Positions 1 through 64,000 of a stretch of 64,000 bases of DNA are shown here, piece by piece (position 1 is the first letter of the stretch; the number at the start of each line of letters is the position of its first letter). Origin of the DNA: an uncultured Clostridia bacterium (GTDB lineage: Bacteria; Bacillota; Clostridia; Lachnospirales; CAG-274); NCBI GenBank assembly GCA_947632615.1, contig CANRPW010000013.1, positions 1-64,000 of the forward strand, written 5' to 3'. The notes beneath the pieces were generated by a model that saw only the letters and a program-made list of their open reading frames with translations, was not told where the DNA came from and made no database searches. The translations under genes were made by a program, and so were the position numbers.

Positions 1-201
1 AAGGCGAAAAAATACTCCCGCGAGCAGCTTTCGGAGGAGTTCGGCTATAATTTCGACCTCTGCGGCTACCCTCACGCAGAGGAGGAGATACTCGACCCGA
101 ACGATTTGATTCAGCGTTATCAAGAGGAGCGTGCCTCACTCAATGCGGAGATAGATCGAGTGCTTTCGGACATCGCGGCGATTTTGGGAGGCAGCAAATG
201 A
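1..201 (+). CDS. hsdM: Type I restriction-modification DNA methyltransferase, C-terminal end (partial)
   Basis: The first 66 codons of the window are open and end in TGA at 199-201. The residues (for example EEFGYNFDLCGYPH, then an acidic coiled tail ending in LGGSK) match the C-terminal tail seen in HsdM proteins, where a helical region contacts HsdS. The catalytic domain lies upstream of the window. The stop codon overlaps the ATG of the next gene by four bases (ATGA), the usual translational coupling of hsdM and hsdS. The assignment rests on the short tail and on the neighbour, so the exact subtype is not known. Confidence 0.75.
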   Translation, partial: KAKKYSREQLSEEFGYNFDLCGYPHAEEEILDPNDLIQRYQEERASLNAEIDRVLSDIAAILGGSK

Positions 202-1655
202 CACCTTTGGAGCTTAAAAACAGCATTTTGCAGCTTGCGATTCAGGGCAAGCTCGTCCCGCAGCTCCCCGGCGAGGGCACAGGCGAGGAGCTTTACCGCA
301 AAATCCAGTCGGAAAAGCAGGCGCTCATCAAGGCGGGAAAGATAAAAAAGGGGAAGCCCCTGCCCGAAATTTCGGACGACGAAAAGCCGTTTGATATTCC
401 GGATAGCTGGGTTTGGACAAAATTTGGTGATATAGTTTACTATAATATGGGAAAAACCCCCTCAAGAACTGAATCACAATGGTGGGGAAAAGATATTCCT
501 TGGGTATCTATTGCTGATATGATAGAAAATGGGCAGGTAAAAAACACCAAAGAAAGAATTACAGAATCAGCTCTATCGGAAGTGTTTGGAAATAAAATAT
601 CCAAAGCAGGTACGCTTTTAATGAGCTTTAAATTAACTGTCGGTCGTGTATCTATTCTCAATATTGATGCCGTACATAATGAAGCTATTATTTCAATATA
701 TCCCTGCTATGATATTGATAATGCAACTCAAATGTATCTATTTAAAATTTTGCCGTTTATTTCTCAATATGGCAAAAGCAAAAATGCTATTAAGGGTAAA
801 ACACTCAACAGTACCAGTATAAATAATATGCTCGTCCCCCTCCCGCCTCTCGCCGAGCAGAAGCGAATTGTCGCAAAAATCGAGGAACTGCTGCCGCTCG
901 TAGACCGCTACGCCGAGGCGTGGAATCGGCTCGAAACCCTTAGCAAGCACTTCCCCAAAAACCTAAAAAAATCCTTGCTTCAGCTCGCGATTCAGGGCAA
1001 ACTCGTCCCGCAGCACCCCGATGAGGGCACAGGCGAGGAGCTTTACCGCAAAATCCAGTCGGAAAAGCAGGCACTCATCAAGGCAGGGAAGATAAAAAAG
1101 GAAAAGCCCCTGCCCGAAATCTCGGACAACGAAAAGCCGTTTGATATTCCCGAGAGCTGGGCTTGGGTACATATCGGCGAACTGTTTCAGCATAACACCG
1201 GAAAAGCTTTAAACTCTTCCGATAAAGCAGGACTTCCGTATGAATATATAACGACATCTAATGTTTATTGGAACAGCTTTGAACTTGACAAATTAAAAAC
1301 GATGCTTTTTACTGACGATGAAGTCGAAAAATGCACTGTTCAAAAGGGCGATTTGCTTGTTCTGGAGGGCGGCGATATAGGCAGAGCAGCTATTTGGAAT
1401 TATGATTTTCCTATGAGAATCCAAAATCATATTCATCGGTTACGTCCATATGGAAATATATGCATTGAATATTTTTATCATATATTCTACCTTTATAAAG
1501 GCTCGGGATTAATAAACGGAAAGGGCATAGGCATACAAGGCTTATCGTCAAATGTTCTGCATAAGCTGATTGTCCCCCTCCCACCCCTCGCCGAACAGAA
1601 GCGAATCGTCGCAAAGTTAGAGGAAATCCTGCCGCTGTGCGAAAGGTTGAAATAA
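198..1655 (+). CDS. hsdS: Type I restriction-modification specificity subunit HsdS
   Basis: This 485-residue protein would select the DNA target of a type I restriction-modification complex. It has the two-half HsdS plan: conserved segment (11-73), target recognition domain 1 (about 74-212), conserved helix with LPPLAEQKRIVAKIEE (213-233), then the same order again with the second conserved segment from residue 261, recognition domain 2 (about 323-458) and a second LPPLAEQKRIVAKLEE near the C-terminus. The conserved halves are nearly identical at DNA level and GC-rich, while both recognition domains are AT-rich, which suggests exchange of recognition domains by recombination. The start overlaps the hsdM stop. 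A helicase/nuclease gene follows 53 nt downstream; no classical hsdR is visible here. Confidence 0.93.
   Translation: MTPLELKNSILQLAIQGKLVPQLPGEGTGEELYRKIQSEKQALIKAGKIKKGKPLPEISDDEKPFDIPDSWVWTKFGDIVYYNMGKTPSRTESQWWGKDIPWVSIADMIENGQVKNTKERITESALSEVFGNKISKAGTLLMSFKLTVGRVSILNIDAVHNEAIISIYPCYDIDNATQMYLFKILPFISQYGKSKNAIKGKTLNSTSINNMLVPLPPLAEQKRIVAKIEELLPLVDRYAEAWNRLETLSKHFPKNLKKSLLQLAIQGKLVPQHPDEGTGEELYRKIQSEKQALIKAGKIKKEKPLPEISDNEKPFDIPESWAWVHIGELFQHNTGKALNSSDKAGLPYEYITTSNVYWNSFELDKLKTMLFTDDEVEKCTVQKGDLLVLEGGDIGRAAIWNYDFPMRIQNHIHRLRPYGNICIEYFYHIFYLYKGSGLINGKGIGIQGLSSNVLHKLIVPLPPLAEQKRIVAKLEEILPLCERLK
228..416 (+). repeat. HsdS internal direct repeat A, copy 1
   Basis: About 190 bp encoding LQLAIQGKLVPQ...FDIPDSW. 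It recurs almost unchanged 750 bp downstream (978-1166), with only a handful of base differences. Together with the repeat pair at 834-896 and 1572-1634 it brackets each target recognition domain, an arrangement that allows homologous exchange or deletion of a recognition domain. Confidence 0.9.
978..1166 (+). repeat. HsdS internal direct repeat A, copy 2
   Basis: Second copy of the conserved segment of hsdS, in frame with copy 1 at 228-416. Protein differences are few (for example LPGE/HPDE and KKGK/KKEK). Confidence 0.9.
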
Positions 1656-1708
1656 TAACCACAATAAAAAACATTATATATAAGGTCAATAAACTAGGAG
1701 GTGTATTT

Positions 1709-4213
1709 ATGGCTTCATTACTTTCCAAACTAAGTGGACCAACAAAATCTGTATCTATAGAGCCAAGAGAAATATTTATGGCTTTACCAAAAAAAGATAA
1801 AAGATACGAATACCCAAGGGATGTTCAATCTGAGGTATGGAAAAAATGGTTTGATGTTAGGAATGAAAAAAACTGCATCATAAAAATGAATACAGGTAGC
1901 GGTAAAACAGTTGTTGGCCTGATGATATTACAAAGTTGCTTAAATGAAGGTAAAGGACCTGCTGTATATGTGGTTCCTGATAATTATTTGGTAGCGCAAG
2001 TTTGCGAAGAAGCTAAGAAATTAGGTATATTAACAACAACTGATCGGGATGACTATTCTTATACCGAAAACAAAGCTATATTAGTAATCACAATTTTTTC
2101 TTTAGTTAACGGACATAGTGTTTTTGGTATGAGACAAGCAAACAATTATCCTATTGGTAGCATATTAATGGATGATGTTCATGCATGTCTTGATACAATT
2201 ACAACACAGTATTCCATCAAAATCCCTTCCACTCACGATCTCTACAAAGAAATTATTGGCCTGTTCTCTGAACAGTGGAAAGGGTATAACAGCAGCTCAT
2301 ATCTCGACATTGTAAAAAATAGCGATCCAATCAAAAGTGCTGTTATTCCTTTTTGGATGTGGCAAGAAAAACGAACGGAAGTATATAAATTACTTTCTAA
2401 ATACAATAACGCCGAAGAAAGAAACCACTGTATTTATTTTAACCTTCCATTACTTGATGATTCCTTATTAACATGTGATTGCTTTGTGACAGCACGTAAT
2501 ATTGAAATTGTACCTGAAGGAATTTCTATCGCTAAAATCAAAAGTTTTATGAGTGCTCAGAGAAGAATTTTCATGAGTGCTACCCTTTCGGATGATAGTG
2601 TTTTTACTTCGGCAATTGGATTGCATGAAGAGGACGTTCGTAGTGTAATATCGCCTGACAATGCAAATGATATTGGCGATAGACTCATACTGTTTCCAAG
2701 GCATCTTAATAGCGAAATAACAAATGATGATATTAAAAACAAGGTGTTTTCAATTGCTAAGGATTACAATGTTGTTGTAATTGTACCTTCTTTTGAGAGA
2801 GCTGAATATTGGGATCCATGTAAGCTCAGAACAATTACAAAAGATAATATTGAAAAAACGGTTACTGCATTAAAAGAGAAACATATTGGGCTCTTTGTTT
2901 TTGTCAACAGATATGACGGAATAGATTTACCAGATGATGCTTGCAGAATGTTAGTTATTGACGAATTGCCTCCTTTGAGAAACGAAAAAGACAAGTATAT
3001 TCAAAGCGTGGATTCATCCAGCAATATTCTTAGGCGAGAACAGATACAAAGAATAGAACAAGGGATGGGAAGAGGCGTTAGATCAAATAGTGATTCCTGC
3101 TGTATCGTATTGATGGGAGATAATCTTGCCGATGTTCTCCTTCGCAATAATGGGACTTCTTTTTTCAGTAATGCCACAAAAGAGCAGTATAATTTATCCA
3201 AAGAACTTTGGGATTTGTTAAAACAAGAGAACTCAAAGCCGACGGTCGATGATGTTTTTGAATTAGCTGATTTTTCACTTAAACGAGAAGTAGAATGGAT
3301 TCAAAAGAGTAAGGAACGTTTATCAGATGTGCAATATGCTTCGAAACCACAATTTGACAGTAATACCTTAGCGTTAAGAAAAGCCTACGATTTATCAATG
3401 AGTTTACAATTTGAAAAGGCTATAGAAGTCCTTGATGGAGCTATTAATAGTGAAACGCAAAACACAACTAAAGGATATTTACTTCAGATTAAAGCAAAAT
3501 TCACAAATTTCATTGATAGATCTAAAGCACAACAAATTCTGTTATCAGGAAAATCTATGAACTTGAGCATCCTATCTCCTATTAGTGGCATTCGATATGA
3601 CAAAGCTATTAATAATACAGAACAGGCCAAAGCTATTTGCGATTACATAACAAAAAAGCAAATAGCACCAAATGATTATGTAATCCACGCTAACGCAATA
3701 GCTTCCTCTCTTGTCTTTTCACCGGATGCTGATAATTTTGAAAGCGCTCTTCAAGATATAGGAAATCTTATAGGTTTCACCTCGACCCGCCCAGAAAAAG
3801 AAACGTGTGGAAAAGGGCCAGATAACCTTTGGGCAATGGGAAACAACAATTATTTTGTAATTGAGTGCAAGAGTGGTGCTATTGCAGAAACGATTTCAAA
3901 AGATTATTGCAACCAGTTAGGTGGTGCTATAAGATGGTTTTCCAATGAATATGGAAAATCGTGCTCTGCAACTCCAGTCATGGTACATAAATCAACAATC
4001 ATTGATAGACAAGCAACCGCAGTTCAAAACATGAGAATTATAACTCAAGAAAAGTTGGAGTCTTTCAAAAGAAATATAAATGAATTTGTAATTGCTGTAT
4101 CACAAAATGGAAATTGGCTTGACAAAGAAAAAATAAATGTCCTATTAAATCAATATAAGTTGCGAAGTAATAATATTTATGATAATTACACCTTACCTTA
4201 TCGTAACGAATGA
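1709..4213 (+). CDS. Superfamily 2 helicase with C-terminal PD-(D/E)xK-like nuclease motif
   Basis: An 834-residue protein started at ATG 1709, six bases after AGGAGGT; an upstream in-frame codon at 1637 lies inside hsdS and has no such site. Walker A is MNTGSGKTV (60-68), motif II is the unusual DDVH (155-158), and motif VI is QGMGRGVR (451-458), preceded by NRYDGIDLPDDACR. This pattern resembles XPD/DinG-like helicases. Near the C-terminus a D705...E719-C-K721 arrangement (GPDNLW...VIECKSG) looks like a PD-(D/E)xK nuclease core. The order helicase then nuclease is opposite to canonical HsdR. Being directly behind hsdM-hsdS it may be the effector of this locus or an independent defence gene; that role is inference. 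The gene is AT-rich relative to the conserved parts of hsdS. Confidence 0.75.
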   Translation: MASLLSKLSGPTKSVSIEPREIFMALPKKDKRYEYPRDVQSEVWKKWFDVRNEKNCIIKMNTGSGKTVVGLMILQSCLNEGKGPAVYVVPDNYLVAQVCEEAKKLGILTTTDRDDYSYTENKAILVITIFSLVNGHSVFGMRQANNYPIGSILMDDVHACLDTITTQYSIKIPSTHDLYKEIIGLFSEQWKGYNSSSYLDIVKNSDPIKSAVIPFWMWQEKRTEVYKLLSKYNNAEERNHCIYFNLPLLDDSLLTCDCFVTARNIEIVPEGISIAKIKSFMSAQRRIFMSATLSDDSVFTSAIGLHEEDVRSVISPDNANDIGDRLILFPRHLNSEITNDDIKNKVFSIAKDYNVVVIVPSFERAEYWDPCKLRTITKDNIEKTVTALKEKHIGLFVFVNRYDGIDLPDDACRMLVIDELPPLRNEKDKYIQSVDSSSNILRREQIQRIEQGMGRGVRSNSDSCCIVLMGDNLADVLLRNNGTSFFSNATKEQYNLSKELWDLLKQENSKPTVDDVFELADFSLKREVEWIQKSKERLSDVQYASKPQFDSNTLALRKAYDLSMSLQFEKAIEVLDGAINSETQNTTKGYLLQIKAKFTNFIDRSKAQQILLSGKSMNLSILSPISGIRYDKAINNTEQAKAICDYITKKQIAPNDYVIHANAIASSLVFSPDADNFESALQDIGNLIGFTSTRPEKETCGKGPDNLWAMGNNNYFVIECKSGAIAETISKDYCNQLGGAIRWFSNEYGKSCSATPVMVHKSTIIDRQATAVQNMRIITQEKLESFKRNINEFVIAVSQNGNWLDKEKINVLLNQYKLRSNNIYDNYTLPYRNE

Positions 4214-4301
4214 ATGTCCTCAAAGCAAAGGAGACAATCTCATAAAATGAATAAAAATTAAAATTAGTTCTTTCATAGAATATTTATAATATGTTGAAAA
4301 A

Positions 4302-4638
4302 AACAATACTATTGCAAGTTGTAACACTCTTATTTATGATGACAGGGAGAAAAATAGTAGAAGGGTTGTACAATTTCAGGTTGCCTATGCGATTTCCATA
4401 AATAAGGTGCAGAGCTTAAGAGTACAACTCTGTTAAAGTCGTCGGCTCCAACGACATTGAAGAGCTAATAACCCATAATATTTTTTACACAGCTATCACA
4501 CGAGCACGCCAAAAATTAAAAATATATTGGACACCCGAAACACAACACAAAATCCTGACAGGAATACAGCCAATTTCCTGTAAGCGCGATGCATATATTA
4601 TTTCGAAAAGGCATGGCATTCCTGTCATGAATGAATAG
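4302..4638 (+). pseudogene. Remnant of a UvrD/RecD-like helicase C-terminus (frameshifted)
   Basis: Reading in the frame of 4302 gives ...LIYDDREKNSRRVVQFQ followed by VAYAISINKVQSL up to about 4417. After one extra base near 4418-4421 the reading continues in the next frame as EYNSVKVVGSN, IEELITHNIFYTAITRAR and LKIYWTPETQ, to TAG at 4636-4638. The HK.QGLEY-like and YTAITRAR motifs are hallmarks of the C-terminal domain of RecD/PIF1-like helicases. The N-terminal ATPase part is absent, so this is a truncated relic as well as frameshifted. It implies that a larger helicase gene was once inserted or exchanged in this accessory segment. Confidence 0.8.
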
Positions 4639-4738
4639 CCAATATTATCTTATGGACTAGTTCACTTACAGAGGTCTAAACCTGCCATTCTTGACTTATT
4701 CCAAAAGCTAAATTCGATATTGGAGCACATATGCACAA

Positions 4739-4776
4739 AGGCTTCCGCAATGATAGAAAAATCCATGCGGAAGCCT
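4739..4776 (+). terminator. Hairpin, possible terminator
   Basis: Perfect 11-bp inverted repeat (aggcttccgca / tgcggaagcct) with a 16-nt loop, followed by a modest T-rich stretch (atatttcttt). It could end transcription of the relic region. Confidence 0.45.
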
Positions 4777-4843
4777 ATATTTCTTTGACTGTAAGCGTTG
4801 GAATGGATTGCGAGTCTTTAAGTGCGGTAAACCCCGCCGCCAC

Positions 4844-4890
4844 CGCCACACCCCTTTCAACCATCTTTGATGGTTGAAAGGGGTGTGGCG
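4844..4890. repeat. Perfect 22-bp stem hairpin
   Basis: Arms 4844-4865 and 4869-4890 are perfect reverse complements with a TTT loop. It resembles the smaller hairpin of the long-palindrome elements found elsewhere in the window (17-bp and 15-bp stems with 3-nt loops), and sits in a GC-rich setting (ccccgccgccacc). There is no long partner palindrome here, so it may be a partial copy or an ordinary strong hairpin. Confidence 0.8.
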
Positions 4891-4904
4891 AACTTATTTT
4901 TTAC

Positions 4905-4933
4905 TTGACAAATTAAGACAGTGTTTATAATAT
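4905..4933 (+). promoter_or_regulatory. Sigma-A promoter of the M18 aminopeptidase/ABC operon
   Basis: TTGACA at 4905-4910, 17-bp spacer, TAATAT at 4928-4933. It lies 15 bp after the 4844-4890 hairpin and about 45 bp before the start codon. Confidence 0.75.
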
Positions 4934-4978
4934 TAAAGTATAATAGATCAAGGTCCTAAATAACAAGAGGTGAGATAT

Positions 4979-6247
4979 GTGAATAATGCTGAAAAATTAA
5001 TTGAATTTATAGGAAATTGCCCCGAAGCATCTTTTGCTGTAAGACATATTAGCCGAGAACTTGACGATTATGGTTTTGAAAGACTTTACACCGACAGACC
5101 ATTTAGTCTTAAAAAGGGCGGCGCTTATTATATAGTAAAAAATTCCTCAGCCGTTTTGGCTTTTACGGTGGGTCAAAATATTAAAAAGCCTGTTTTTAAA
5201 ATAGCAGCAGCACATCTTGACAGCCCGGCTTTTAAAATAAAAAGAACGCCTACTATATTAGACAAGGGCTATGTTAAGCTGAATGTGGAAGGCTACGGCG
5301 GACTCAATATGGAAAGCTGGTTTGACAGACCCCTTTCTATAGCAGGAAGAATTATAGTAAGCGGAGAAAGACTTTTAAAGCCTACGGAGGTATTTTTAGA
5401 TCTTAAAAGACCCATACTCACCATACCTTCTCTTGCCAACCATTTCGTAAAGGATAAGAAGGAAAGGGATATTCAGAAGGAACTTATGCCTATAGGAGGC
5501 ATACTCACCGAAAAAGAAGATTTTGATTTTGAAAAGTATATTTCTAAGGAAGCAAGAGTTTTAAAATCAAACATACTCGACTATGAATTTACGGTATACA
5601 ATCATGAAAAGGGCACACAGCTCGGGCTTGAAAATGATTTTATTTCCGCTCCCCGTCTTGATGATCTGCTAATGGTCTTCTGTATTTTAGAGGGCTTTAA
5701 GAAGGAGCGCTGTAAGGACTTTATAAATGTGGCTCTTTTCACAGATCATGAGGAGGTAGGCAGTCTTTCAGCCGAGGGCGCAAACTCTTCGTTTATCTCA
5801 AACAGCCTTAAGCTCATAGCTTCGGGGCTTGACTATGATGAAAACACCCTGCTCTGCTCCCTTGATGACTCAATAGGCATTTCGGCAGACTGCTCTCACG
5901 GATATCACCCCAATTATCCCGAAAAATATGACATAACATCTCTACCCGTGCTTAACGGAGGCATTACTATAAAATATTCTTCTTCAAAGTCTTATTCTAC
6001 AGAGATATATTCCGGCGCAGTTATGCGTGAGATCTGTAAAGACTCTTCTCTTAAGGTACAGAGCTTTTGGGGAAGATCCGGCATAAAGGGCGGCTCTACC
6101 ATAGGAGCTATGCTTTCAGCAAAGCTTGGTATATCGTTTACGGATATGGGGCTGAGTATTCTTGCTATGCATTCGGCAAGAGAGCTTTGCGGCAGCAAGG
6201 ATGTAAGCGACGGCATAACATTTTTCAAGTCATTTTACAGCATATAG
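4979..6247 (+). CDS. M18 family aminopeptidase
   Basis: A cytosolic zinc aminopeptidase of the M18 family, 422 residues and near the usual length. Metal and catalytic motifs are visible: H79-x-D81 in AAHLDSP, D228-D229 in APRLDDL, H257-E258-E259 in FTDHEEVGS and a C-terminal DCSHGYHPNY followed by ITIKYSSSKSYST. I chose GTG 4979 because AAGAGGTG ends seven bases before it; the in-frame GTG at 4970 lies inside that ribosome binding site. The next gene starts 10 nt after the stop, so it probably heads a three-gene operon with an ABC exporter. Acidic or neutral N-terminal residues are the usual substrates of the family; specificity cannot be read from the sequence. Confidence 0.93.
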   Translation: MNNAEKLIEFIGNCPEASFAVRHISRELDDYGFERLYTDRPFSLKKGGAYYIVKNSSAVLAFTVGQNIKKPVFKIAAAHLDSPAFKIKRTPTILDKGYVKLNVEGYGGLNMESWFDRPLSIAGRIIVSGERLLKPTEVFLDLKRPILTIPSLANHFVKDKKERDIQKELMPIGGILTEKEDFDFEKYISKEARVLKSNILDYEFTVYNHEKGTQLGLENDFISAPRLDDLLMVFCILEGFKKERCKDFINVALFTDHEEVGSLSAEGANSSFISNSLKLIASGLDYDENTLLCSLDDSIGISADCSHGYHPNYPEKYDITSLPVLNGGITIKYSSSKSYSTEIYSGAVMREICKDSSLKVQSFWGRSGIKGGSTIGAMLSAKLGISFTDMGLSILAMHSARELCGSKDVSDGITFFKSFYSI

Positions 6248-6256
6248 GAGAAAACT

Positions 6257-6961
6257 ATGGAACATCTGGTTGAATTTCATTCTGTTGGCAAAAGCTATAG
6301 AGGAAAAACTGCTCTTAATAATATAAGCTTAGGTCTTGAAAGAGGCATATGCGTGGGCGTTTTAGGACCTGAAGGATCAGGCAAAACGACTCTTTGCCAT
6401 CTTCTTAGCGGCATTGAAAGCCCCGATAAAGGTGAAATATTATTTGACGGAAAGAAAATGAGAGCAAAAACAAAAAAACGTATAAGCTATTTGCCTGCAA
6501 AGAGCTTTATAAAAAATTTTAAGCGTATAAGTGAGCTTATGGCATTTTACGGCTGCTATTTTGCCGATTTTGACAGAGGCAAAGCTATGGAGCTTATGCG
6601 TGTTTTTGGAATAAGCCCCGAAAACAGCATTACTTCAGACAAGGGACAAAACGAGCTTATTTCTCTTTCGTGCTTTGCAGCAAGACAAGCAGATATGCTT
6701 GTGCTTGACGAGCCTCTTTCTTATTTTGACAGAGAAGAAAGACAAAGCTATTTAAAGACGGCTCTCCAGGGCTTTGACAACAAGCCCCTTATAGTTATAG
6801 CTGCAAGACATTTAAGAGGGCTTGTTCCTCTTTTTGATAATGTAGTATTTCTTCATGAGGGAAAAACCAAGCTCATAGCTTCTGTTGATGAAATAAGGAA
6901 CAAAACCGGCATGGATGCCGAGGGACTATATAAGGAGGTTTTTGCCGATGGCAGCTTATGA
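6257..6961 (+). CDS. ABC transporter ATP-binding protein
   Basis: Nucleotide-binding subunit of 234 residues. Walker A GPEGSGKTT is at 37-45 and Walker B MLVLDEP has D151-E152. The signature region is degenerate (SDKGQNELISLS instead of LSGGQ), the Q-loop position reads SYLPAKS, and the switch histidine appears as AARHL. These deviations resemble the YtrB-like branch of ABC-2 exporters. The end overlaps the following membrane protein gene by 14 bp, whose ribosome binding site lies inside this gene. Substrate unknown. Confidence 0.88.
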   Translation: MEHLVEFHSVGKSYRGKTALNNISLGLERGICVGVLGPEGSGKTTLCHLLSGIESPDKGEILFDGKKMRAKTKKRISYLPAKSFIKNFKRISELMAFYGCYFADFDRGKAMELMRVFGISPENSITSDKGQNELISLSCFAARQADMLVLDEPLSYFDREERQSYLKTALQGFDNKPLIVIAARHLRGLVPLFDNVVFLHEGKTKLIASVDEIRNKTGMDAEGLYKEVFADGSL

Positions 6962-7538
6962 TGTTAAATATATGTTAAAAAGACTTGTGCCTGCATATAT
7001 AATCATTCTCCTTATATTTTTCTGCTGTGGCGATTTTGGGAACACTCTGCAGCTTGTAAGCATAGGTATAACCGCTATTGTCAGCTTCAGGCTCTTCTGG
7101 ATATCATATATGGGCGAAAACCGCCTTATGGTAGGTATGCTTCCCATAGGCTCAACAGGAAAAATTTTAAGAAAGCTATTATGGAATGTATTATTTATAG
7201 CCATTTTATTTACTGTGGTTTTATTTACAACGTGCATTTTTCAGAGCGGCTTTTGGGGAATATATATTTCCTTTTATAATCTTAATTTTGTGGGCTATGG
7301 GATTTTAAGAACCATACTTATAAGTCTTAACGGCTTTGCGGCTATTAGTCTTACAAAAGGCAGACAAGGTCTTTTATGTATTTTAAGAAACTTTATTATA
7401 ATATCTCTTATAACGGGAGCCTTGATAAATTTAGTTGCTATACTTCCCGATATAGGTAATAACTCGCTTTATGCGGCATATATAATTATCTTTTGCGTAA
7501 TGTTTTATATTTGTAAATATAACCTCGACAGACAGTAA
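6948..7538 (+). CDS. ABC transporter membrane subunit (ABC-2 type, putative)
   Basis: A 196-residue hydrophobic protein with about five or six membrane segments. ATG 6948 follows AAGGAGGT by nine bases; an upstream in-frame codon at 6915 would place the start before this site. Overlap with the ATP-binding gene indicates that the two form one exporter. No family motif was recognised, so the role rests on context and hydrophobicity. A long-palindrome element follows the stop codon. Confidence 0.7.
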   Translation: MAAYDVKYMLKRLVPAYIIILLIFFCCGDFGNTLQLVSIGITAIVSFRLFWISYMGENRLMVGMLPIGSTGKILRKLLWNVLFIAILFTVVLFTTCIFQSGFWGIYISFYNLNFVGYGILRTILISLNGFAAISLTKGRQGLLCILRNFIIISLITGALINLVAILPDIGNNSLYAAYIIIFCVMFYICKYNLDRQ

Positions 7539-7558
7539 GGCTTTTAAAATAGGGCTGC

Positions 7559-7705
7559 TTCGCTAATAAAAATCATTACAAATGATTTTTTTAGGCGAAC
7601 CGTCGGGGCTGAGGAAACACCGTGAACAAGGGGCAAATGACAGCAAGCTGTCATTTGCCCCTTGTTCACGGTGTTTCCTCAGCCCCTAGCCGCAGTCTTG
7701 TCGGC
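7559..7705. repeat. Long-palindrome element 1 (40-bp perfect arms)
   Basis: A small imperfect hairpin (about 7559-7600) is followed by a perfect palindrome with arms 7605-7644 and 7647-7686 and only a two-base AA loop. The right flank reads agccgcagtcttgtcggct, matching the flank of the other elements (GCAG...GTCGGCT). It lies between two convergent genes. The inner part (aaatgacagc / gctgtcattt) resembles a bidirectional terminator core. No coding potential. Confidence 0.85.
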
Positions 7706-7802
7706 TTTATTTTTATAAATATCGTATATTAATATATAAAATTGTCTATAATATAATTGAAGCCGTAAAGCGGCGACATTCTTTTTTCTCCTTTAATGAT
7801 TT

Positions 7803-7842
7803 AAAAAAAATCCCCTCTTATGAGAGTAAGAGAGGATTTTTT
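7803..7842 (-). terminator. Terminator of the CAP-domain gene
   Basis: A stem of about 12 bp (aatcccctctta / taagagaggatt, one bulge) flanked by A- and T-tracts. On the minus strand it lies 12 bases after the CAP gene stop, and the flanking tracts would let it work in both directions. Confidence 0.8.
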
Positions 7843-7853
7843 GTATGTATGAT

Positions 7854-8735
7854 TTAATTTGTAAATATCTGTACCCAGTAGGTCGTGCCATTTTTGACTA
7901 CATAGCCTACGCCCAGCTTGCCATAGCTTGAGCTTAATATATTTGCCCTGTGTCCCGATGAATTCATCCATGCATTCATTACTTCTGCGGCTGATCTCTG
8001 ACCTTTTGCTATGTTCTCCCCTGCGGATCTGTAGGAAATGCCAAGGGACTTAAGCATTTGGAAGGGCGTGCCGTATGTAGGCGAGGTGTGGTCGAAATAA
8101 TTTTTGTCTGCCATATCCTGCGCCTTCAGAGTTGCGGCATTTGTAAGGGCGCTGTCAAGTGTAAGAGCCGAAAGCCCCTTGGCTGCCCTTTCTTTATTTA
8201 CTAAGTTTAAAACCTGTATAGCCATTGTGTTTTGTGTCTGATCTTTAGAGGGCTGAGCCTGTGTGGTGGTCTCGGTATGCTTTTCCGTTACCCTCTCTGT
8301 GACTCTTTCTGTGGTAGTCTGGGGTCTTCGGGTAGTCGTTTCTGTGGGTGGTTCGGTAGTTTTTACCGGTCTTTCCGGAGCTTTGGTCGTGGCTTCTGTG
8401 GTTATATTGGGTCTTACGGGAGCCTTCGTTGTCGGCTCTGTCTTCGTGGTCGGCTCCGCCTTTGTGGTGGCTTCGGTGGTTTTTTCACATATATTGTTTC
8501 TCGGGCTGCATACTGTTCTGCCGCATGAGAAATTCAGATTGCCGCATACGCTTCCGAAAAGACGGTTTAAAAGCTGATTTCCACAATTTGTGCCTGTATA
8601 GCTTTGTAAGCTTTCACATTTGTATGTACTGCCGCTGCAGTTTTTTACTATTCCTATTCCGTAAATTGGCTGTGCAAATGCTGTTTGGGCAAAAAGCAGA
8701 GCCGCCGACATTGTAAGGGCTATAAGTTTCTTCAT
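7854..8735 (-). CDS. Secreted CAP/SCP-domain protein with Thr/Pro-rich linker
   Basis: 293 residues. An N-terminal signal peptide (KKLIALTMSAALLFAQTAFA) leads into a cysteine-rich segment (eight Cys between about 33 and 84), a low-complexity linker of TTEATTKAEP-like repeats (about 86-168) and a C-terminal CAP domain (about 172-293) with VNKERAAKGL, NYFDHTSP, SAGENIAKG and SSGHRANILS motifs. CAP proteins of this YkwD-like type are common exported proteins of Clostridia, including in spores; the biochemical role is unsettled. No sortase motif or lipobox is present, so it is probably secreted or loosely wall-bound. The gene has its own ribosome binding site (GGAGGAG). Confidence 0.9.
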   Translation of the reverse strand: MKKLIALTMSAALLFAQTAFAQPIYGIGIVKNCSGSTYKCESLQSYTGTNCGNQLLNRLFGSVCGNLNFSCGRTVCSPRNNICEKTTEATTKAEPTTKTEPTTKAPVRPNITTEATTKAPERPVKTTEPPTETTTRRPQTTTERVTERVTEKHTETTTQAQPSKDQTQNTMAIQVLNLVNKERAAKGLSALTLDSALTNAATLKAQDMADKNYFDHTSPTYGTPFQMLKSLGISYRSAGENIAKGQRSAAEVMNAWMNSSGHRANILSSSYGKLGVGYVVKNGTTYWVQIFTN

Positions 8736-9214
8736 ATTATCTCCTCCTGTTGATTTTTTATATTATCAGGACGTAAATATGTACAAAAAGCTGTTTTCTT
8801 ATTTTTATTACCCGGGTGTTTTATCGTCCTGTAAGCTTATGTTACAATAATATTTCAAAAAATTAAATCATCAATATATGGGATATGGGTAAAATAAAGG
8901 AGGGTGAGTAATATATTAGTTCCAAAACCGCAAAATTTGCTTATTTTCTGCATAATGCAGGTAAATATGGCAACAACACACCAAGGAATAGGCAGATAAA
9001 TATTTTTTGTGAAAGTATTAACGATAATGCCGCAAAAACTAAATTTTTTGAAAAGCTATGACTTTGTTAAAAATTTACCAAAATAGCGGTTTTTAAAGGC
9101 GGAAATATGACAAATCCGTAAAAAATATTTAATTCCAATTATTTTTATTTACTTTTGTGTACAGTCGGTGTATAATAGAAAGCGTAATTTTATAACAGAA
9201 AAGAGGTTAAAAAA
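8736..9214. other. Intergenic region between divergent CAP and crt genes
   Basis: AT-rich, no supported gene. It holds the start signals of both divergent units, including the crt promoter at 9148-9176. A Shine-Dalgarno-like aaaggagggtg near 8897 sits directly against a GTG and leads only to a 31-codon frame, which I do not call. Confidence 0.6.
9148..9176 (+). promoter_or_regulatory. Promoter of the butyryl-CoA operon
   Basis: TTTACT at 9148-9153, 17-bp spacer, perfect TATAAT at 9171-9176. About 38 bp before the crt start codon. Confidence 0.7.
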
Positions 9215-9988
9215 ATGTCAAACATACTTACAGAGATCAAAGACCATGTGGCTATACTGAAAATAAATAGGCCTCAGGCTTTAAACGCTCTTAATGATGA
9301 AGTATTAAGAGATCTGGGAGAAGCATTTAACGAAGCGGAAAAGAACGACGACGTTTATGTAGTTATCATTACAGGTGAAGGCAAGGCTTTTGTTGCGGGC
9401 GCTGATATTGCACAGATGAAGGATTTTGGCGCAGTACAGGGTAAGGCCTTCGGCGTATACGGAAACAATGTATTCCTTTCAATAGAAAATTCCGTTAAGC
9501 CTGTTATCGCTGCTATAAACGGCTTCGCTCTCGGCGGAGGAAACGAGCTTGCTCTTGCTTGTGATATCAGAATAGCATCGGCAAAAGCTAAATTCGGTCA
9601 GCCCGAGGTTGGTCTTGGCATAACTCCCGGTTTTGGCGGAACACAAAGACTTCCCCGCTTGGTAGGCTCAGCAAAGGCTATGGAGCTTATCCTTACAGGT
9701 AAGACAATAAAGGCTGACGAAGCCTTGGCAATAGGTCTTGTAAATAAAGTAGTAGAACCCGAGGCTCTTATGGACGAAGCAATGGCTATGGCACAGGCTA
9801 TATGCGCAAATGCTCAGATCGCTGTAAGACAGTCTAAGGCATGCATCAACAGAGGTCTTCAGACTGATATAGTTACGGGCATTTCATTTGAAGCCGAAGC
9901 CTTCGGACTTTGCTTTGCAACAGAGGATCAGAAGGAAGGCATGACTGCTTTTGTGGAAAAGAGAGATAAAAACTTCAAAAACTGCTGA
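9215..9988 (+). CDS. crt: 3-hydroxybutyryl-CoA dehydratase (crotonase)
   Basis: Converts (S)-3-hydroxybutyryl-CoA to crotonyl-CoA in the butyrate pathway. 257 residues, the normal crotonase length. Oxyanion-hole and active-site regions are clear: GKAFVAGADIAQM, ALGGGNELALACD and GQPEVGLGITPGFGGTQRLP with the two conserved acidic residues. AAGAGG precedes ATG 9215. First gene of a six-gene operon in which each product feeds the next step; 58 nt separate it from hbd. Confidence 0.96.
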   Translation: MSNILTEIKDHVAILKINRPQALNALNDEVLRDLGEAFNEAEKNDDVYVVIITGEGKAFVAGADIAQMKDFGAVQGKAFGVYGNNVFLSIENSVKPVIAAINGFALGGGNELALACDIRIASAKAKFGQPEVGLGITPGFGGTQRLPRLVGSAKAMELILTGKTIKADEALAIGLVNKVVEPEALMDEAMAMAQAICANAQIAVRQSKACINRGLQTDIVTGISFEAEAFGLCFATEDQKEGMTAFVEKRDKNFKNC

Positions 9989-10046
9989 CAGACGGCATTT
10001 TAAAAAGCGGTATATTATAACAATATAATTTTACGGAGGTAAAAAA

Positions 10047-10892
10047 ATGATTAAAAATGTATTTATTATCGGCACAGGACAGATGGGTCTTGATATCGGT
10101 CAGGTTATGGCTAAGGCAGGTCTTAACGTAACATTCAGAGATCTTAACGACGCTATTCTTCAGAATGCTAAGGCAAAGCTTGAAAAGAGCCTTGACAAGC
10201 AGGTTTCCAGAGGAAAGCTCACAGAAGAAGCTAAGGGTGAAGTTTTATCAAGAATAGCTTATACAACAGAGCTTCACGAAGCAAGAAACGCTGACCTCGT
10301 ACTCGAGGCTATAGTTGAGAGCGTTAAAATAAAGAAAGAGCTCTTTGCTTCTCTTGAAGATATCTGCCATAACGACTCTATCTTCGCTACAAACACATCT
10401 TCAATTTCTATTACAGAGATAGCAAGCGCAACAAGAAGACCCGACAAATTTATCGGTATGCACTTCTTCAACCCTGCAACGGTAATGAAGCTTGTTGAGG
10501 TTATAAGAGGACTTAATACTTCAGACGAAACCTTCAATGCAATTTATGAGCTTTCAAAGGCTATTGGCAAGACTCCTGTTGAAGTTAAGGAAGGCCCCGG
10601 CTTTGTAGTAAATAAAATACTCATCCCTATGATAAACGAAGCTATCGTTGTTCTTGAAGAAGGTCTTGCAAGCCCGGCTGACATCGACACAGCTATGCAG
10701 CTTGGATGTAACCACCCAATGGGACCCCTTGCTCTCGGCGATCTTATAGGTCTTGACACCTGCCTTCACATTATGGAGGTTCTTCAGGCAGAAACAGGCG
10801 ATCCTAAATATCGTCCCGCAAAGCTTCTCCGCCAGATGGTAAGAGGCGGCAAGCTCGGCAGAAAGACCGGCGAAGGCTTCTTCAAATATTAA
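10047..10892 (+). CDS. hbd: 3-hydroxybutyryl-CoA dehydrogenase
   Basis: Reduces acetoacetyl-CoA to 3-hydroxybutyryl-CoA with NAD(P)H. 281 residues with the N-terminal Rossmann motif GTGQMGLDIGQV and the catalytic HFFNPATVMKLVEV stretch; C-terminal dimerisation domain ends in GRKTGEGFFKY. GGAGGT lies eight bases before the ATG. Family length and residues are complete. Acts between thiolase and crotonase, both encoded in the same operon. Confidence 0.96.
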   Translation: MIKNVFIIGTGQMGLDIGQVMAKAGLNVTFRDLNDAILQNAKAKLEKSLDKQVSRGKLTEEAKGEVLSRIAYTTELHEARNADLVLEAIVESVKIKKELFASLEDICHNDSIFATNTSSISITEIASATRRPDKFIGMHFFNPATVMKLVEVIRGLNTSDETFNAIYELSKAIGKTPVEVKEGPGFVVNKILIPMINEAIVVLEEGLASPADIDTAMQLGCNHPMGPLALGDLIGLDTCLHIMEVLQAETGDPKYRPAKLLRQMVRGGKLGRKTGEGFFKY

Positions 10893-10926
10893 TTAATGGG
10901 CTTCACTATATAAGGAGGATTTTAAA

Positions 10927-12081
10927 ATGGATTTTAGCTTATCAAAAAAGCATCTTTTAGCAAGAGCGCTTTTTAAAGAGTTTGCAGAAACAGAGGTAAA
11001 GCCATTTGCAACAGAGGTTGACGAAACTGAGGTTTTCCCAAGACATACTGTTGAAAAAATGGCAAAGAGCGGATTTTTAGGAATACCCATTCCTAAGGAA
11101 TACGGCGGACAGGGCTGCGACGCTCTTACTTATGTAATGTGCGTTGAAGAGCTTTCAAAGGTTTGTGCTACAACAGGCGTTATCGTTTCCGCGCATACTT
11201 CTCTCTGCTGCGACCCCATTCTCACATACGGAACAGAAGAACAGAAGCAGAAATATCTCGTACCCCTCGCAAAGGGCGAAAAGCTTGGCGCATTCGGTCT
11301 TACAGAGCCCGGCGCAGGTACTGATGCTCAGGGTATGCAGACAAAGGCTGTTCTTGACGGCGACAACTATGTATTAAACGGCAGCAAAATATTCATTACC
11401 AACGGTAAGGAAGCTGATATTTACATCATATTTGCCGTAACTGATATAGTAACCGATAAGAGAGGCAGAGCAAAGAAAGAAATTTCAGCCTTCATAGTTG
11501 AAAAGGGCACACCCGGCTTTGACTTTGGTACGAAGGAAAAGAAAATGGGTATCAGAGGCTCATCAACTTATGAGCTTATATTCACAGACTGCCGCGTTCC
11601 TAAGGAAAATCTCCTCGGCGTAAAGGGTAAGGGCTTTGGTATGGCTATGCACACTCTTGACGGCGGCAGAATAGGTATTGCTTCTCAGGCTCTTGGTATA
11701 GCTGAGGGCGCTCTTGACCGCACTGTTGAATACGTTAAGGAAAGAAAGCAGTTTGGCAGAGCTATAGGCGCATTCCAGAATACCCAGTTCCAGCTTGCAA
11801 ACCTTGCCACAAATGTTCAGGCAGCTCAGCTTATGGTATATAAAGCAGCTCAGGCTAAGTCAACTCAGAAGAGATATACGGTTGAGGCAGCTATGGCTAA
11901 GCTTTTTGCCGCAGAGGTAGCTATGGACGTAACTACAAAGTGCGTACAGCTTCACGGCGGTTATGGCTATACAAGAGAATATGAAGTTGAAAGAATGATG
12001 AGAGATGCTAAGATCACTGAGATCTACGAAGGAACATCAGAGGTTCAGCGTATGGTAATCTCAGGAGATCTTTTATCATAA
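10927..12081 (+). CDS. bcd: Butyryl-CoA dehydrogenase (acyl-CoA dehydrogenase family)
   Basis: FAD enzyme reducing crotonyl-CoA to butyryl-CoA. 384 residues. Signatures visible: GAFGLTEPGAGTDA, the FAD-binding helix region QFGRAIGAFQNTQFQ and the C-terminal IYEGTSEVQRM with the catalytic glutamate. Adjacent etfB and etfA supply the electron-transfer flavoprotein, so the complex is probably the flavin-bifurcating Bcd-Etf of Clostridia that couples crotonyl-CoA reduction to ferredoxin reduction; the bifurcation is inferred from the gene set. Confidence 0.95.
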   Translation: MDFSLSKKHLLARALFKEFAETEVKPFATEVDETEVFPRHTVEKMAKSGFLGIPIPKEYGGQGCDALTYVMCVEELSKVCATTGVIVSAHTSLCCDPILTYGTEEQKQKYLVPLAKGEKLGAFGLTEPGAGTDAQGMQTKAVLDGDNYVLNGSKIFITNGKEADIYIIFAVTDIVTDKRGRAKKEISAFIVEKGTPGFDFGTKEKKMGIRGSSTYELIFTDCRVPKENLLGVKGKGFGMAMHTLDGGRIGIASQALGIAEGALDRTVEYVKERKQFGRAIGAFQNTQFQLANLATNVQAAQLMVYKAAQAKSTQKRYTVEAAMAKLFAAEVAMDVTTKCVQLHGGYGYTREYEVERMMRDAKITEIYEGTSEVQRMVISGDLLS

Positions 12082-12102
12082 TTTGTGGGAGGAACGCTTA
12101 AA

Positions 12103-12885
12103 ATGAAAATCATAGTTTGTATTAAACAAGTACCCGACACAAAGGGCGGCGTTAAATTCAAGCCCGACGGTACACTTGACAGAGGAGCAATGCTTTCCAT
12201 TATGAACCCTGACGACAAGGCAGGTCTTGAAGCAGCTCTTACACTTAAAGATAAATACGGAGCAGAGGTTACTGTTCTTTCAATGGGACTTCCCAAGGCA
12301 GAGGACGTACTCAGAGAAGCCCTCGCTATGGGCGCTGACAAGGCTATTCTTGTAACAGACAGAGTGCTTGGCGGAGCTGACACATGGGCAACCTCTACTA
12401 CTATTGCAGGCGCAATAAGAAATCTTGACTACGACCTTATCATCACAGGACGTCAGGCTATAGACGGCGACACCGCACAGGTTGGTCCTCAGATATCCGA
12501 GCACCTCAATATTCCTGTAATATCATATGCCCAGAAAATAGAAGTTGAAGGCGACTATGTTATAGTAGAAAGACAGTTTGACGACAGATATCATGTATTA
12601 AAGGCAAAAATGCCTTGTCTTATAACAGCGCTTTCAGAGCTTAACAAGCCCCGTTATATGACTCCCGGCGGAATTTTTGATGCTTATGATGCAGAGATCA
12701 CACAGTGGGGCAGAGCAGACCTTAAGGACGTTGACGACAGCAACTTAGGTCTTTCAGGCTCTCCTACAAAGATAGCAAAGGCTTCCGATAAGGTAAGAAA
12801 GGGCGCAGGTGAAAAGGTCGTTCTTGATGCTGAGGAGTCTGTAAAGTATATTATGGATAAGCTTAATGAAAAGCATATTATTTAA
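12103..12885 (+). CDS. etfB: Electron transfer flavoprotein subunit beta
   Basis: 260 residues starting KIIVCIKQVPDT, the typical beta-subunit N-terminus. Contains LIITGRQAIDGDTAQVGP and a C-terminal arm. ATG 12103 lies seven bases after GGGAGGAACG; the in-frame GTG at 12085 is part of that site. Forms a heterodimer with the etfA product and passes electrons between NADH, ferredoxin and Bcd. Only 21 nt separate it from bcd. Confidence 0.95.
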   Translation: MKIIVCIKQVPDTKGGVKFKPDGTLDRGAMLSIMNPDDKAGLEAALTLKDKYGAEVTVLSMGLPKAEDVLREALAMGADKAILVTDRVLGGADTWATSTTIAGAIRNLDYDLIITGRQAIDGDTAQVGPQISEHLNIPVISYAQKIEVEGDYVIVERQFDDRYHVLKAKMPCLITALSELNKPRYMTPGGIFDAYDAEITQWGRADLKDVDDSNLGLSGSPTKIAKASDKVRKGAGEKVVLDAEESVKYIMDKLNEKHII

Positions 12886-12903
12886 AGGAAAAGGGTGAAT
12901 AAA

Positions 12904-13917
12904 ATGGATCTTAACGATTACAAGGGCGTATTTATATTTGCCCAGCAGGTAGATAATAAAATAGACAATATAGCATACGAGCTTATAGGCAAGGGCAAAG
13001 AACTTGCCGCTGCTTTAAACACAACGGTAACAGCTGTTTTGGCAGGCTATAAAGTAAAGGACCTTGCCGACAGTCTTGCCGAATATGGAGCAGACAGAGT
13101 AATAGTAGTAGACGACCCCGCTCTTGAGGTTTATATGACAGAGCCTTATACACACGCTATAGCTTCGGTTATCAACGAATTTAAGCCTGAAATAATGCTT
13201 GTAGGCGCAACGGCTATAGGTCGTGACTTAGGCCCAAGAGTATCTGCAAGAGTAGCTACAGGTCTTACGGCTGACTGTACCTTCCTTGAAATTGGTACAT
13301 TCCACGAAAAGGAAAACCAGCTTCTTATGACAAGACCTGCTTTCGGCGGAAACACTATTGCAACTATCGCTTGCCCCGACAACAGACCTCAGATGGCAAC
13401 CGTTCGTCCCGGCGTTATGCAGAAGCTTGACCCAACCCCGGGGGCAAAGGCTGAGGTTGTTGAATATAACCCGGGCTTTACACCCGATCATAAGTATGTT
13501 GAAATACTTAAGGTAGTTAAAGAGGTTGCTAATGTTGCTGACATTATGGATGCAAAAATTCTTGTATCAGGCGGCAGAGGAATGGGCAGCCCGGAAAACT
13601 TCAAAATGCTTGAAGAGCTTGCTGATGCACTCGGCGGTATGGTAAGCTGTTCTCGTGCCTGTGTAGATGCAGGCTGGATGCCTAAGGCTATGCAGGTAGG
13701 TCAGACAGGTAAAACAGTAAGACCCAACTTATATATTGCCTGCGGTATTTCAGGCGCTATTCAGCACCTTGCAGGTATGGAAGAATCTGACGTTATTATA
13801 GCCATCAATAAGGACGAAACAGCGCCTATATTCGACGTTGCCGACTACGGTATCGTAGGAGATGTTAAGGCTATCGTTCCTAAGCTTACAGAGGCTATTA
13901 AAAATTCAAAAGCTTAA
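12904..13917 (+). CDS. etfA: Electron transfer flavoprotein subunit alpha
   Basis: 337 residues from ATG 12904, with AAGGAAAAGGG eight bases upstream; a GTG at 12895 overlaps that site. The FAD-binding C-terminal half carries [44 protein letters not shown] and [11 protein letters not shown], all diagnostic. Partner of EtfB. The N-terminal part (about 190 residues) is a plain alpha-subunit domain; no extra ferredoxin domain is fused. Confidence 0.95.
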
Positions 13918-13930
13918 CGGAGGTAAAATT

Positions 13931-15112
13931 ATGAAGGATTTATATATTGTAAACTGTTGTCGTACAGCTATTGGCACATTCGGCGGCTCTCTCAGCAAAA
14001 CTCCCTCACCTGTACTTGGTTCAATAGTAATCAAGGAAGCTCTTAAGCGTGCAGGCGTAAAGCCCGAATGGGTTGACGAGGTTTATTTTGGCTGTATACT
14101 TACGGCTGCTTTGGGACAGAATCCCGCAAGACAGGCATCTCTCGGTGCAGGTCTTTCAATAGAAACTCCTGCCACAACGATCGGTATGGTTTGCGGTTCA
14201 GGCATGAAGGCTGTTGTTGAAGGCGCAAGAACAATTCTTGCCGGCGATGCTGACATAGTTGTTACAGGCGGAACAGAAAATATGTCAATGGCGCCTTATG
14301 CTATTCCTACCGCACGTTACGGTGCAAGAATGTTCAATACAAATATGGTCGACACCATGGTAAACGACGGTCTTTGGGACGTTTTCAACAACTACCACAT
14401 GGGTATTACAGCTGAGAACGTAGCAGATCAGTGGGGTATAACAAGAGAGGAACTTGATGAGTTTGCTCTTGCATCTCAGGAAAAGGCTGCCGCTGCTATA
14501 GCAGCAGGCAGATTTGAAGACGAGATCGTTCCCGTACCTGTAAAGGTAAAGAAGGAAACAGTCGAATTCAAGGTTGACGAGCATCCCCGTCAGACATCTC
14601 TCGAAAAGCTTGCCAAGCTTCGTCCTGCATTTAAGCCCGACGGGGGCAAGGTAACAGCAGGTAATGCCTCAGGTATAAATGACGGTGCAGCAGCTTTAGT
14701 CCTTGCTTCAGGCGAAGCAGTAGAGAAGTATGGTCTTAAGCCAATGGCTAAGCTTATCGGCTGGGGACAGGCAGGCGTAGACCCCTCTATCATGGGTGTA
14801 GGCCCTGTAGGCGCATCAAAGAATGCTCTTAAGAAGGCAGGTCTTACAGTAGAGGATATGGACCTTATCGAAGCTAACGAAGCATTTGCAGCTCAGTCCG
14901 TTGCCGTAGCTCGCGAACTTAAGTTTGATATGAGCAAGGTAAACGTAAACGGCGGCGCTATCGCTCTCGGTCACCCCGTTGGCGCATCAGGCGCAAGAAT
15001 AATAGTTACTCTTCTTCACGAAATGCAGAAGAGAGATGAGGCTAAGAAGGGTCTTGCAACTCTCTGCATCGGCGGCGGTATGGGTATCGCTACCGTATTT
15101 GAAAAGTGCTGA
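13931..15112 (+). CDS. thlA: Acetyl-CoA C-acetyltransferase (thiolase)
   Basis: Condenses two acetyl-CoA to acetoacetyl-CoA, the entry step of the butyrate pathway. 393 residues. The active-site triad is present: Cys88 in [11 protein letters not shown], His348 in [13 protein letters not shown] and Cys379 in [13 protein letters not shown] 13931 follows CGGAGGT, 13 nt after the etfA stop; a longer frame from 13862 lies inside etfA. Last gene of the operon; the palindrome element at 15.2 kb follows and probably ends the transcript. Confidence 0.96.
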
Positions 15113-15134
15113 TTTGTAAATTAAATTTTATGTG

Positions 15135-15284
15135 TTGCCCCACCTTACGTGCCGTCGTAAAGACGGCAACTACAGGCGGATCCGCAGGGGGCAGGGCAAG
15201 ACAAAAAAAGACAGCGACTTCATCCGAAGTCGCTGTCTTTTTTTGTCTTGCCCTGCCCCCTGCTAAAGCTGGTCGGTTACCCGG
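15135..15284. repeat. Long-palindrome element 2 (38-bp perfect arms)
   Basis: Starts ttgccccacc, then a small hairpin (gccgtc / gacggc, 15151-15168), then a perfect palindrome with arms 15184-15221 and 15226-15263 around an ATCC loop, and ends with gctggtcggtt. The inner 19 bp of each arm form a stem flanked by an A7 and a T7 tract, that is, a textbook bidirectional terminator enclosed in GC-rich outer arms. It lies between convergent thlA and the ANTAR gene and touches the ANTAR stop codon. Confidence 0.88.
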
Positions 15285-15821
15285 TCAGTTTAATATAAGG
15301 CGGGCTATTGTTATCATCTTTTCGCCCGAATTCATACTTTTTGTCTGCATATAGCGGTGTGCCTGTTCCTCCGTCATATGATATTTGTGTATAAGCAGAG
15401 CCTTTGCCTGTTGGATGATCAATTCTTCATCGGGCGTGCGGAATTGATTGTGAACAAGGGCGCCGTGATTATCAAGGTTTATAAGCATAGTCACGGAATA
15501 TATAAGATCGTTTCTGTCAAGAGGTACAGAAAGCTTGAATACGCCTTGGTTTGGCAAATCGTCAAGGGCATCCATAGTGCCTATTGCAACTATATGGAAG
15601 TATGACGGTATGTAATCTAAAATGTCAAAAAGCACAGTATCCTTAAGCTTTGTTTCGCAGAGTATAACGCCGCTTTCGTAGCTCATTATTTTTGAAAGCA
15701 GCTCATTACTTGATGTTGCGGTAAAGTTGGGATGAATGCCGCTCATTTTTAGCATAGCAACTACCTTTTGGCATAATTTTTCGCTGTGAAAAGCAACAAA
15801 TACGTTGCTGGTTAAATTCAT
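15285..15821 (-). CDS. ANTAR-domain response regulator (antiterminator)
   Basis: 178 residues: an N-terminal receiver-like domain (1-115, lacking a clear phospho-acceptor aspartate context) and a C-terminal ANTAR RNA-binding domain (about 122-178) with ELIIQQAKALLIHKYHM, TEEQAHRYMQTKSM and IARLILN. ANTAR proteins bind paired RNA hairpins and prevent termination. The gene follows glnA on the same strand, as in clostridial glnA-nitR pairs, and the glnA leader holds a terminator hairpin (17356-17399). It also has its own consensus promoter. Role in nitrogen control is inferred from this pairing. Confidence 0.9.
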   Translation of the reverse strand: MNLTSNVFVAFHSEKLCQKVVAMLKMSGIHPNFTATSSNELLSKIMSYESGVILCETKLKDTVLFDILDYIPSYFHIVAIGTMDALDDLPNQGVFKLSVPLDRNDLIYSVTMLINLDNHGALVHNQFRTPDEELIIQQAKALLIHKYHMTEEQAHRYMQTKSMNSGEKMITIARLILN

Positions 15822-15869
15822 AGTTCATCACCCTAACTTCTAAATTTATATTTGACAATAATTGACAAT

Positions 15870-15898
15870 ATTATACTCCCAATATATTTTTTTGTCAA
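15870..15898 (-). promoter_or_regulatory. Promoter of the ANTAR gene
   Basis: On the minus strand TTGACA (15898-15893), 17-bp spacer, TATAAT (15875-15870): fully consensus. Downstream the leader holds a direct repeat attgtcaattattgtcaa. The gene can thus be transcribed independently of glnA. Confidence 0.85.
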
Positions 15899-15904
15899 TC
15901 AGAA

Positions 15905-15941
15905 AAAATGCCAAAAATCCCGTCTCGGTATGGGACGGGAT
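15905..15941 (-). terminator. Terminator of glnA
   Basis: ATCCCGTC/GACGGGAT stem on the minus strand, followed by TTTTTGGCATTTTTT. It lies 30 nt after the glnA stop and upstream of the ANTAR promoter. Confidence 0.8.
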
Positions 15942-15970
15942 CTAAGAACATAATGCGTATAACGCTTATA

Positions 15971-17323
15971 TCAATAGGTAAAGAGATAATTCTTGATCTC
16001 CCATCTGGAAACGCTCATTCTGTAAGCATCCCACTCAGCCTTCTTCATTCTCTTAAAGCAATCGTATGCGTGTTCGCCAAGAACTTCTCTTACAAGAGGA
16101 TCTTTATCCATTGCTTTAACAGCTTCTTCAAGACTGCCGGGAAGGCTGTCTACGCCGAGAGCATCTCTTTCCTTCTGTGTTGATGTAAAGAGGTTGATAT
16201 CAACCGAATCTCTTATCTTCATACCCTTTTCAATACCGTCAAGACCTGCAGCTATACAGCAAGCAAGGCAAAGGTAGGGGTTGGTTGATGGGTCGGGGCT
16301 TCTGAGCTCGCATCTTGTACCCATTCCTCTTGAAGCGGGAATACGGATTATATCGGAACGGTTTGAAGCAGACCATGCTATATAGCAAGGAGCTTCATAA
16401 CCGGGAACAAGTCTTTTATATGAGTTTACAAGAGGATTTGTAATGGCTGTAATGCCCTTTACGTGGCTGAGAACGCCCTCGATGTAGCTGTAGGCTGTCT
16501 TTGAAAGCTGAAGTCCGTTAGGATCTTCAGGATCGAAGAATGCGTTTACTGTGTTGCCGTTTTCGTCCTTCTTGAAAAGTGACATATTTGTGTGCATACC
16601 TGAACCGTTTATGCCCTGCTTTGGCTTAGGCATAAATGTGGCATGAAGGCCGTACTTTCTTGCAATAGTCTTAACGACTGTTCTGAATGTAACAACGTAG
16701 TCGGCTGTGGTTACGGCATCTTCATATTTGAAGTCGATCTCGTGCTGACCGGGAGCAACCTCGTGGTGAGATGCTTCGATGGTATAGCCCATTTTTTCAA
16801 GAGTAAGACAGATTTCTCTTCTACAGTCAACAGCTGAATCTATGGGAGCTAAATCGAAATAGCCTGCTGTGTCGCCGACTTTTTCTGTAGGATATCCGTT
16901 TTCGTCTGTATGGAAAAGGAAAAATTCACATTCGTTTCCTATGTTTACGGTGTAGCCCATATCGGCAGCTCTTTTAACTACTCTCTTAAGAATTCCTCTT
17001 GGGTCGCCGTCAAATGGCTGTCCGTCCGGAGTGTATACATCGCAGATAAATCTTGCTACCTTGCCATGCTGTGGTCTCCATGGGAAGATAGTAAATGTGT
17101 CGAGGTCGGGCTTGAGGTACATATCCGACTCGTCGATCTTAACGAAGCCTTCAATAGAAGAGCCGTCAAACATCATGCCGTCTTCAAGAATACTCTCAAG
17201 TGATGAGCGAAGTACCGCTACATTCTTTGGCTGACCTGCAATATCAATAAACTGAAGTCTTATAAACTTAACGTCTTCTTCATCAACCATTCTGATAATG
17301 TCTTCTTTGCTGTATTTTGCCAT
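15971..17323 (-). CDS. glnA: Glutamine synthetase, type I
   Basis: Forms glutamine from glutamate, ammonia and ATP. 450 residues from ATG 17323, with AAAGGAG eight bases upstream (an in-frame extension to 17353 precedes that site). Conserved regions: FDGSSIEGF, NECEFFLF, GSGMHTNMSLF, NPLVNSYKRLVPGYEAP, RIPASRGMGTR and ELRSPDPSTNPYL. Length fits the GSI-alpha class of Gram-positives; the adenylylation-site region of GSI-beta enzymes is absent. Preceded by a consensus promoter and an immediate hairpin terminator, and followed by an ANTAR antiterminator gene. Confidence 0.97.
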   Translation of the reverse strand: MAKYSKEDIIRMVDEEDVKFIRLQFIDIAGQPKNVAVLRSSLESILEDGMMFDGSSIEGFVKIDESDMYLKPDLDTFTIFPWRPQHGKVARFICDVYTPDGQPFDGDPRGILKRVVKRAADMGYTVNIGNECEFFLFHTDENGYPTEKVGDTAGYFDLAPIDSAVDCRREICLTLEKMGYTIEASHHEVAPGQHEIDFKYEDAVTTADYVVTFRTVVKTIARKYGLHATFMPKPKQGINGSGMHTNMSLFKKDENGNTVNAFFDPEDPNGLQLSKTAYSYIEGVLSHVKGITAITNPLVNSYKRLVPGYEAPCYIAWSASNRSDIIRIPASRGMGTRCELRSPDPSTNPYLCLACCIAAGLDGIEKGMKIRDSVDINLFTSTQKERDALGVDSLPGSLEEAVKAMDKDPLVREVLGEHAYDCFKRMKKAEWDAYRMSVSRWEIKNYLFTY

Positions 17324-17355
17324 TATAGTTATCTCCTTTCCGTCATAACGCAAAA

Positions 17356-17399
17356 TTAAAAAAAGGACGAGCGCATCGCCTGCCGATGTATTCGTCCTT
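17356..17399 (-). promoter_or_regulatory. glnA leader attenuator (terminator hairpin)
   Basis: On the minus strand AAGGACGA ... TCGTCCTT encloses an inner CATCG/CGATG hairpin and is followed by a run of T residues. The stem begins only a few bases after the predicted transcription start, so most transcripts would stop before glnA unless antitermination occurs. The adjacent ANTAR gene is the natural candidate antiterminator. The inner loop (GCAGG) is not a clean A1/G4 hexaloop, so direct ANTAR binding is uncertain. Confidence 0.75.
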
Positions 17400-17409
17400 G
17401 ATTAGTTAC

Positions 17410-17438
17410 ATTATATCCCTCACAATATATTTTGTCAA
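17410..17438 (-). promoter_or_regulatory. glnA promoter
   Basis: TTGACA (17438-17433), 17-bp spacer, TATAAT (17415-17410) on the minus strand. Perfect consensus in both boxes. Confidence 0.9.
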
Positions 17439-17529
17439 CAGTTTTTTGATTGCAAATAAAGTTTTGGCTGATTTGTTAATATTATACGTAAAACATTTTT
17501 TAAAATGTACAGATTGAACAAATTTTATT

Positions 17530-17735
17530 TGTCTGCGACCTGCCTGCGGCGCCGACCGCCGAGGGCGAGGGGGAGCGCACTGCGAGGGGAGCAAAGCCAA
17601 AAGCAGCCCTTGGGCTGCTTTTGGCTTTGCTCCCCTCGCAGTGCGCTCCCCCTCGCCCTCGGCCCCACGGCTCCGCCTTCCGACCCCGACTCATACCGTC
17701 AAAGACGGTATGAGTCGGGGCGGGAGGTGGGGCAG
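17530..17735. repeat. Long-palindrome element 3 (52-bp perfect arms)
   Basis: The longest palindrome of the window: arms 17558-17609 and 17612-17663 are perfect complements with a TT loop. On the minus strand the order is tgccccacc, a small hairpin with 17-bp perfect stem (17684-17720, AAA loop), gtggggc, the long palindrome, then ggtcggcgccgcaggcaggtcg. It follows the stop of the lipoprotein gene and precedes the glnA promoter. The innermost part (aaaagcagccc / gggctgctttt) looks like a terminator core. No coding content. Confidence 0.88.
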
Positions 17736-17737
17736 CT

Positions 17738-18187
17738 TTATTTTAGCTTATCAAATATTTCCTCTATTTGGTCGGTATATTCAGATATTGCGAGTATGGT
17801 TATTTTATCTCTTGTTTTAAAGAGATGGTTTTCAATTTTTCTGCTTTCTTCGGGGTCATCCTTATAGGTCGCCGATAGATTTATAAGTACGTTTGAAAGA
17901 GATCTTTCGATGTTTTCGGTAGACCTAACATCCTTGCCCTTTGCAATAATAAGCTTATCGGCTGATGCGTTTGCTGCTGAGCATACCACATAACCCTCCT
18001 CTACATCAGAAGGATTTATGCCATAGCGCTCCGCCGTGTTGATATCCAGTAAGCTTTCTGTGTTGTCAAAGTCAAACCCCGCTATTTCCGAAAATGCCAT
18101 AGTTGCATCAAGGGCAGATGTTTTTTCTACAGTAGGCTTGCTGCATGAAACAAGAAAAATACTCATTAAAAGAAGCAATTTTTTCAA
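17738..18187 (-). CDS. Lipoprotein, DUF4358-like
   Basis: 149 residues started at TTG 18187, eight bases after AGGAGGT; the alternative GTG at 18196 overlaps the ribosome binding site. The N-terminus KKLLLLMSIFLVSCSKP is a lipoprotein signal with lipobox cysteine. The rest (DATMAFSEIAGF..., GYVVCSAANASADKLIIAK, then a helical C-terminus) resembles DUF4358 lipoproteins of Clostridia, whose function is unknown. Last gene of a PHP-smpB-acetyltransferase-lipoprotein run on the minus strand. Confidence 0.65.
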   Translation of the reverse strand: MKKLLLLMSIFLVSCSKPTVEKTSALDATMAFSEIAGFDFDNTESLLDINTAERYGINPSDVEEGYVVCSAANASADKLIIAKGKDVRSTENIERSLSNVLINLSATYKDDPEESRKIENHLFKTRDKITILAISEYTDQIEEIFDKLK

Positions 18188-18230
18188 GTCTGTCACCTCC
18201 TGAAGGAATTTTGCCCTTTTTTAAAAGGAG

Positions 18231-18707
18231 CTATTCATCTTTCAGAAATATAGTATAAATATCTTCCGAAAACAAGCCTTGGCTGACATAATAATTATCT
18301 TTGTCGAGAGAGGTCTTTTTTAGAGTCAGCTCTAATCTGTCGGCTATTTTTTTGATTATCAGATAATTCAAATAGTTTTTGCGCCCTACGGGAAAGCAGA
18401 TTTTGTCATAGCATTGTTTATGTGAATATATAATAAGCCACTCAAAAAGATAAACGGAAATGCCATTTCTTTTAAAGCCCTCTCCAACCGCAAAGCTATA
18501 CACAAATAAGACTCGTTTTGAATGGAAGGCGATAGTGCCTATAAAACCGGCTATAGCTCCGCCTTCGACGCATACAAATGACGTGTCTGAAGCAAACTCT
18601 GAAAATAAATTAAAAATATAAAGCTCGTGAGAGTCTGTGTTCCTGCATGACTCTGAGATCAATTTAGCCACAGCCCTTTTGTCTTCCGATTCATACTCCC
18701 TTATCAT
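18231..18707 (-). CDS. GNAT-family N-acetyltransferase
   Basis: 158 residues. MIREYESEDKRAVAKLISES and the central VYSFAVGEGFKRNGISVYLFEWL fit the GNAT fold, with the acetyl-CoA-binding loop R-x-x-G-I-S. Substrate unknown. Start ATG overlaps the smpB stop by four bases (ATGA), so the genes are translationally coupled. Similarity is recognisable but weak outside motif A. Confidence 0.7.
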   Translation of the reverse strand: MIREYESEDKRAVAKLISESCRNTDSHELYIFNLFSEFASDTSFVCVEGGAIAGFIGTIAFHSKRVLFVYSFAVGEGFKRNGISVYLFEWLIIYSHKQCYDKICFPVGRKNYLNYLIIKKIADRLELTLKKTSLDKDNYYVSQGLFSEDIYTIFLKDE

Positions 18708-19165
18708 AGCCTTAGTTTGAAGTCCTTTTCTGCCTCTCGCTGCTGATCTTTCTTAGCAATATCTTTGCGCTTGTCAAACAGCTTTTTACCTCTTGCAAGT
18801 CCTATATCCATCTTCACGAGGCTTCCGTCAAAATATATCTTAAGAGGAATTATAGTAAGTCCCTGCTGCATAACCTCAGCCTCCAGCTTATTTATCTCAT
18901 ATTTATGCAGCAAAAGGCGTTTGTCCCGCAGAGGGTCGTGATTAAAACGATTGCCCTGTTCAAAGGGGCTTATGTGCATGCCTATTATATAGGCTTCCTT
19001 ATTGTTTATACTTACATAGCTGTCCTTCAGGTTACACCTGCCGGCACGAAGAGATTTTACCTCCGTTCCGTGCAGCTCCAGTCCCGCCTGAAAGGTTTGA
19101 ATAATAAAATAATCATGATACGCCTTTTTGTTTTGTGCAATTTGCCGTATTTTTTTATTTTCCAT
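18704..19165 (-). CDS. smpB: SsrA (tmRNA)-binding protein
   Basis: 153 residues, standard length. Sequence blocks AQNKKAYHDYFI, GLELHGTEVKSLRAGR, NLKDSYVSI, HISPFEQGNRFNHDPLR and the basic tail KKDQQREAEKDFKLRL are typical. SmpB delivers tmRNA to stalled ribosomes. No ssrA gene is visible nearby. Overlaps the end of the PHP gene by 11 bp. Confidence 0.96.
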   Translation of the reverse strand: MENKKIRQIAQNKKAYHDYFIIQTFQAGLELHGTEVKSLRAGRCNLKDSYVSINNKEAYIIGMHISPFEQGNRFNHDPLRDKRLLLHKYEINKLEAEVMQQGLTIIPLKIYFDGSLVKMDIGLARGKKLFDKRKDIAKKDQQREAEKDFKLRL

Positions 19166-20009
19166 ATTTTTTCTCCTTCAGATCGTTAAAGATTTTGTAA
19201 GGTACGTCCAGATTGCCGTCATAGCCCGACCCAAGCTCCAGCCCGGGCTTGTTGTCGCCGTGAAAATCGCTGCCGCCGGATGGCAAAAGGTCATAGGTGC
19301 GGCAAAGAGTAAGGGCATAGGCGGTGTCGGCATATGAATGTGTGGGATAATAGCACTCCATGCCCACTGCTCCCCATGCCTTAAAGCAAGCCGCCATTTC
19401 TTCAACGGCATTTTCATTTAAGCCATATGAAAAGGGGTGAGCTATTATGGGAAGTCCCCCTGCCCCAAGTATGAGCTCTATTGACTTTTCTGCCGAAAGG
19501 ATCTCTCTTTTTACATAGCCGGGTCCTCCTGCGCCTATATATTTGGCAAAAGCCTCGTTTTTGTCCTTAACATAACCGGTCTTCATAAGAAGCGCCGCAA
19601 AATGCGCTCTTGTCACCACCTTGCCGCCGCTAAGGGCTATAAGCTCGTCATAAGTCACATCAAGCCCCAGCCCCCTTAGCTTATTTATCATGCGTTTATT
19701 ACGGGAGAGTCTTTTTTCTCTGAGCTCGTTAAGAGTGGAGCTAAAACGGGGTTCATCTTTGTCTATAAAAAGCCCTACTATATGTATGTCTTTGTCTTTA
19801 TAGCGGGAGGAAAGCTCCACTCCGTCAACAACTTCAATATTCTGAAGCCCCTTTGCAGCTTCTATAGCCTCGTCAATGCCCTCGGTGGTGTCGTGGTCGG
19901 TTAAGGCGATTTTCTCAAGCCCGACCTCATTCGCCTTTTTTATAAGCTCAGCAGGGGTAAGAGTTCCGTCAGAACAAGTCGTATGAGTATGCAAATCTAT
20001 TTTATACAT
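19155..20009 (-). CDS. PHP-domain phosphoesterase (TrpH/RNase AM-like)
   Basis: 284 residues. The PHP metal-binding motifs are present: DLHTHTTCSDG at the N-terminus, LTDHDTTEG, the VDGVELSS glutamate, IIAHPFSY and SGGSDFHGDNKPG. Family members include 3',5'-nucleoside bisphosphate phosphatases and 5'-to-3' exonucleases, so a role in RNA or nucleotide turnover is likely; placement beside smpB fits RNA metabolism but proves nothing. Translation may be coupled to the small upstream frame at 20022-20063. Confidence 0.88.
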   Translation of the reverse strand: MYKIDLHTHTTCSDGTLTPAELIKKANEVGLEKIALTDHDTTEGIDEAIEAAKGLQNIEVVDGVELSSRYKDKDIHIVGLFIDKDEPRFSSTLNELREKRLSRNKRMINKLRGLGLDVTYDELIALSGGKVVTRAHFAALLMKTGYVKDKNEAFAKYIGAGGPGYVKREILSAEKSIELILGAGGLPIIAHPFSYGLNENAVEEMAACFKAWGAVGMECYYPTHSYADTAYALTLCRTYDLLPSGGSDFHGDNKPGLELGSGYDGNLDVPYKIFNDLKEKKYGK

Positions 20010-20021
20010 AATTATCTCCCT

Positions 20022-20063
20022 TTATTTAATATTTACACGAGTATGCAAACCTGTTTTATTCAT
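20022..20063 (-). CDS. Putative 13-codon upstream ORF of the PHP gene
   Basis: ATG at 20063 with GGGGGAG upstream, reading MNKTGLHTRVNIK then TAA immediately before the PHP gene's own GGGAG site. The DNA is a tandem, diverged copy (period about 54 bp) of the start region of the PHP gene itself (MYKIDLHTHT), so it probably arose by duplication. It may tune translation of the PHP gene; no evidence that the peptide matters. Confidence 0.4.
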   Translation of the reverse strand: MNKTGLHTRVNIK

Positions 20064-20153
20064 AATTATTCTCCCCCTTTAATATAATAGCATAAAACAA
20101 AAATATTACAAGCAGTGATTTTTAATAATATCTTATTTAAGGAGGCATAGCAT

Positions 20154-20552
20154 TTGAAAAAAGCAAACAATGAAAAAAGAAGGTTAAACCCCGTTCTGGC
20201 AGTTTTGATGTCGGTTTTTGTGTCACTGGCTATTACCGCCATTGTTTTTTTAGTCTATGCGGCAATTCTTACATATACCGACTTAAGTGAAAAAAATTTG
20301 CAGACAGTGGTCTGCATACAGACAGCGGCGGCCGTAGGGGCAGGCGGCTTTTGCTGTTCGGGGCTTGTAGAAAAAAGAGGCATACTGTGGGGAGCATTGA
20401 CAGGGCTTATGTATGCCGTAATTATGATAATGACGGCATATTGTATAAATGCCGATTTTTCATTCAGCCTGAAAACCCTGATAATTGCTCTGATAAGCAT
20501 TTGCGGCGGCGGACTTGGCGGCATCGCCGGAATAAATATTTTAAAGGCATAA
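20154..20552 (+). CDS. TIGR04086-family membrane protein
   Basis: 132 residues, four predicted membrane segments, short basic N-terminus (KKANNEKRRLNPVLAV). The start is TTG 20154, eight bases after AAGGAGG; no ATG alternative gives a full first helix. The pattern of GAGGFCCSGLVEKRGILWGA and a C-terminal GGGLGGIAGIN loop fits the small TIGR04086 family of Clostridia. Function unknown. Confidence 0.7.
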   Translation: MKKANNEKRRLNPVLAVLMSVFVSLAITAIVFLVYAAILTYTDLSEKNLQTVVCIQTAAAVGAGGFCCSGLVEKRGILWGALTGLMYAVIMIMTAYCINADFSFSLKTLIIALISICGGGLGGIAGINILKA

Positions 20553-20553
20553 A

Positions 20554-20597
20554 ATAAGACCTTACATCTCCTATCTTCGGAGCTTGTAAGGTCTTAT
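20554..20597. terminator. Bidirectional terminator between convergent genes
   Basis: 13-bp perfect stem ATAAGACCTTACA / TGTAAGGTCTTAT between the TIGR04086 gene and feoB. Confidence 0.75.
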
Positions 20598-20603
20598 AAT
20601 ATT

Positions 20604-22358
20604 TTAAATATATGAAATGACATTTATAAAAGCACATAATATAAAGCCTATAAGTGTAGGGAGCAAAAAGGCAAATATAGTGCACTTAAGACTCTTTGTT
20701 TCCTTCTTTATAGTAAGAAGTGTGGTTGTGCAGGGAAAGTGACAAATGCAGAATATAACCACACAAAGGGCAGTTTTCATCGTCCAGCCGTTGGAGGCAA
20801 GAATATTCGACATATCGCCGCTGCCTGAATACATCATAAGTATCAGAGGAAGCACTATTTCATTTGCAGGCATTCCCAAAATAAAGCCGGCAAGTATAAC
20901 ACCGTCAAGCCCCATTATTCTCCCTACTGGGTCTAAAAAATCCGAAACATATAATATCAGAGGACTTCCCCCGAGGCTTATGTTCTGAAGAAGCCAGATA
21001 AGAATTCCCGCAGGAACAGCCACTGCCACAGCCCTTCCCAAAACAAAAAGAGTTCTGTCAAAAATGCTCCTTACAAAAATGCCGCATATATCAGGTCGCC
21101 TGTAGGGCGGCAGCTCTAAAATAAAGGAGGTCTGCCTATTCTTCATAAGAAGCCTTGTCACAACAAGGGTAATAAGAGTGCCGAATATAAGCGCAGCAAG
21201 CACACACAGCGCCCCTGCGGCAGAGCTTCCCGTGCCTGCGGAAAAGAACATAGCAGCCGTCATAATTATAAGGGGAAACCTGCCGTTGCAGGGCATAAAC
21301 ACATTTGTGAGTATGGCTGCCCTTCTTTCCCCGGGGTTTTCTATAATACGGGACGATATTACCCCCGCCGCATTACACCCTATACCCATACACATAGTAA
21401 GAGCCTGCTTTCCGTTTGTGCCTGCCGCCTTAAAAAATCTGTCTAAATTAAAGGCAATTCTCGGCAAAAAGCCCAGATCCTCCAAAATAGTGAACAAAGG
21501 AAAAAATATCGCCATAGGCGGCAGCATTACCGAAACTATCTTTCCCACTGTCCCCAAAACGCCCTCTACCGCAAGGCTTTTTACAGCAGGGGCAGTATTT
21601 ATGGCAGTAAGAAAATTGTAAAGGAGAGCCTTGATATGCTCAAAAAATATACTCAAAAGCTCCGAGGGGTAGTTTGCCCCTACTATAGTCAGCCAGAGCA
21701 TAAAGCCGAAAATAATGACTACCGAAGGCAGACCCGTGTATTTTCCTATAAGAACTCTGTCTATATTTCTGTCAATACGGTCTGCTGCCGTTTTTTCAAA
21801 GGTCACAAATTCCTCTGTTAGCCTTGATGCAAGGCTTGTATAATACTCAGTCTCCCGAAGACTGCCCACATTTCTTTTTTCACAGCCGGTTCTTATGACA
21901 TTCTTAAGGCTTTCAAAGCCCTTGCCTTTTCCGGCGGACATGGTTATTATTTTTGTTCCCAGCCTTTTTTCAAGCCCCTTTACGTCAATTTTTATGCCCT
22001 TTCGTTTTGCCTCATCCATCATATTTATACAAACAACAGCATTTTCCGCAATATCCAATATCTGAAGCGCAAGAATGAGGTTTCTTTCTATACACGAGGC
22101 ATCTATAACTATAACCGTGAGGTAGGCTTCATTATTTTTGAGAAAATCCACTGCCTGACGTTCATCTTCAGACTTAGGTCTTAGAGAATACATACCCGGC
22201 AGATCTGCAATACAATAGTTTTCAAAGCTGCCCTGAGCGCTTCCCACAGTCTTGCCGGTCCAGTTTCCGGTATGCTGTTTAAGCCCGGTAAGTCTGTTGA
22301 AAATAGTGCTTTTGCCCGTGTTGGGGTTTCCGCAGAGGGCAACTATCTTCTTCTCCAC
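20604..22358 (-). CDS. feoB: Ferrous iron transport protein B
   Basis: 584 residues: an N-terminal GTPase domain (G1 GNPNTGKST at 10-18, G3 DLPGMYSL, G4 NMMDEAKRK) followed by a membrane domain with two Gate-type regions (LTMCMGIGCNAAGVI... and GMPANEIVLPLIL). It imports Fe2+ with FeoA. The protein is shorter than the common 650-770 residues, mainly because the C-terminal part is compact, but conserved gate motifs are intact. FeoA lies directly upstream (1-nt gap). Confidence 0.93.
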   Translation of the reverse strand: MEKKIVALCGNPNTGKSTIFNRLTGLKQHTGNWTGKTVGSAQGSFENYCIADLPGMYSLRPKSEDERQAVDFLKNNEAYLTVIVIDASCIERNLILALQILDIAENAVVCINMMDEAKRKGIKIDVKGLEKRLGTKIITMSAGKGKGFESLKNVIRTGCEKRNVGSLRETEYYTSLASRLTEEFVTFEKTAADRIDRNIDRVLIGKYTGLPSVVIIFGFMLWLTIVGANYPSELLSIFFEHIKALLYNFLTAINTAPAVKSLAVEGVLGTVGKIVSVMLPPMAIFFPLFTILEDLGFLPRIAFNLDRFFKAAGTNGKQALTMCMGIGCNAAGVISSRIIENPGERRAAILTNVFMPCNGRFPLIIMTAAMFFSAGTGSSAAGALCVLAALIFGTLITLVVTRLLMKNRQTSFILELPPYRRPDICGIFVRSIFDRTLFVLGRAVAVAVPAGILIWLLQNISLGGSPLILYVSDFLDPVGRIMGLDGVILAGFILGMPANEIVLPLILMMYSGSGDMSNILASNGWTMKTALCVVIFCICHFPCTTTLLTIKKETKSLKCTIFAFLLPTLIGFILCAFINVISYI

Positions 22359-22359
22359 A

Positions 22360-22605
22360 TTAATATTCCTCCCGAAGTCTTATATAAATATTGTCGGCAT
22401 CCTCTCTTCTAAGTGCCATAACAACTCCCTTTATATAGTAAGCCACAGGGTCGCCTGCAGGACTTTTGTGCAGGGGCACTACCTCAGCATCCTTCGTAAA
22501 GCCAAGCTCCGTCAGTCTTTCCTTGTTTTTAAGCCCTCCGGAAACACCCGATATTATTACCCTCGCCCCAATAGGAACGCAGGAAAGGGGCAAACCCTTC
22601 GCCAT
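22360..22605 (-). CDS. feoA: Ferrous iron transport protein A
   Basis: 81-residue SH3-like FeoA protein: CVPIGARVIISGVSGG, RLTELGFTKDAEVVPLHKSPAGDPVAYYI. I chose ATG 22605 (11 bases after GGGAGG); a GTG at 22617 overlaps that site. Forms an operon with feoB and is thought to modulate its GTPase. Confidence 0.92.
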   Translation of the reverse strand: MAKGLPLSCVPIGARVIISGVSGGLKNKERLTELGFTKDAEVVPLHKSPAGDPVAYYIKGVVMALRREDADNIYIRLREEY

Positions 22606-22780
22606 AGTCAAAAACACCTCCCAAAAAGTGTCTGATATACTTAATTATATAAACATCATTTATGTTTGGTGCATGTCATAAAACCCACTCCTCTGCCTGT
22701 ATTAAATTATTTAAATATACTTTATATTGAGAAATATTGGTGTTATAATAAAACAAATAATTATTGAGGGAGTTGATAAA

Positions 22781-23503
22781 ATGTCAGAACAACTTTCAAG
22801 AACAGAACTTCTTTTGGGAAATGAAGCAATAGAAAAATTAAGAGGCTCTCACGTTGCCATTTTCGGCATAGGCGGCGTGGGCGGCTATGTAACGGAAGCC
22901 CTTGCCCGAAGCGGCGTAGGCTCTCTCACACTTATAGACAACGACACAGTCAGCCTATCCAATTTAAACAGGCAGATAATAGCCCTGAGAAGCACCTTGG
23001 GTAAATATAAGGTAGATGTGGCAAAGGAGCGAATAAATGATATCGACCCCGAAATAAAGGTCACAACTCATAAATTATTCTACCTCCCCGATACCTCATC
23101 ACAAATTGACCTTTCGGCCTTCGACTATGTGGTAGATGCCATAGATACCGTCACAGGCAAGCTGGAAATCATAATGCAGGCTATAAAAGCAGGCACTCCC
23201 GTAATAAGCTCTATGGGTACGGGAAACAAAATTCACCCGTCAATGCTTGAGGTCGCAGACATATCAAAAACCTCTGTGTGCCCTCTCGCAAAGGTAATGC
23301 GCCGCGAGCTTAAAAAAAGAGGTGTTTATCACCTTAAGGTAGTATATTCCAAAGAGAAACCTATAAAGCCCGCCGTCCCGTCAGCACCGGCAGACCGAAA
23401 CGCTCGTCCCAAAGCCACACCGGGCAGCTGCTCCTTTGTGCCGTCTGCGGCAGGGCTGCTTATTGCCGGAGAGGTAGTCAGAGAGCTTACAAACATAAAA
23501 TAA
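22781..23503 (+). CDS. tcdA: tRNA threonylcarbamoyladenosine dehydratase (TcdA/CsdL)
   Basis: 240 residues from ATG 22781 (site GAGGGAG). E1-like ThiF fold: IFGIGGVGGYV nucleotide loop, DNDTVSLSNLNRQ, VVDAIDTVTGKL and the conserved SSMGTGNKIHPS and KTSVCPLAKVMR. TcdA cyclises t6A37 in tRNA to ct6A. The t6A synthesis gene tsaD lies 1 kb away on the other strand, so two steps of the same modification are near each other. Confidence 0.92.
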   Translation: MSEQLSRTELLLGNEAIEKLRGSHVAIFGIGGVGGYVTEALARSGVGSLTLIDNDTVSLSNLNRQIIALRSTLGKYKVDVAKERINDIDPEIKVTTHKLFYLPDTSSQIDLSAFDYVVDAIDTVTGKLEIIMQAIKAGTPVISSMGTGNKIHPSMLEVADISKTSVCPLAKVMRRELKKRGVYHLKVVYSKEKPIKPAVPSAPADRNARPKATPGSCSFVPSAAGLLIAGEVVRELTNIK

Positions 23504-23504
23504 G

Positions 23505-23528
23505 CCCCGCAAAAGCGGAGCTTTTTTA
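23505..23528 (+). terminator. Terminator of tcdA
   Basis: GC-rich stem gccccgc / gcggagc with an AAAA loop, followed by TTTTTT. It overlaps the stop codon of the convergent WYL gene. Confidence 0.8.
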
Positions 23529-24485
23529 TAGCCTTGCCGACCATTCAGAAACACGATCCTTCATAAGCTTTAAAAGGGTCTTGCTTCCCACCACCTCAAT
23601 GTCACTGCCTAAGCTGAATATCCAGCCTAAAAATGTGTCGGAAAAATAGTCCTCTACAGAAATTTTCATACGCCCGTCGGGCATAGTATAGGTTTTCACA
23701 TCAGAGCCATATCTGTCCCAGATTACCTTTTCTATTTTCTTTGTATATATAAAAACAGCCATACCCTTTTCGCCGAATGACATATCCTTGCTGAAATTGA
23801 TTATGTCCTCCAGCTCGCTGTAATTTTTGCATGGAATACTTGCCTCGTCAGAAAGGCTTATATCCTCTATTCTGTCAATTCTGAAGCGGCTTATATCTCC
23901 TTCGTGCTCATCACATTTGCCCAGTATATATAAGCCATAACGGCTTGTGTGCAGCTTGTAGGGCGAGATGTTTCTTTCGCTTGTGGTTTTGCCTCTGTAT
24001 ATTATCTTTATCTTTCGCTTTTCGGCTATTGCCTTGTTTATGACCTCAAGACTCCAAGAAACGATGCCTCTTTCGTTAAGCCTGCTTTTATCGGACGACA
24101 GGGCGGGTATAACCTTTTCATACTGCTTTCCGCCCAAAAGAGCATAGAGCTTTGCCTTAAGATTTCTCACATCCGATTTGCTGAAGGACTTTGCAGCCTC
24201 CAGCGCCGAAACAAGCATTTCTATTTCTTCCAGCTCAAGAGGTCTTTCTATAAGCCTGAACTTCTTTTTGCCGTCCTCCATATATGACTGAACTTCTATG
24301 TAGGGCGCATTTTCAAAGCACTCATTGATAGAGTCTATGTTGGGCTTTATGCTTCTTTCGTTAAGAGATATACCCATGCCCTCCAAATGATTTATTATGT
24401 CAGAATTAGTTACACCGTTTTCGTCATCGGTATTCATATAAAGATATTGTAATATATATAATATTGCATCCTTCTTTTTAGACAT
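23526..24485 (-). CDS. WYL-domain transcriptional regulator
   Basis: 319 residues with an N-terminal helix-turn-helix (KKDAILYILQYL...SDIINHLEG) and a central WYL domain (about 145-225; IIYRGKTTSERNISPYKLH, RYGLYILGKCDEHEGDISRFRIDRI). WYL proteins sense ligands, often nucleic acid or metabolites, and regulate stress or defence genes; no target is evident. The ATG at 24485 shares a base with the tsaD stop (TGATG), indicating coupling with tsaD. Confidence 0.88.
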   Translation of the reverse strand: MSKKKDAILYILQYLYMNTDDENGVTNSDIINHLEGMGISLNERSIKPNIDSINECFENAPYIEVQSYMEDGKKKFRLIERPLELEEIEMLVSALEAAKSFSKSDVRNLKAKLYALLGGKQYEKVIPALSSDKSRLNERGIVSWSLEVINKAIAEKRKIKIIYRGKTTSERNISPYKLHTSRYGLYILGKCDEHEGDISRFRIDRIEDISLSDEASIPCKNYSELEDIINFSKDMSFGEKGMAVFIYTKKIEKVIWDRYGSDVKTYTMPDGRMKISVEDYFSDTFLGWIFSLGSDIEVVGSKTLLKLMKDRVSEWSARL

Positions 24486-25513
24486 CAATATCTCCTCTCT
24501 CCCAGCTTAAGCCCGGGAACGGCATTAAGATCCATACCTGCCACATTACCCTTTATATATTCATAATAAGCAGCGCTGCCTATCATAGCTCCGTTGTCAG
24601 TGCAAAACACAGGGCTTGGTATAAAAAGTTCTACGCCTTCTGCCTCACAAACTCTTTTAAGCTCTGCACGAAGAGCCGAATTTGCAGAAACTCCCCCTGC
24701 AAGGGCAAGCTTTTTGATCCCCGTAGTTTGGCAGGCAGCTATAGCCTTTGCACATAGCACATCAATAACAGCCTTTTGAAATGATGCCGCAACGTCCGCA
24801 GGGTTGACCTCCTGCCCCGTCATAGCGCATTTATTAAGATAATTAAGTACAGCCGACTTAAGTCCGCTGAAGCTAAAGTCAAAGCTGCCCTCTTCAAGCA
24901 TAACATGAGGGAATTTGATAGCCTCTGCATCTCCCTCTGCCGAGAGCTTGTCTATTTTAGGTCCTCCGGGATATGGCAGGTTAAGCGCTCTTGCCACCTT
25001 GTCATAGGCTTCTCCTGCGGCATCATCTCTTGTGTGCCCCATTATTTCAAAATCGCTGTATGAGTTTATTTTTACTACATTAGTGTGCCCTCCTGAAACC
25101 ACAAGGCATATAAAGGGCGGCTCCAGCTCCTTATGCTCGATGTAATTTGCAGCAATATGCCCTTCTATATGATGAACGGGTATAAGAGGAAGCCCGCACC
25201 CAAAGGCAAGCGCTTTGGCATAAGACACGCCCACCAAAAGCGCCCCCACAAGCCCGGGGCCGTAAGTAACTGCAATAGCATCCACCTCAGAAAGCCCCAT
25301 TTTAGCCTCAGACAGGGCAGCATCAACTACAGCATCTATATTTTCAATATGCTTTCTCGAGGCTATCTCAGGCACAACGCCGCCGAAACGTCTATGTATA
25401 TTGATCTGTGAGGAAATAATATTCGATTTTACCTCCCGACCGTTTACGACAACAGCCGCCGAGGTTTCATCACACGATGATTCAATGGCAAGTATGGCAA
25501 TATCCTTTCCCAT
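24485..25513 (-). CDS. tsaD: tRNA N6-adenosine threonylcarbamoyltransferase
   Basis: 342 residues. [14 protein letters not shown] at the N-terminus, metal-binding HHIEGH, and [36 protein letters not shown] blocks are diagnostic. Transfers the threonylcarbamoyl group to A37 of ANN-decoding tRNAs as part of TsaBDE. Partner genes are not in this window. Confidence 0.96.
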
Positions 25514-25696
25514 CTATATCAACCTTTCATTTATATCTTCTTATTCTTTATTCTAACATATCAAAGCATTTTTTACAATCTTTCTCATTGACATTTTTAC
25601 ATGTATATATAGAAAAACCATATTTTAAAAAAGGACATTTTTTATTATTTTTTTACTGAAATTTATAAAAAAACCAAAAAAAATCAATATTTAGTC

Positions 25697-25725
25697 TTGC
25701 ATTATACTAAATATAGTGGTATAAT
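25697..25725 (+). promoter_or_regulatory. Promoter upstream of the short transcript/dpaA
   Basis: TTGCAT at 25697-25702, 17-bp spacer, TATAAT at 25720-25725. Confidence 0.7.
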
Positions 25726-25731
25726 ATTAAT

Positions 25732-25832
25732 TGACCGAAGAAAATCGGAAGTTGTTCTTTTGATTTTTTTATCTTTTTTTCCTTTTTAACTTATCCCTGT
25801 TTTATCCGCTATAAAACAGGGATTTGTTTTTC
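25732..25832 (+). ncRNA. Candidate 100-nt leader or small RNA
   Basis: From the predicted start near 25732 to the T-tract after the hairpin. Contains a small ccga...tcgg hairpin, a U-rich middle and ends at a 13-bp stem terminator (25793-25805 / 25811-25823) followed by a T-rich tail. It contains no ORF. It could be an attenuated leader of dpaA or a free small RNA; sequence does not match a riboswitch class I know. Confidence 0.45.
25793..25830 (+). terminator. Strong intrinsic terminator
   Basis: ATCCCTGTTTTAT / ATAAAACAGGGAT, loop CCGCT, followed by TTGTTTTT. It stands about 60 bp before the dpaA start codon. Confidence 0.85.
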
Positions 25833-25890
25833 TCATACATTTTCACCTTATAAAATAAAATAATATTAAACAACATATATGGGTGAAAAT

Positions 25891-26745
25891 ATGAGCAGAT
25901 ATAGATTTGCCGTTTTGGGCGGAGATTATAGATATAAGCTGCTGTACGACGGGCTTATCTCTGACGGCTATAGTGTTAAAGCCTGCGGAAATCCTTTTAT
26001 AACAAAAAAAGAGGATACTGTTTCAGAGCTTCTTACGGATATAGATATTCTGATAGGGCCTATTCCCACAACAAAAGACAATAAAACAATATATTTAACC
26101 GATTTCCCCGAAATTGAAATTTCCGCATTTTTTGAAGCTATGTACAGAAAAAATGTGGGGACGTATATAGGGGGAGTCATAAATGATGATGTAACTGCCT
26201 GCGCTGTTAAATATAATGTAAAAACTCATGATTTTTTTGACTGTGAGGAGGTGGCTATTTTAAATGCCATACCCACCGCCGAAGGAGCGGTTGCAACAGC
26301 AATTCAGGAAAGCGACATAACCCTTTTCGGAAGCAACGCCCTTGTGCTTGGCTATGGGCGCTGCGGCAAAGTCCTTGCAAATATGCTTAAGGGAATGGGG
26401 GCAGAGGTGTATTCCACCTACAGGAATGAAAAAACAGCCGCCTATATAAAAGCCTTTGGGCTAAAGGGATTTAATTTATACGAGCTGAAAAGCAGAATAA
26501 ATATGTTTGACTATATATTCAATACTATCCCAACAATGATACTTACAAAGGACATACTGAAAAAAGTAAATAAAAAATGCCTTATAATAGATTTGGCTCA
26601 GGCCCCGGGAGGGACTGATTTTAACTTTGCCAGAGATTTAAATATTCGCGCCCTATACTGCCCCGGTCTCCCCGGAAGGGTCGCTCCCCTTACAGCCGCA
26701 GAAATATTAAAATCCGCCGTCATCAATATTGCACTAAAGGCATAA
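25891..26745 (+). CDS. dpaA: Dipicolinate synthase subunit A
   Basis: 284 residues. N-terminal RYRFAVLGGDYRYKLLYDGL and a Rossmann segment LVLGYGRCGKVLANMLKGMGA, then DLAQAPGGTDF and GLPGRVAPLTAAEIL, all typical of DpaA. With DpaB it makes dipicolinic acid for the spore core, so the gene implies sporulation. No dpaB follows; the repeat-rich block begins directly after the stop. ATG 25891 was preferred to ATG 25879 because gggtgaaa lies in front of it, but the site is weak. Probably expressed in the mother cell; no sigma-K promoter was identified with confidence. Confidence 0.85.
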   Translation: MSRYRFAVLGGDYRYKLLYDGLISDGYSVKACGNPFITKKEDTVSELLTDIDILIGPIPTTKDNKTIYLTDFPEIEISAFFEAMYRKNVGTYIGGVINDDVTACAVKYNVKTHDFFDCEEVAILNAIPTAEGAVATAIQESDITLFGSNALVLGYGRCGKVLANMLKGMGAEVYSTYRNEKTAAYIKAFGLKGFNLYELKSRINMFDYIFNTIPTMILTKDILKKVNKKCLIIDLAQAPGGTDFNFARDLNIRALYCPGLPGRVAPLTAAEILKSAVINIALKA

Positions 26746-27143
26746 AGCTGTCCTTAACGGATCGGCTATCACCGTACCAATACGCAAGCCTAAGACTTGT
26801 CGCAATCCTTAACGGGTCGGCTATTATTTGGGTCGGTACGCAAGCCTCAAAGACCCCACCCGCCCACCCTACTCCGGTGCCGCCGTGGCGTTCATTTACA
26901 GGGTAGTACCGATATATTGTCGGTGTGTCTAATAGACCCGGTGTCGCAGTGGCTAAAATATTGCGGCTAAGCCCCGGCAGCCGGTCTTACCTCCCACTGT
27001 TCCTTGCCGATATAAAAACCTTTTGCCACAGCGGTAGGGCGCAGTCCAAAGGTTTCTTGCCGACATATAAATCTTTAACCGATGCGGTAGGGCGCCGACA
27101 CGGGGCGGGGTGGGTGGGGCGATGTTATTAACGCAGTTAATAA
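26746..27143. repeat. Repeat-rich intergenic block (element 5)
   Basis: No gene. Contains two pairs of direct repeats of about 43 bp: 26751-26792 with 26807-26848 (tccttaacggatcggctat, tacgcaagcct) and 27000-27042 with 27053-27095 (cttgccgatata, gcggtagggcgc), each spaced 53-56 bp. Between and beside them are ccccacccgcccaccc (about 26853) and ggggcggggtgggtgggg (about 27102), which could pair with each other, and a gttattaac/gttaataac hairpin (27123-27143) overlapping the end of the next gene. The cccc-acc and gtcgg motifs recall the long-palindrome elements, but no long palindrome is present. Confidence 0.7.
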
Positions 27144-27685
27144 CACAGAGCAAGCCTGTGATAGCTTTCTCCGTCAAGGTTTTTCCAGACAAATTCTCCG
27201 TTTTCCAACATAATATAGCTGTGTGGGCTGTCATTCTTTGGTATAGATACCGACCCGGGATTGATATAATAATTTTCTCCCACCTTCTCCCACGCAGGTA
27301 TATGTGTGTGTCCGTGCAGTAATATGTCGTCTTTTGTTAGCGGCGGCATATTTGCCTTGTTGTAAATATGTCCGTGGGTTGCATAAACGGCTCTGCCGTT
27401 TATATAAAATATGCAATAATCTGCCATTATAGGAAACTCCAATACCATCTGATCCACCTCTGTGTCGCAGTTTCCTCTGACACACAATATACGCTCCTTA
27501 TATTTGTTAAGCATTTCTATAACGCTTTTAGGGGCATATTCCCTTGGCAGATCGTTCCTTGGTCCGTGGTAGAGTATATCTCCCAAAAGCAGCAGCTTTT
27601 CCGCTCCCTCTCTTTTAAATGCCTCAAGCAGCTTTCGGCAGTAATATGCCGAGCCGTGTATATCCGATGCTATCATCAATTTCAT
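27137..27685 (-). CDS. YfcE-type metallophosphodiesterase
   Basis: 182 residues of the calcineurin-like fold: ASDIHGS (Asp, His), LLLGDILYHGPRND, VRGNCDTEV, ATHGH and LLHGHTHIPAW supply the two-metal site. Family members hydrolyse phosphodiesters in vitro; the physiological substrate is unknown. Single gene with its own start region; the stop codon lies in a hairpin. Confidence 0.92.
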   Translation of the reverse strand: MKLMIASDIHGSAYYCRKLLEAFKREGAEKLLLLGDILYHGPRNDLPREYAPKSVIEMLNKYKERILCVRGNCDTEVDQMVLEFPIMADYCIFYINGRAVYATHGHIYNKANMPPLTKDDILLHGHTHIPAWEKVGENYYINPGSVSIPKNDSPHSYIMLENGEFVWKNLDGESYHRLALCY

Positions 27686-27758
27686 AATAAGCCTCCATTT
27701 TTAAAATTCCTTCGCCTGTATGTACAAAATTATAATATAAAAATATGTCAAATGCAAT

Positions 27759-27785
27759 AAAGAGATGGCTTTTAGCCATCTCTTT
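27759..27785 (-). terminator. Terminator of ldh
   Basis: 12-bp perfect stem AAAGAGATGGCT / AGCCATCTCTTT with a 3-nt loop, located 10 nt after the ldh stop; T-tract is short. Confidence 0.65.
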
Positions 27786-27794
27786 ATTTTCCCG

Positions 27795-28742
27795 TCATAT
27801 TCCAAGTTCATTAATATAGCCCTTAAGTGTATCTGCACTGCTTCTGAGCGCTGCCACCTCTTCATCCGAAAAGGGCAGCTCCAGCACTCTGCTTGCTCCC
27901 TGAGCATTTACCACTGTAGGCACACTGAGGCAAATATCCTTAATGCCATATTCTCCCTCAATTACACTTGACAGCGGCAGTATAGAATTTTCATTTCCTA
28001 TAATTGCCTCGCAAATACGTCTTACAGAAAGAGCTATGGCGTAATATGTTGCCCCTTTTTTGCTTATAATTTCATAAGCCGCATTTTTCGTCTGATGGTA
28101 AAATTCATCCTTACAGCAGTTTATGTCGTCACACTGTCCGCACTCCTTGCAGTATTCGTCTATAGCCAGCCCTGCAAGCCTTGTAAGACTCCATGTAGGC
28201 ACTTCAGAGTCGCCATGCTCCCCTATAATATATGTGTGCACATTTCTTGCATCTATATTTGTATGCTCTCCTATTATATATTTAAGCCTTGCTGTGTCCA
28301 AAACCGTTCCCGAGCCTATTACCTTTCTTCTTGAAAAGCCCGACAGTTTATATGTCACATAAGTGAGTATGTCCACAGGATTGGTGACAACCAGCAATAT
28401 AGTATCATCCGTGCAGTATTTGTTGATTTCATCTACTATACTTTTAAAAATGACATAATTCCTTTTAAGAAGGTCTATTCTCGTTTCTCCCTCCTTCTGG
28501 CTTGCTCCTGCTGTTATGATTACCATATCAGAGCCCTTTATAATGCTATAGTCCCCTGCATACACCTTCACCGGGCTTACAAAGGGCAGACCGTGGTTTA
28601 AGTCCATAGCATCTCCCTCGGCTTTATTCCTGTTTATATCCACAATGGCTATCTCAGACACAAGTCCGCTTAAAAACAACGTATACGCCGTTGTAGAGCC
28701 AACAGCTCCCGAGCCTATTATAGAAACTTTGCCTTTTATCAT
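27795..28742 (-). CDS. ldh: L-lactate dehydrogenase
   Basis: 315 residues. NAD-binding GSGAVGSTTAY, VITAGASQKEGETR with the substrate arginine loop, and catalytic histidine in IGEHGDSEVP identify L-LDH rather than malate dehydrogenase (the loop has Gln-Lys as in LDH). A cysteine-rich stretch (CKECGQCDDINCCKDE, about 190-205) replaces part of the usual surface loop and is worth noting. Reduces pyruvate to lactate, an alternative electron sink to butyrate. Confidence 0.93.
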   Translation of the reverse strand: MIKGKVSIIGSGAVGSTTAYTLFLSGLVSEIAIVDINRNKAEGDAMDLNHGLPFVSPVKVYAGDYSIIKGSDMVIITAGASQKEGETRIDLLKRNYVIFKSIVDEINKYCTDDTILLVVTNPVDILTYVTYKLSGFSRRKVIGSGTVLDTARLKYIIGEHTNIDARNVHTYIIGEHGDSEVPTWSLTRLAGLAIDEYCKECGQCDDINCCKDEFYHQTKNAAYEIISKKGATYYAIALSVRRICEAIIGNENSILPLSSVIEGEYGIKDICLSVPTVVNAQGASRVLELPFSDEEVAALRSSADTLKGYINELGI

Positions 28743-28812
28743 ATAGATCCCCTCCGTTTATTTTTAAAGCCTCTTTTGCATAGTCTTATCAAAATAAACG
28801 AAATTCATACAA

Positions 28813-28853
28813 CAAAAAAGAACAAAGGCGGCAGTCTATGCCGAAGCCTTTGT
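28813..28853 (-). terminator. Terminator of the Re-citrate synthase-type gene
   Basis: On the minus strand ACAAAGGC / GCCTTTGT stem with an inner hairpin followed by TCTTTTTTG, 10 nt after the stop. Confidence 0.75.
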
Positions 28854-28862
28854 CCTCTATTA

Positions 28863-30269
28863 TTATTTCTTATCCTGTTTGTCTGCAAGCTGCAAAAGCT
28901 TCTGAGCGTATTCTCTGTCGCCGCCAAGAAGTCTGTCTGCGATTTTTTCAAGCTCGTCATCACCTATAGCCGTGACTCTGCCGTTGTCAAACTGATAGTC
29001 TACCCATGCCTTTATTGCGCGGGTTATCTTATCTCTCTTGCCAAACTTTTTGTCTTTATAGTGTGTAGAAAGCCAATGAGCAATACCTGCAAGACCCGAT
29101 GTCTTTGACACTGCCACCTTTACAGGTCTGTTAAGCAGCTTTTCGGTGTTAAATATGTTATATATTTCCTCATTTTTAAGTATTCCGTCTGCGTGTATGC
29201 CTGCTCTTGTAAGGTTGAAGTTTTTGCCTACAAAAGGTGTCATAGGCGGTATTTCATAGCCTATTTCCTTTTCATAATATTCCGCAAGCTCTGTAATTAC
29301 GGTAGTGTCCATACCGTCAAGAGTGCCTCTCAGCTGTGCGTATTCCATTACCATAGCCTCAAGGGGTGTATTTCCCGTTCTTTCGCCTATGCCAAAAAGA
29401 GAAGCGTTTACGCCCGAGCAGCCGTAAAGCCATGCCGTTGTGGCGTTATTTACAGCCCTGTAGAAGTCATTATGCCCGTGCCATTCAAGGAGATTTGAAG
29501 GTATAAAAGCGTGGTGGTGCAGACCGTAAATAATTCCCGGTACTGACCTTGGCATAACCGTACCCGGTATTGACACGCCATATCCCATGGTATCGCATGC
29601 CCTTATCTTAATAGGTACTCCCGACTCCTTGGAAAGCTCTCTCAGCTTGATAGCAAAGGGGACAACAAAGCCATAAAAATCGGCTCTTGTTATATCTTCA
29701 AAGTGACATCTTGGGCGAATACCCATTTCAAGACACTGACTGATTATTTTAATATATTTATCTATTATCTTGCTTCTTGTAGACTTCATTTTTTCAAATA
29801 TATGATAGTCTGAGCAAGACACTAAAATACCCGTTTCCTTAATGCCTATAGACTTAACAAGCTCAAAGTCCTCTTTGGTGGCTCTTATCCATGTAGTTAC
29901 CTCAGGGGCTTCATAGCCAAGCTCTAAGCACTTATAAACGGCATCTTGGTCGTTTTTTGTATATATGAAAAATTCACTCTGTCTGATAAGTCCCTTTGGT
30001 CCGCCGAGCCTGTTAAGCATTTTATAGATATCAACTATCTGCTGTGTTGTGTAAGGCTCTCTCGACTGCTGTCCGTCACGGAATGTAGTATCCGTTATCC
30101 AGATCTCCTTAGGCACATCCATAGGCACGATACGATAGTTAAATGCTATTTTAGGAACTTCATCGTAAGTATAAAGAGTTTTATAAAGATTAGGTTCTTT
30201 TACGTCCTGTAAGGGGTATACAAATTCTCCTCTTTCAAGAAGATTGGTTTTTTCGTTAAATTTAAACAC
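28863..30269 (-). CDS. Re-citrate synthase-like enzyme (isopropylmalate/homocitrate synthase family)
   Basis: 468 residues started at GTG 30269 after GGAGGTG. HMGL-like TIM barrel: WITDTTFRDGQQSR with the catalytic Arg-Asp, ETGILVSCSDYH, RPRCHFEDITRADFYGF, IRACDTMGYG, and a WHGHNDF metal-binding His pair. The sequence pattern (LLERGEFVYPLQDV, long N-terminal extension) is that of the clostridial Re-citrate synthase group, which condenses oxaloacetate and acetyl-CoA towards glutamate synthesis. Databases often label these 2-isopropylmalate synthase. No leu or other TCA genes adjoin it. The leader has a terminator-like hairpin right after the promoter. Confidence 0.72.
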   Translation of the reverse strand: MFKFNEKTNLLERGEFVYPLQDVKEPNLYKTLYTYDEVPKIAFNYRIVPMDVPKEIWITDTTFRDGQQSREPYTTQQIVDIYKMLNRLGGPKGLIRQSEFFIYTKNDQDAVYKCLELGYEAPEVTTWIRATKEDFELVKSIGIKETGILVSCSDYHIFEKMKSTRSKIIDKYIKIISQCLEMGIRPRCHFEDITRADFYGFVVPFAIKLRELSKESGVPIKIRACDTMGYGVSIPGTVMPRSVPGIIYGLHHHAFIPSNLLEWHGHNDFYRAVNNATTAWLYGCSGVNASLFGIGERTGNTPLEAMVMEYAQLRGTLDGMDTTVITELAEYYEKEIGYEIPPMTPFVGKNFNLTRAGIHADGILKNEEIYNIFNTEKLLNRPVKVAVSKTSGLAGIAHWLSTHYKDKKFGKRDKITRAIKAWVDYQFDNGRVTAIGDDELEKIADRLLGGDREYAQKLLQLADKQDKK

Positions 30270-30307
30270 AATAACACCTCCTAAATTAGCCGGAAGCCAA
30301 CTATATC

Positions 30308-30361
30308 AAAAAAGCTGATGGGCGACACACTTAAGGGAAACGATCCATAGCCGACATCAGC
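30308..30361 (-). promoter_or_regulatory. Leader attenuator of the Re-citrate synthase-type gene
   Basis: On the minus strand GCTGATG (30361-30355) pairs with CATCAGC (30320-30314) and is followed by TTTTTT. The 34-nt interior could fold further (GGC/GCC). It begins about 10 nt after the predicted transcription start, leaving about 40 nt between the T-tract and the GTG start codon. Not a class I recognise. Confidence 0.65.
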
Positions 30362-30377
30362 ACTAAAATCAAGTCTT

Positions 30378-30406
30378 ATTATATACTTTTTATATTTAAT
30401 TGTCAA
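30378..30406 (-). promoter_or_regulatory. Promoter of the Re-citrate synthase-type gene
   Basis: TTGACA (30406-30401), 17-bp spacer, TATAAT (30383-30378) on the minus strand; perfect consensus. Confidence 0.88.
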
Positions 30407-30511
30407 TATGGCATAATAAACATAAATTCAAGCATTTTCCCGGGCTTAGTTGATTAGTTACTCATTTTTCGATCAAAAAAGCACGGTTTTTTTATATTTA
30501 AAATATAAAAA

Positions 30512-30540
30512 TTGCTTTTTTCACCAATATATATTATAAT
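30512..30540 (+). promoter_or_regulatory. Promoter of the MATE gene
   Basis: TTGCTT at 30512-30517, 17-bp spacer, TATAAT at 30535-30540, 26 bp before the start codon. Confidence 0.75.
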
Positions 30541-30566
30541 ATAAAAAAATTTAAGGGTGAGAAAAA

Positions 30567-31958
30567 GTGAATAAAATATTTTCATTTAAGAAAAATCAAA
30601 ACACAACAGAAATATTTGAAAACCTTTCCATAAGTCATGCTCTTGCGACAATGGCTGTGCCTACCATAATGAGCCAGCTCATTGTGCTTATATACAATCT
30701 TTCAGACACATTTTTTATAGGAAGAACAAACAACCCCTACATGGTGGCGGGAGTTTCTCTCATTTTGCCTATATTTAACATAACCATCTCTCTTGCAGGC
30801 TTAGCCGGCATGGGCGGCGGCGCCCTCATATCACGGCTTCTCGGTAAAGGCAACAACAGCGAAGCCAAAAAGGTCAGCGCCTTCTGCATTTACATAGCAA
30901 TAATAGTTTCTGCCTTCTTTGCAGCCTTTGTGCTCATTTTTATGGAGTCTTTACTTACGCTGTTGGGGGCAGGCCCGGAGACCTACACTTTTGCAAGGCA
31001 GTATGTCACCTGCGTTATAGTTTTAGGCGGCATACCCACAGTCCTTGCAAACACAATGGCAACACTGCTGAGAAGCGCAGGCTATTCTCGGGAGGCAGGC
31101 TTTGGCATATCTATGGGCGGGCTTATAAACATAGCCTTAGACCCTCTGTTTATGTTTGTGCTTCTCCCCTCGGGAATGGAAATAATAGGCGCAGGCACTG
31201 CCACAATGCTTTCAAACATACTTTCCTGCCTATACTTTTTCTTTATAATATATAAAACCAGAAAGACTACGGTTATAAAATTTGTACTGAAGGGCGGTCT
31301 GCCCAAGGCTTCCAGCATATTGTCGGTTTTTGGGGTAGGGCTTCCTTCGGCAATAGCCACACTTCTCTTTGACATAGACTACATAGTAATAGACAAGCTA
31401 ATGGTAGGCTATGGCGACATACCTTTAGCCGCCATAGGCATAGTGCTTAAGGCAGAGCGCCTGCCCCTTAACATCGGCATAGGTCTTTGTCAGGGCATGA
31501 TGCCTCTTGTAGCCTACAACTATGCCGCAGAAAACTTTAAAAGAATGAAGTCATTTATACGTACGTCACGGCTTACGGGGCTTACTATTGCTCTTTGCTC
31601 CGTTTTGATGTATGAAATATGCGCAGGGGGAATAATGCACATATTCATACCCGACCCTTCCACCGTAGCCTATGGCACAGACTTTTTAAGGATAAGGTGT
31701 CTTGCAACTCCCCTTATGTTTTTAAGCTTTCACATGGTATATCTTTTTCAAGCATTCGGCAAGGGGCAGGTATCCCTTTTCTTGGGTGTATCCAGGTGGG
31801 TTGTGTTCAACATACCCATGCTTTTCATACTGAATTATATTATAGGTATGTATGGCATAGTTTGGTCGCAGTTTACGGCAGACATACTCACGGTTTCCCT
31901 TTCCTTCTTCGTATACTTCCTGTTTGAAAGGAGATCTGCCTGGTATAGGGCAAATTAA
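30567..31958 (+). CDS. MATE family efflux transporter
   Basis: 463 residues with 12 predicted membrane segments. NorM/DinF-like motifs: MAVPTIMSQLIVLIYNLSDT in helix 1, GMGGGALISRLLGKGN after helix 2 and GLCQGMMPLVAYNYAAEN at the start of the second half. Exports cationic drugs or metabolites using an ion gradient; substrate unknown. Start GTG 30567 follows AAGGGTGAG. Single-gene unit between its promoter and a bidirectional terminator. Confidence 0.92.
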   Translation: MNKIFSFKKNQNTTEIFENLSISHALATMAVPTIMSQLIVLIYNLSDTFFIGRTNNPYMVAGVSLILPIFNITISLAGLAGMGGGALISRLLGKGNNSEAKKVSAFCIYIAIIVSAFFAAFVLIFMESLLTLLGAGPETYTFARQYVTCVIVLGGIPTVLANTMATLLRSAGYSREAGFGISMGGLINIALDPLFMFVLLPSGMEIIGAGTATMLSNILSCLYFFFIIYKTRKTTVIKFVLKGGLPKASSILSVFGVGLPSAIATLLFDIDYIVIDKLMVGYGDIPLAAIGIVLKAERLPLNIGIGLCQGMMPLVAYNYAAENFKRMKSFIRTSRLTGLTIALCSVLMYEICAGGIMHIFIPDPSTVAYGTDFLRIRCLATPLMFLSFHMVYLFQAFGKGQVSLFLGVSRWVVFNIPMLFILNYIIGMYGIVWSQFTADILTVSLSFFVYFLFERRSAWYRAN

Positions 31959-31996
31959 AAAAATCGGCTTTGGATATCCTCCAAGCCGATTTTTTT
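31957..31996. terminator. Bidirectional terminator
   Basis: AAAAAAATCGGCTT / AAGCCGATTTTTTT stem between the convergent MATE and lipoprotein genes. Confidence 0.9.
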
Positions 31997-32699
31997 ACTT
32001 TTCAAAATCATGAATACTTATCTCGTTCCATAGGGTCTCATTTTTTTCTGTAGTTATGTTTTCAGACCATTTTGCTATCTGATTGTTGTAAATTTCAGCC
32101 TTTTTAGACTCAACATAGCTGTCACGTAGATTTTGGGAAAGAAGTGTTTTTGGCGTTTTGTCTTCGGGGTGATCTTTGATATATTTATCTATATATGCCG
32201 AATAATCTGCCTCGCTTATCTGATAGCTTTCGGTTATAGACGACATCACCTTCTGCTGAAGGAGAATTTCCTCCATTATAGACTCGGTATTGTCTTCCTC
32301 AAGCCCTACGGAGCTGCAGTATGCTTCCCCTATTTCGTTAAGCTTTTCAGCCGCAAGCCTTTTGGCCTCTTCTTTGTCACTGTCATCAAGGCTTACGTTT
32401 ATGCCGTCAGCGTTTTTACAGGCTGTTTTTACATATAAAATAGACCTAAGGGCATTTTCCTTGGCTACGTCCTCTGCGGGAACGCCGTCAAAATCAGTGT
32501 CCCATATATCCTCGCCGCCGCCCATATCCTCAAAGGTGTTTTTCTGCTCGTACAAATAAACAGAAAACTCCGGGACGGATATTTTCTCGCCGTCGATGAT
32601 CGCCACATAGTCGCTTTTCAAGCCCTTGTCACCGAAAAAAGAGCAAGCCGAAAGCAACATAACTATTAAAATTATAAATATAAGATTAATCTTTTTCAT
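31995..32699 (-). CDS. Lipoprotein with SurA/PrsA-like N-terminal domain
   Basis: 234 residues. Lipoprotein signal LIFIILIVMLLSACSFF with lipobox cysteine, then IDGEKISVPEFSVYLYEQ and a helical body of the SurA_N/trigger-factor type, ending NNQIAKWSENITTEKNETLW. It probably acts as an extracytoplasmic folding factor. No parvulin (PPIase) domain is present, so it is a chaperone-type variant. Has its own promoter (32731-32758). Confidence 0.75.
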   Translation of the reverse strand: MKKINLIFIILIVMLLSACSFFGDKGLKSDYVAIIDGEKISVPEFSVYLYEQKNTFEDMGGGEDIWDTDFDGVPAEDVAKENALRSILYVKTACKNADGINVSLDDSDKEEAKRLAAEKLNEIGEAYCSSVGLEEDNTESIMEEILLQQKVMSSITESYQISEADYSAYIDKYIKDHPEDKTPKTLLSQNLRDSYVESKKAEIYNNQIAKWSENITTEKNETLWNEISIHDFEK

Positions 32700-32730
32700 G
32701 TGTTACCTCACAATAAGTGTTTATTCTTAT

Positions 32731-32758
32731 ATTATAGACCATTATTAAAATAAGTCAA
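32731..32758 (-). promoter_or_regulatory. Promoter of the SurA/PrsA-like lipoprotein gene
   Basis: TTGACT (32758-32753), 16-bp spacer, TATAAT (32736-32731) on the minus strand. Confidence 0.7.
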
Positions 32759-32766
32759 ATATTTTT

Positions 32767-33630
32767 TTATTGGGCAGTCTGTTTTTTTGAGTAAACAAAA
32801 TTAAATATGCCCATAGAGCAGATAATTACATATCCCAGTATGCTTAAAACGTCCGCTTTCTGACCCAACACGAAAAATCCCAATATGGTGGAAAATATTA
32901 TCTGTGAATAGTCATACACGGATATATCTCTTGCAGGGGCATAGGTATAGGCATAGGTTATGCAGAACTGTCCGCCTGTTGCCGCAAGCCCTGCCCCCAA
33001 AAGTGTCAATATTTGCAGTGCCGTCATAGGCTGAAAGCCCATTATGGCAGGGGGCAGACACACAATGCAGGAAAACAGTGAAAACATAAACACTATTACA
33101 GAGCCCTGCACTCCTCGCCCGCCTAAATATCTCACTGCCGTATAAGCAGCACCTGCGCCCATTCCGCCTAAAAAGCCTACAAAATACGGAAAGGTCTCCG
33201 AAAAATCAAGAGATGGCTTTATTATAAACAAACTGCCTATAAAAGCTCCCAAAACAACCATAAGCTGCCAGGGCTTTATTTTTTCTCTTAAAAACATTGC
33301 CGAAAACACAACCGCAAAAAACGGCGAAAGCTTATTCAGCATTGAAGCATCGGAGAGTATCATATGGTCGATGGCATAAAAATTACACAATATGCCCAAT
33401 GTACCGAATGAAACCCTCATAAACAAAGGAAAAAGATTTCCCTTTATGCCTTTAAGCCCCGTGCCGCTTTTTATAAGTATGAACAGCGCAAAAAACAAAG
33501 CCACAAAATTTCTGAAAAAGCTTTTTTGTATAGACGGCAGATCTCCCGAAAGCCTTACCATTAAATTCATAAGCGCAAAGAAGAATGCCGAAGCTATTAT
33601 AAGCAATATTCCCTTAAGCTTTTTTGACAT
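32767..33630 (-). CDS. EamA/DMT-family transporter
   Basis: 287 residues and about ten membrane helices in two homologous halves (FFALMNLMVRLSG ... ; GGMGAGAAYTAVRYLGGRG ...). Drug/metabolite transporter superfamily, substrate unknown. It starts only 4 nt after the argS stop, so the two genes are probably cotranscribed. Confidence 0.88.
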   Translation of the reverse strand: MSKKLKGILLIIASAFFFALMNLMVRLSGDLPSIQKSFFRNFVALFFALFILIKSGTGLKGIKGNLFPLFMRVSFGTLGILCNFYAIDHMILSDASMLNKLSPFFAVVFSAMFLREKIKPWQLMVVLGAFIGSLFIIKPSLDFSETFPYFVGFLGGMGAGAAYTAVRYLGGRGVQGSVIVFMFSLFSCIVCLPPAIMGFQPMTALQILTLLGAGLAATGGQFCITYAYTYAPARDISVYDYSQIIFSTILGFFVLGQKADVLSILGYVIICSMGIFNFVYSKKQTAQ

Positions 33631-33634
33631 TTCA

Positions 33635-35335
33635 TCACATTCTTTCCGGCGCTTTTATGCCAAGAAGGTAAAGCCCCTCTTTTATGGCTGTCTTTGCCGC
33701 ATAAACAAGGGCAAGCCTTGCCTTTCTCACTTCTCCCTCGCTGCCTAATATGGAGTTATCTCTGTAGAAGCGGTTGAAGCTCTGGCATATCTCTATAAGC
33801 TGTCTTGAAATTATAAAGGGCTCGTACTTTTCTCCTGCTTCAATAAGCTTTGCGGGGAAGTCGCCCAGCGCCTTTACAAGGGCAAGAGATGACTTGTCTG
33901 TTATAAGGCTGTAGTCCACATTCTCCGGCGCGCCTTCAAGCCCTGCCTTTCTCATAATAGAGCAGGCTCTTGCGTGGGTGTACTGAACATAAGGGCCTGT
34001 TTCTCCCTCAAAATTCAATATCTTGTTCCAGTCGAAGGCTATATTTTTAATTCGGCTGTTGAACATATCGTCAAATATAACTGCCCCTATGCCCACCTGA
34101 GCGGCTATTTCCTTTTTATTTTCAAGGTCGGGGTTTTTCTCTTCTATTATTTTTTCTGTCTTTTCAACGGCTTCTCTCAGCACGTCCTCCATAAGCACAA
34201 CGTGACCGCTTCTTGTGGAGAGCTTTCCTTCTGCGCCTAAATTTACAAGGCCAAAGGGTATATGCACAAGCTCATCAGCCGCCCAGTCATAGCCCATAAG
34301 CTCCAAAACCTTAAACCACTGTGCAAAATGCAGCTTTTGGTCTATGGCGGTCACATAAAGACACTTTGCAAAGTCGTAGGTCTTTTTTCTGTAAAGAGCC
34401 GCTGTAATATCTCTTGTAGGATAAAGCGTTCCTCCGTCACTTCTGAGTATAAGGCAGGGAGGCATTTTATATTCCTCAAGGTCTACCACCTGTGCGCCTT
34501 CGCTTTCCTTTAATATGCCCTTACTCTTTATCTCCTCAACAACGGCAGGCATCATTTCATTATAGAACGACTCTCCCGTATATGCATCAAACTTAATATC
34601 CAGCATATCATATACACGGTTAAATTCCTTCATAGAAATATCTACAAACCACTTCCAAAGTGAAAGAGCTTCCTCGTCACCCTCCTGCATTTTTACAAGA
34701 TAGCCTCTTGCCTCGTCATTAAGAGAAGGGTCTATTTCTGCCTCTGTATGGAATTTTACATAAAGCCTTGTAAGCTCGCTTATGCCCTTTTCTTCTATTT
34801 CTTCCTTATTTCCCCATCTTTTATAGGCAGAAATGAGCTTGCCAAACTGTGTTCCCCAGTCGCCAAGGTGATTTATGCCAAATGACTTATAGCCCATGGC
34901 ATTATAAATTCTGTAAAGTGAATTTCCTATAACCGTAGAGCGCAGATGACCTATATGGAAGGGCTTTGCAATATTGGGGGAGGAATAGTCTATGCAGACG
35001 GTTTTTCCCTTGCCTATGTCAGTCTTTACATAGTCGCCGCCTTTTTTAAGTATGTCGTCAATTATGCCCCCTGTAAGGGATGTCTTGTTTACAAAAAAGT
35101 TGATATAGCCACCGACTACCTCAAACCTTTCAACATATTCGGAAGTACCCAGCTTTTCGGCTATTTCTGCCGCAATAAGGGGCGGAGCCTTTCTGAATAC
35201 CTTTGCCAGCCTGAAGCAGGGGAAGGCATAATCTCCCATATCAGCCTTTGGTATTTCTATTGTGTCGACTATTTCTTCTATATCCAGACCGCAGCTTTGG
35301 GCTATCAGCTTTGCTATTTCATATTTAAAATCCAT
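33635..35335 (-). CDS. argS: Arginyl-tRNA synthetase
   Basis: 566 residues, class I synthetase. HIGH motif at 127-130 in SSPNIAKPFHIGHLRST, KMSKS-equivalent GKLSTRSG, and the C-terminal DALR anticodon-binding domain with QLIEICQSFNRFYRD. ATG 35335 was chosen because GGAGGA lies eight bases upstream; an ATG at 35350 precedes that site. Promoter at 35375-35403. Confidence 0.97.
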   Translation of the reverse strand: MDFKYEIAKLIAQSCGLDIEEIVDTIEIPKADMGDYAFPCFRLAKVFRKAPPLIAAEIAEKLGTSEYVERFEVVGGYINFFVNKTSLTGGIIDDILKKGGDYVKTDIGKGKTVCIDYSSPNIAKPFHIGHLRSTVIGNSLYRIYNAMGYKSFGINHLGDWGTQFGKLISAYKRWGNKEEIEEKGISELTRLYVKFHTEAEIDPSLNDEARGYLVKMQEGDEEALSLWKWFVDISMKEFNRVYDMLDIKFDAYTGESFYNEMMPAVVEEIKSKGILKESEGAQVVDLEEYKMPPCLILRSDGGTLYPTRDITAALYRKKTYDFAKCLYVTAIDQKLHFAQWFKVLELMGYDWAADELVHIPFGLVNLGAEGKLSTRSGHVVLMEDVLREAVEKTEKIIEEKNPDLENKKEIAAQVGIGAVIFDDMFNSRIKNIAFDWNKILNFEGETGPYVQYTHARACSIMRKAGLEGAPENVDYSLITDKSSLALVKALGDFPAKLIEAGEKYEPFIISRQLIEICQSFNRFYRDNSILGSEGEVRKARLALVYAAKTAIKEGLYLLGIKAPERM

Positions 35336-35374
35336 GATATATCCTCCCATAAGTTATTTTAAGCCATTATAGTT

Positions 35375-35403
35375 ATTATAAACCCTCTCCCCCACAAATT
35401 CAA
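35375..35403 (-). promoter_or_regulatory. argS promoter
   Basis: TTGAAT (35403-35398), 17-bp spacer, TATAAT (35380-35375) on the minus strand. Confidence 0.75.
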
Positions 35404-35421
35404 CAGTAAATCAATATAAAT

Positions 35422-35465
35422 TGCCGCAGCATAAAGCCCGTATTTTTGGGGTTTTTGCTGCGGCA
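35422..35465 (-). terminator. Terminator of nadA
   Basis: Nine-bp TGCCGCAGC / GCTGCGGCA stem with a partly paired interior, eight nt after the nadA stop. Confidence 0.65.
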
Positions 35466-35473
35466 TACCGTCT

Positions 35474-36505
35474 TTATGAAAGCTCCAGCATTTTATTAAG
35501 AGCCTTTACGGCATCTTTAGCTGTCTGCTTGTCGACCCTTATCTGTCTTTTGAAATTTCCTTCTTCAATTTCTGCAAGGGTCTCGTAGAGATTGTCTAAG
35601 TTTATTTTATTCATATTACGGCACTTGCTGTTGGTGTCTAAAATGAGTATTTCCTTATCGGGGTTGTTTTTAATAAGCCTGTCAACAAGGTTTTTCTCTG
35701 TGCCTATTATAAATTTGCTACCCGAGGGAGCGTCCTTCACCTGATTTATAATATATTCCGTAGAGCCTTTGCCGTCTGCCTTTGAGGCTATTTCATAGCG
35801 ACATTCGGGGTGTACTATTATTTTATAGTCCGGGTGAGCCTTTCTCATACTTTCATAAGTTTCATCGGATATAAAATGATGCACATGGCAATAACCGCCC
35901 CAGAGCACACATTTTACTTCCTCTTTATTGCAGTCAAAATAAAGCTCATCGTGTATCTGATTGTAAAGAGCCATATTTTCAAGCCCTACGCCAAGGTCTA
36001 CGCAGGTGTTTCTTCCCAAATTCTGATCGGGGAGGAAAAGCACTGTTTTGCCCTGACTAAGCGCCCATTTAAGTATAGCGGGGGCATTTCCCGAAGTAAC
36101 CACCGTGCCGCCAAGTCTTCCGCAAAATGCCTTTATCTCCGCTTTGGAATTTACGTATGTAACAGGCAATATATTGCCCTTACCAAATTCGTTTTCAAGC
36201 CTTTCAAGGCATTTTTCCGCTGTCTTTTCGTCTGCCATGTCTGCCATAGGGCAGCCTGCATCTTTCTCGGGAAGCAGCACTATCTGCTCATCGTTTGTGA
36301 GTATATCGGCAGTCTCCGCCATAAAATGCACGCCGCAGAACACTATATATTTAGCCCTTTTATTTGCCTCAGCCACCTTTGCCAGCTTAAGAGAGTCTCC
36401 TACACTGTCAGCAAGGGCAACTATTTCATCAGTCTGATAATGATGGGCAAGAATGAGTAGGTCTTCCCCCATTCTTTGTTTGATTTTTTTAATTTCTTCT
36501 ATCAT
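35474..36505 (-). CDS. nadA: Quinolinate synthase A
   Basis: 343 residues. A [4Fe-4S] enzyme condensing iminoaspartate with dihydroxyacetone phosphate in NAD synthesis. Visible: ILAHHYQ near the N-terminus, VFCGVHFMAETA (cluster cysteine), FLPDQNLGRNT, GYCHVHH, VHPECRYE (second cysteine) and LDTNSKCRNM (third). nadB and nadC, its usual partners, are not adjacent. Has its own promoter (36552-36580). Confidence 0.95.
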   Translation of the reverse strand: MIEEIKKIKQRMGEDLLILAHHYQTDEIVALADSVGDSLKLAKVAEANKRAKYIVFCGVHFMAETADILTNDEQIVLLPEKDAGCPMADMADEKTAEKCLERLENEFGKGNILPVTYVNSKAEIKAFCGRLGGTVVTSGNAPAILKWALSQGKTVLFLPDQNLGRNTCVDLGVGLENMALYNQIHDELYFDCNKEEVKCVLWGGYCHVHHFISDETYESMRKAHPDYKIIVHPECRYEIASKADGKGSTEYIINQVKDAPSGSKFIIGTEKNLVDRLIKNNPDKEILILDTNSKCRNMNKINLDNLYETLAEIEEGNFKRQIRVDKQTAKDAVKALNKMLELS

Positions 36506-36551
36506 AAATATCCTCTTTCGTGATTAAAATTCGCATTGGCTTACTGAATAA

Positions 36552-36580
36552 ATAGTATCACAGAGGGGCTTCAATGTCAA
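36552..36580 (-). promoter_or_regulatory. nadA promoter
   Basis: TTGACA (36580-36575), 17-bp spacer, TACTAT (36557-36552) on the minus strand. Confidence 0.75.
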
Positions 36581-36651
36581 GAAAATACCGCCTTTGACTA
36601 ATAAGCATAAGCGGTTATAATATTACATTTTCGTCAATAACTTTTACTAAA

Positions 36652-36695
36652 TAAAAAAAGTCCCATTCCCTTAAGGAACAGGACCTTTGTTTTTT
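36652..36695 (-). terminator. Terminator of gap
   Basis: Stem gtcc..ttcc / ggaa..ggac with an internal mismatch, enclosed by A- and T-tracts, directly after the gap stop. Confidence 0.75.
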
Positions 36696-36698
36696 TAA

Positions 36699-37712
36699 TT
36701 AGCCAAGCTCTGCGAAATACTTGATTGTTCTAACCATCTGGCTTGTGTATGAATTTTCGTTGTCATACCATGAAACAACCTGTACTTCATAAAGATCGTC
36801 AGCAACCTTTGATACCATTGTCTGTGTAGCATCAAAGAGTGAGCCGTATGTCATACCGATAACGTCTGAAGAAACGATCTGATCTTCGTTGTAGCCGAAT
36901 GAAGCAGAAGCTGCTGCCTTCATAGCTGCGTTGATGCCCTCAACCGTTACGTCTGAACCCTTTACAACTGCTGTAAGGATAGTTGTAGAACCTGTAGGAA
37001 CGGGAACTCTCTGAGCAGATCCTATGAGTTTGCCGTTAAGCTCGGGAATAACAAGACCGATAGCCTTAGCTGCGCCTGTTGAGTTAGGAACGATGTTGAT
37101 AGCTGCTGCACGGGCACGTCTGAAATCGCCCTTTCTGTGAGGACCGTCAAGAACCATCTGATCGCCTGTGTAAGCGTGGATAGTTGACATGATACCTGAC
37201 TGGATAGGAGCATAGTCGTTAAGTGCCTTAGCCATAGGTGCAAGGCAGTTTGTTGTACATGAAGCTGCTGAAATTATAGTGTCAGAAGCCTTAAGTGTAC
37301 CCTCGTTTACGCTGAAAACGATTGTAGGAAGATCGTTGCCTGCGGGTGCAGAAATAACAACCTTCTTAGCGCCTGCATCAATATGAGCCTGAGCCTTAGC
37401 CTTTGATGTATAGAAACCTGTACATTCAAGAACTACGTCTACACCAAGCTCTCCCCAAGGAAGCTCTGCTGCATTAGCCTTAGCATAAATAGTGATCTTC
37501 TTTCCGTCAACTGTAATAGAATCTTCTCCTGCCTCTACAGTGCCGTTAAATCTGCCCTGTGCTGAGTCATACTTTAAAAGATGTGCAAGCATTGCAGGAT
37601 TTGTTAAGTCGTTGATTGCTACTACTTCATAGCCTTCTGCATGGAACATCTGTCTGAAAGCAAGACGTCCGATACGTCCGAAGCCATTGATTGCAACTTT
37701 TACGTTAGCCAT
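36699..37712 (-). CDS. gap: Glyceraldehyde-3-phosphate dehydrogenase
   Basis: 337 residues, glycolytic NAD-dependent enzyme. [17 protein letters not shown], catalytic [26 protein letters not shown] and [15 protein letters not shown] are all canonical. ATG 37712 follows TAGGAGG; an upstream in-frame start at 37766 precedes the site. Codon usage is that of a highly expressed gene. It stands alone; pgk and tpi are not adjacent. Confidence 0.97.
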
Positions 37713-37948
37713 TTTAATTATCCTCCTATTAAAAATATAGTTTTTTCCTTTAAATGGTATGCCCATTTATTCTCCCATTATTATATCACATTTATTCCAT
37801 AAATTAAATAATTTTTTAACAAATTTAAAAAAAAATGTGAATTTTATATAGTATGTCCAAAAAAACATTTTTATAAAAAGCTTTTTTGTCTGTTGTGCCA
37901 AGAAAATTCCCTCATTTCAGCCCTTTATAAGCAGGGTAAAGGTACTCA

Positions 37949-39319
37949 TCACTCATTCATAATAAGACTCATATAGTTGTTCATAAAAGCCATAAAAGCC
38001 AAAGAGCCTGCCAAAATTACCCCAAGAGAAACGGCAGACGGGTCGCAGCCTTTCTTTATATTTTCTATATCCTCCCTGTATGTGCCGACTATATCGGAAA
38101 TAAGCATAATAAGGGAAAACCACATAAAAATATAGGTTCTGTCTGCTGATGCCCATATAGTAGGTGAAAATCCAAGCATAATTCTTGTGGAAACACCAAG
38201 TACAAGAGTGCCCACCAGTCTTATAAGCTCAGAAATATTTTTGCTGAGTATGCATAAATTAATAATTGTAAATCCTCCTATAATACATATAAGAGCTATG
38301 AAGGCATAGGTGTACAGAGATGTATATGTTTGCACAGAAACGACACCGTACTGACCGATCGCCGGCCTTACCCACTGAATTTCTGCCGGAGCAAACTTAG
38401 CAAAGCCCCAAAGCAGCAAGGGTATAACAGCCGACAGCCTCTTGGTTATATTTTTATATCTATACCATATAATAAACGCTATAAGCAGTGAGAGAACAAC
38501 AAAAAGCCCACAGCTTTCAAATAAAACACGATTCATACTGGAAACAAATGCCATCTGTATTTTCCCGATAAAAGAAACCATGCCATAGTCTTTATACCAC
38601 AATAGCATTTCTCCCGCAAGTCTTTTTTTATTTCCTCCGCCGAAAAACAAAGTGCATATTCCCATAAGCTGAATTATAAGAGAAGCTGCGCCTACAATAG
38701 CGCCCTTTTTCTTATTCATAAATGTAATGAGCAGAAATAAAATAAACACAACTGTCATTACTATAACAGCCTGCTCCTGATTTGCACAAATCAGTACAGA
38801 AACAAAATAGAGTATTTTTCGGGGAATGTTCAGAGCTTCATACCCCCCTTTATAAATTCTTTTAAGAAGGGACAGGGCAGAGAGCATAGCCGCCGTAACA
38901 AGCCAATAGCACATTGTGGTTGAAACTATCCCCGCCTGTGTCATATTCGTATAGGGATATAAGCAAATAAGGAAAATACACAGCCAATATTTAGTCCCTT
39001 TGTAATAAATATCGGATATTCCCTTTATAATGCCTATAAGAGCGGCGGTATTTATAACAGCGCATATAAGTATAGCCCTGTTGAAATACAGAATACCGTA
39101 TGTGAGAATATATGTTATATATCTTGGTGATATGTCATGGGCAAATCTGACAGCTTCTTTTATACGGGATAAAAAAGATGCGTTTTCAAGGGCTCTTCTT
39201 CCCACATCATCATTACTGAACGTAAGTAAAGCATTGACTATAAAAAACGCCAGTACAAAAACTATAAACAATCCGTTTTCCTTTATAAAACTGCCTGCTT
39301 TTTGTTTTATATTTTTCAT
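37949..39319 (-). CDS. Polytopic membrane protein, DUF6056-like
   Basis: 456 residues with about 11-12 membrane segments. An extracellular loop after helix 1 has SNDDVGRRAL and ISPRYITYIL, a layout seen in DUF6056/GtrII-like glycosyl transferases of Gram-positive envelopes. The following minus-strand partner (39330-39800) lies 10 nt upstream and is a short membrane-anchored protein. A role in polysaccharide decoration is inference; catalytic residues are not identified beyond the loop Asp pair. Confidence 0.6.
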   Translation of the reverse strand: MKNIKQKAGSFIKENGLFIVFVLAFFIVNALLTFSNDDVGRRALENASFLSRIKEAVRFAHDISPRYITYILTYGILYFNRAILICAVINTAALIGIIKGISDIYYKGTKYWLCIFLICLYPYTNMTQAGIVSTTMCYWLVTAAMLSALSLLKRIYKGGYEALNIPRKILYFVSVLICANQEQAVIVMTVVFILFLLITFMNKKKGAIVGAASLIIQLMGICTLFFGGGNKKRLAGEMLLWYKDYGMVSFIGKIQMAFVSSMNRVLFESCGLFVVLSLLIAFIIWYRYKNITKRLSAVIPLLLWGFAKFAPAEIQWVRPAIGQYGVVSVQTYTSLYTYAFIALICIIGGFTIINLCILSKNISELIRLVGTLVLGVSTRIMLGFSPTIWASADRTYIFMWFSLIMLISDIVGTYREDIENIKKGCDPSAVSLGVILAGSLAFMAFMNNYMSLIMNE

Positions 39320-39329
39320 AGCCGACTCC

Positions 39330-39800
39330 TTATATTCTCAATGTTTTTCCTGTGTCTGCCGTATAATTTTTTCCGTTATTCTTATACAGCAAAATTATAT
39401 CATATATTTTGCTGTCCCCAAGCCTTGAAGCATATGCCCGTGACAAAAAACCGGAAGCGTCATAATTAAAGCCATCATTATAAGCCTGTGTAACTTCATT
39501 TCTTATAAGCATCTCCGTAGGAAGAACATACGCCTTGTCGCTGTCATGCTCCTTCAGAGCTACTCTTATGTCATATGTTTTTATGCTCTGTCCCTTTTCA
39601 AAAGCCCAGCCCAATATAAAAACAATGCCATTTTCAACACTCGCATCGTCTATACAAAAATTTATTTTTTCTTCTCCCCCAAGCTGTGAAAGAGTTATTG
39701 TCTTTACCTGCGCCTTGTCGGCATATATCAGAAAACAAAAGCCGAATGACAACAGAATCATAACAATAATTGCTGTTTTCAATTTTGTTCCCGAAAGCAT
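39330..39800 (-). CDS. Membrane-anchored extracytoplasmic protein, unknown
   Basis: 156 residues from ATG 39800 (GGAGGT 10 bases upstream). One N-terminal helix (TAIIVMILLSFGFCFLIYA) and an outside beta-rich domain: ILGWAFEKGQSIKTYDIRV, VLPTEMLIRNEVTQAYN, YDASGFLSRAY, YDIILLYKNNG. This domain type is found next to, or fused with, membrane glycosyltransferases in Clostridia. It probably works with the 37949-39319 product. Confidence 0.6.
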   Translation of the reverse strand: MLSGTKLKTAIIVMILLSFGFCFLIYADKAQVKTITLSQLGGEEKINFCIDDASVENGIVFILGWAFEKGQSIKTYDIRVALKEHDSDKAYVLPTEMLIRNEVTQAYNDGFNYDASGFLSRAYASRLGDSKIYDIILLYKNNGKNYTADTGKTLRI

Positions 39801-39858
39801 AAAAACATCTACCTCCAATTATTAACCTTAAGTCAATATCCTCCAAAACATATAGTCC

Positions 39859-39888
39859 TTCGGGCTGTGGGAAACGGCACAGCCCGAA
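39859..39888 (-). terminator. Hairpin after purL
   Basis: 11-bp perfect stem TTCGGGCTGTG / CACAGCCCGAA, 10 nt after the purL stop; T-tract is weak. Confidence 0.6.
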
Positions 39889-39897
39889 AAACATAAT

Positions 39898-42800
39898 TTA
39901 TTTGAAATAAGCTACCCCTGCTTCAAACAGCTTCTGGTCGGTCTTTCCGGGCACGTTTTTATAGAGATTTTTGCCTATACGCTCGCTGTGACCCATCTTG
40001 CCGAGCACTCTGCCATCGGGGCTTGTTATGCCCTCTATGGCATATACAGAGCCGTTTACATTATAGCGTATGTCATAGGTCGGGTTGCCGCCAAAATCAA
40101 CATACTGTGTGGCTATCTGAGAGTTTTCTTCAAGCTGTTTTACAAGCTCTTCCGAAGCAAGAAATCTTCCTTCACCGTGAGAAACTGCCACATTGAACAT
40201 ATCCCCTGCTTCTGTGTTCCAAAGCCAAGGCGATTTGTTGGATATTATCTTTGTATGCGCAAGGCAGGAAACGTGTCTGCCTATAGTATTGAATGAAAGC
40301 GTAGGGCTGTTTTCGTCAATGTCCCTTATTTCGCCGTAAGGCACAAGGCCTAATTTTATAAGCGCCTGGAAGCCGTTGCAAATACCGAGCATAAGTCCGT
40401 CACGGTTGTTAAGCAGATCCATAACTGCCTCTTTCACAACAGGATTTCTGAATACGGCAGCTATAAACTTGCCCGATCCCTCAGGCTCGTCACCTGCGGA
40501 AAACCCTCCCGGGAGCATTACTATTTGTGAATTATTTATCAATTTAGCAAGCTGCTCCGCAGACTCCTTAAGCCAAGCCGTTTTAAGATTTCTTACAACA
40601 AAGGTCTCGGCCTTTGCCCCGGCTCTGTTAAAGCACTTAAGGGTGTCATATTCGCAGTTTGTGCCCGGGAATACGGGAATGACAACTCTTGGCGCTGCAA
40701 TTCCCTTTCCGGGATATTCCTTATCTATAATGTTAAATTCCTTAACGGCAATATTCTTTACCTCATATTCGTCATAGAGCTTTGTGGGAAATACCTTTTC
40801 CATAGGCAATATCCAATCCTTTTTGGCATCGTTTTCCAAAATTTCAAGTCCGTTAAGTATAAGAAGATGTCTCTGACTTACGGTAGTGCCTAAAATTTCA
40901 AAGTTGCAGCCCTTAAGGTCTTTCTTTGCTTCTTCCTCCGTTCCGTCATACTCTACAATAAATGAGCCATAGCTTATGTCGAAGAAGTCATTTCCGTTTA
41001 TTTCTGCACCTATGTCGTTGCCAAATATCATTTTGGAAATGCTTGCGGCAGCTCCCCCTCTGCCTACTGTTGCCGCTGAGATTATGCTGCCCTTTCTTAT
41101 AAGCTTTGTCACGGTGTCAAACTCGTCTTTAAGCTTGTCAAAATCGGGTATGTCGTTTTTATCATATTCGGCATTTATTCTTACAATAAGAGAGCCAACC
41201 TTTTTAAATTCGGGAGATATTATGTTTTTAGCCTTTGTTACGTCTACTGCAAAGGAAACAAGTGTGGGCGGAACGGTCATATCCATAAATGTACCGCTCA
41301 TACTGTCTTTGCCGCCTATAGCAGCAAGCCCTAACTTCATCTGAGCCAAAAAGCCGCCTAAAAGAGCCGCAAGAGGCTTGCCCCACTTCTCCGGGTCTTT
41401 GCCAAGGTGTTCAAAATATTCCTGAAAGGTAAGATATACGTCCTTATAGCTTCCCCCTGCGGCAACTATCTTAGCCACAGACTCTACAACCGCATATATT
41501 GCCCCGTGGAACGGACTTTGCTTAGCCACAAACGGATTATAGCCAAAGCTCATAAGCGTAGCCGTGTCTGTCTCTCCCTCTACAACGGGCACTTTTGCCG
41601 CCATAGCCTCGGGAGGTGTGAGCTGATTTTTGCCGCCAAAGGGCATAAGCACCGTGCCTGCGCCTATGGTTGAGTCAAATCTTTCGGAAAGACCCTTCTG
41701 GGAAGCTATGTTTATGTCCTTAACTATATTTACCCACTTTTCCTTTACGTTGTTGCCCTCGGGTATCTCGTTTTCAAGCTTAGGAGCAGCCTTTACAACA
41801 ACGTCGGTCTTTTGCATAACGCCGTTGGTATCAAGGAAATCTCTCGATATATCTAAAATGGGCTTACCCCTCCATATCATTTTAAGTCTTCTGTCGTCTG
41901 TGACTACGGCAACCTTTGTAGCCTCCAAGTTTTCCTCATTGGCTATTTCTATAAATCTGTCCGCGTCCTCTTTTCTTACAACAACTGCCATTCTCTCCTG
42001 AGATTCTGAGATGGCTATTTCTGTTCCGTCAAGACCCTCGTACTTTTTAGGCACTATGTCAAGGTCGATTATAAGACCGTCTGCAAGCTCACCTACGGCT
42101 ACGGAAATTCCCCCTGCGCCAAAGTCGTTGCAGCGCTTTATCATTTTGCTGGCTTCGGGATTTCTGAAAAGTCTTTGGAGCTTTCTCTCTGTAGGCGGAT
42201 TACCCTTCTGCACTTCTGCTCCGCAGGTGTTTATAGAGTCCTCGTTGTGCTCCTTTGATGAGCCTGTTGCGCCGCCGCAGCCGTCACGTCCCGCTCTGCC
42301 GCCTGTCATAATAATGACATCTCCCGCTTCGGGGCGAAGTCTTATTACGTTTTCCTTTTTGGCTGCCGCAATAACAGCGCCTATTTCCATTCTCTTAGCC
42401 ACATAGCCCTCGTCATATATCTCATGCACCTGACCCGTAGCAAGACCTATCTGATTGCCATATGAAGAATAGCCTGCGGCAGCCTCTCTGGTGAGCTTTC
42501 TCTGAGGAAGCTTTCCGGGAATGGTGTCTTTTACTGCCTTTCTCGGGTCGCCGCTGCCCGTTACTCTCATTGCCTGATATACATACGCTCTGCCCGAAAG
42601 AGGATCTCTTATAGCGCCGCCAAGACAAGTAGCCGCACCGCCGAAGGGCTCTATTTCCGTTGGGTGGTTGTGGGTCTCGTTTTTAAACATTATGAGATAG
42701 TCTTCGTCCTTGCCGTTTATATCTACCTTTGCATTTATAGAGCAAGCGTTTATTTCCTCAGACTCGTCAAGAGCAGGCAGCTTGCCCATTTCCTTGAGAG

Positions 42801-43644
42801 AGCGCACGCCCTGAGTGGCAATATCCATAAGGCAGACGGGCTTTGTTCTTCCAAGTCTTTCTCTTTCGCTTATGTAAAGCTTATAAGCGTCCTCAATAGC
42901 CTTGCTGTAGTCCCCCTTTTCAAACTTCACCTTTTTAAGGTTGGTAGCAAAGGTAGTATGTCTGCAATGGTCAGACCAATATGTGTCTATTACTCTGATC
43001 TCCGTAATGGTTGGATTTCTTTTTTCGTCGTTTTTGAAGTATTCACGGCAGAAAAGAAGGTCCTCAAGGCTCATGGCAAGCCCCAATTCATCTCTCAGCT
43101 TTTCCGCTTCTTTATCCGTCATATTTATAAAGTTGTCAAATACTTTAACGTCGTCAGGCTCTTCATAGACCATCTTAAGGCTTTCGGGCTTTTTAAGCGC
43201 CGCCTCTCTTGAGTCTACGGGGTTTATGCAATATTTCTTGACTGCTTCAAGCTCTTTTGCGGATATTTCGCCCTTAAGCACATACACCTTAGCTACATTT
43301 ATAAGAGGTCTTTCCTCTCCCGTAACTATCTGTACGCACTGCATGGCGGAGTCTGCCCTCTGGTCGAACTGACCGGGCAAAAATTCCACAGCAAAGGCTT
43401 TTTCGCCCCTGTGCTTTTTATACTTTTCCTCATATACTATGTCAACGGGAGGCTCTGAAAATATAGTCGTCTTACATTCTTCAAAATGCTTGTCATCAAG
43501 CCCCTCTATGTCATATCTTATAAGTATTCTTACGTCTTCAAGCCCCTTGAGCTCTAAGTTTTCTTTCAAATCGTCATACAGTCTTGCCGCTTCTATGTTG
43601 CAGCCCTGCTTTTTTTCAACATAAATTCTTCTGATAGATGCCAT
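39898..43644 (-). CDS. purL: Phosphoribosylformylglycinamidine synthase (single-chain)
   Basis: 1248 residues, the large form that fuses the N-terminal linker, AIR-synthase-like catalytic halves and a C-terminal glutaminase. Seen: VIDTYWSDHCRHTTF, FKNETHNHPTEIEPFGGAATCLGG, GGRAGRDGCGGATGSS, then IPVFPGTNCEYDTLKCF, LPGGFSAGDEPEG and the glutaminase nucleophile in LGICNGFQAL. Fourth step of purine synthesis. No other pur gene is nearby; tgt lies 12 nt upstream and is likely cotranscribed. Confidence 0.97.
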   Translation of the reverse strand: MASIRRIYVEKKQGCNIEAARLYDDLKENLELKGLEDVRILIRYDIEGLDDKHFEECKTTIFSEPPVDIVYEEKYKKHRGEKAFAVEFLPGQFDQRADSAMQCVQIVTGEERPLINVAKVYVLKGEISAKELEAVKKYCINPVDSREAALKKPESLKMVYEEPDDVKVFDNFINMTDKEAEKLRDELGLAMSLEDLLFCREYFKNDEKRNPTITEIRVIDTYWSDHCRHTTFATNLKKVKFEKGDYSKAIEDAYKLYISERERLGRTKPVCLMDIATQGVRSLKEMGKLPALDESEEINACSINAKVDINGKDEDYLIMFKNETHNHPTEIEPFGGAATCLGGAIRDPLSGRAYVYQAMRVTGSGDPRKAVKDTIPGKLPQRKLTREAAAGYSSYGNQIGLATGQVHEIYDEGYVAKRMEIGAVIAAAKKENVIRLRPEAGDVIIMTGGRAGRDGCGGATGSSKEHNEDSINTCGAEVQKGNPPTERKLQRLFRNPEASKMIKRCNDFGAGGISVAVGELADGLIIDLDIVPKKYEGLDGTEIAISESQERMAVVVRKEDADRFIEIANEENLEATKVAVVTDDRRLKMIWRGKPILDISRDFLDTNGVMQKTDVVVKAAPKLENEIPEGNNVKEKWVNIVKDINIASQKGLSERFDSTIGAGTVLMPFGGKNQLTPPEAMAAKVPVVEGETDTATLMSFGYNPFVAKQSPFHGAIYAVVESVAKIVAAGGSYKDVYLTFQEYFEHLGKDPEKWGKPLAALLGGFLAQMKLGLAAIGGKDSMSGTFMDMTVPPTLVSFAVDVTKAKNIISPEFKKVGSLIVRINAEYDKNDIPDFDKLKDEFDTVTKLIRKGSIISAATVGRGGAAASISKMIFGNDIGAEINGNDFFDISYGSFIVEYDGTEEEAKKDLKGCNFEILGTTVSQRHLLILNGLEILENDAKKDWILPMEKVFPTKLYDEYEVKNIAVKEFNIIDKEYPGKGIAAPRVVIPVFPGTNCEYDTLKCFNRAGAKAETFVVRNLKTAWLKESAEQLAKLINNSQIVMLPGGFSAGDEPEGSGKFIAAVFRNPVVKEAVMDLLNNRDGLMLGICNGFQALIKLGLVPYGEIRDIDENSPTLSFNTIGRHVSCLAHTKIISNKSPWLWNTEAGDMFNVAVSHGEGRFLASEELVKQLEENSQIATQYVDFGGNPTYDIRYNVNGSVYAIEGITSPDGRVLGKMGHSERIGKNLYKNVPGKTDQKLFEAGVAYFK

Positions 43645-43656
43645 AGCTTTCTCCTT

Positions 43657-44790
43657 TTATTCGCCGCTGCAGGCAAAGCCCTCAAGCTTCGCCCTTTTAT
43701 ATTCCGCAAACCTGCCCTGTTCGATAGCTTCTCTTATTTCTTCCATCATCTTATTATAAAAATAAAGATTGTGAAGAACGCAAAGCCTCATGGCAAGCAT
43801 TTCCTTCGCCTTAAACAAATGTCTTACATAAGCCCTTGTATGATTTTTGCAGCAGGGACAGCCACATTCCTCATCAATAGGCCGCTCGTCTGTTTCATAC
43901 CTTGCATTGGTCATATTGAGCTTGCCCTTGCTGGTATAGACGTTTCCGTGTCTGCCGTTTCTTGCCGGAAGAACACAGTCGAAAAAGTCAACGCCCCTCT
44001 CCACCGCTTCAAGTATGTTTTCGGGAGTGCCTACGCCCATAAGATATACGGGCTTGTCTACGGGCAAATAGGGCACGACTTCATCAAGTATCCTATACAT
44101 TTCCTCGTGAGTTTCTCCAACGGCAAGTCCGCCGATGGCAAAGCCGTCAAGGTCGAATGAGGTTATCTGCTTAGCGTGCATTATGCGTATGTCCTCATAC
44201 ACGCCCCCTTGATTTATGCCAAAAAGCAACTGATGGGGGTTGACGGCGTCCTCCTCTGCCCTTAGCTTTTCCATTTTATTTATACATCTTTCAAGCCAGC
44301 GGGTAGTCCTTTCAACTGAGCCAACCATATATTCCTTATCGGCCACGGACGAAGGGCACTCGTCAAATGCCATTGCTATTGTAGAGCCTAAATTCGCCTG
44401 TATGCGCATGCTCTCCTCCGGGCCCATAAATATTTTGCGCCCGTCTATGTGAGAGTTGAAGTAAACTCCCTCTTCCTTTATTTTTCTAAGAGTTGTGAGT
44501 GAAAAAACCTGAAAGCCGCCGCTGTCCGTAAGAATAGGTCTGTCCCAATTCATAAATTTATGAATACCGCCCATCTTCTTTATCACCTCATCCCCGGGGC
44601 GGAGGTGTAAATGGTAGGTGTTGGAAAGCTCCACCTGTGTGCCTATAGCTTTAAGGTCTATAGCCGACACAGCCCCCTTAATTGCCGCCTGTGTGCCAAC
44701 ATTCATAAACACAGGGGTCTCAATAACACCATGCACGGTAGTCAGCCTGCCACGCTTGGCCCTTCCCTCTCTTTTTAATAATTCATACAT
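43657..44790 (-). CDS. tgt: Queuine/preQ1 tRNA-guanine transglycosylase
   Basis: 377 residues. Active-site DSGGFQVFSL (first aspartate), FGINQGGVYEDIR, GVGTPENILEAVERG with the second aspartate in FFDCVLPAR, and a zinc site CGCPCC...H. Inserts preQ1 at the wobble G of GUN tRNAs. queA or other queuosine genes are not adjacent. Promoter at 44821-44849. Confidence 0.96.
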   Translation of the reverse strand: MYELLKREGRAKRGRLTTVHGVIETPVFMNVGTQAAIKGAVSAIDLKAIGTQVELSNTYHLHLRPGDEVIKKMGGIHKFMNWDRPILTDSGGFQVFSLTTLRKIKEEGVYFNSHIDGRKIFMGPEESMRIQANLGSTIAMAFDECPSSVADKEYMVGSVERTTRWLERCINKMEKLRAEEDAVNPHQLLFGINQGGVYEDIRIMHAKQITSFDLDGFAIGGLAVGETHEEMYRILDEVVPYLPVDKPVYLMGVGTPENILEAVERGVDFFDCVLPARNGRHGNVYTSKGKLNMTNARYETDERPIDEECGCPCCKNHTRAYVRHLFKAKEMLAMRLCVLHNLYFYNKMMEEIREAIEQGRFAEYKRAKLEGFACSGE

Positions 44791-44820
44791 AGCTTTACCT
44801 CAAAAAAAATGTTCCATTTT

Positions 44821-44849
44821 ATTATAACCTCACTTTATTGTTTTGGCAA
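44821..44849 (-). promoter_or_regulatory. Promoter of tgt-purL
   Basis: TTGCCA (44849-44844), 17-bp spacer, TATAAT (44826-44821) on the minus strand. Confidence 0.78.
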
Positions 44850-44902
44850 TACCCTTTATGCCCTTTTATACTTAAGCAAGGGTTTTTTAGCATATAAAAA
44901 GA

Positions 44903-44933
44903 CTCCCGAAAATTATCGGGAGCTTTTTCTTTT
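44903..44933. terminator. Bidirectional terminator containing the acyltransferase stop codon
   Basis: CTCCCGA / TCGGGAG stem with T-tracts in both directions. The TAA stop of the acyltransferase gene lies in the hairpin loop. Confidence 0.85.
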
Positions 44934-46064
44934 TTTCTTATTCTTAGGCTTACGCCTGCGCTTTTCACCCTTATTTTGCGGAACATCCTGAAAAGCATCT
45001 ATAAGGGGTATGAGTGTAAAGCGTTCTGCAAGCTTCCTTAAGGTTTCCGTTGTCAGTCCCAAAATGAAAACCAAGGAAACGCCGCCAATTATCCACAGTA
45101 TGAAGTATGGCGACTCATAGTGTTTTATAATATCCGTAAAATGCTGCCAATAATATCTTTGCAGCTCTCCGTCATGGAACATATATATGCCAAGAGTGCA
45201 GGAAGCCACAAAATTAACAATTCGCAGATAGGGAACATTTATATACTTAAATATCAACAGCATAAGCACGCTTATGGAAATTACCGGCATAGTGTTGGGA
45301 GGCCAGAAATACACCTGTGAAAGTGTCTTCCATGGGAATATCCTATATTCCGTACCTATTATAAAGAATATAAGAAGTGCCCATACGGCTGCCAAGCCTA
45401 TAAGACATCTTTTAAGGTTTTTAAAATACGGCACTCCGTAAAGTCTTATATATGCGCCTATAAGATATACAACTATAAGCCACAAATATCTGTTGTAATA
45501 AGGTATAGACTCGGCTTTTCCGTTCTTATATATCATACATAAAATAAAAGTAGGGAGTATAGACCATATAAGAAGCTGTGAAATTATCAGCGACGTAAAT
45601 TCCTTTTTAGAAAGAACCTCTATAAGCTTTTTGAGGTAAGGCGTTATTATATATATCAGAAAATATGCCGTACAGAACCAGAATAAGTTTCTGTATACGG
45701 GAAACAGCCAATCCGAAAACTTCCAATTGCTTAGAGGCACCAAGCCATAATAGGCTCTGAGCAGTTTATTTAAAATAATATAAAATTGTACGGAGCATAC
45801 ATACAATATTGCCTTTTTCCATTTGAATTTAGTTTCCGGCGCAAAATATCCGCTTATAAGCACAAAGCAGTCTACGCCTATTTCGCCGAAGTGAGTTATA
45901 ATATCACAGATTATACGGTTTATAACTATAGCGCTGCTGCCCCCCCCCAGTGTAGATATGTCGGGGGTTAAGTCTATGCCCGATTTATAAACATTATGGA
46001 AAATTAATATCATAACAATAGATACTATTCTTAATATTTCAAAATTACTTTTTCTTTGTTGCAT
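44913..46064 (-). CDS. Acyltransferase family 3 membrane protein (OafA/WecH-like)
   Basis: 383 residues, about ten membrane segments, beginning SNFEILRIVSIVMILIFHN with the motif Arg and catalytic His of acyltransferase 3 proteins. These O-acetylate surface glycans. The C-terminus is a very basic tail (KRRRKPKNKKKRKSSR), probably cytoplasmic. Codons for residues 38-40 lie in a run of nine G (45940-45948), so length changes would shift the frame early in the protein. Ends inside a terminator hairpin. Confidence 0.85.
   Translation of the reverse strand: MQQRKSNFEILRIVSIVMILIFHNVYKSGIDLTPDISTLGGGSSAIVINRIICDIITHFGEIGVDCFVLISGYFAPETKFKWKKAILYVCSVQFYIILNKLLRAYYGLVPLSNWKFSDWLFPVYRNLFWFCTAYFLIYIITPYLKKLIEVLSKKEFTSLIISQLLIWSILPTFILCMIYKNGKAESIPYYNRYLWLIVVYLIGAYIRLYGVPYFKNLKRCLIGLAAVWALLIFFIIGTEYRIFPWKTLSQVYFWPPNTMPVISISVLMLLIFKYINVPYLRIVNFVASCTLGIYMFHDGELQRYYWQHFTDIIKHYESPYFILWIIGGVSLVFILGLTTETLRKLAERFTLIPLIDAFQDVPQNKGEKRRRKPKNKKKRKSSR
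45940..45948 (-). repeat. G9 homopolymer in the acyltransferase coding strand
   Basis: Nine consecutive C on the plus strand, encoding part of STLGGGSS near residue 39. Long enough for slipped-strand mispairing. Confidence 0.85.
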
Positions 46065-46090
46065 TATTTTTACCTCTCGCAGTTATCAAA

Positions 46091-46981
46091 TTACAGAACA
46101 TACATAAACAGCAGTACGTAAACTGCATATATTATCATCAAGAGTATAAGTCCCTTGCTTTTAAATAGGGTTTCTATAGGGTCGCCGTCCACTTCCTTCT
46201 CTCCGTACAAAAGAAGGTTGTATTTCATAATTATAAGAAGTACAATAGGCACGGTGTAAATTAGAGCCGTAGACTTTTCCATAGCCCAGAATGAATAAAA
46301 GGCAATACCAAGCCCCAGGCAGAGATACATATGGCTTTCAAGATATTGAAGGTCATATTTATAAAGCACGGGACGGGTGACCTTAGCTTCTGCGCTGTCC
46401 TCTCGGGCAGCACGATATTTTACATATTCTCCCCTGCGCTTTCCTGCTCCTAAATAGAAGGATATGCAAAGGGTAGTAAGGAAGAGCCAAGCAGAAACGG
46501 GTATGCCTGACACAAAACCGCCGTACATAATGCGTATGGGGTAGCCTGCCCCAAGTATGGCTATATCAAACACGGGAACATTTTTAAGCCCCTTGCTGTA
46601 GGCTATATTGATAAGTATATAGACTATGGCGCAAAGCCATGTGTAAATATCAGCCTTAATAAATATGAGTATTGCTGCCGAAACAACAAGCAGCGCTCCG
46701 CCAAGAACAACAGCATTTAAAACAGGCACTCTGCCCGAAGCTATAGGGCGGTTTTTCTTTGTAGGGTGTGCTCTGTCGTTTTTCACATCGCAGAGGTCGT
46801 TAAAAATATATACAAAGGAGCAAATAAAGCAAAACGCAGCAAATGCCAAAAGAGTGGTAATTATCAGGCTCTTTCCGCTTCCTCCGTTTTCCTTAAGTCT
46901 TTCAGAAAAAAACAAAGGGAAAAATATAAGAAGATTTTTAATATAATGTTTGATACGCATAAGGCGTAAATAATGCTTCAT
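46091..46981 (-). CDS. UbiA-family prenyltransferase (decaprenyl-phosphate phosphoribosyltransferase-like)
   Basis: 296 residues with eight or nine membrane helices. The Asp-rich motif NDLCDVKNDRAHPTKKNRP (about 64-82) and the second-half segment FDIAILGAGYPIRIMYGG match the UbiA branch that transfers phosphoribose to polyprenyl phosphate. In mycobacteria this starts decaprenyl-phosphoryl-arabinose synthesis; in Clostridia it is found with envelope glycan genes, as here. Promoter at 47032-47060. Part of its sequence recurs as an insertion in the neighbouring membrane protein gene. Confidence 0.85.
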   Translation of the reverse strand: MKHYLRLMRIKHYIKNLLIFFPLFFSERLKENGGSGKSLIITTLLAFAAFCFICSFVYIFNDLCDVKNDRAHPTKKNRPIASGRVPVLNAVVLGGALLVVSAAILIFIKADIYTWLCAIVYILINIAYSKGLKNVPVFDIAILGAGYPIRIMYGGFVSGIPVSAWLFLTTLCISFYLGAGKRRGEYVKYRAAREDSAEAKVTRPVLYKYDLQYLESHMYLCLGLGIAFYSFWAMEKSTALIYTVPIVLLIIMKYNLLLYGEKEVDGDPIETLFKSKGLILLMIIYAVYVLLFMYVL

Positions 46982-47031
46982 TTCTTTTCTCCTATCACAA
47001 AATGTCGAACTTGATTAACAAACATAAAATA

Positions 47032-47060
47032 ATTATAAGGCTTAATATACATTCAGTCAA
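47032..47060 (-). promoter_or_regulatory. Promoter of the UbiA/acyltransferase unit
   Basis: TTGACT (47060-47055), 17-bp spacer, TATAAT (47037-47032) on the minus strand. Confidence 0.78.
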
Positions 47061-47084
47061 GCAATTTTTATTTGCATATAAAGA

Positions 47085-47120
47085 AAAACGCCAAGGATAA
47101 GCTGTTATCCCCGGCGTTTT
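47085..47120 (-). terminator. Terminator of membrane protein paralogue 1
   Basis: AAAACGCC..GGATAA / TTATCC..GGCGTTTT, directly after the stop codon; repeated nearly unchanged at 49045-49080 as part of the duplicated unit. Confidence 0.85.
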
Positions 47121-47127
47121 ATTAAAG

Positions 47128-48795
47128 TCAGCTTAAGGCATTTATAAACGCCGCAATATCAAACATTGCCGCAATATTTATAAAAAGCATAGAGCAAAGC
47201 AAAACCGTATAAATTGGTTTTGGTTTCATATTAAAAAGCCTCATAAGAGCATCCGCCCCGAATTTGAAAAGAGGTATGACAGCCCAGGAAAAATACAAGC
47301 CGAAAAGAGGGCTTTCATGAGGCGACCAGCCAAGTATAACAACAAATATGAATGAAAAGACTAACCACGCTGCGCATATTCTGAAAAATTTGTACTGTAT
47401 TTTATCAATCACTGACACAAAGCTGCCGTGCATAATGCGTATGGGATACCCCCCCCTAAGAATGACGCCCACAAGTATTATGAGTATGATAATAATGCTG
47501 AGCGCGCTTATGCCATTCATCATATCCGTCCATCTGTATCTTCCGTTTGTCACGCCGGATGACAGGGCAAAGAAGCAATTATTTATCATTTTGGTATAAG
47601 AAGATAATTTTTCAACAAAGGTATATTTTACGGCAGGCGCAAATTGGCTTTTCATTTTTCCCGCAGAGCTGATTACCTCTGTTAATACAAGCATACGGGC
47701 TCTGCCAAGAGTGACAAGCATTATCACTGCCGTGCAGATTATCTTCCCGATCTTTTTGATCTTCTCTATGGGCTTTTCCGATGTAAACAGCTCAAGTACC
47801 CCAAGAGCTGCACTGGTGGATATGAAGGATGACATTACAACATAAGGTATTGCCGATTTATTTGGCTTATTAAGCATAATGTACACATACAGCACAGAGA
47901 AAAATACGCAAAGGGGATATTTTTCAAACATCATTCCAAACTGTAAAAACTGGAACGAGCATATATAGAGAAGAAAAACAACATTGCTTTTTGTTATTTT
48001 CTTAAGCATTACACCCGTAACAAGCATAGCCTGTACATTCAGAGCCTGAAAAAATATAGCTGTCAGAGCAGGCACTAAGTTTTCGGGAGCAAATATAATA
48101 AGAAGCCTGTTTACAATAGCCCATATAGGAAACAGAAATGGTGTGGGGCACACATGCCTGATATCATAATAGCTGGGATTTTTTATTATAGTGCCGAGGA
48201 CAAATCTGGAATCCATAGAATATACCGCATCAAACTGAGTATACCAATACTCATTTTTAAGGTAAGTGATGAATATAACAGCCGTCATTAATAAGCTGAC
48301 TGCAAAATAAAACCTTTTCTCATTCTCACTCAAGTCGGAAAAAAGCTCTTTAAAAAACAGTATGGCATTTTTTATCAACCATATGCCTATAAAAAACATT
48401 GCTATAGCCGAAAAAAGCCAGAAGCCCAAGGAAAATATATTAAACGGCAGGTTTACCTGCAAAACCTTGGCAAAGACTAATCCTCGTGACTCATAGCCCT
48501 GAAATGCTATAAGAACAGCCCCGATAGCAACAAGGAAAGAGATGCCTTGATTTCTTTTTATAAAGTCAAACACTTCTTCTTCCTTAAACATAATTGCTAT
48601 TACCGCTCCTGTAAGAGCAACCGCTGCGGTAATTATCATAAAAGTCGCTGTATAATCAAATCTGATTATCTGATGTATGGAAAACATAACAAACGAAAGA
48701 CAAAATAATATTCTTAAGATCCATATGTAAATAAGACCGGATTGTATTTTCACGGTTTCCGCTGTATTCTTTTTATTTTCATTTGATTTACACAT
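47128..48795 (-). CDS. Large polytopic membrane protein, paralogue 1
   Basis: 555 residues from ATG 48795, after AGGAGGACAAGGGAA. About 13-14 membrane helices; after helix 6 or so an outside loop has DAVYSMDSRFVLGTIIKN and HVCPTPFLFPIWA, recalling the acidic loop of membrane glycosyltransferases, but I recognise no named family. Highly similar to the next gene (49088-50692) over the whole length including promoter and terminator. It differs by a 54-bp in-frame insertion encoding about GGYPIRIMHGSFVS and containing a G8 tract. Confidence 0.75.
   Translation of the reverse strand: MCKSNENKKNTAETVKIQSGLIYIWILRILFCLSFVMFSIHQIIRFDYTATFMIITAAVALTGAVIAIMFKEEEVFDFIKRNQGISFLVAIGAVLIAFQGYESRGLVFAKVLQVNLPFNIFSLGFWLFSAIAMFFIGIWLIKNAILFFKELFSDLSENEKRFYFAVSLLMTAVIFITYLKNEYWYTQFDAVYSMDSRFVLGTIIKNPSYYDIRHVCPTPFLFPIWAIVNRLLIIFAPENLVPALTAIFFQALNVQAMLVTGVMLKKITKSNVVFLLYICSFQFLQFGMMFEKYPLCVFFSVLYVYIMLNKPNKSAIPYVVMSSFISTSAALGVLELFTSEKPIEKIKKIGKIICTAVIMLVTLGRARMLVLTEVISSAGKMKSQFAPAVKYTFVEKLSSYTKMINNCFFALSSGVTNGRYRWTDMMNGISALSIIIILIILVGVILRGGYPIRIMHGSFVSVIDKIQYKFFRICAAWLVFSFIFVVILGWSPHESPLFGLYFSWAVIPLFKFGADALMRLFNMKPKPIYTVLLCSMLFINIAAMFDIAAFINALS
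47414..47467 (-). other. 54-bp in-frame insertion resembling ubiA-type gene sequence
   Basis: Absent from the paralogue at 49088-50692, where the flanking bases are continuous (near 49373). The 54 bp align with 46509-46561 inside the UbiA-family gene with roughly nine mismatches, in the same strand and reading frame (GGYPIRIMHGSFVS against AGYPIRIMYGGFVS). Confidence 0.8.
47449..47456 (-). repeat. G8 homopolymer in the insertion of paralogue 1
   Basis: Eight C on the plus strand; the corresponding site in the ubiA-type gene is interrupted (gcctgcccc). Confidence 0.8.
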
Positions 48796-48843
48796 TTCCC
48801 TTGTCCTCCTTTTGCGCAAACACACATGGGAATAATTTTTTGT

Positions 48844-48872
48844 ATTATACAATAACAGAAATATAAAGTCAA
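48844..48872 (-). promoter_or_regulatory. Promoter of membrane protein paralogue 1
   Basis: TTGACT (48872-48867), 17-bp spacer, TATAAT (48849-48844) on the minus strand. Confidence 0.78.
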
Positions 48873-49044
48873 GGTATTTAAACCTGACATATTACTGTAT
48901 TTCTGTGATGTCAATAGATGTGACCCATTTTTTTAAAAAATAAAATATTCGGTACGGTAACGGAGTTATACCGTACCAAAGCTTGAACTTTTCTTTTTTA
49001 TTGGTTCATATCATTTTACTTCATACATTTTTATTTGCATATAA

Positions 49045-49080
49045 AAAACGCCAAGGATAAGCTGTGATCCCCGGCGTTTT
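49045..49080 (-). terminator. Terminator of membrane protein paralogue 2
   Basis: Same structure as 47085-47120 with one stem change (TTATCC to TGATCC). Confidence 0.83.
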
Positions 49081-49087
49081 ATTAAAG

Positions 49088-50692
49088 TCAGCTTAAGGTA
49101 TTTATAAACGCCGCAATATCAAACATTGCCGCAATATTTATAAAAAGCATAGAGCAAAGCAAAACCGTATAAATTGGTTTTGGTTTCATATTAAAAAGCT
49201 TCATAAGAGCATCCGCCCCAAATTTGAAAAGAGGTATGACAGCCCAGGAAAAATATAAGCCGAAAAGAGGACTTTCATAAGGCAGCCAGCCAAGTATAAC
49301 AACAAATATGAATGAAAAGACTAACCACGCTGCGCATATTCTGAAAAATTTGTCCTTTATTTTAACTATCACTCCCACAAGTATTATGAGTATGATAATA
49401 ATGCTGAGCGCACTAAAGCCATTCATCATATCCGTCCATATATATCTTCCGTCCAACACGCAGGATGACAGGGCAAAGAAGCAATTTTTTATCATTTTGG
49501 TATAAGAAGATAATTTTTCAACAAAGGTAAAGCTTACGACAGATATAAATTGGTTTTTCATGTCTCCCGCATAACCGAATACCTCTGTTAATACAAGCAT
49601 ACGGGCTCTGCCAAGAGTGACAAGCATTATCACTGCCGTGCAGATTATCTTCCCGATTTTTTTGATCTTCTCTATGGGCTTTTCCGATGTAAACAGCTCA
49701 AGTACGCCAAGAACTGCACTGGTAGATATGAAGGACGACATTACAACATAAGGTATTGCCGATTTATTTGGCTTATTAAGCATAATGTATACATACAGCA
49801 CAGAGAAAAATACGCAAAGAGGATATTTTTCAAACGACATTCCATACTGTATGAAATGGAACGAGCATATATAGAGAAGAAAAACAACATTACTTTTTGT
49901 TATTTTCTTAAGCATTACACCCGTAACAAGCATAGCCTGTACATTCAGAGCCTGAAAAAATATGGCTGTCAGCGCAGGCACTAAGTTTTCGGGAGCAAAT
50001 ATAATAAGGAGTCTGTTTACAATAGCCCATACGGGAAACAGAAATGGCGTGGGGCACACATGCCTGATATCATAATAGTCGGGATTTTTTATCATGGTGT
50101 CGAGGACAAAGCTGGAATCCATAGAATATACCACATCATACTGAGTATACCAATGCTCGTTTTTAAGGTAAGTGATAAATATAACAGCCGTCATTAATAA
50201 GCTGACTGCAAAATAAAACCTTTTCTCATTTTCACTCAAGTCGGAAAAAAGCTCTTTAAAAAACAGTATGGCATTTTTTATCACCCATATACCTATAAAA
50301 AATATTGCTATAGCCGAAAAAAGCCAAAATCTCAAAGCAAATATATTAAACGGCAGGTCTAACTGAAAAACCTGGGCAAAGACTAATCCTCGGGTTTCAT
50401 AGCCCTGAAATGCTATAAGAACAGCCCCGATGGCAACAAGAAAAGAGATGCCTTGATTTCTTTTTATAAAGTCAAGCACTTCTTCTTCCTTAAACATAAT
50501 TGCTATTACCGCTCCTGTAAGAGCAAATGCTGCGGTAATTATAATAAAAGGCGCTGTATAATCCATGAACATCTGATGTAAAGAAAATATAACAAGCGAA
50601 AGGCAAAACAATACTCTTAATATCCATCTGTAAATAGTTTGAGATTGTATTTTCATAGTTTCCGCTGTATTCTTTTCATTTGATTTGCCCAT
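49088..50692 (-). CDS. Large polytopic membrane protein, paralogue 2
   Basis: 534 residues from ATG 50692 after AGGAGGACAAGGGAA, same start context as paralogue 1. Nearly identical to paralogue 1 in long stretches (for example NVVFLLYICSF, EKYPLCVFFSVLYVYIMLN), with most changes in the N-terminal helix, around DMKNQFISVVSF and near the C-terminal loop. It lacks the 54-bp insertion, so it probably represents the ancestral form. Likely envelope-related by context; activity unknown. Confidence 0.75.
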   Translation of the reverse strand: MGKSNEKNTAETMKIQSQTIYRWILRVLFCLSLVIFSLHQMFMDYTAPFIIITAAFALTGAVIAIMFKEEEVLDFIKRNQGISFLVAIGAVLIAFQGYETRGLVFAQVFQLDLPFNIFALRFWLFSAIAIFFIGIWVIKNAILFFKELFSDLSENEKRFYFAVSLLMTAVIFITYLKNEHWYTQYDVVYSMDSSFVLDTMIKNPDYYDIRHVCPTPFLFPVWAIVNRLLIIFAPENLVPALTAIFFQALNVQAMLVTGVMLKKITKSNVVFLLYICSFHFIQYGMSFEKYPLCVFFSVLYVYIMLNKPNKSAIPYVVMSSFISTSAVLGVLELFTSEKPIEKIKKIGKIICTAVIMLVTLGRARMLVLTEVFGYAGDMKNQFISVVSFTFVEKLSSYTKMIKNCFFALSSCVLDGRYIWTDMMNGFSALSIIIILIILVGVIVKIKDKFFRICAAWLVFSFIFVVILGWLPYESPLFGLYFSWAVIPLFKFGADALMKLFNMKPKPIYTVLLCSMLFINIAAMFDIAAFINTLS

Positions 50693-50741
50693 TTCCCTTG
50701 TCCTCCTTTTGCTCAAACACACATGGAAATAATTTCTTTGC

Positions 50742-50770
50742 ATTATACAATAACAGAAATATAAAGTCAA
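50742..50770 (-). promoter_or_regulatory. Promoter of membrane protein paralogue 2
   Basis: TTGACT (50770-50765), 17-bp spacer, TATAAT (50747-50742) on the minus strand; same as in paralogue 1. Confidence 0.78.
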
Positions 50771-50903
50771 GGTATTAAACCTGATATATCACGGTAGTTA
50801 TATTACAGCAAGCCGCTTTTTTCAAATAAAAAAATTAAGCTTTATATGAGAGCTTATTTGTGATAAAATATATGTTGTAATTTAACCGATAAAAGAGGTG
50901 AGC

Positions 50904-51689
50904 ATTATAGAAATATATTATCTTTTGTGGCTTTTTATAATTTATTCTGTTATGGGATGGATCACCGAGGTAGCTTACAGCGCAGTCAAAAAGGGAAAGC
51001 TTATAAATCGGGGCTTTTTAAATGGCGCATGGTGTCCTATTTACGGAGCAGGCGCCGTGGCGGTGATTTTTTTCTTATCTCCCATAAGAGATAATATTAT
51101 ACTGCTTTTTATATTATCTCTTTTGGAGACCTCTTTCATCGAATTTGTAACGGGCTTTACGCTGGAAAAAATATATAAATGCCGCTGGTGGGACTACTCT
51201 GACAGGCGCTTTAACCTGTGGGGCTATATTTGCCTGCGGTTTAGCCTTATATGGGGCTTGGTAGGCGCAATATTTGTAAAGGTGATAAACCCTATAGTCA
51301 TAGTGCTTTTAAGTATAATTCCCCTATGGCTGGGCGTGCCCTTATTGTGGGCGCTTACCGCTGCATTTATAGTTGATACGGCAGCATCTGTTATGGCAGC
51401 CCGTCACCTTGTAAGCCGCATAGACGAGCTTGACAAAATCGCAAAGGAGATACATAAAATTTCGGACGATCTTTCCAAAATAGTATATAAAGATGCAATG
51501 GAGCTGTCCAAAAAGCACGAGGAGTTAAACCTGCGCATTGTTTCCCTTAAAGCTCTTTATCAGTCAAGGCTTGACAAAAAGCCAAATATGCGACTTATAA
51601 AAGCCTTCCCCGGGCTTAAAATGAGGCTCAGCTCATATCAGGAGCAGCTCAATAATTTAAAAAGTCTTCACAACAGCAAAAAACACTGA
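50904..51689 (+). CDS. CmpB-like (PF06541-type) membrane protein
   Basis: About 261 residues: five or six membrane helices with the family pattern IYSVMGWITEVAYSAVKKGKL, INRGFLNGAWCPIYGAGAV and CRWWDYSDRRFNLWGYICL, followed by a long cytoplasmic helical tail (about 175-260). Often annotated as a putative ABC permease, without an ATPase partner; function unknown. The start is unclear: AGAGGTG is present, but the only canonical codon near it (GTG 50898) overlaps that site. ATT 50904 or ATA 50907 are correctly spaced. I give 50904 as a guess. Confidence 0.8.
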   Translation: MIEIYYLLWLFIIYSVMGWITEVAYSAVKKGKLINRGFLNGAWCPIYGAGAVAVIFFLSPIRDNIILLFILSLLETSFIEFVTGFTLEKIYKCRWWDYSDRRFNLWGYICLRFSLIWGLVGAIFVKVINPIVIVLLSIIPLWLGVPLLWALTAAFIVDTAASVMAARHLVSRIDELDKIAKEIHKISDDLSKIVYKDAMELSKKHEELNLRIVSLKALYQSRLDKKPNMRLIKAFPGLKMRLSSYQEQLNNLKSLHNSKKH

Positions 51690-51712
51690 ATAAATAATGA
51701 GGAGGTAAATTT

Positions 51713-52792
51713 ATGGAATTTATCAAAAAACACGGCTTTGGCATACTTATGTGTGCTGTGATAGCAGCCCTTGCAACAATGCTCGGAAAGCTTAATTTAG
51801 GCGGCTTTTCATTTGAAATAATAGGCGCTCCTGTTTTTGCAATAATTATAGGTATGATAATTAACTTTATTATACCAAAGCTTCCCGAAAGTGAAGCAAC
51901 AGCCCCGGGCATAAAATTTACATCAAAAAAGATACTTCAATGGGCAGTCATAATATTGGGCTTTTCCCTTAATTTAGGCACAATAGCAGAGGTAGGCTCA
52001 AAAAGCCTTCCGGTAATAATTTCCACAATAGCCGTTTCTCTGATTGTGTCTTACATACTTATGAGGCTAATGAAAATAGAGAGTAAAACAGCCTGTCTTA
52101 TAGGCGTGGGCTCTTCTATTTGCGGCGGCTCGGCTATTGCAGCCACTGCCCCCGTTATAAATGCAGACGACGAAGAGGTGGCACAGGCTATTTCGGTAAT
52201 ATTTTTATTCAACGTGATAGCTGCCCTCATATTCCCCACCTTAGGTCATGCCATAGGCTTTGGGTCAGAGGGCTTTGCCGTATTTGCAGGCACTGCCGTA
52301 AACGACACCTCATCGGTTACGGCGGCAGCCTCTACGGCAGAGGGTATTTACGGTGTAGACGGCATACTCTCCTCCGCAGTAACGGTCAAGCTCACAAGAA
52401 CACTTGCCATAATACCTATTACCCTTGTGCTTGCCATATATAACGCAAGCAAGGCAAAAACTTCGGAGGACAGCGGATATTCTTTAAAGTCTATATTCCC
52501 CTTCTTCATACTGTTTTTTGTTTTAGCCTCTGTAATAACCACAATAGTGGGTATTATGCCGGAAAGCGGCTTTACAGCATTTTATAATGACTCCTTCATA
52601 TCAGCCGCCAAATGGCTTGCAAAATTTTTTATAGCCATGGCAATGTGTGCCATAGGTCTTAACACAAATATAGTAAAGCTTATAAAAAACGGCAAAAAGC
52701 CCATTATTTTGGGGCTTTGCTGTTGGATCGCCATAGGGATTACCTCTATAGCCGTTCAGCTGCTTACAGGAATTTTCTATACAAATTTATAA
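51713..52792 (+). CDS. YeiH family putative sulfate/anion exporter
   Basis: 359 residues, ten or more membrane helices. Family motifs: PGIKFTSKKILQWAVIILGF, GVGSSICGGSAIAATAPVI and AVNDTSSVTAA, then MAMCAIGLNTN near the end. UPF0324/YeiH proteins are considered anion exporters on limited evidence. GAGGAGG lies seven bases before ATG 51713. The spacing to the CmpB-like gene is 23 nt, suggesting an operon. Confidence 0.88.
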   Translation: MEFIKKHGFGILMCAVIAALATMLGKLNLGGFSFEIIGAPVFAIIIGMIINFIIPKLPESEATAPGIKFTSKKILQWAVIILGFSLNLGTIAEVGSKSLPVIISTIAVSLIVSYILMRLMKIESKTACLIGVGSSICGGSAIAATAPVINADDEEVAQAISVIFLFNVIAALIFPTLGHAIGFGSEGFAVFAGTAVNDTSSVTAAASTAEGIYGVDGILSSAVTVKLTRTLAIIPITLVLAIYNASKAKTSEDSGYSLKSIFPFFILFFVLASVITTIVGIMPESGFTAFYNDSFISAAKWLAKFFIAMAMCAIGLNTNIVKLIKNGKKPIILGLCCWIAIGITSIAVQLLTGIFYTNL

Positions 52793-52801
52793 TTTCCTGT
52801 G

Positions 52802-52889
52802 GGACTTGTTTTTTCAGTATGAAATAAGTTACAAGTCCGAAATCCATTTTTTACGCCCGCAGTAAAATATAAAATATCGCTGTGGGCGT
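52802..52889 (+). terminator. Two hairpins after yeiH
   Basis: ggacttgt / acaagtcc (52802-52838) followed by acgcccgcag / ctgtgggcgt (52853-52889) and ATTTTAAT. The second is the likely terminator. Confidence 0.6.
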
Positions 52890-53075
52890 ATTTTAATTCA
52901 TATTGTTTGTATTATATTTGTGCAAAATGAATTATTTTGATGAACAAAAATGCAATTTGTATTGTTTTATGTTGTGTTTTTACATTATTTTTTAATCGGT
53001 TGTCGAAAGATACAATATTAAGTTATGATATAATATTTGTTGGGGATAATTGTTGGCTTGGAGGAAAAAAAGAAC

Positions 53076-53345
53076 ATGGATATTATCTGTAGTGAAAAGG
53101 TTTCTATAGAAAACACGGATATGGACATGAAATATTTTTTTGTAAAGGACAATTCCGAAAGCGGCTATTCATACGGTTTTATAGCGGAGCTGTACAAGAA
53201 TTCCGCACTCATCGGTAAAGAAAAGATATTGGGCGTGACCCACGATTTAGGAAAGGCTGTAAAGCTTTACGGACTTTTTATAAACCACAAACCCACGCCG
53301 ATAGATCTGAAATATGTTATAGAAGACATACTTCCACAGCTTTGA
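53076..53345 (+). CDS. DUF6514-like small protein
   Basis: 89 residues from ATG 53076 (GGAGG upstream; an in-frame ATG-type start at 53037 precedes the site). Sequence blocks YSYGFIAELYK, ILGVTHDLGKAVKLYGLF and TPIDLKYVIEDILPQL fit the DUF6514 family of small cytosolic clostridial proteins. Function unknown. Single gene, convergent with tkt. Confidence 0.7.
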   Translation: MDIICSEKVSIENTDMDMKYFFVKDNSESGYSYGFIAELYKNSALIGKEKILGVTHDLGKAVKLYGLFINHKPTPIDLKYVIEDILPQL

Positions 53346-53373
53346 TAAAGATATCTCCCCGATATCATATAAA

Positions 53374-53409
53374 AAAGCCCTGTTTGCCTTTTTTTGCAAA
53401 CAGGGCTTT
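53374..53409. terminator. Bidirectional terminator between DUF6514 gene and tkt
   Basis: 14-bp perfect stem AAAGCCCTGTTTGC / GCAAACAGGGCTTT with an eight-nt loop. Confidence 0.88.
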
Positions 53410-53414
53410 GTCAT

Positions 53415-55403
53415 TTATTTAAGAAGAGCCTTTGCTCTTTCTGCTACATTTTCATAGGTGAAACCGTACTTTTCAAACAGCATAGGGAATTTTCCCGATA
53501 CGCCATAACCGTCTACGGAAATAATATCTCCCTCAAGGCCTATATATTTATGCCAGCCAAAGCTTGAAGCAGCTTCAACAGCAAGACGGCATTTGCAGCT
53601 TTCGGGAAGAACGGAATTTTTATATTCGTCGCTCTGCACATCAAAAACGTCCATACTTGGCATACTTACACATCTTGCAGCTATGCCCTCTTCCTTTAAT
53701 ATGTCGGCTGCCTTATAAATAAGAGGCACTTCAGAGCCGCTGGCAATAAGTATAATGTCAGGATCTTTCTTAAAGCTCTCTTTTATTATATATCCGCCCT
53801 TAAGAGCGCCCTTGCCTGTGCCCTCTACACATTCTACAGTCTGACGTGAGCTGACTATGGCTGTAGGAGTTTTCTCCGACTTAAGAGCATAGCAATATGC
53901 CGCTGCTGTTTCCGAAAGGTCGCAGGGACGGAAAACAGTGTAGTTTGGCATACAGCGCAGAGATGCAAGCTGTTCCACAGGCTGATGGGTGGGTCCGTCT
54001 TCGCCTACGCCTATAGAGTCGTGAGATAATATAGCTATAAGAGGCAGCCCCATTATGCCCTGCATACGCAGAGCCGGACGGAGATAGTCGCAGAATACGA
54101 AGAAGGTAGCAAAATATGGACGGAAGCCGCCGTGAACATACATACCGTTTGCCATTGCAGCCATAGCGTGCTCTCTTATGCCAAAGTGAACATTTGTGCC
54201 TGTAGGCGTTTCCTTTGAGAGATATTCTCTGCCCTTCATTACCGTAAGGTTTGAAGGTGAAAGGTCTGCAGAGCCGCCTATAAGGTTGGGCACACGGCTT
54301 GCCACTCTGTTGAGTATAACCTCGGAGCACTGTCTTGTAGACCTTGCTGCGCCGTCGTTTTCCCAAAAGCTATCGTCATTTTCAAGATCCTTTCCGTATT
54401 CACGGTTAAGCCACTTGCCAAGCTCCTTTGCCTCTTCGGGATATTTTGCCTTATAGTCTGCATATTTTACATTCCATTTTTCTTCTTCTGCCTTGAGCCT
54501 GCTTATAATGCCTGAAATATGCTCTTTTACGTCGTCGTCTATAACAAAGCTCTTTTCGGGATCGAAGCCGAAGAAGGCTTTTGTTGCCTTAAGCTCATCC
54601 TCTCCCAAGGGTGCGCCATGCACTGAGGATGTGCCGCTTTTGTTTGGTGAGCCATAGCCTATAACGGTTTTTACTTCAATGAGGGTAGGCTTGTTCTTTT
54701 CTGCCTTTGCTGCTTCTATAGCTTTGTCAAGAGCCTCAAGGTCGTTTCCGTCGTCTACTTTTAAATATTGCCAGTTAATAGCCTCAAAACGACCCTTTAT
54801 ATCTTCATTGAATGAGAGGTCTGTAGAGCCTTCTATGGTGATGTTGTTTGAGTCGTAAAATACTATGAGCTTGCCAAGTCCCTGACCTCCGGCATAAGAC
54901 ATTGCCTCGTAAGAAACACCCTCCATAAGGCAGCCGTCGCCGCAAAGGCAATATGTGTAGTGGTCTATAAGCTCATTGTCAGGCTTGTTGAATTTTGCGG
55001 CCAAGCTTCTTTCCGCAAGAGCCATACCTACCGAATTTGCAACGCCATGACCAAGAGGGCCCGTGGATATTTCAACGCCTCTTGTATGCCCAAGCTCCGG
55101 GTGACCCGGTGTAAGAGAGCCAAGCTGTCTGAAGCCCTGCATATCATCTGTTGTAAGACCATAGCCGAATACGCAAAGCATAGAGTAAAGCAGAGCCGAA
55201 CCGTGACCCGAAGAAAGTATGAAGCGGTCTCTGTTTATAAAATCGCAGTTTTCGGGGTCGTGGGTCATATGTTTTGCCCAAAGCTCGTATAAAATGGGGG
55301 CAGAACCCAGAACTATGCCGGGATGACCCGATTTTGCTTTTTCTATGGCATCACAGCCCAAAAGTCTTATGGTGTTTATAGTTTTATTATCTATTGAAGC
55401 CAT
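53415..55403 (-). CDS. tkt: Transketolase
   Basis: 662 residues, complete three-domain enzyme of the pentose phosphate pathway. KSGHPGIVLGSAP, GPLGHGVANSVGMA, thiamine-diphosphate motif GDGCLMEG...NNITIEG, HFGIREHAMAA and DSIGVGEDGPTHQP are canonical. GGAGGT before the ATG. Single gene with palindrome element 4 located upstream of its start. Confidence 0.97.
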   Translation of the reverse strand: MASIDNKTINTIRLLGCDAIEKAKSGHPGIVLGSAPILYELWAKHMTHDPENCDFINRDRFILSSGHGSALLYSMLCVFGYGLTTDDMQGFRQLGSLTPGHPELGHTRGVEISTGPLGHGVANSVGMALAERSLAAKFNKPDNELIDHYTYCLCGDGCLMEGVSYEAMSYAGGQGLGKLIVFYDSNNITIEGSTDLSFNEDIKGRFEAINWQYLKVDDGNDLEALDKAIEAAKAEKNKPTLIEVKTVIGYGSPNKSGTSSVHGAPLGEDELKATKAFFGFDPEKSFVIDDDVKEHISGIISRLKAEEEKWNVKYADYKAKYPEEAKELGKWLNREYGKDLENDDSFWENDGAARSTRQCSEVILNRVASRVPNLIGGSADLSPSNLTVMKGREYLSKETPTGTNVHFGIREHAMAAMANGMYVHGGFRPYFATFFVFCDYLRPALRMQGIMGLPLIAILSHDSIGVGEDGPTHQPVEQLASLRCMPNYTVFRPCDLSETAAAYCYALKSEKTPTAIVSSRQTVECVEGTGKGALKGGYIIKESFKKDPDIILIASGSEVPLIYKAADILKEEGIAARCVSMPSMDVFDVQSDEYKNSVLPESCKCRLAVEAASSFGWHKYIGLEGDIISVDGYGVSGKFPMLFEKYGFTYENVAERAKALLK

Positions 55404-55512
55404 TTTTTAAACCTCCTTGAATTTCATTTGTAAAGCACAATAACCTATTATAACTATAATATTACATTATTAAATAAAAATCAAGACGGCAGCGAAATTT
55501 TATACTTTTTTG

Positions 55513-55705
55513 TGTGCCGCACCACCCTTCCTTCGGCTATCGTCCCTCCGGGACGATAGCCGAAAGAAGGGCGGGCGGGTGGGGGCGGCGGAGGGGCGTG
55601 GAGGGCGAACAGAAAAAGCGTGGGGACATCAAGATGTCCCCACGCTTTTTCTGTTCGCCCTCCACGCCCCTCCGCCGCCTGAACCGCAGGCTGGTCGGCT
55701 AAAGG
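55513..55705. repeat. Long-palindrome element 4 (47-bp perfect arms)
   Basis: Order on the plus strand: gtgccgcaccaccc, a 15-bp perfect hairpin (55532-55546 / 55550-55564, TCC loop), gggcgggtgggg, the long palindrome with arms 55584-55630 and 55633-55679 around an AA loop, then gaaccgcaggctggtcggct. The central 18 bp of each arm plus an A5/T5 tract look like a terminator core. It stands after the anti-sigma gene stop (minus strand) and before the tkt start region. Confidence 0.88.
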
Positions 55706-55711
55706 TTTATA

Positions 55712-56449
55712 TTATTTGGCGTTTATTATTTCTTTTGCCATTTCTTCCATATCGGCTTTTGTATATCCGCAGCCCATATCCATAATGCTGTAGGTTATGC
55801 CGTCTTCATACCAGCTCATAAAGTTTGTCTGTTGTTCAGCCGGTTCGGCATCGCCATAGCCTATCTGCAATGTGCCTGCTTCTTCGGCAGCCTTTTCTTC
55901 TGCTGTAGGTACATAATCGGGTGGCACCGACTTATATGTGAAGCTGTCAAAATGTCCCTCTATGCCGTCTAAATCAACGGTCTCTCCCCCTGCCATATCT
56001 CTTTCTCCAAGGTGAGTATGCAGATCGAGTATTCCGTCTTCTGTTCTGTAGGTAAAGGATATCTCCTTATATGTGTTTGTTATATTTCCGTCCTCGTCTT
56101 TGTCGTTTACGTCTGTGGGCTGAGCGCTTATAAATTTATATCCCCCAAGCTCTTCGGCAAATTTGGGAGCATAGCCCACGGCATCCATAAGCTCGCTTTC
56201 CGAAGGAAGGTGGGTTATTGCCTGTCTGCGGTCACTGGTAGACGATGTGCCCGCTATCTTTCCTGCTCCTATTGCTGCTGATGTGAGTACAACTACTGCT
56301 GCGCATACGCATGCTGCTGTTTTAAACTTTTTCATTTTAAAAGCCTCCTTTTTTTCTATGCCTTTATAAATTTTGTAGGTTATTCTGTCGTTTGGTTCTA
56401 TCTCTTCCGCTTTTTTTCGCAAAGCCTCTTTTATAATATCTTCTCTCAT
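55712..56449 (-). CDS. Anti-sigma factor, membrane-anchored
   Basis: 245 residues: a cytoplasmic N-terminus of about 40 residues (EEIEPNDRITYKIYKGIEKK), one membrane helix (TAACVCAAVVVLTSAAIGAG, about 43-62) and an extracytoplasmic domain (about 75-245) with YKFISAQPTDV, ISFTYRTEDG and a C-terminal GITYSIMDMGCGYTKADM, similar to DUF4367-type sensors. The start overlaps the sigma gene stop by four bases, so it is almost certainly the cognate anti-sigma factor. Confidence 0.8.
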   Translation of the reverse strand: MREDIIKEALRKKAEEIEPNDRITYKIYKGIEKKEAFKMKKFKTAACVCAAVVVLTSAAIGAGKIAGTSSTSDRRQAITHLPSESELMDAVGYAPKFAEELGGYKFISAQPTDVNDKDEDGNITNTYKEISFTYRTEDGILDLHTHLGERDMAGGETVDLDGIEGHFDSFTYKSVPPDYVPTAEEKAAEEAGTLQIGYGDAEPAEQQTNFMSWYEDGITYSIMDMGCGYTKADMEEMAKEIINAK

Positions 56450-56976
56450 AAGTCCTCCTCCTTAAGAATTTCTCTGAGCCTCTTTTTTGCTGTAAAAAGT
56501 CTTGATTTTACAGTACCCTCAAAACACCCCATTGCCTTAGCTATTTCCTTTATGCTCATTTCGTCAAACCAATAAAGTATGACTGTTGTTTTTAGCTTTA
56601 TTGGCAGAGCATCTATAGCAGCATAAAGGGGCGTATATCTTTCGCTTTCAAAATATTCATCACCTTTGCCGTTTTTGTCGGCAAGGCTTATTATATTTTC
56701 GTCGGGGCGCATGCGAGAGGCGCTTTTCCCCGCCTTCCACGAAAGTCTGACTATTATTTTGTAAAGCCAGCTTTTAAACGCCTCGGGGTTTTTCAGCTTT
56801 CCTATACTTTTATAGACTTCTATAAAGCTTTCAGCCGCTATATCCTCTGCCGTAAATCTGTCGGAGGTTATGAGATAGGCGGTGCGAAGGGCTGAAGATA
56901 TATAAATTTCATACAGCTCGCCCAAAGCCTGCTTGTCTCCCCCTTTGAGCCTTTCTATAATATCTCTTTCTTTCAT
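56446..56976 (-). CDS. ECF-type RNA polymerase sigma factor
   Basis: 176 residues with region 2 (LGELYEIYISSALRTAYLIT..AEDIAAESFIEVYKSIGKL) and region 4 (LPIKLKTTVILYWFDEMSIKEIAKAM, FEGTVKSRLFTAKKRLREIL). ATG 56976 lies seven bases after GGAGG. Works with the anti-sigma product of the overlapping gene. Divergent from the secreted/adhesin pair at 57240, whose expression it could control. A TGAACC box in its own upstream region (about 57068) might be an autoregulated promoter, but I cannot confirm a -10. Confidence 0.9.
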   Translation of the reverse strand: MKERDIIERLKGGDKQALGELYEIYISSALRTAYLITSDRFTAEDIAAESFIEVYKSIGKLKNPEAFKSWLYKIIVRLSWKAGKSASRMRPDENIISLADKNGKGDEYFESERYTPLYAAIDALPIKLKTTVILYWFDEMSIKEIAKAMGCFEGTVKSRLFTAKKRLREILKEEDL

Positions 56977-57239
56977 CACCCTGCCTCCTGCTTGTAATTG
57001 ATACGTTTTAAAAACCGGTCTACATTCGCATCTGTATATAAGAGCATTTTAAAACGAAAAAGGTTCAGTCGTCGATGTAAAAAATGTTATATCATAAGCA
57101 TAACACAAATTAATTTTATTGTGTAAAATTACTCCCAAAAAATATAATTATAATTGACATATTGGTTAAATTGATGTACAATTTCCTTAATAATATAAAA
57201 TATTTAAACAAATATAACAACATTAAGGAGGTATCAGGT
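56977..57239. other. Divergent intergenic region, sigma factor / surface protein genes
   Basis: AT-rich, no gene. Must contain promoters for both directions; none matches sigma-A consensus well. Confidence 0.5.
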
Positions 57240-58334
57240 GTGAAAAATTTTAAAAGACTTGCCGGCTTGGGGCTTAGCCTTGTAATAATTCTCGGCATAT
57301 TCGGCTATGTTCAGATACGTTCATACGCCGTGCAGTACGGCAGACTTGAATTCCATCAGAGTGACCTCAGAAATCTCTATGATAATGACACAAACATAAC
57401 AAGAGATATCGAGATCCCCTGTGCCGTGAATACGGGCGGCGGCAAGATAACTATACTTGCAGGCCCTGAGGAAGACGGCGAACATATGGTTATAAGAAAA
57501 AACGGACAGATAAGGACAAGGGGCGAAGGCGTAAATACCGCGAACGGATGGAAAAGAGCCGTAAGGATAGATATCCCTGAGGGGGCTATGCGTGCGGAAA
57601 TCAGCGTAAGCGCCAAATCGGGCGGCTCTGACGACAGATATATAGCCATATCCGACGGCGAAACGGTCCTTAACGGACTGGGTACGGGCGTGGGAGGCTC
57701 TGACAGCGACCAGATGACCGATATCGCCGCAAAGTCTACATCCCAGACTGTAAAGTCCGAGCTTATATATGGCGAGGGCACGTTCTACCTCTATTCAACC
57801 TTCAAAAGCATTGACATAAGCGATATAGTGGTTACGTGGGTTTCCGACAGCGGCGTCACACTTCCCTCAGATACAGATACACATACACTGAGCCTTACGA
57901 GCTTTGATATGATGAAGCAAGCAGGAACATGGACTGAGAGCGTTTCGGGACTGGGTACTACAGGCGCATTTACTTTACTGGCAGAGCCTGATCATGAAAT
58001 ACAGATCACAGAGGACGGTCAGTTAAGAACAAGATATACAGGAAATACGGGACGAAATTCGGTTATGTTTTCTGTTCCGCCCGATGCCAAGGATGCTGAG
58101 GTAACCGTTACGGCTTCTTCAAGCGGAGATACGGAAAAGTACATATTCATTTCGGACGGACAAAACGAGCTTAACGCCGATCCCACAAACAACAAGATAT
58201 CGGATATTGCGGCTCCTCCTAAGGATCAAGGAACCAAGGCGATATCATCATTGGCTGTGCTTGAGCCCGGCACATATTATATATATTCCAAAAATGGGGG
58301 CTGTTATATAGACAGCATAGTTGTTTCGTGGTAA
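57240..58334 (+). CDS. Secreted protein with two related beta-type domains
   Basis: 364 residues from GTG 57240, nine bases after AAGGAGG; an ATG at 57162 would add 26 residues ahead of the ribosome binding site. N-terminal signal helix (LAGLGLSLVIILGIFGYV). Two homologous domains follow, about 36-205 and 212-364, each with I..NGQIRTRG / I.EDGQLRTRY, PEGAMRAEISVSAKSGG / PPDAKDAEVTVTASSSG, RYIAISDG / KYIFISDG and a final DIVVTW / SIVVSW. They look like carbohydrate-binding beta-sandwiches. No anchor is visible. Probably cotranscribed with the adhesin 49 nt downstream. Confidence 0.75.
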   Translation: MKNFKRLAGLGLSLVIILGIFGYVQIRSYAVQYGRLEFHQSDLRNLYDNDTNITRDIEIPCAVNTGGGKITILAGPEEDGEHMVIRKNGQIRTRGEGVNTANGWKRAVRIDIPEGAMRAEISVSAKSGGSDDRYIAISDGETVLNGLGTGVGGSDSDQMTDIAAKSTSQTVKSELIYGEGTFYLYSTFKSIDISDIVVTWVSDSGVTLPSDTDTHTLSLTSFDMMKQAGTWTESVSGLGTTGAFTLLAEPDHEIQITEDGQLRTRYTGNTGRNSVMFSVPPDAKDAEVTVTASSSGDTEKYIFISDGQNELNADPTNNKISDIAAPPKDQGTKAISSLAVLEPGTYYIYSKNGGCYIDSIVVSW

Positions 58335-58383
58335 AGGGCTTATACAATAAACAGAGTTAAGAAGGAAAAAGGGAGGTGTACCT

Positions 58384-61300
58384 ATGAAAAACATAAAGCG
58401 ACCCGGATCTTTGGGAATGAGGATCACGGCGGGTCTGGCAGCCTTTGTTATGCTTATCGTATCAAACATTATGATCATACCTGCCGCAGAAATTGAAAGC
58501 AGCGCTTATGTCTGCGGTATTGAGGAGCATACTCACGGCGAGGAATGTTATGAAACCTCGGAAAGTCTTGTCTGCGGACTTGAGGACGGCGAGGAGAGTG
58601 CCGACGGAGAGAGCCATACTCACAGCGAGGAATGTTATGCTGTGGACAGACAGCTTATTTGCCCTTTGGAGGAGCATACCCATTCGGAGGAATGTATGCT
58701 AAAGGACAATGAGGGAGGAAATGTTGAGGTAGTCGGCGAGGCTTCCGGCGAAACGGAAACGGCAAACGAGGAAGAAACTGTTGGCGACAGTGTTATTTCC
58801 GAGGAAACGACAGAGGGCGCTGACGATAGTCAGGGGGAGAAATATGGCGATCTGAACAGTGCGGTTCGTCTTGTAAGGCTTATGACTCCCGATGATATCG
58901 ACCTTTCCGTAATAAGGGAGTTTGCTCCCATAGTTTCGGGATATGAGGACAATAATGTATATAAGCCGGAGCTTACACAGAAAAATGTAACTTACGATCC
59001 CCTGAGCGATACATATAAGGCAAATCTCCATATTGAATTTATTGTTGTAAAGGGAGAGGTTGAAGAAGCAAAGGCTCATACATATTTATATGAGCTGCCT
59101 TACGGTGTGATCGTTCCTGAGAATATGCTTAATCACAAATTCGTAAGGGACGGAAACGACATCGACACGGGAAAGAACCTTTTTAACTATACATTCATAA
59201 GGGACGAGGGAACGGACAATTATTATATTGCCGTAGAGTTTGACCTTACGGAATTTGAAAACGAAGAATACGAAACCCTCCTCAAGGGCTTTATAAACTT
59301 TTATGCGAGCTTTTCCAGGTCGGCAGCTGACGAAAATGGCGATCTGAGAGTAAAATTCTCAGATGATGCGGAATTTACCATTGACAGCAGCGACATATCC
59401 TATCCCGACAACTCGACCTTTTCAAAGGATATAGAAACATTCAAGTATAACGGCAAATATGATCCGACAACGGGCGATCTTACATATACCGTGCTTGTTC
59501 TTACCGAAAAGGGTACATTTGACACAATAACCGTAAACGACAGCATAATAGGCTGGAACAACTTACTTTCAAAGGGAATTTCGGCGGAAGGACCTGAGGT
59601 AAGTGTAGGAAAGGGCAGCGTACACCGCTATAATTACAGCTATGAAAACGATTCAAGGGAAACCGTAAAGAACGTGACATACGACTACAATGACGGCGAC
59701 TTTGTTCCCGTTGAAACAAACGTAACAACGGATCCTTCAAACGGAACCTTAAGTATGACACTTCCCGGTCTTGACAAATGTACCTACGACCCCGGTACGG
59801 AAAACAACACCTACAGGAACGCTGTCTGCAATGCGTATAAAATAACCTATACATACAAGCTTGACGTAAGCAGCGTTGAAAGCTATATGTCTGAAAACTT
59901 GGTGAATGAAGTAAGAGCGACCTCTTCAAAGGACGGAGAAGAAATAACCGACAGCAACGAGGGCTGGGTAAACATTCAGGTGGCAGGCCAGGGCGGCGAA
60001 GAGCCTCCCGTGCTTCCTATGCTTCAGAAAAGGTCACAGACAGACGGCGACAAAATAACGTGGACACTGGAAATAGGCGACGGCTCGTCAAGTCTTGACG
60101 GAGCAAGAATAAATGACGATATGTTCGGCAGTGTGACGGATATAAAAATAGAGCCGGAAGCAGGAGTCGACATTTACTATAATTCTGACGGCACCATAGA
60201 TTATATTGAATTTAAGGCGGATTCCGCTGCAAAATATATGATCACCTATACCACAAGCGCGAAGGACTGGGGCTGGAACGATGTTGTAAACAAGGCTGTT
60301 CTCTACTATACTCCCGAAGGAGATGACAAGGAGAAGGAAGTTCCCGTTGAGTCCACCGCAAATACACCGGGCGGCTCTTTTGACAAAACATATGTGGCAA
60401 ATGAAGACAACAAAGACGGCACACACAGTCTTATATGGAATATTACTGTGGGAGTTCCCGAAAACGGCGTGCCGGAGGGAACGGAAATAGGCGACAAAAT
60501 AGAAAATTCGGCGGACAGCCATTGGTTTAACGCAGAGGATATTTTTGGCTGTAAGGCTTTTGAGGATATCAACAGCGGCAGCGGTGACGACTGGACGAAA
60601 AAGACGGGAAATCTCAGATTCAGACCCGAAAATGACTGGCGTGAATACAGCTATGACGAAATAAAGGCCGATATGGACGGCTTGGGACAGCTCAAATATG
60701 TGGAATTCAAATTTGATGTTATCAAGACTATATATCCCGAGGACTGCCCCGACGGCAAAAGCCTTACAATAGAATATAATACAAGCGCCGACAGCAAGGT
60801 TATGTATGAGGGCTATGAGTTTATAAACTGGGCTCACGCAGGCAGCTTCGGCAAAAAGGCAAGCTATATATATAAAGACAGGGTCGTAAAGACGAATGAT
60901 TCAAAGGAAGACTCCGACTTTACGGAGAACCCTAAGAACAGCAGAAATCTTGTATGGAAGGTCTATGTATATATGGACAAGGAGGGCGAAAAGAAGGATA
61001 GCTTTACCGTTACCGACAAGCTTCCCGAAGGAGTCGTTCTTGACAAGCTTTATGTGGGCTATGTTTCCGATGAATGGGGAAATGAATGGTATGAGTCCAT
61101 TGAAAAGAATTCACAGACGAATATGTTTGGGCTTGTGCTTGACAGCAGCTATGACACAAGCTCCAACACCGTTAAGACCCGTGTAAGCTATAACGGCGAA
61201 AGACCCGCTATGCTTAAGGACGGAAACAGCTTCTTCCTGAGATATGAATGTAGCGTAAAGGACGAGTTTATAGAAAACGATAAGCTTAACGACCTTAACT

Positions 61301-64000
61301 TCGTAAATAATGCGGAGGTCAGCGCAGACGGAGGCAGCTATGGCAGCGATTCTCACGAATACCATGTTACGGTAGACACAAAGAAGTCCGCAATAAAAAA
61401 GACGGGCAAATATGAGAATGACGGCTATGACCTCAATGAGCTGTGCTATACACTTGAAATAAATCCCTACGGAGATACCCTTATTGAAGACGGTGTTCTT
61501 GTTTTAAGAGATATGCTTTCATATACTCCCAATGACGACACAAAGGAAAACTATACCCTTGATGCCGATTCACTTAAGCTTTATTACGCAGAGCCTGTGT
61601 ACGAGAAGGACGAGTATGACAGAAACAGATATCTCAGACTTGAAATAAAGAAAAACGAGATGGGAGAGGAAAGCCTTGTGCCCGATGATTTATGGGGCTG
61701 GAAGTTTGAAAGGACGACAGACGGCTCCGGCAAGGTCACAAAGTCAATTGTCGCTTCTATCCCGGACGGAGTTCCTCTTGTGCTTGCCTACTCCTACAAG
61801 ATAAGCTTTGACGAGGACATTACAAGACAGAATATGAATGTATCGAACAAGGTTTCACTTATAGGTCTTGAGGAGGTCGAAAGCGAAAGCAGCGTGCACG
61901 ATGAGTGGGTAGTTTCCGGCGCTTATGGCGAGGGATTTTATCAGAATACATACACGCTTTACAAGGTTGACGAAAACGATTACGACACCTTTATTTCCGG
62001 GGCTGAGTTTACATCATACAAATATAACCCCGATGGAGAGGACGAGGAAATATGGGTCTATAATACTGCGGACAAGGGCGGACATATACCCATACAGCGT
62101 GACTATGTACCCACCGAAAGTTTTTATGACTTCAACACACTTTATTATATAAAGGAAACAAAGGCTGCGCCGGGATATTATTTCAACCCCAACGCCGTAC
62201 AGAAATATTATTTCTATTTCGGTAATCCTGAGGATACTGAGCATGATCTTCTCACAAGGGATATGCTTCCCGCCGAAGCCAAGAATGCCGTGGATATATG
62301 GAATTATTCAGAGGCGGATTATGTGGAAAATACGCCGGAAATTCCCGGACCTGAGCCTGCCCACATAACGCTGAAGGGCAAGAAGATAATTACGGGCAGA
62401 GCCTTCAGAAGTGACGACAATACGCTTACATTCAAGGTTACGCCGGAGGACGGTGCGCCGGCACCCTACGGAGCGGACGCAAGCGGCGTGCTCAGAATTT
62501 CAACAAAACCCCAGGCAGGGCTTAACGAATGGAGCTTTGACATTTTTACGGATAAGAATTCACCTGATTTCACGGAAAACGGCGAATTTACATATACCAT
62601 CTCCGAGGTTGTGCCTACAAACAAAAAGGGCGGCATAACCTACGATGCAAAACCGTGCAAGGTTGTTGTAAGCGTAACGGGAGCGGAAACGGAGCCGAAG
62701 GCTGTCATAACCTCCATAACCAAAGACGGAGAAGCCCTTGACGGCGAGGTGCAGTTTACAAACAGCTATAACCCCACAGGCAGTCTGGCTCTTGCGGACG
62801 TGAAAAAAATACTCAGAGGTAAGAATTCGGAAGCGGACAATGTATTTACATTTGTGCTTAAGGCTGATGAAGACACATACGAAGCAGTAGAACAGGGCTA
62901 TGTATGGGCTGACGGACTTGACAAAATGAGCCACAGCAAGACAGTAAGCATAAGCTATGGAGCAGAGGATAGCGCCTCGGCAAAGACAGCGGCGCTGGGC
63001 AGTCTTAACTTCACCAAAGCGGGGGCATATCACTTTACACTTTCAGAAGAACCAAGCCCCGGATATAAGAACAGCACCCAGGTATACAGAATAGATATAA
63101 CCGTTGACGATGACGGCAGCGGCGTGCTTAAGGCAAAGCAGTCGGTAAGCCCCAAGCCGACAGGCACTTTCGATTTTACGAATATTGCTCTTTTCAATCT
63201 GAAGGTTACTAAACAGGCTGAGTATGAGGAAGGAGCAGAAAGGGCTGACGACAGAAGCTTTGATTTTACAATGACCCTTACAGACTCCTACGGCGAACCT
63301 CTTAACGGGGAATATGAATGTGAGGGAGCGCTTACAGCCATTACGTTTGTTGACGGAAAGGCAAATTTCAGCCTTAAGGCGGATGAAAGTCTTACTGTCA
63401 AAAACATAGAGGCAGGTGCAGCCTACACCGTTACGGAGGCATCGGGAAGTGATTTTTCAACCCGCATAGTGAACGATACCACCGGGGTGACCTCAGATAA
63501 AAATACGGCTTCGGGCACGTTAAACAGAGGGCTTGAGCTTCGCTTTGTAAACAAATTTGAAAAGCCCGATGAAACTACGGAAGTATCTACCGAAACCGAT
63601 ACTCAGACGGAAACCGAGTCTGAGAGCGAAACGGAAACCGAAAAGCCGCCTGTTCCCACATATAAAACAGGCAGCGTATCTGTAAATAAGCAGTGGGATG
63701 ACAACAACGACCCCAACAGACCGACATTCACAAGGCTTTATCTTATAAGAAGCGATATGCCTGATGTGCCCTTCAGATCGGTAAATGTAAGCGACTTCAA
63801 TCACATGGGGTCAAGCTATACATGGACAGGACTTGACAACAGATATCAGTGGAGTATAAAGGAATATGAGGACAAATCAATAGACGGATATACGCCGGAA
63901 TATAGTGACGACTCCAATGCTCAGAAGGATAAGTATGAATATATGGTTATAAACAGAATTATCACTGAGCCCGAAACCGATACCGAAACGGACACACAGA
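58384..64000 (+). CDS. Giant multidomain surface adhesin (SpaA/FctA/Cna_B type), 3' end beyond window
   Basis: Open from ATG 58384 (GGGAGG upstream) to the window edge: at least 1,872 residues. Signal/membrane segment at about 10-38. Residues 44-104 hold three Cys-His modules (EEHTHGEEC, ESHTHSEEC, EEHTHSEEC, each followed or preceded by L-x-C). An acidic linker is followed by repeated adhesin beta-domains (about 155-1180), a SpaA-type domain (about 1187-1285, YYIKETKAAPGYYF), two FctA/Spy0128-type pilin domains (about 1326-1462 and 1463-1600), a further module (about 1603-1722), a TETDTQTETESESE linker and a Cna_B domain (about 1763-1862). Isopeptide-stabilised, wall-anchored stalk protein is likely; the sorting signal would be downstream. 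Confidence 0.9.
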   Translation, partial: MKNIKRPGSLGMRITAGLAAFVMLIVSNIMIIPAAEIESSAYVCGIEEHTHGEECYETSESLVCGLEDGEESADGESHTHSEECYAVDRQLICPLEEHTHSEECMLKDNEGGNVEVVGEASGETETANEEETVGDSVISEETTEGADDSQGEKYGDLNSAVRLVRLMTPDDIDLSVIREFAPIVSGYEDNNVYKPELTQKNVTYDPLSDTYKANLHIEFIVVKGEVEEAKAHTYLYELPYGVIVPENMLNHKFVRDGNDIDTGKNLFNYTFIRDEGTDNYYIAVEFDLTEFENEEYETLLKGFINFYASFSRSAADENGDLRVKFSDDAEFTIDSSDISYPDNSTFSKDIETFKYNGKYDPTTGDLTYTVLVLTEKGTFDTITVNDSIIGWNNLLSKGISAEGPEVSVGKGSVHRYNYSYENDSRETVKNVTYDYNDGDFVPVETNVTTDPSNGTLSMTLPGLDKCTYDPGTENNTYRNAVCNAYKITYTYKLDVSSVESYMSENLVNEVRATSSKDGEEITDSNEGWVNIQVAGQGGEEPPVLPMLQKRSQTDGDKITWTLEIGDGSSSLDGARINDDMFGSVTDIKIEPEAGVDIYYNSDGTIDYIEFKADSAAKYMITYTTSAKDWGWNDVVNKAVLYYTPEGDDKEKEVPVESTANTPGGSFDKTYVANEDNKDGTHSLIWNITVGVPENGVPEGTEIGDKIENSADSHWFNAEDIFGCKAFEDINSGSGDDWTKKTGNLRFRPENDWREYSYDEIKADMDGLGQLKYVEFKFDVIKTIYPEDCPDGKSLTIEYNTSADSKVMYEGYEFINWAHAGSFGKKASYIYKDRVVKTNDSKEDSDFTENPKNSRNLVWKVYVYMDKEGEKKDSFTVTDKLPEGVVLDKLYVGYVSDEWGNEWYESIEKNSQTNMFGLVLDSSYDTSSNTVKTRVSYNGERPAMLKDGNSFFLRYECSVKDEFIENDKLNDLNFVNNAEVSADGGSYGSDSHEYHVTVDTKKSAIKKTGKYENDGYDLNELCYTLEINPYGDTLIEDGVLVLRDMLSYTPNDDTKENYTLDADSLKLYYAEPVYEKDEYDRNRYLRLEIKKNEMGEESLVPDDLWGWKFERTTDGSGKVTKSIVASIPDGVPLVLAYSYKISFDEDITRQNMNVSNKVSLIGLEEVESESSVHDEWVVSGAYGEGFYQNTYTLYKVDENDYDTFISGAEFTSYKYNPDGEDEEIWVYNTADKGGHIPIQRDYVPTESFYDFNTLYYIKETKAAPGYYFNPNAVQKYYFYFGNPEDTEHDLLTRDMLPAEAKNAVDIWNYSEADYVENTPEIPGPEPAHITLKGKKIITGRAFRSDDNTLTFKVTPEDGAPAPYGADASGVLRISTKPQAGLNEWSFDIFTDKNSPDFTENGEFTYTISEVVPTNKKGGITYDAKPCKVVVSVTGAETEPKAVITSITKDGEALDGEVQFTNSYNPTGSLALADVKKILRGKNSEADNVFTFVLKADEDTYEAVEQGYVWADGLDKMSHSKTVSISYGAEDSASAKTAALGSLNFTKAGAYHFTLSEEPSPGYKNSTQVYRIDITVDDDGSGVLKAKQSVSPKPTGTFDFTNIALFNLKVTKQAEYEEGAERADDRSFDFTMTLTDSYGEPLNGEYECEGALTAITFVDGKANFSLKADESLTVKNIEAGAAYTVTEASGSDFSTRIVNDTTGVTSDKNTASGTLNRGLELRFVNKFEKPDETTEVSTETDTQTETESESETETEKPPVPTYKTGSVSVNKQWDDNNDPNRPTFTRLYLIRSDMPDVPFRSVNVSDFNHMGSSYTWTGLDNRYQWSIKEYEDKSIDGYTPEYSDDSNAQKDKYEYMVINRIITEPETDTETDTQ

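Follow-up and report, generated by a model that had tools for sequence, protein, structure and literature searches.

A short in-frame insertion in a clostridial membrane-protein gene matches the neighbouring ubiA gene and carries a poly-G tract

Introduction

How can a gene acquire a short run of codons that resembles part of an unrelated neighbouring gene? The question arises in the window, the whole stretch of 64,000 nucleotides from an uncultured Clostridia bacterium that was analysed here. The bacterium is of a gut type and Lachnospirales-like; its Tgt leads only to Lachnospiraceae-like Clostridia, with identities of up to 78%. In this stretch, a membrane-protein gene (p1) has 18 codons which its paralogue (p2) lacks and which resemble a segment of a ubiA gene. 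The original prediction considered either an ectopic, homology-poor transfer between unrelated genes or a small genomic repeat with in-frame insertion. The genes lie on the minus strand in the order p2, p1, ubiA, and acyltransferase. The features are as follows:

p2: 49088-50698, minus strand; p1 paralogue without the insert.
p1: 47128-48801, minus strand; open reading frame for a polytopic membrane protein of unknown family, analysed as a frame of 557 aa with a provisional start codon.
Insert in p1: 47412-47464 (18 codons, about 47412-47467), minus strand; LRGGYPIRIMHGSFVSVI; 44/53 to ubiA; missing from p2, L006, L007, L008, and L272.
G8 tract: 47449-47456, minus strand; coding strand AGGGGGGGGTATCCC; at the 5' end of the insert.
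ubiA: 46091-46981, minus strand; UbiA-family prenyltransferase, decaprenyl-phosphate phosphoribosyltransferase-like (PF01040).
Donor-like segment in ubiA: 46507-46559, minus strand; GAGYPIRIMYGGFVSG; five other UbiA genes have a homologous motif.
Acyltransferase: 44913-46064, minus strand; Acyl_transf_3 membrane protein (PF01757) with a G9 tract at residue 38.
G9 tract: 45940-45948, minus strand; in the acyltransferase gene, 1.5 kb from the insert.

Results

The insert and its match in ubiA

Over their shared codons, p1 and p2 are 92.7% identical at the nucleotide level (dN 0.060, dS 0.145). The difference in their lengths comes from 18 extra codons in p1, which the alignment shows as a single in-frame gap in agreement with the prediction, and from gaps of 1-2 codons near the start. 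The edges of the large gap are ambiguous by ~10 bp, with a GTsATwsTTA-like sequence on both sides in the alignment of p1 and p2.

By BLAST, 47412-47464 is identical to 46507-46559 at 44 of 53 bp (genome-wide E 3e-9). Both segments lie on the minus strand in codon phase 0, and they have the CTGACAC edge in common (47412-47418 in p1, 46507-46513 in ubiA), as had been noted at the outset. The identity of about 83% claimed there is correct as an average only, as it amounts to 90% over the 41 bp outside the block around the G tract and to 7/12 within this block. Five of the nine mismatches fall in these 12 bp (Fisher p 0.02, scan p 0.26). As the scan p of 0.26 is not significant, we did not take this clustering as evidence that the tract block arose separately.

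The best 53-mer match of ubiA with codon-shuffled p1 was 29-34/53, and with p2 it was 31. As these controls reach only 29-34/53, a match by chance is excluded. The codons at CTT, P-I-R-I-M, G, and F-V-S are identical in the insert and ubiA; hence, the identity exists at the DNA level and does not reflect protein convergence. When the p1 and UbiA proteins were compared by BLASTP, a 19-residue match was the only significant one.

Searches of p1 against Pfam and NCBIfam gave 0 matches, and a scan of genome_contigs with p1 gave none either. In a low-confidence model of p1, whose pLDDT of 45 ruled out a fold search, the insert is placed between the predicted helices 424-450 and 461-489. A PDB sequence search with the p1 family returned only two weak matches, both to small photosystem subunits, which were rejected as not meaningful. 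The ubiA product matched NF008978 (E 9.5e-54) with 182.5 bits, below the curated equivalog cut-off of 207, and it passed the UbiA superfamily cut-off. The pairing of p1 and ubiA is conserved in three relatives, which suggests that p1 may take part in the chemistry of polyprenyl-phosphate sugars or envelope glycans.

The G8 tract and its class

The G8 tract that had been noticed in the insert is present and is a member of a distinct tract class. The left end of the insert consists of G8 followed by TAT, which is missing from ubiA (GGGGCAGGCTAC): ubiA reads CTT GGG GCA GGC TAC CCC where the insert reads CTT AGG GGG GGG TAT CCC. Slippage by one G in p1 would give 463 aa (G7) or 465 aa (G9), compared with 557 aa, and remove the last helices predicted by the low-confidence model. 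Judging from the tract class, p1 may be phase variable at present.

The genome contains 31 G8-G10 tracts (7 G8, 19 G9, and 5 G10; for example L050, L053, L060, and L064), 2-3 of which lie at contig ends, and one extra run of 30 G at a contig end. In a 464-kb sample, shorter G runs drop steeply in number (275 G5, 12 G6, 1 G7). Extrapolation of the run lengths predicts ~0.6 tracts of exactly G8 and fewer longer ones, compared with the 31 G8-G10 tracts observed. That G9 is the commonest length points to a class of tracts that is maintained. Tracts are carried by two type III mod genes, acyltransferases, a C5 methyltransferase, a VWA surface protein, and a DUF5131-like protein, these names being assigned from sequence motifs by eye and, for the genes in the window, checked with Pfam. 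Several carriers are frameshifted at the tract.

In the relatives G005, G001, and G002, G9-G11 tracts separate TTGACA-like from TATAAT boxes (L138, L141, and L142, respectively) and are probable phase-variable promoter spacers. The porA promoter of Neisseria likewise has a poly-G tract in the spacer between its promoter boxes (PMC3639595). The tracts thus resemble the poly-G contingency loci of the Campylobacter phasome (PMC6321876) and of Neisseria porA in that G8-G10 runs occur in mod, acyltransferase, and surface genes and in promoter spacers, with several genes frameshifted. They differ in belonging to Clostridia, in a marked 3' preference for TAT in every reading frame, and in being known from sequence alone. 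We propose that this genome holds a poly-G contingency repertoire and that the family seems to use the tracts as on/off switches by slippage. In the literature searched, no paper dealt directly with phase variation by poly-G tracts in gut Clostridia, and within that scope such switching appears to be little described.

The TAT preference was counted over 48 family genomes. At 498 G8 tract ends, G8TAT occurs 104 times (21%) and TATG8 14 times (3%), counts that are partly non-independent owing to paralogous genes and to dispersed repeats in G030 and G064. The wider order shows the excess as well. It is found in different reading frames and outside genes and is thus a property at the nucleotide level; promoter -10 boxes account for some of the cases only.

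Further arrangements of G tracts and hairpins were seen along the way. In L104 (G010 C31:12000-24500), consecutive genes of one cluster carry six G8-G10 tracts, four of which have the repeated sequence G-tract TATTTTGA(T/C)AGATG. At L051, L061, L066, and L070 (G000 C16, C10, and C9), apparently intergenic hairpins are followed by a short, often GGGAC-like spacer and then by G9-G10, an arrangement that we regard as a second class of G tract. The window itself contains four nearly perfect palindromes of 80-106 bp (7605-7686, 15184-15263, 17558-17663, and 55584-55679), three of them G+C-rich, which are probably intergenic hairpin elements.

Direction, copy number, and age

The motif occurs at the same place in five other UbiA proteins (e.g., GAGYPLRVIYGGFLSG, SGYPLRIIYGGLLSD, and SGFLIRVIYGAIITD). 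At the corresponding loop of p1, the insert is missing from p2 and from the homologues in four other species (G005, G033, G008, and G113). As the motif is native in five other UbiA proteins and missing from five p1 homologues, the transfer went from ubiA to p1 and the insert is the derived state, with p2 as the only representative of the p1 allele before insertion. This supports the ectopic, homology-poor transfer between unrelated genes that had been suggested.

Neither the genome nor 47 genomes of the family yielded a third copy of the segment. We also scanned the 464-kb sample (roughly 400 ORFs) for patches common to non-homologous gene pairs at E<=1e-4. The insert was the only such coding patch, and the one further pair passing the filter was p1 and p2 themselves. 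On these searches, the insert appears to be a single and fairly old templated insertion, an isolated event with no sign of a repeat family or a mobile repeat.

Among 393 genomes of the order, no donor closer than the resident ubiA was found. The next-best is the ubiA of G005: across 181 bp around the segment it is 73% identical to the resident gene, and many of its codons disagree with those of the insert. With this gene as the outgroup, most differences fall on the branch of the insert. The 9 differences in 53 bp are a small sample and are compatible with the neutral change expected from about the time when p1 and p2 split (dS 0.145).

Beside a fructose-bisphosphate aldolase gene (L016, G000 C11:39287-39397), we noticed 37 codons that appear to be left over from the C-terminal end of a second ubiA gene.

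Origin of the insert

We consider it likely that a single insertion of ~45-53 nt templated by ubiA entered p1 and that the tract arose later within the insert. After or around the p1/p2 split, ~45-53 nt of ubiA, co-oriented and 0.85 kb from p1, would have served once as the template for a short insertion. At each end, the joining would have relied on patchy microhomology of a few bases. With p2 as a proxy for the target, GCCATACTTG in ubiA faces GTGATAGTTA in p2, a short and imperfect microhomology of 6/10 on the left and about 2 bp on the right. The route may have been a template switch during replication or repair or short-patch double illegitimate recombination. Its length of 54 bp, which preserved the frame, and its position in a loop between two predicted helices may explain why the insert survived. 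It would since have diverged by about 17%, and the Gly-Ala-Gly codons would have changed from GGGGCAGGC to AGGGGGGGG, giving p1 a tract of the slippage-switch class. Against this reading, three non-G positions all turned to G, which is beyond what ordinary drift would suggest, and the tract showed no variation in length, with one genome covered per species.

Unlikely, yet the best of the alternatives, is an origin in which the p1 loop already had a phase-variable G tract as a hotspot and only the stretch to the right of the tract was copied. Synthesis interrupted there by a break or by stalling of the fork would have continued with the G-rich, TA(C/T)CCC-containing site of ubiA as its new template. 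The probability of a tract of G>=8 in a given 54 bp by chance is about 7e-4, the identity to ubiA is 90% outside the tract block as against 7/12 inside, and the TAT that follows the tract agrees with the pattern in the family. However, neither p2 nor any outgroup has a tract there, the mismatch clustering is not significant, and the 464-kb sample, which holds four other tracts, contains no other patch shared by unrelated genes. As p2 and the outgroups have no tract at the loop, the copied Gly-Ala-Gly codons are somewhat favoured as the raw material over a pre-existing tract.

Rather improbable is a donor other than the resident ubiA, either a lost paralogue or an allele from the DNA of an incoming strain taken up by transformation, which would explain the 17% divergence. 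Only the remnant (residues 260-296) of a second ubiA seems to survive, and G005 has a full ubiA at an apparently equivalent locus. The resident ubiA, however, resembles the insert far more closely than the G005 copy does, and the divergence does not exceed the neutral expectation.

We give very little credence to an ancient segment of the membrane-protein family that p2 and others have lost, for which no support was found, as five homologues including the near-identical paralogue and those of four other species lack it and the codon identity with ubiA is at the DNA level. Equally implausible is a small mobile repeat inserting in frame, as the original prediction had also envisaged: the in-frame insertion and the shared edge would fit, but only two sites carry the sequence in the genome and one of these belongs to a conserved enzyme motif, and a dispersed repeat or mobile element was rejected because several copies would be expected.

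Discussion

Short-patch double illegitimate recombination has been described in Acinetobacter baylyi. The likeness of the proposed templated insertion in p1 to this process, or to homology-facilitated illegitimate recombination, lies in a short ectopic patch from an unrelated site, putative joins by microhomology, and a possible in-frame change. The events in A. baylyi were seen experimentally and are often replacements, whereas the p1 insert is one old natural insertion for which the mechanism can only be suggested. The literature searched held nothing directly on short-patch double illegitimate recombination; related papers are cited in PMC8116780. Template switching with microhomology-mediated templated insertion in human cancer cells (PMC8421209) is similar in its short insert, nearby source, and little homology at the junctions. 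The case of p1 differs in being bacterial and in being read from one genome of the species.

It is doubtful, though conceivable, that G8-G10 followed by TAT forms a slippage switch throughout this Lachnospirales-like family whose tracts are also break-prone seeds, so that a fork stalled at the p1 tract picked up ubiA. If this were true, contingency tracts would generate new protein segments besides switching genes on and off.

The movement of short coding segments without homology is best known from laboratory selections. The insert in p1 is a clean, polarised natural case of such a segment moving between unrelated genes. The poly-G repertoire with its TAT signature in a large Clostridia family may matter more than the insert itself.
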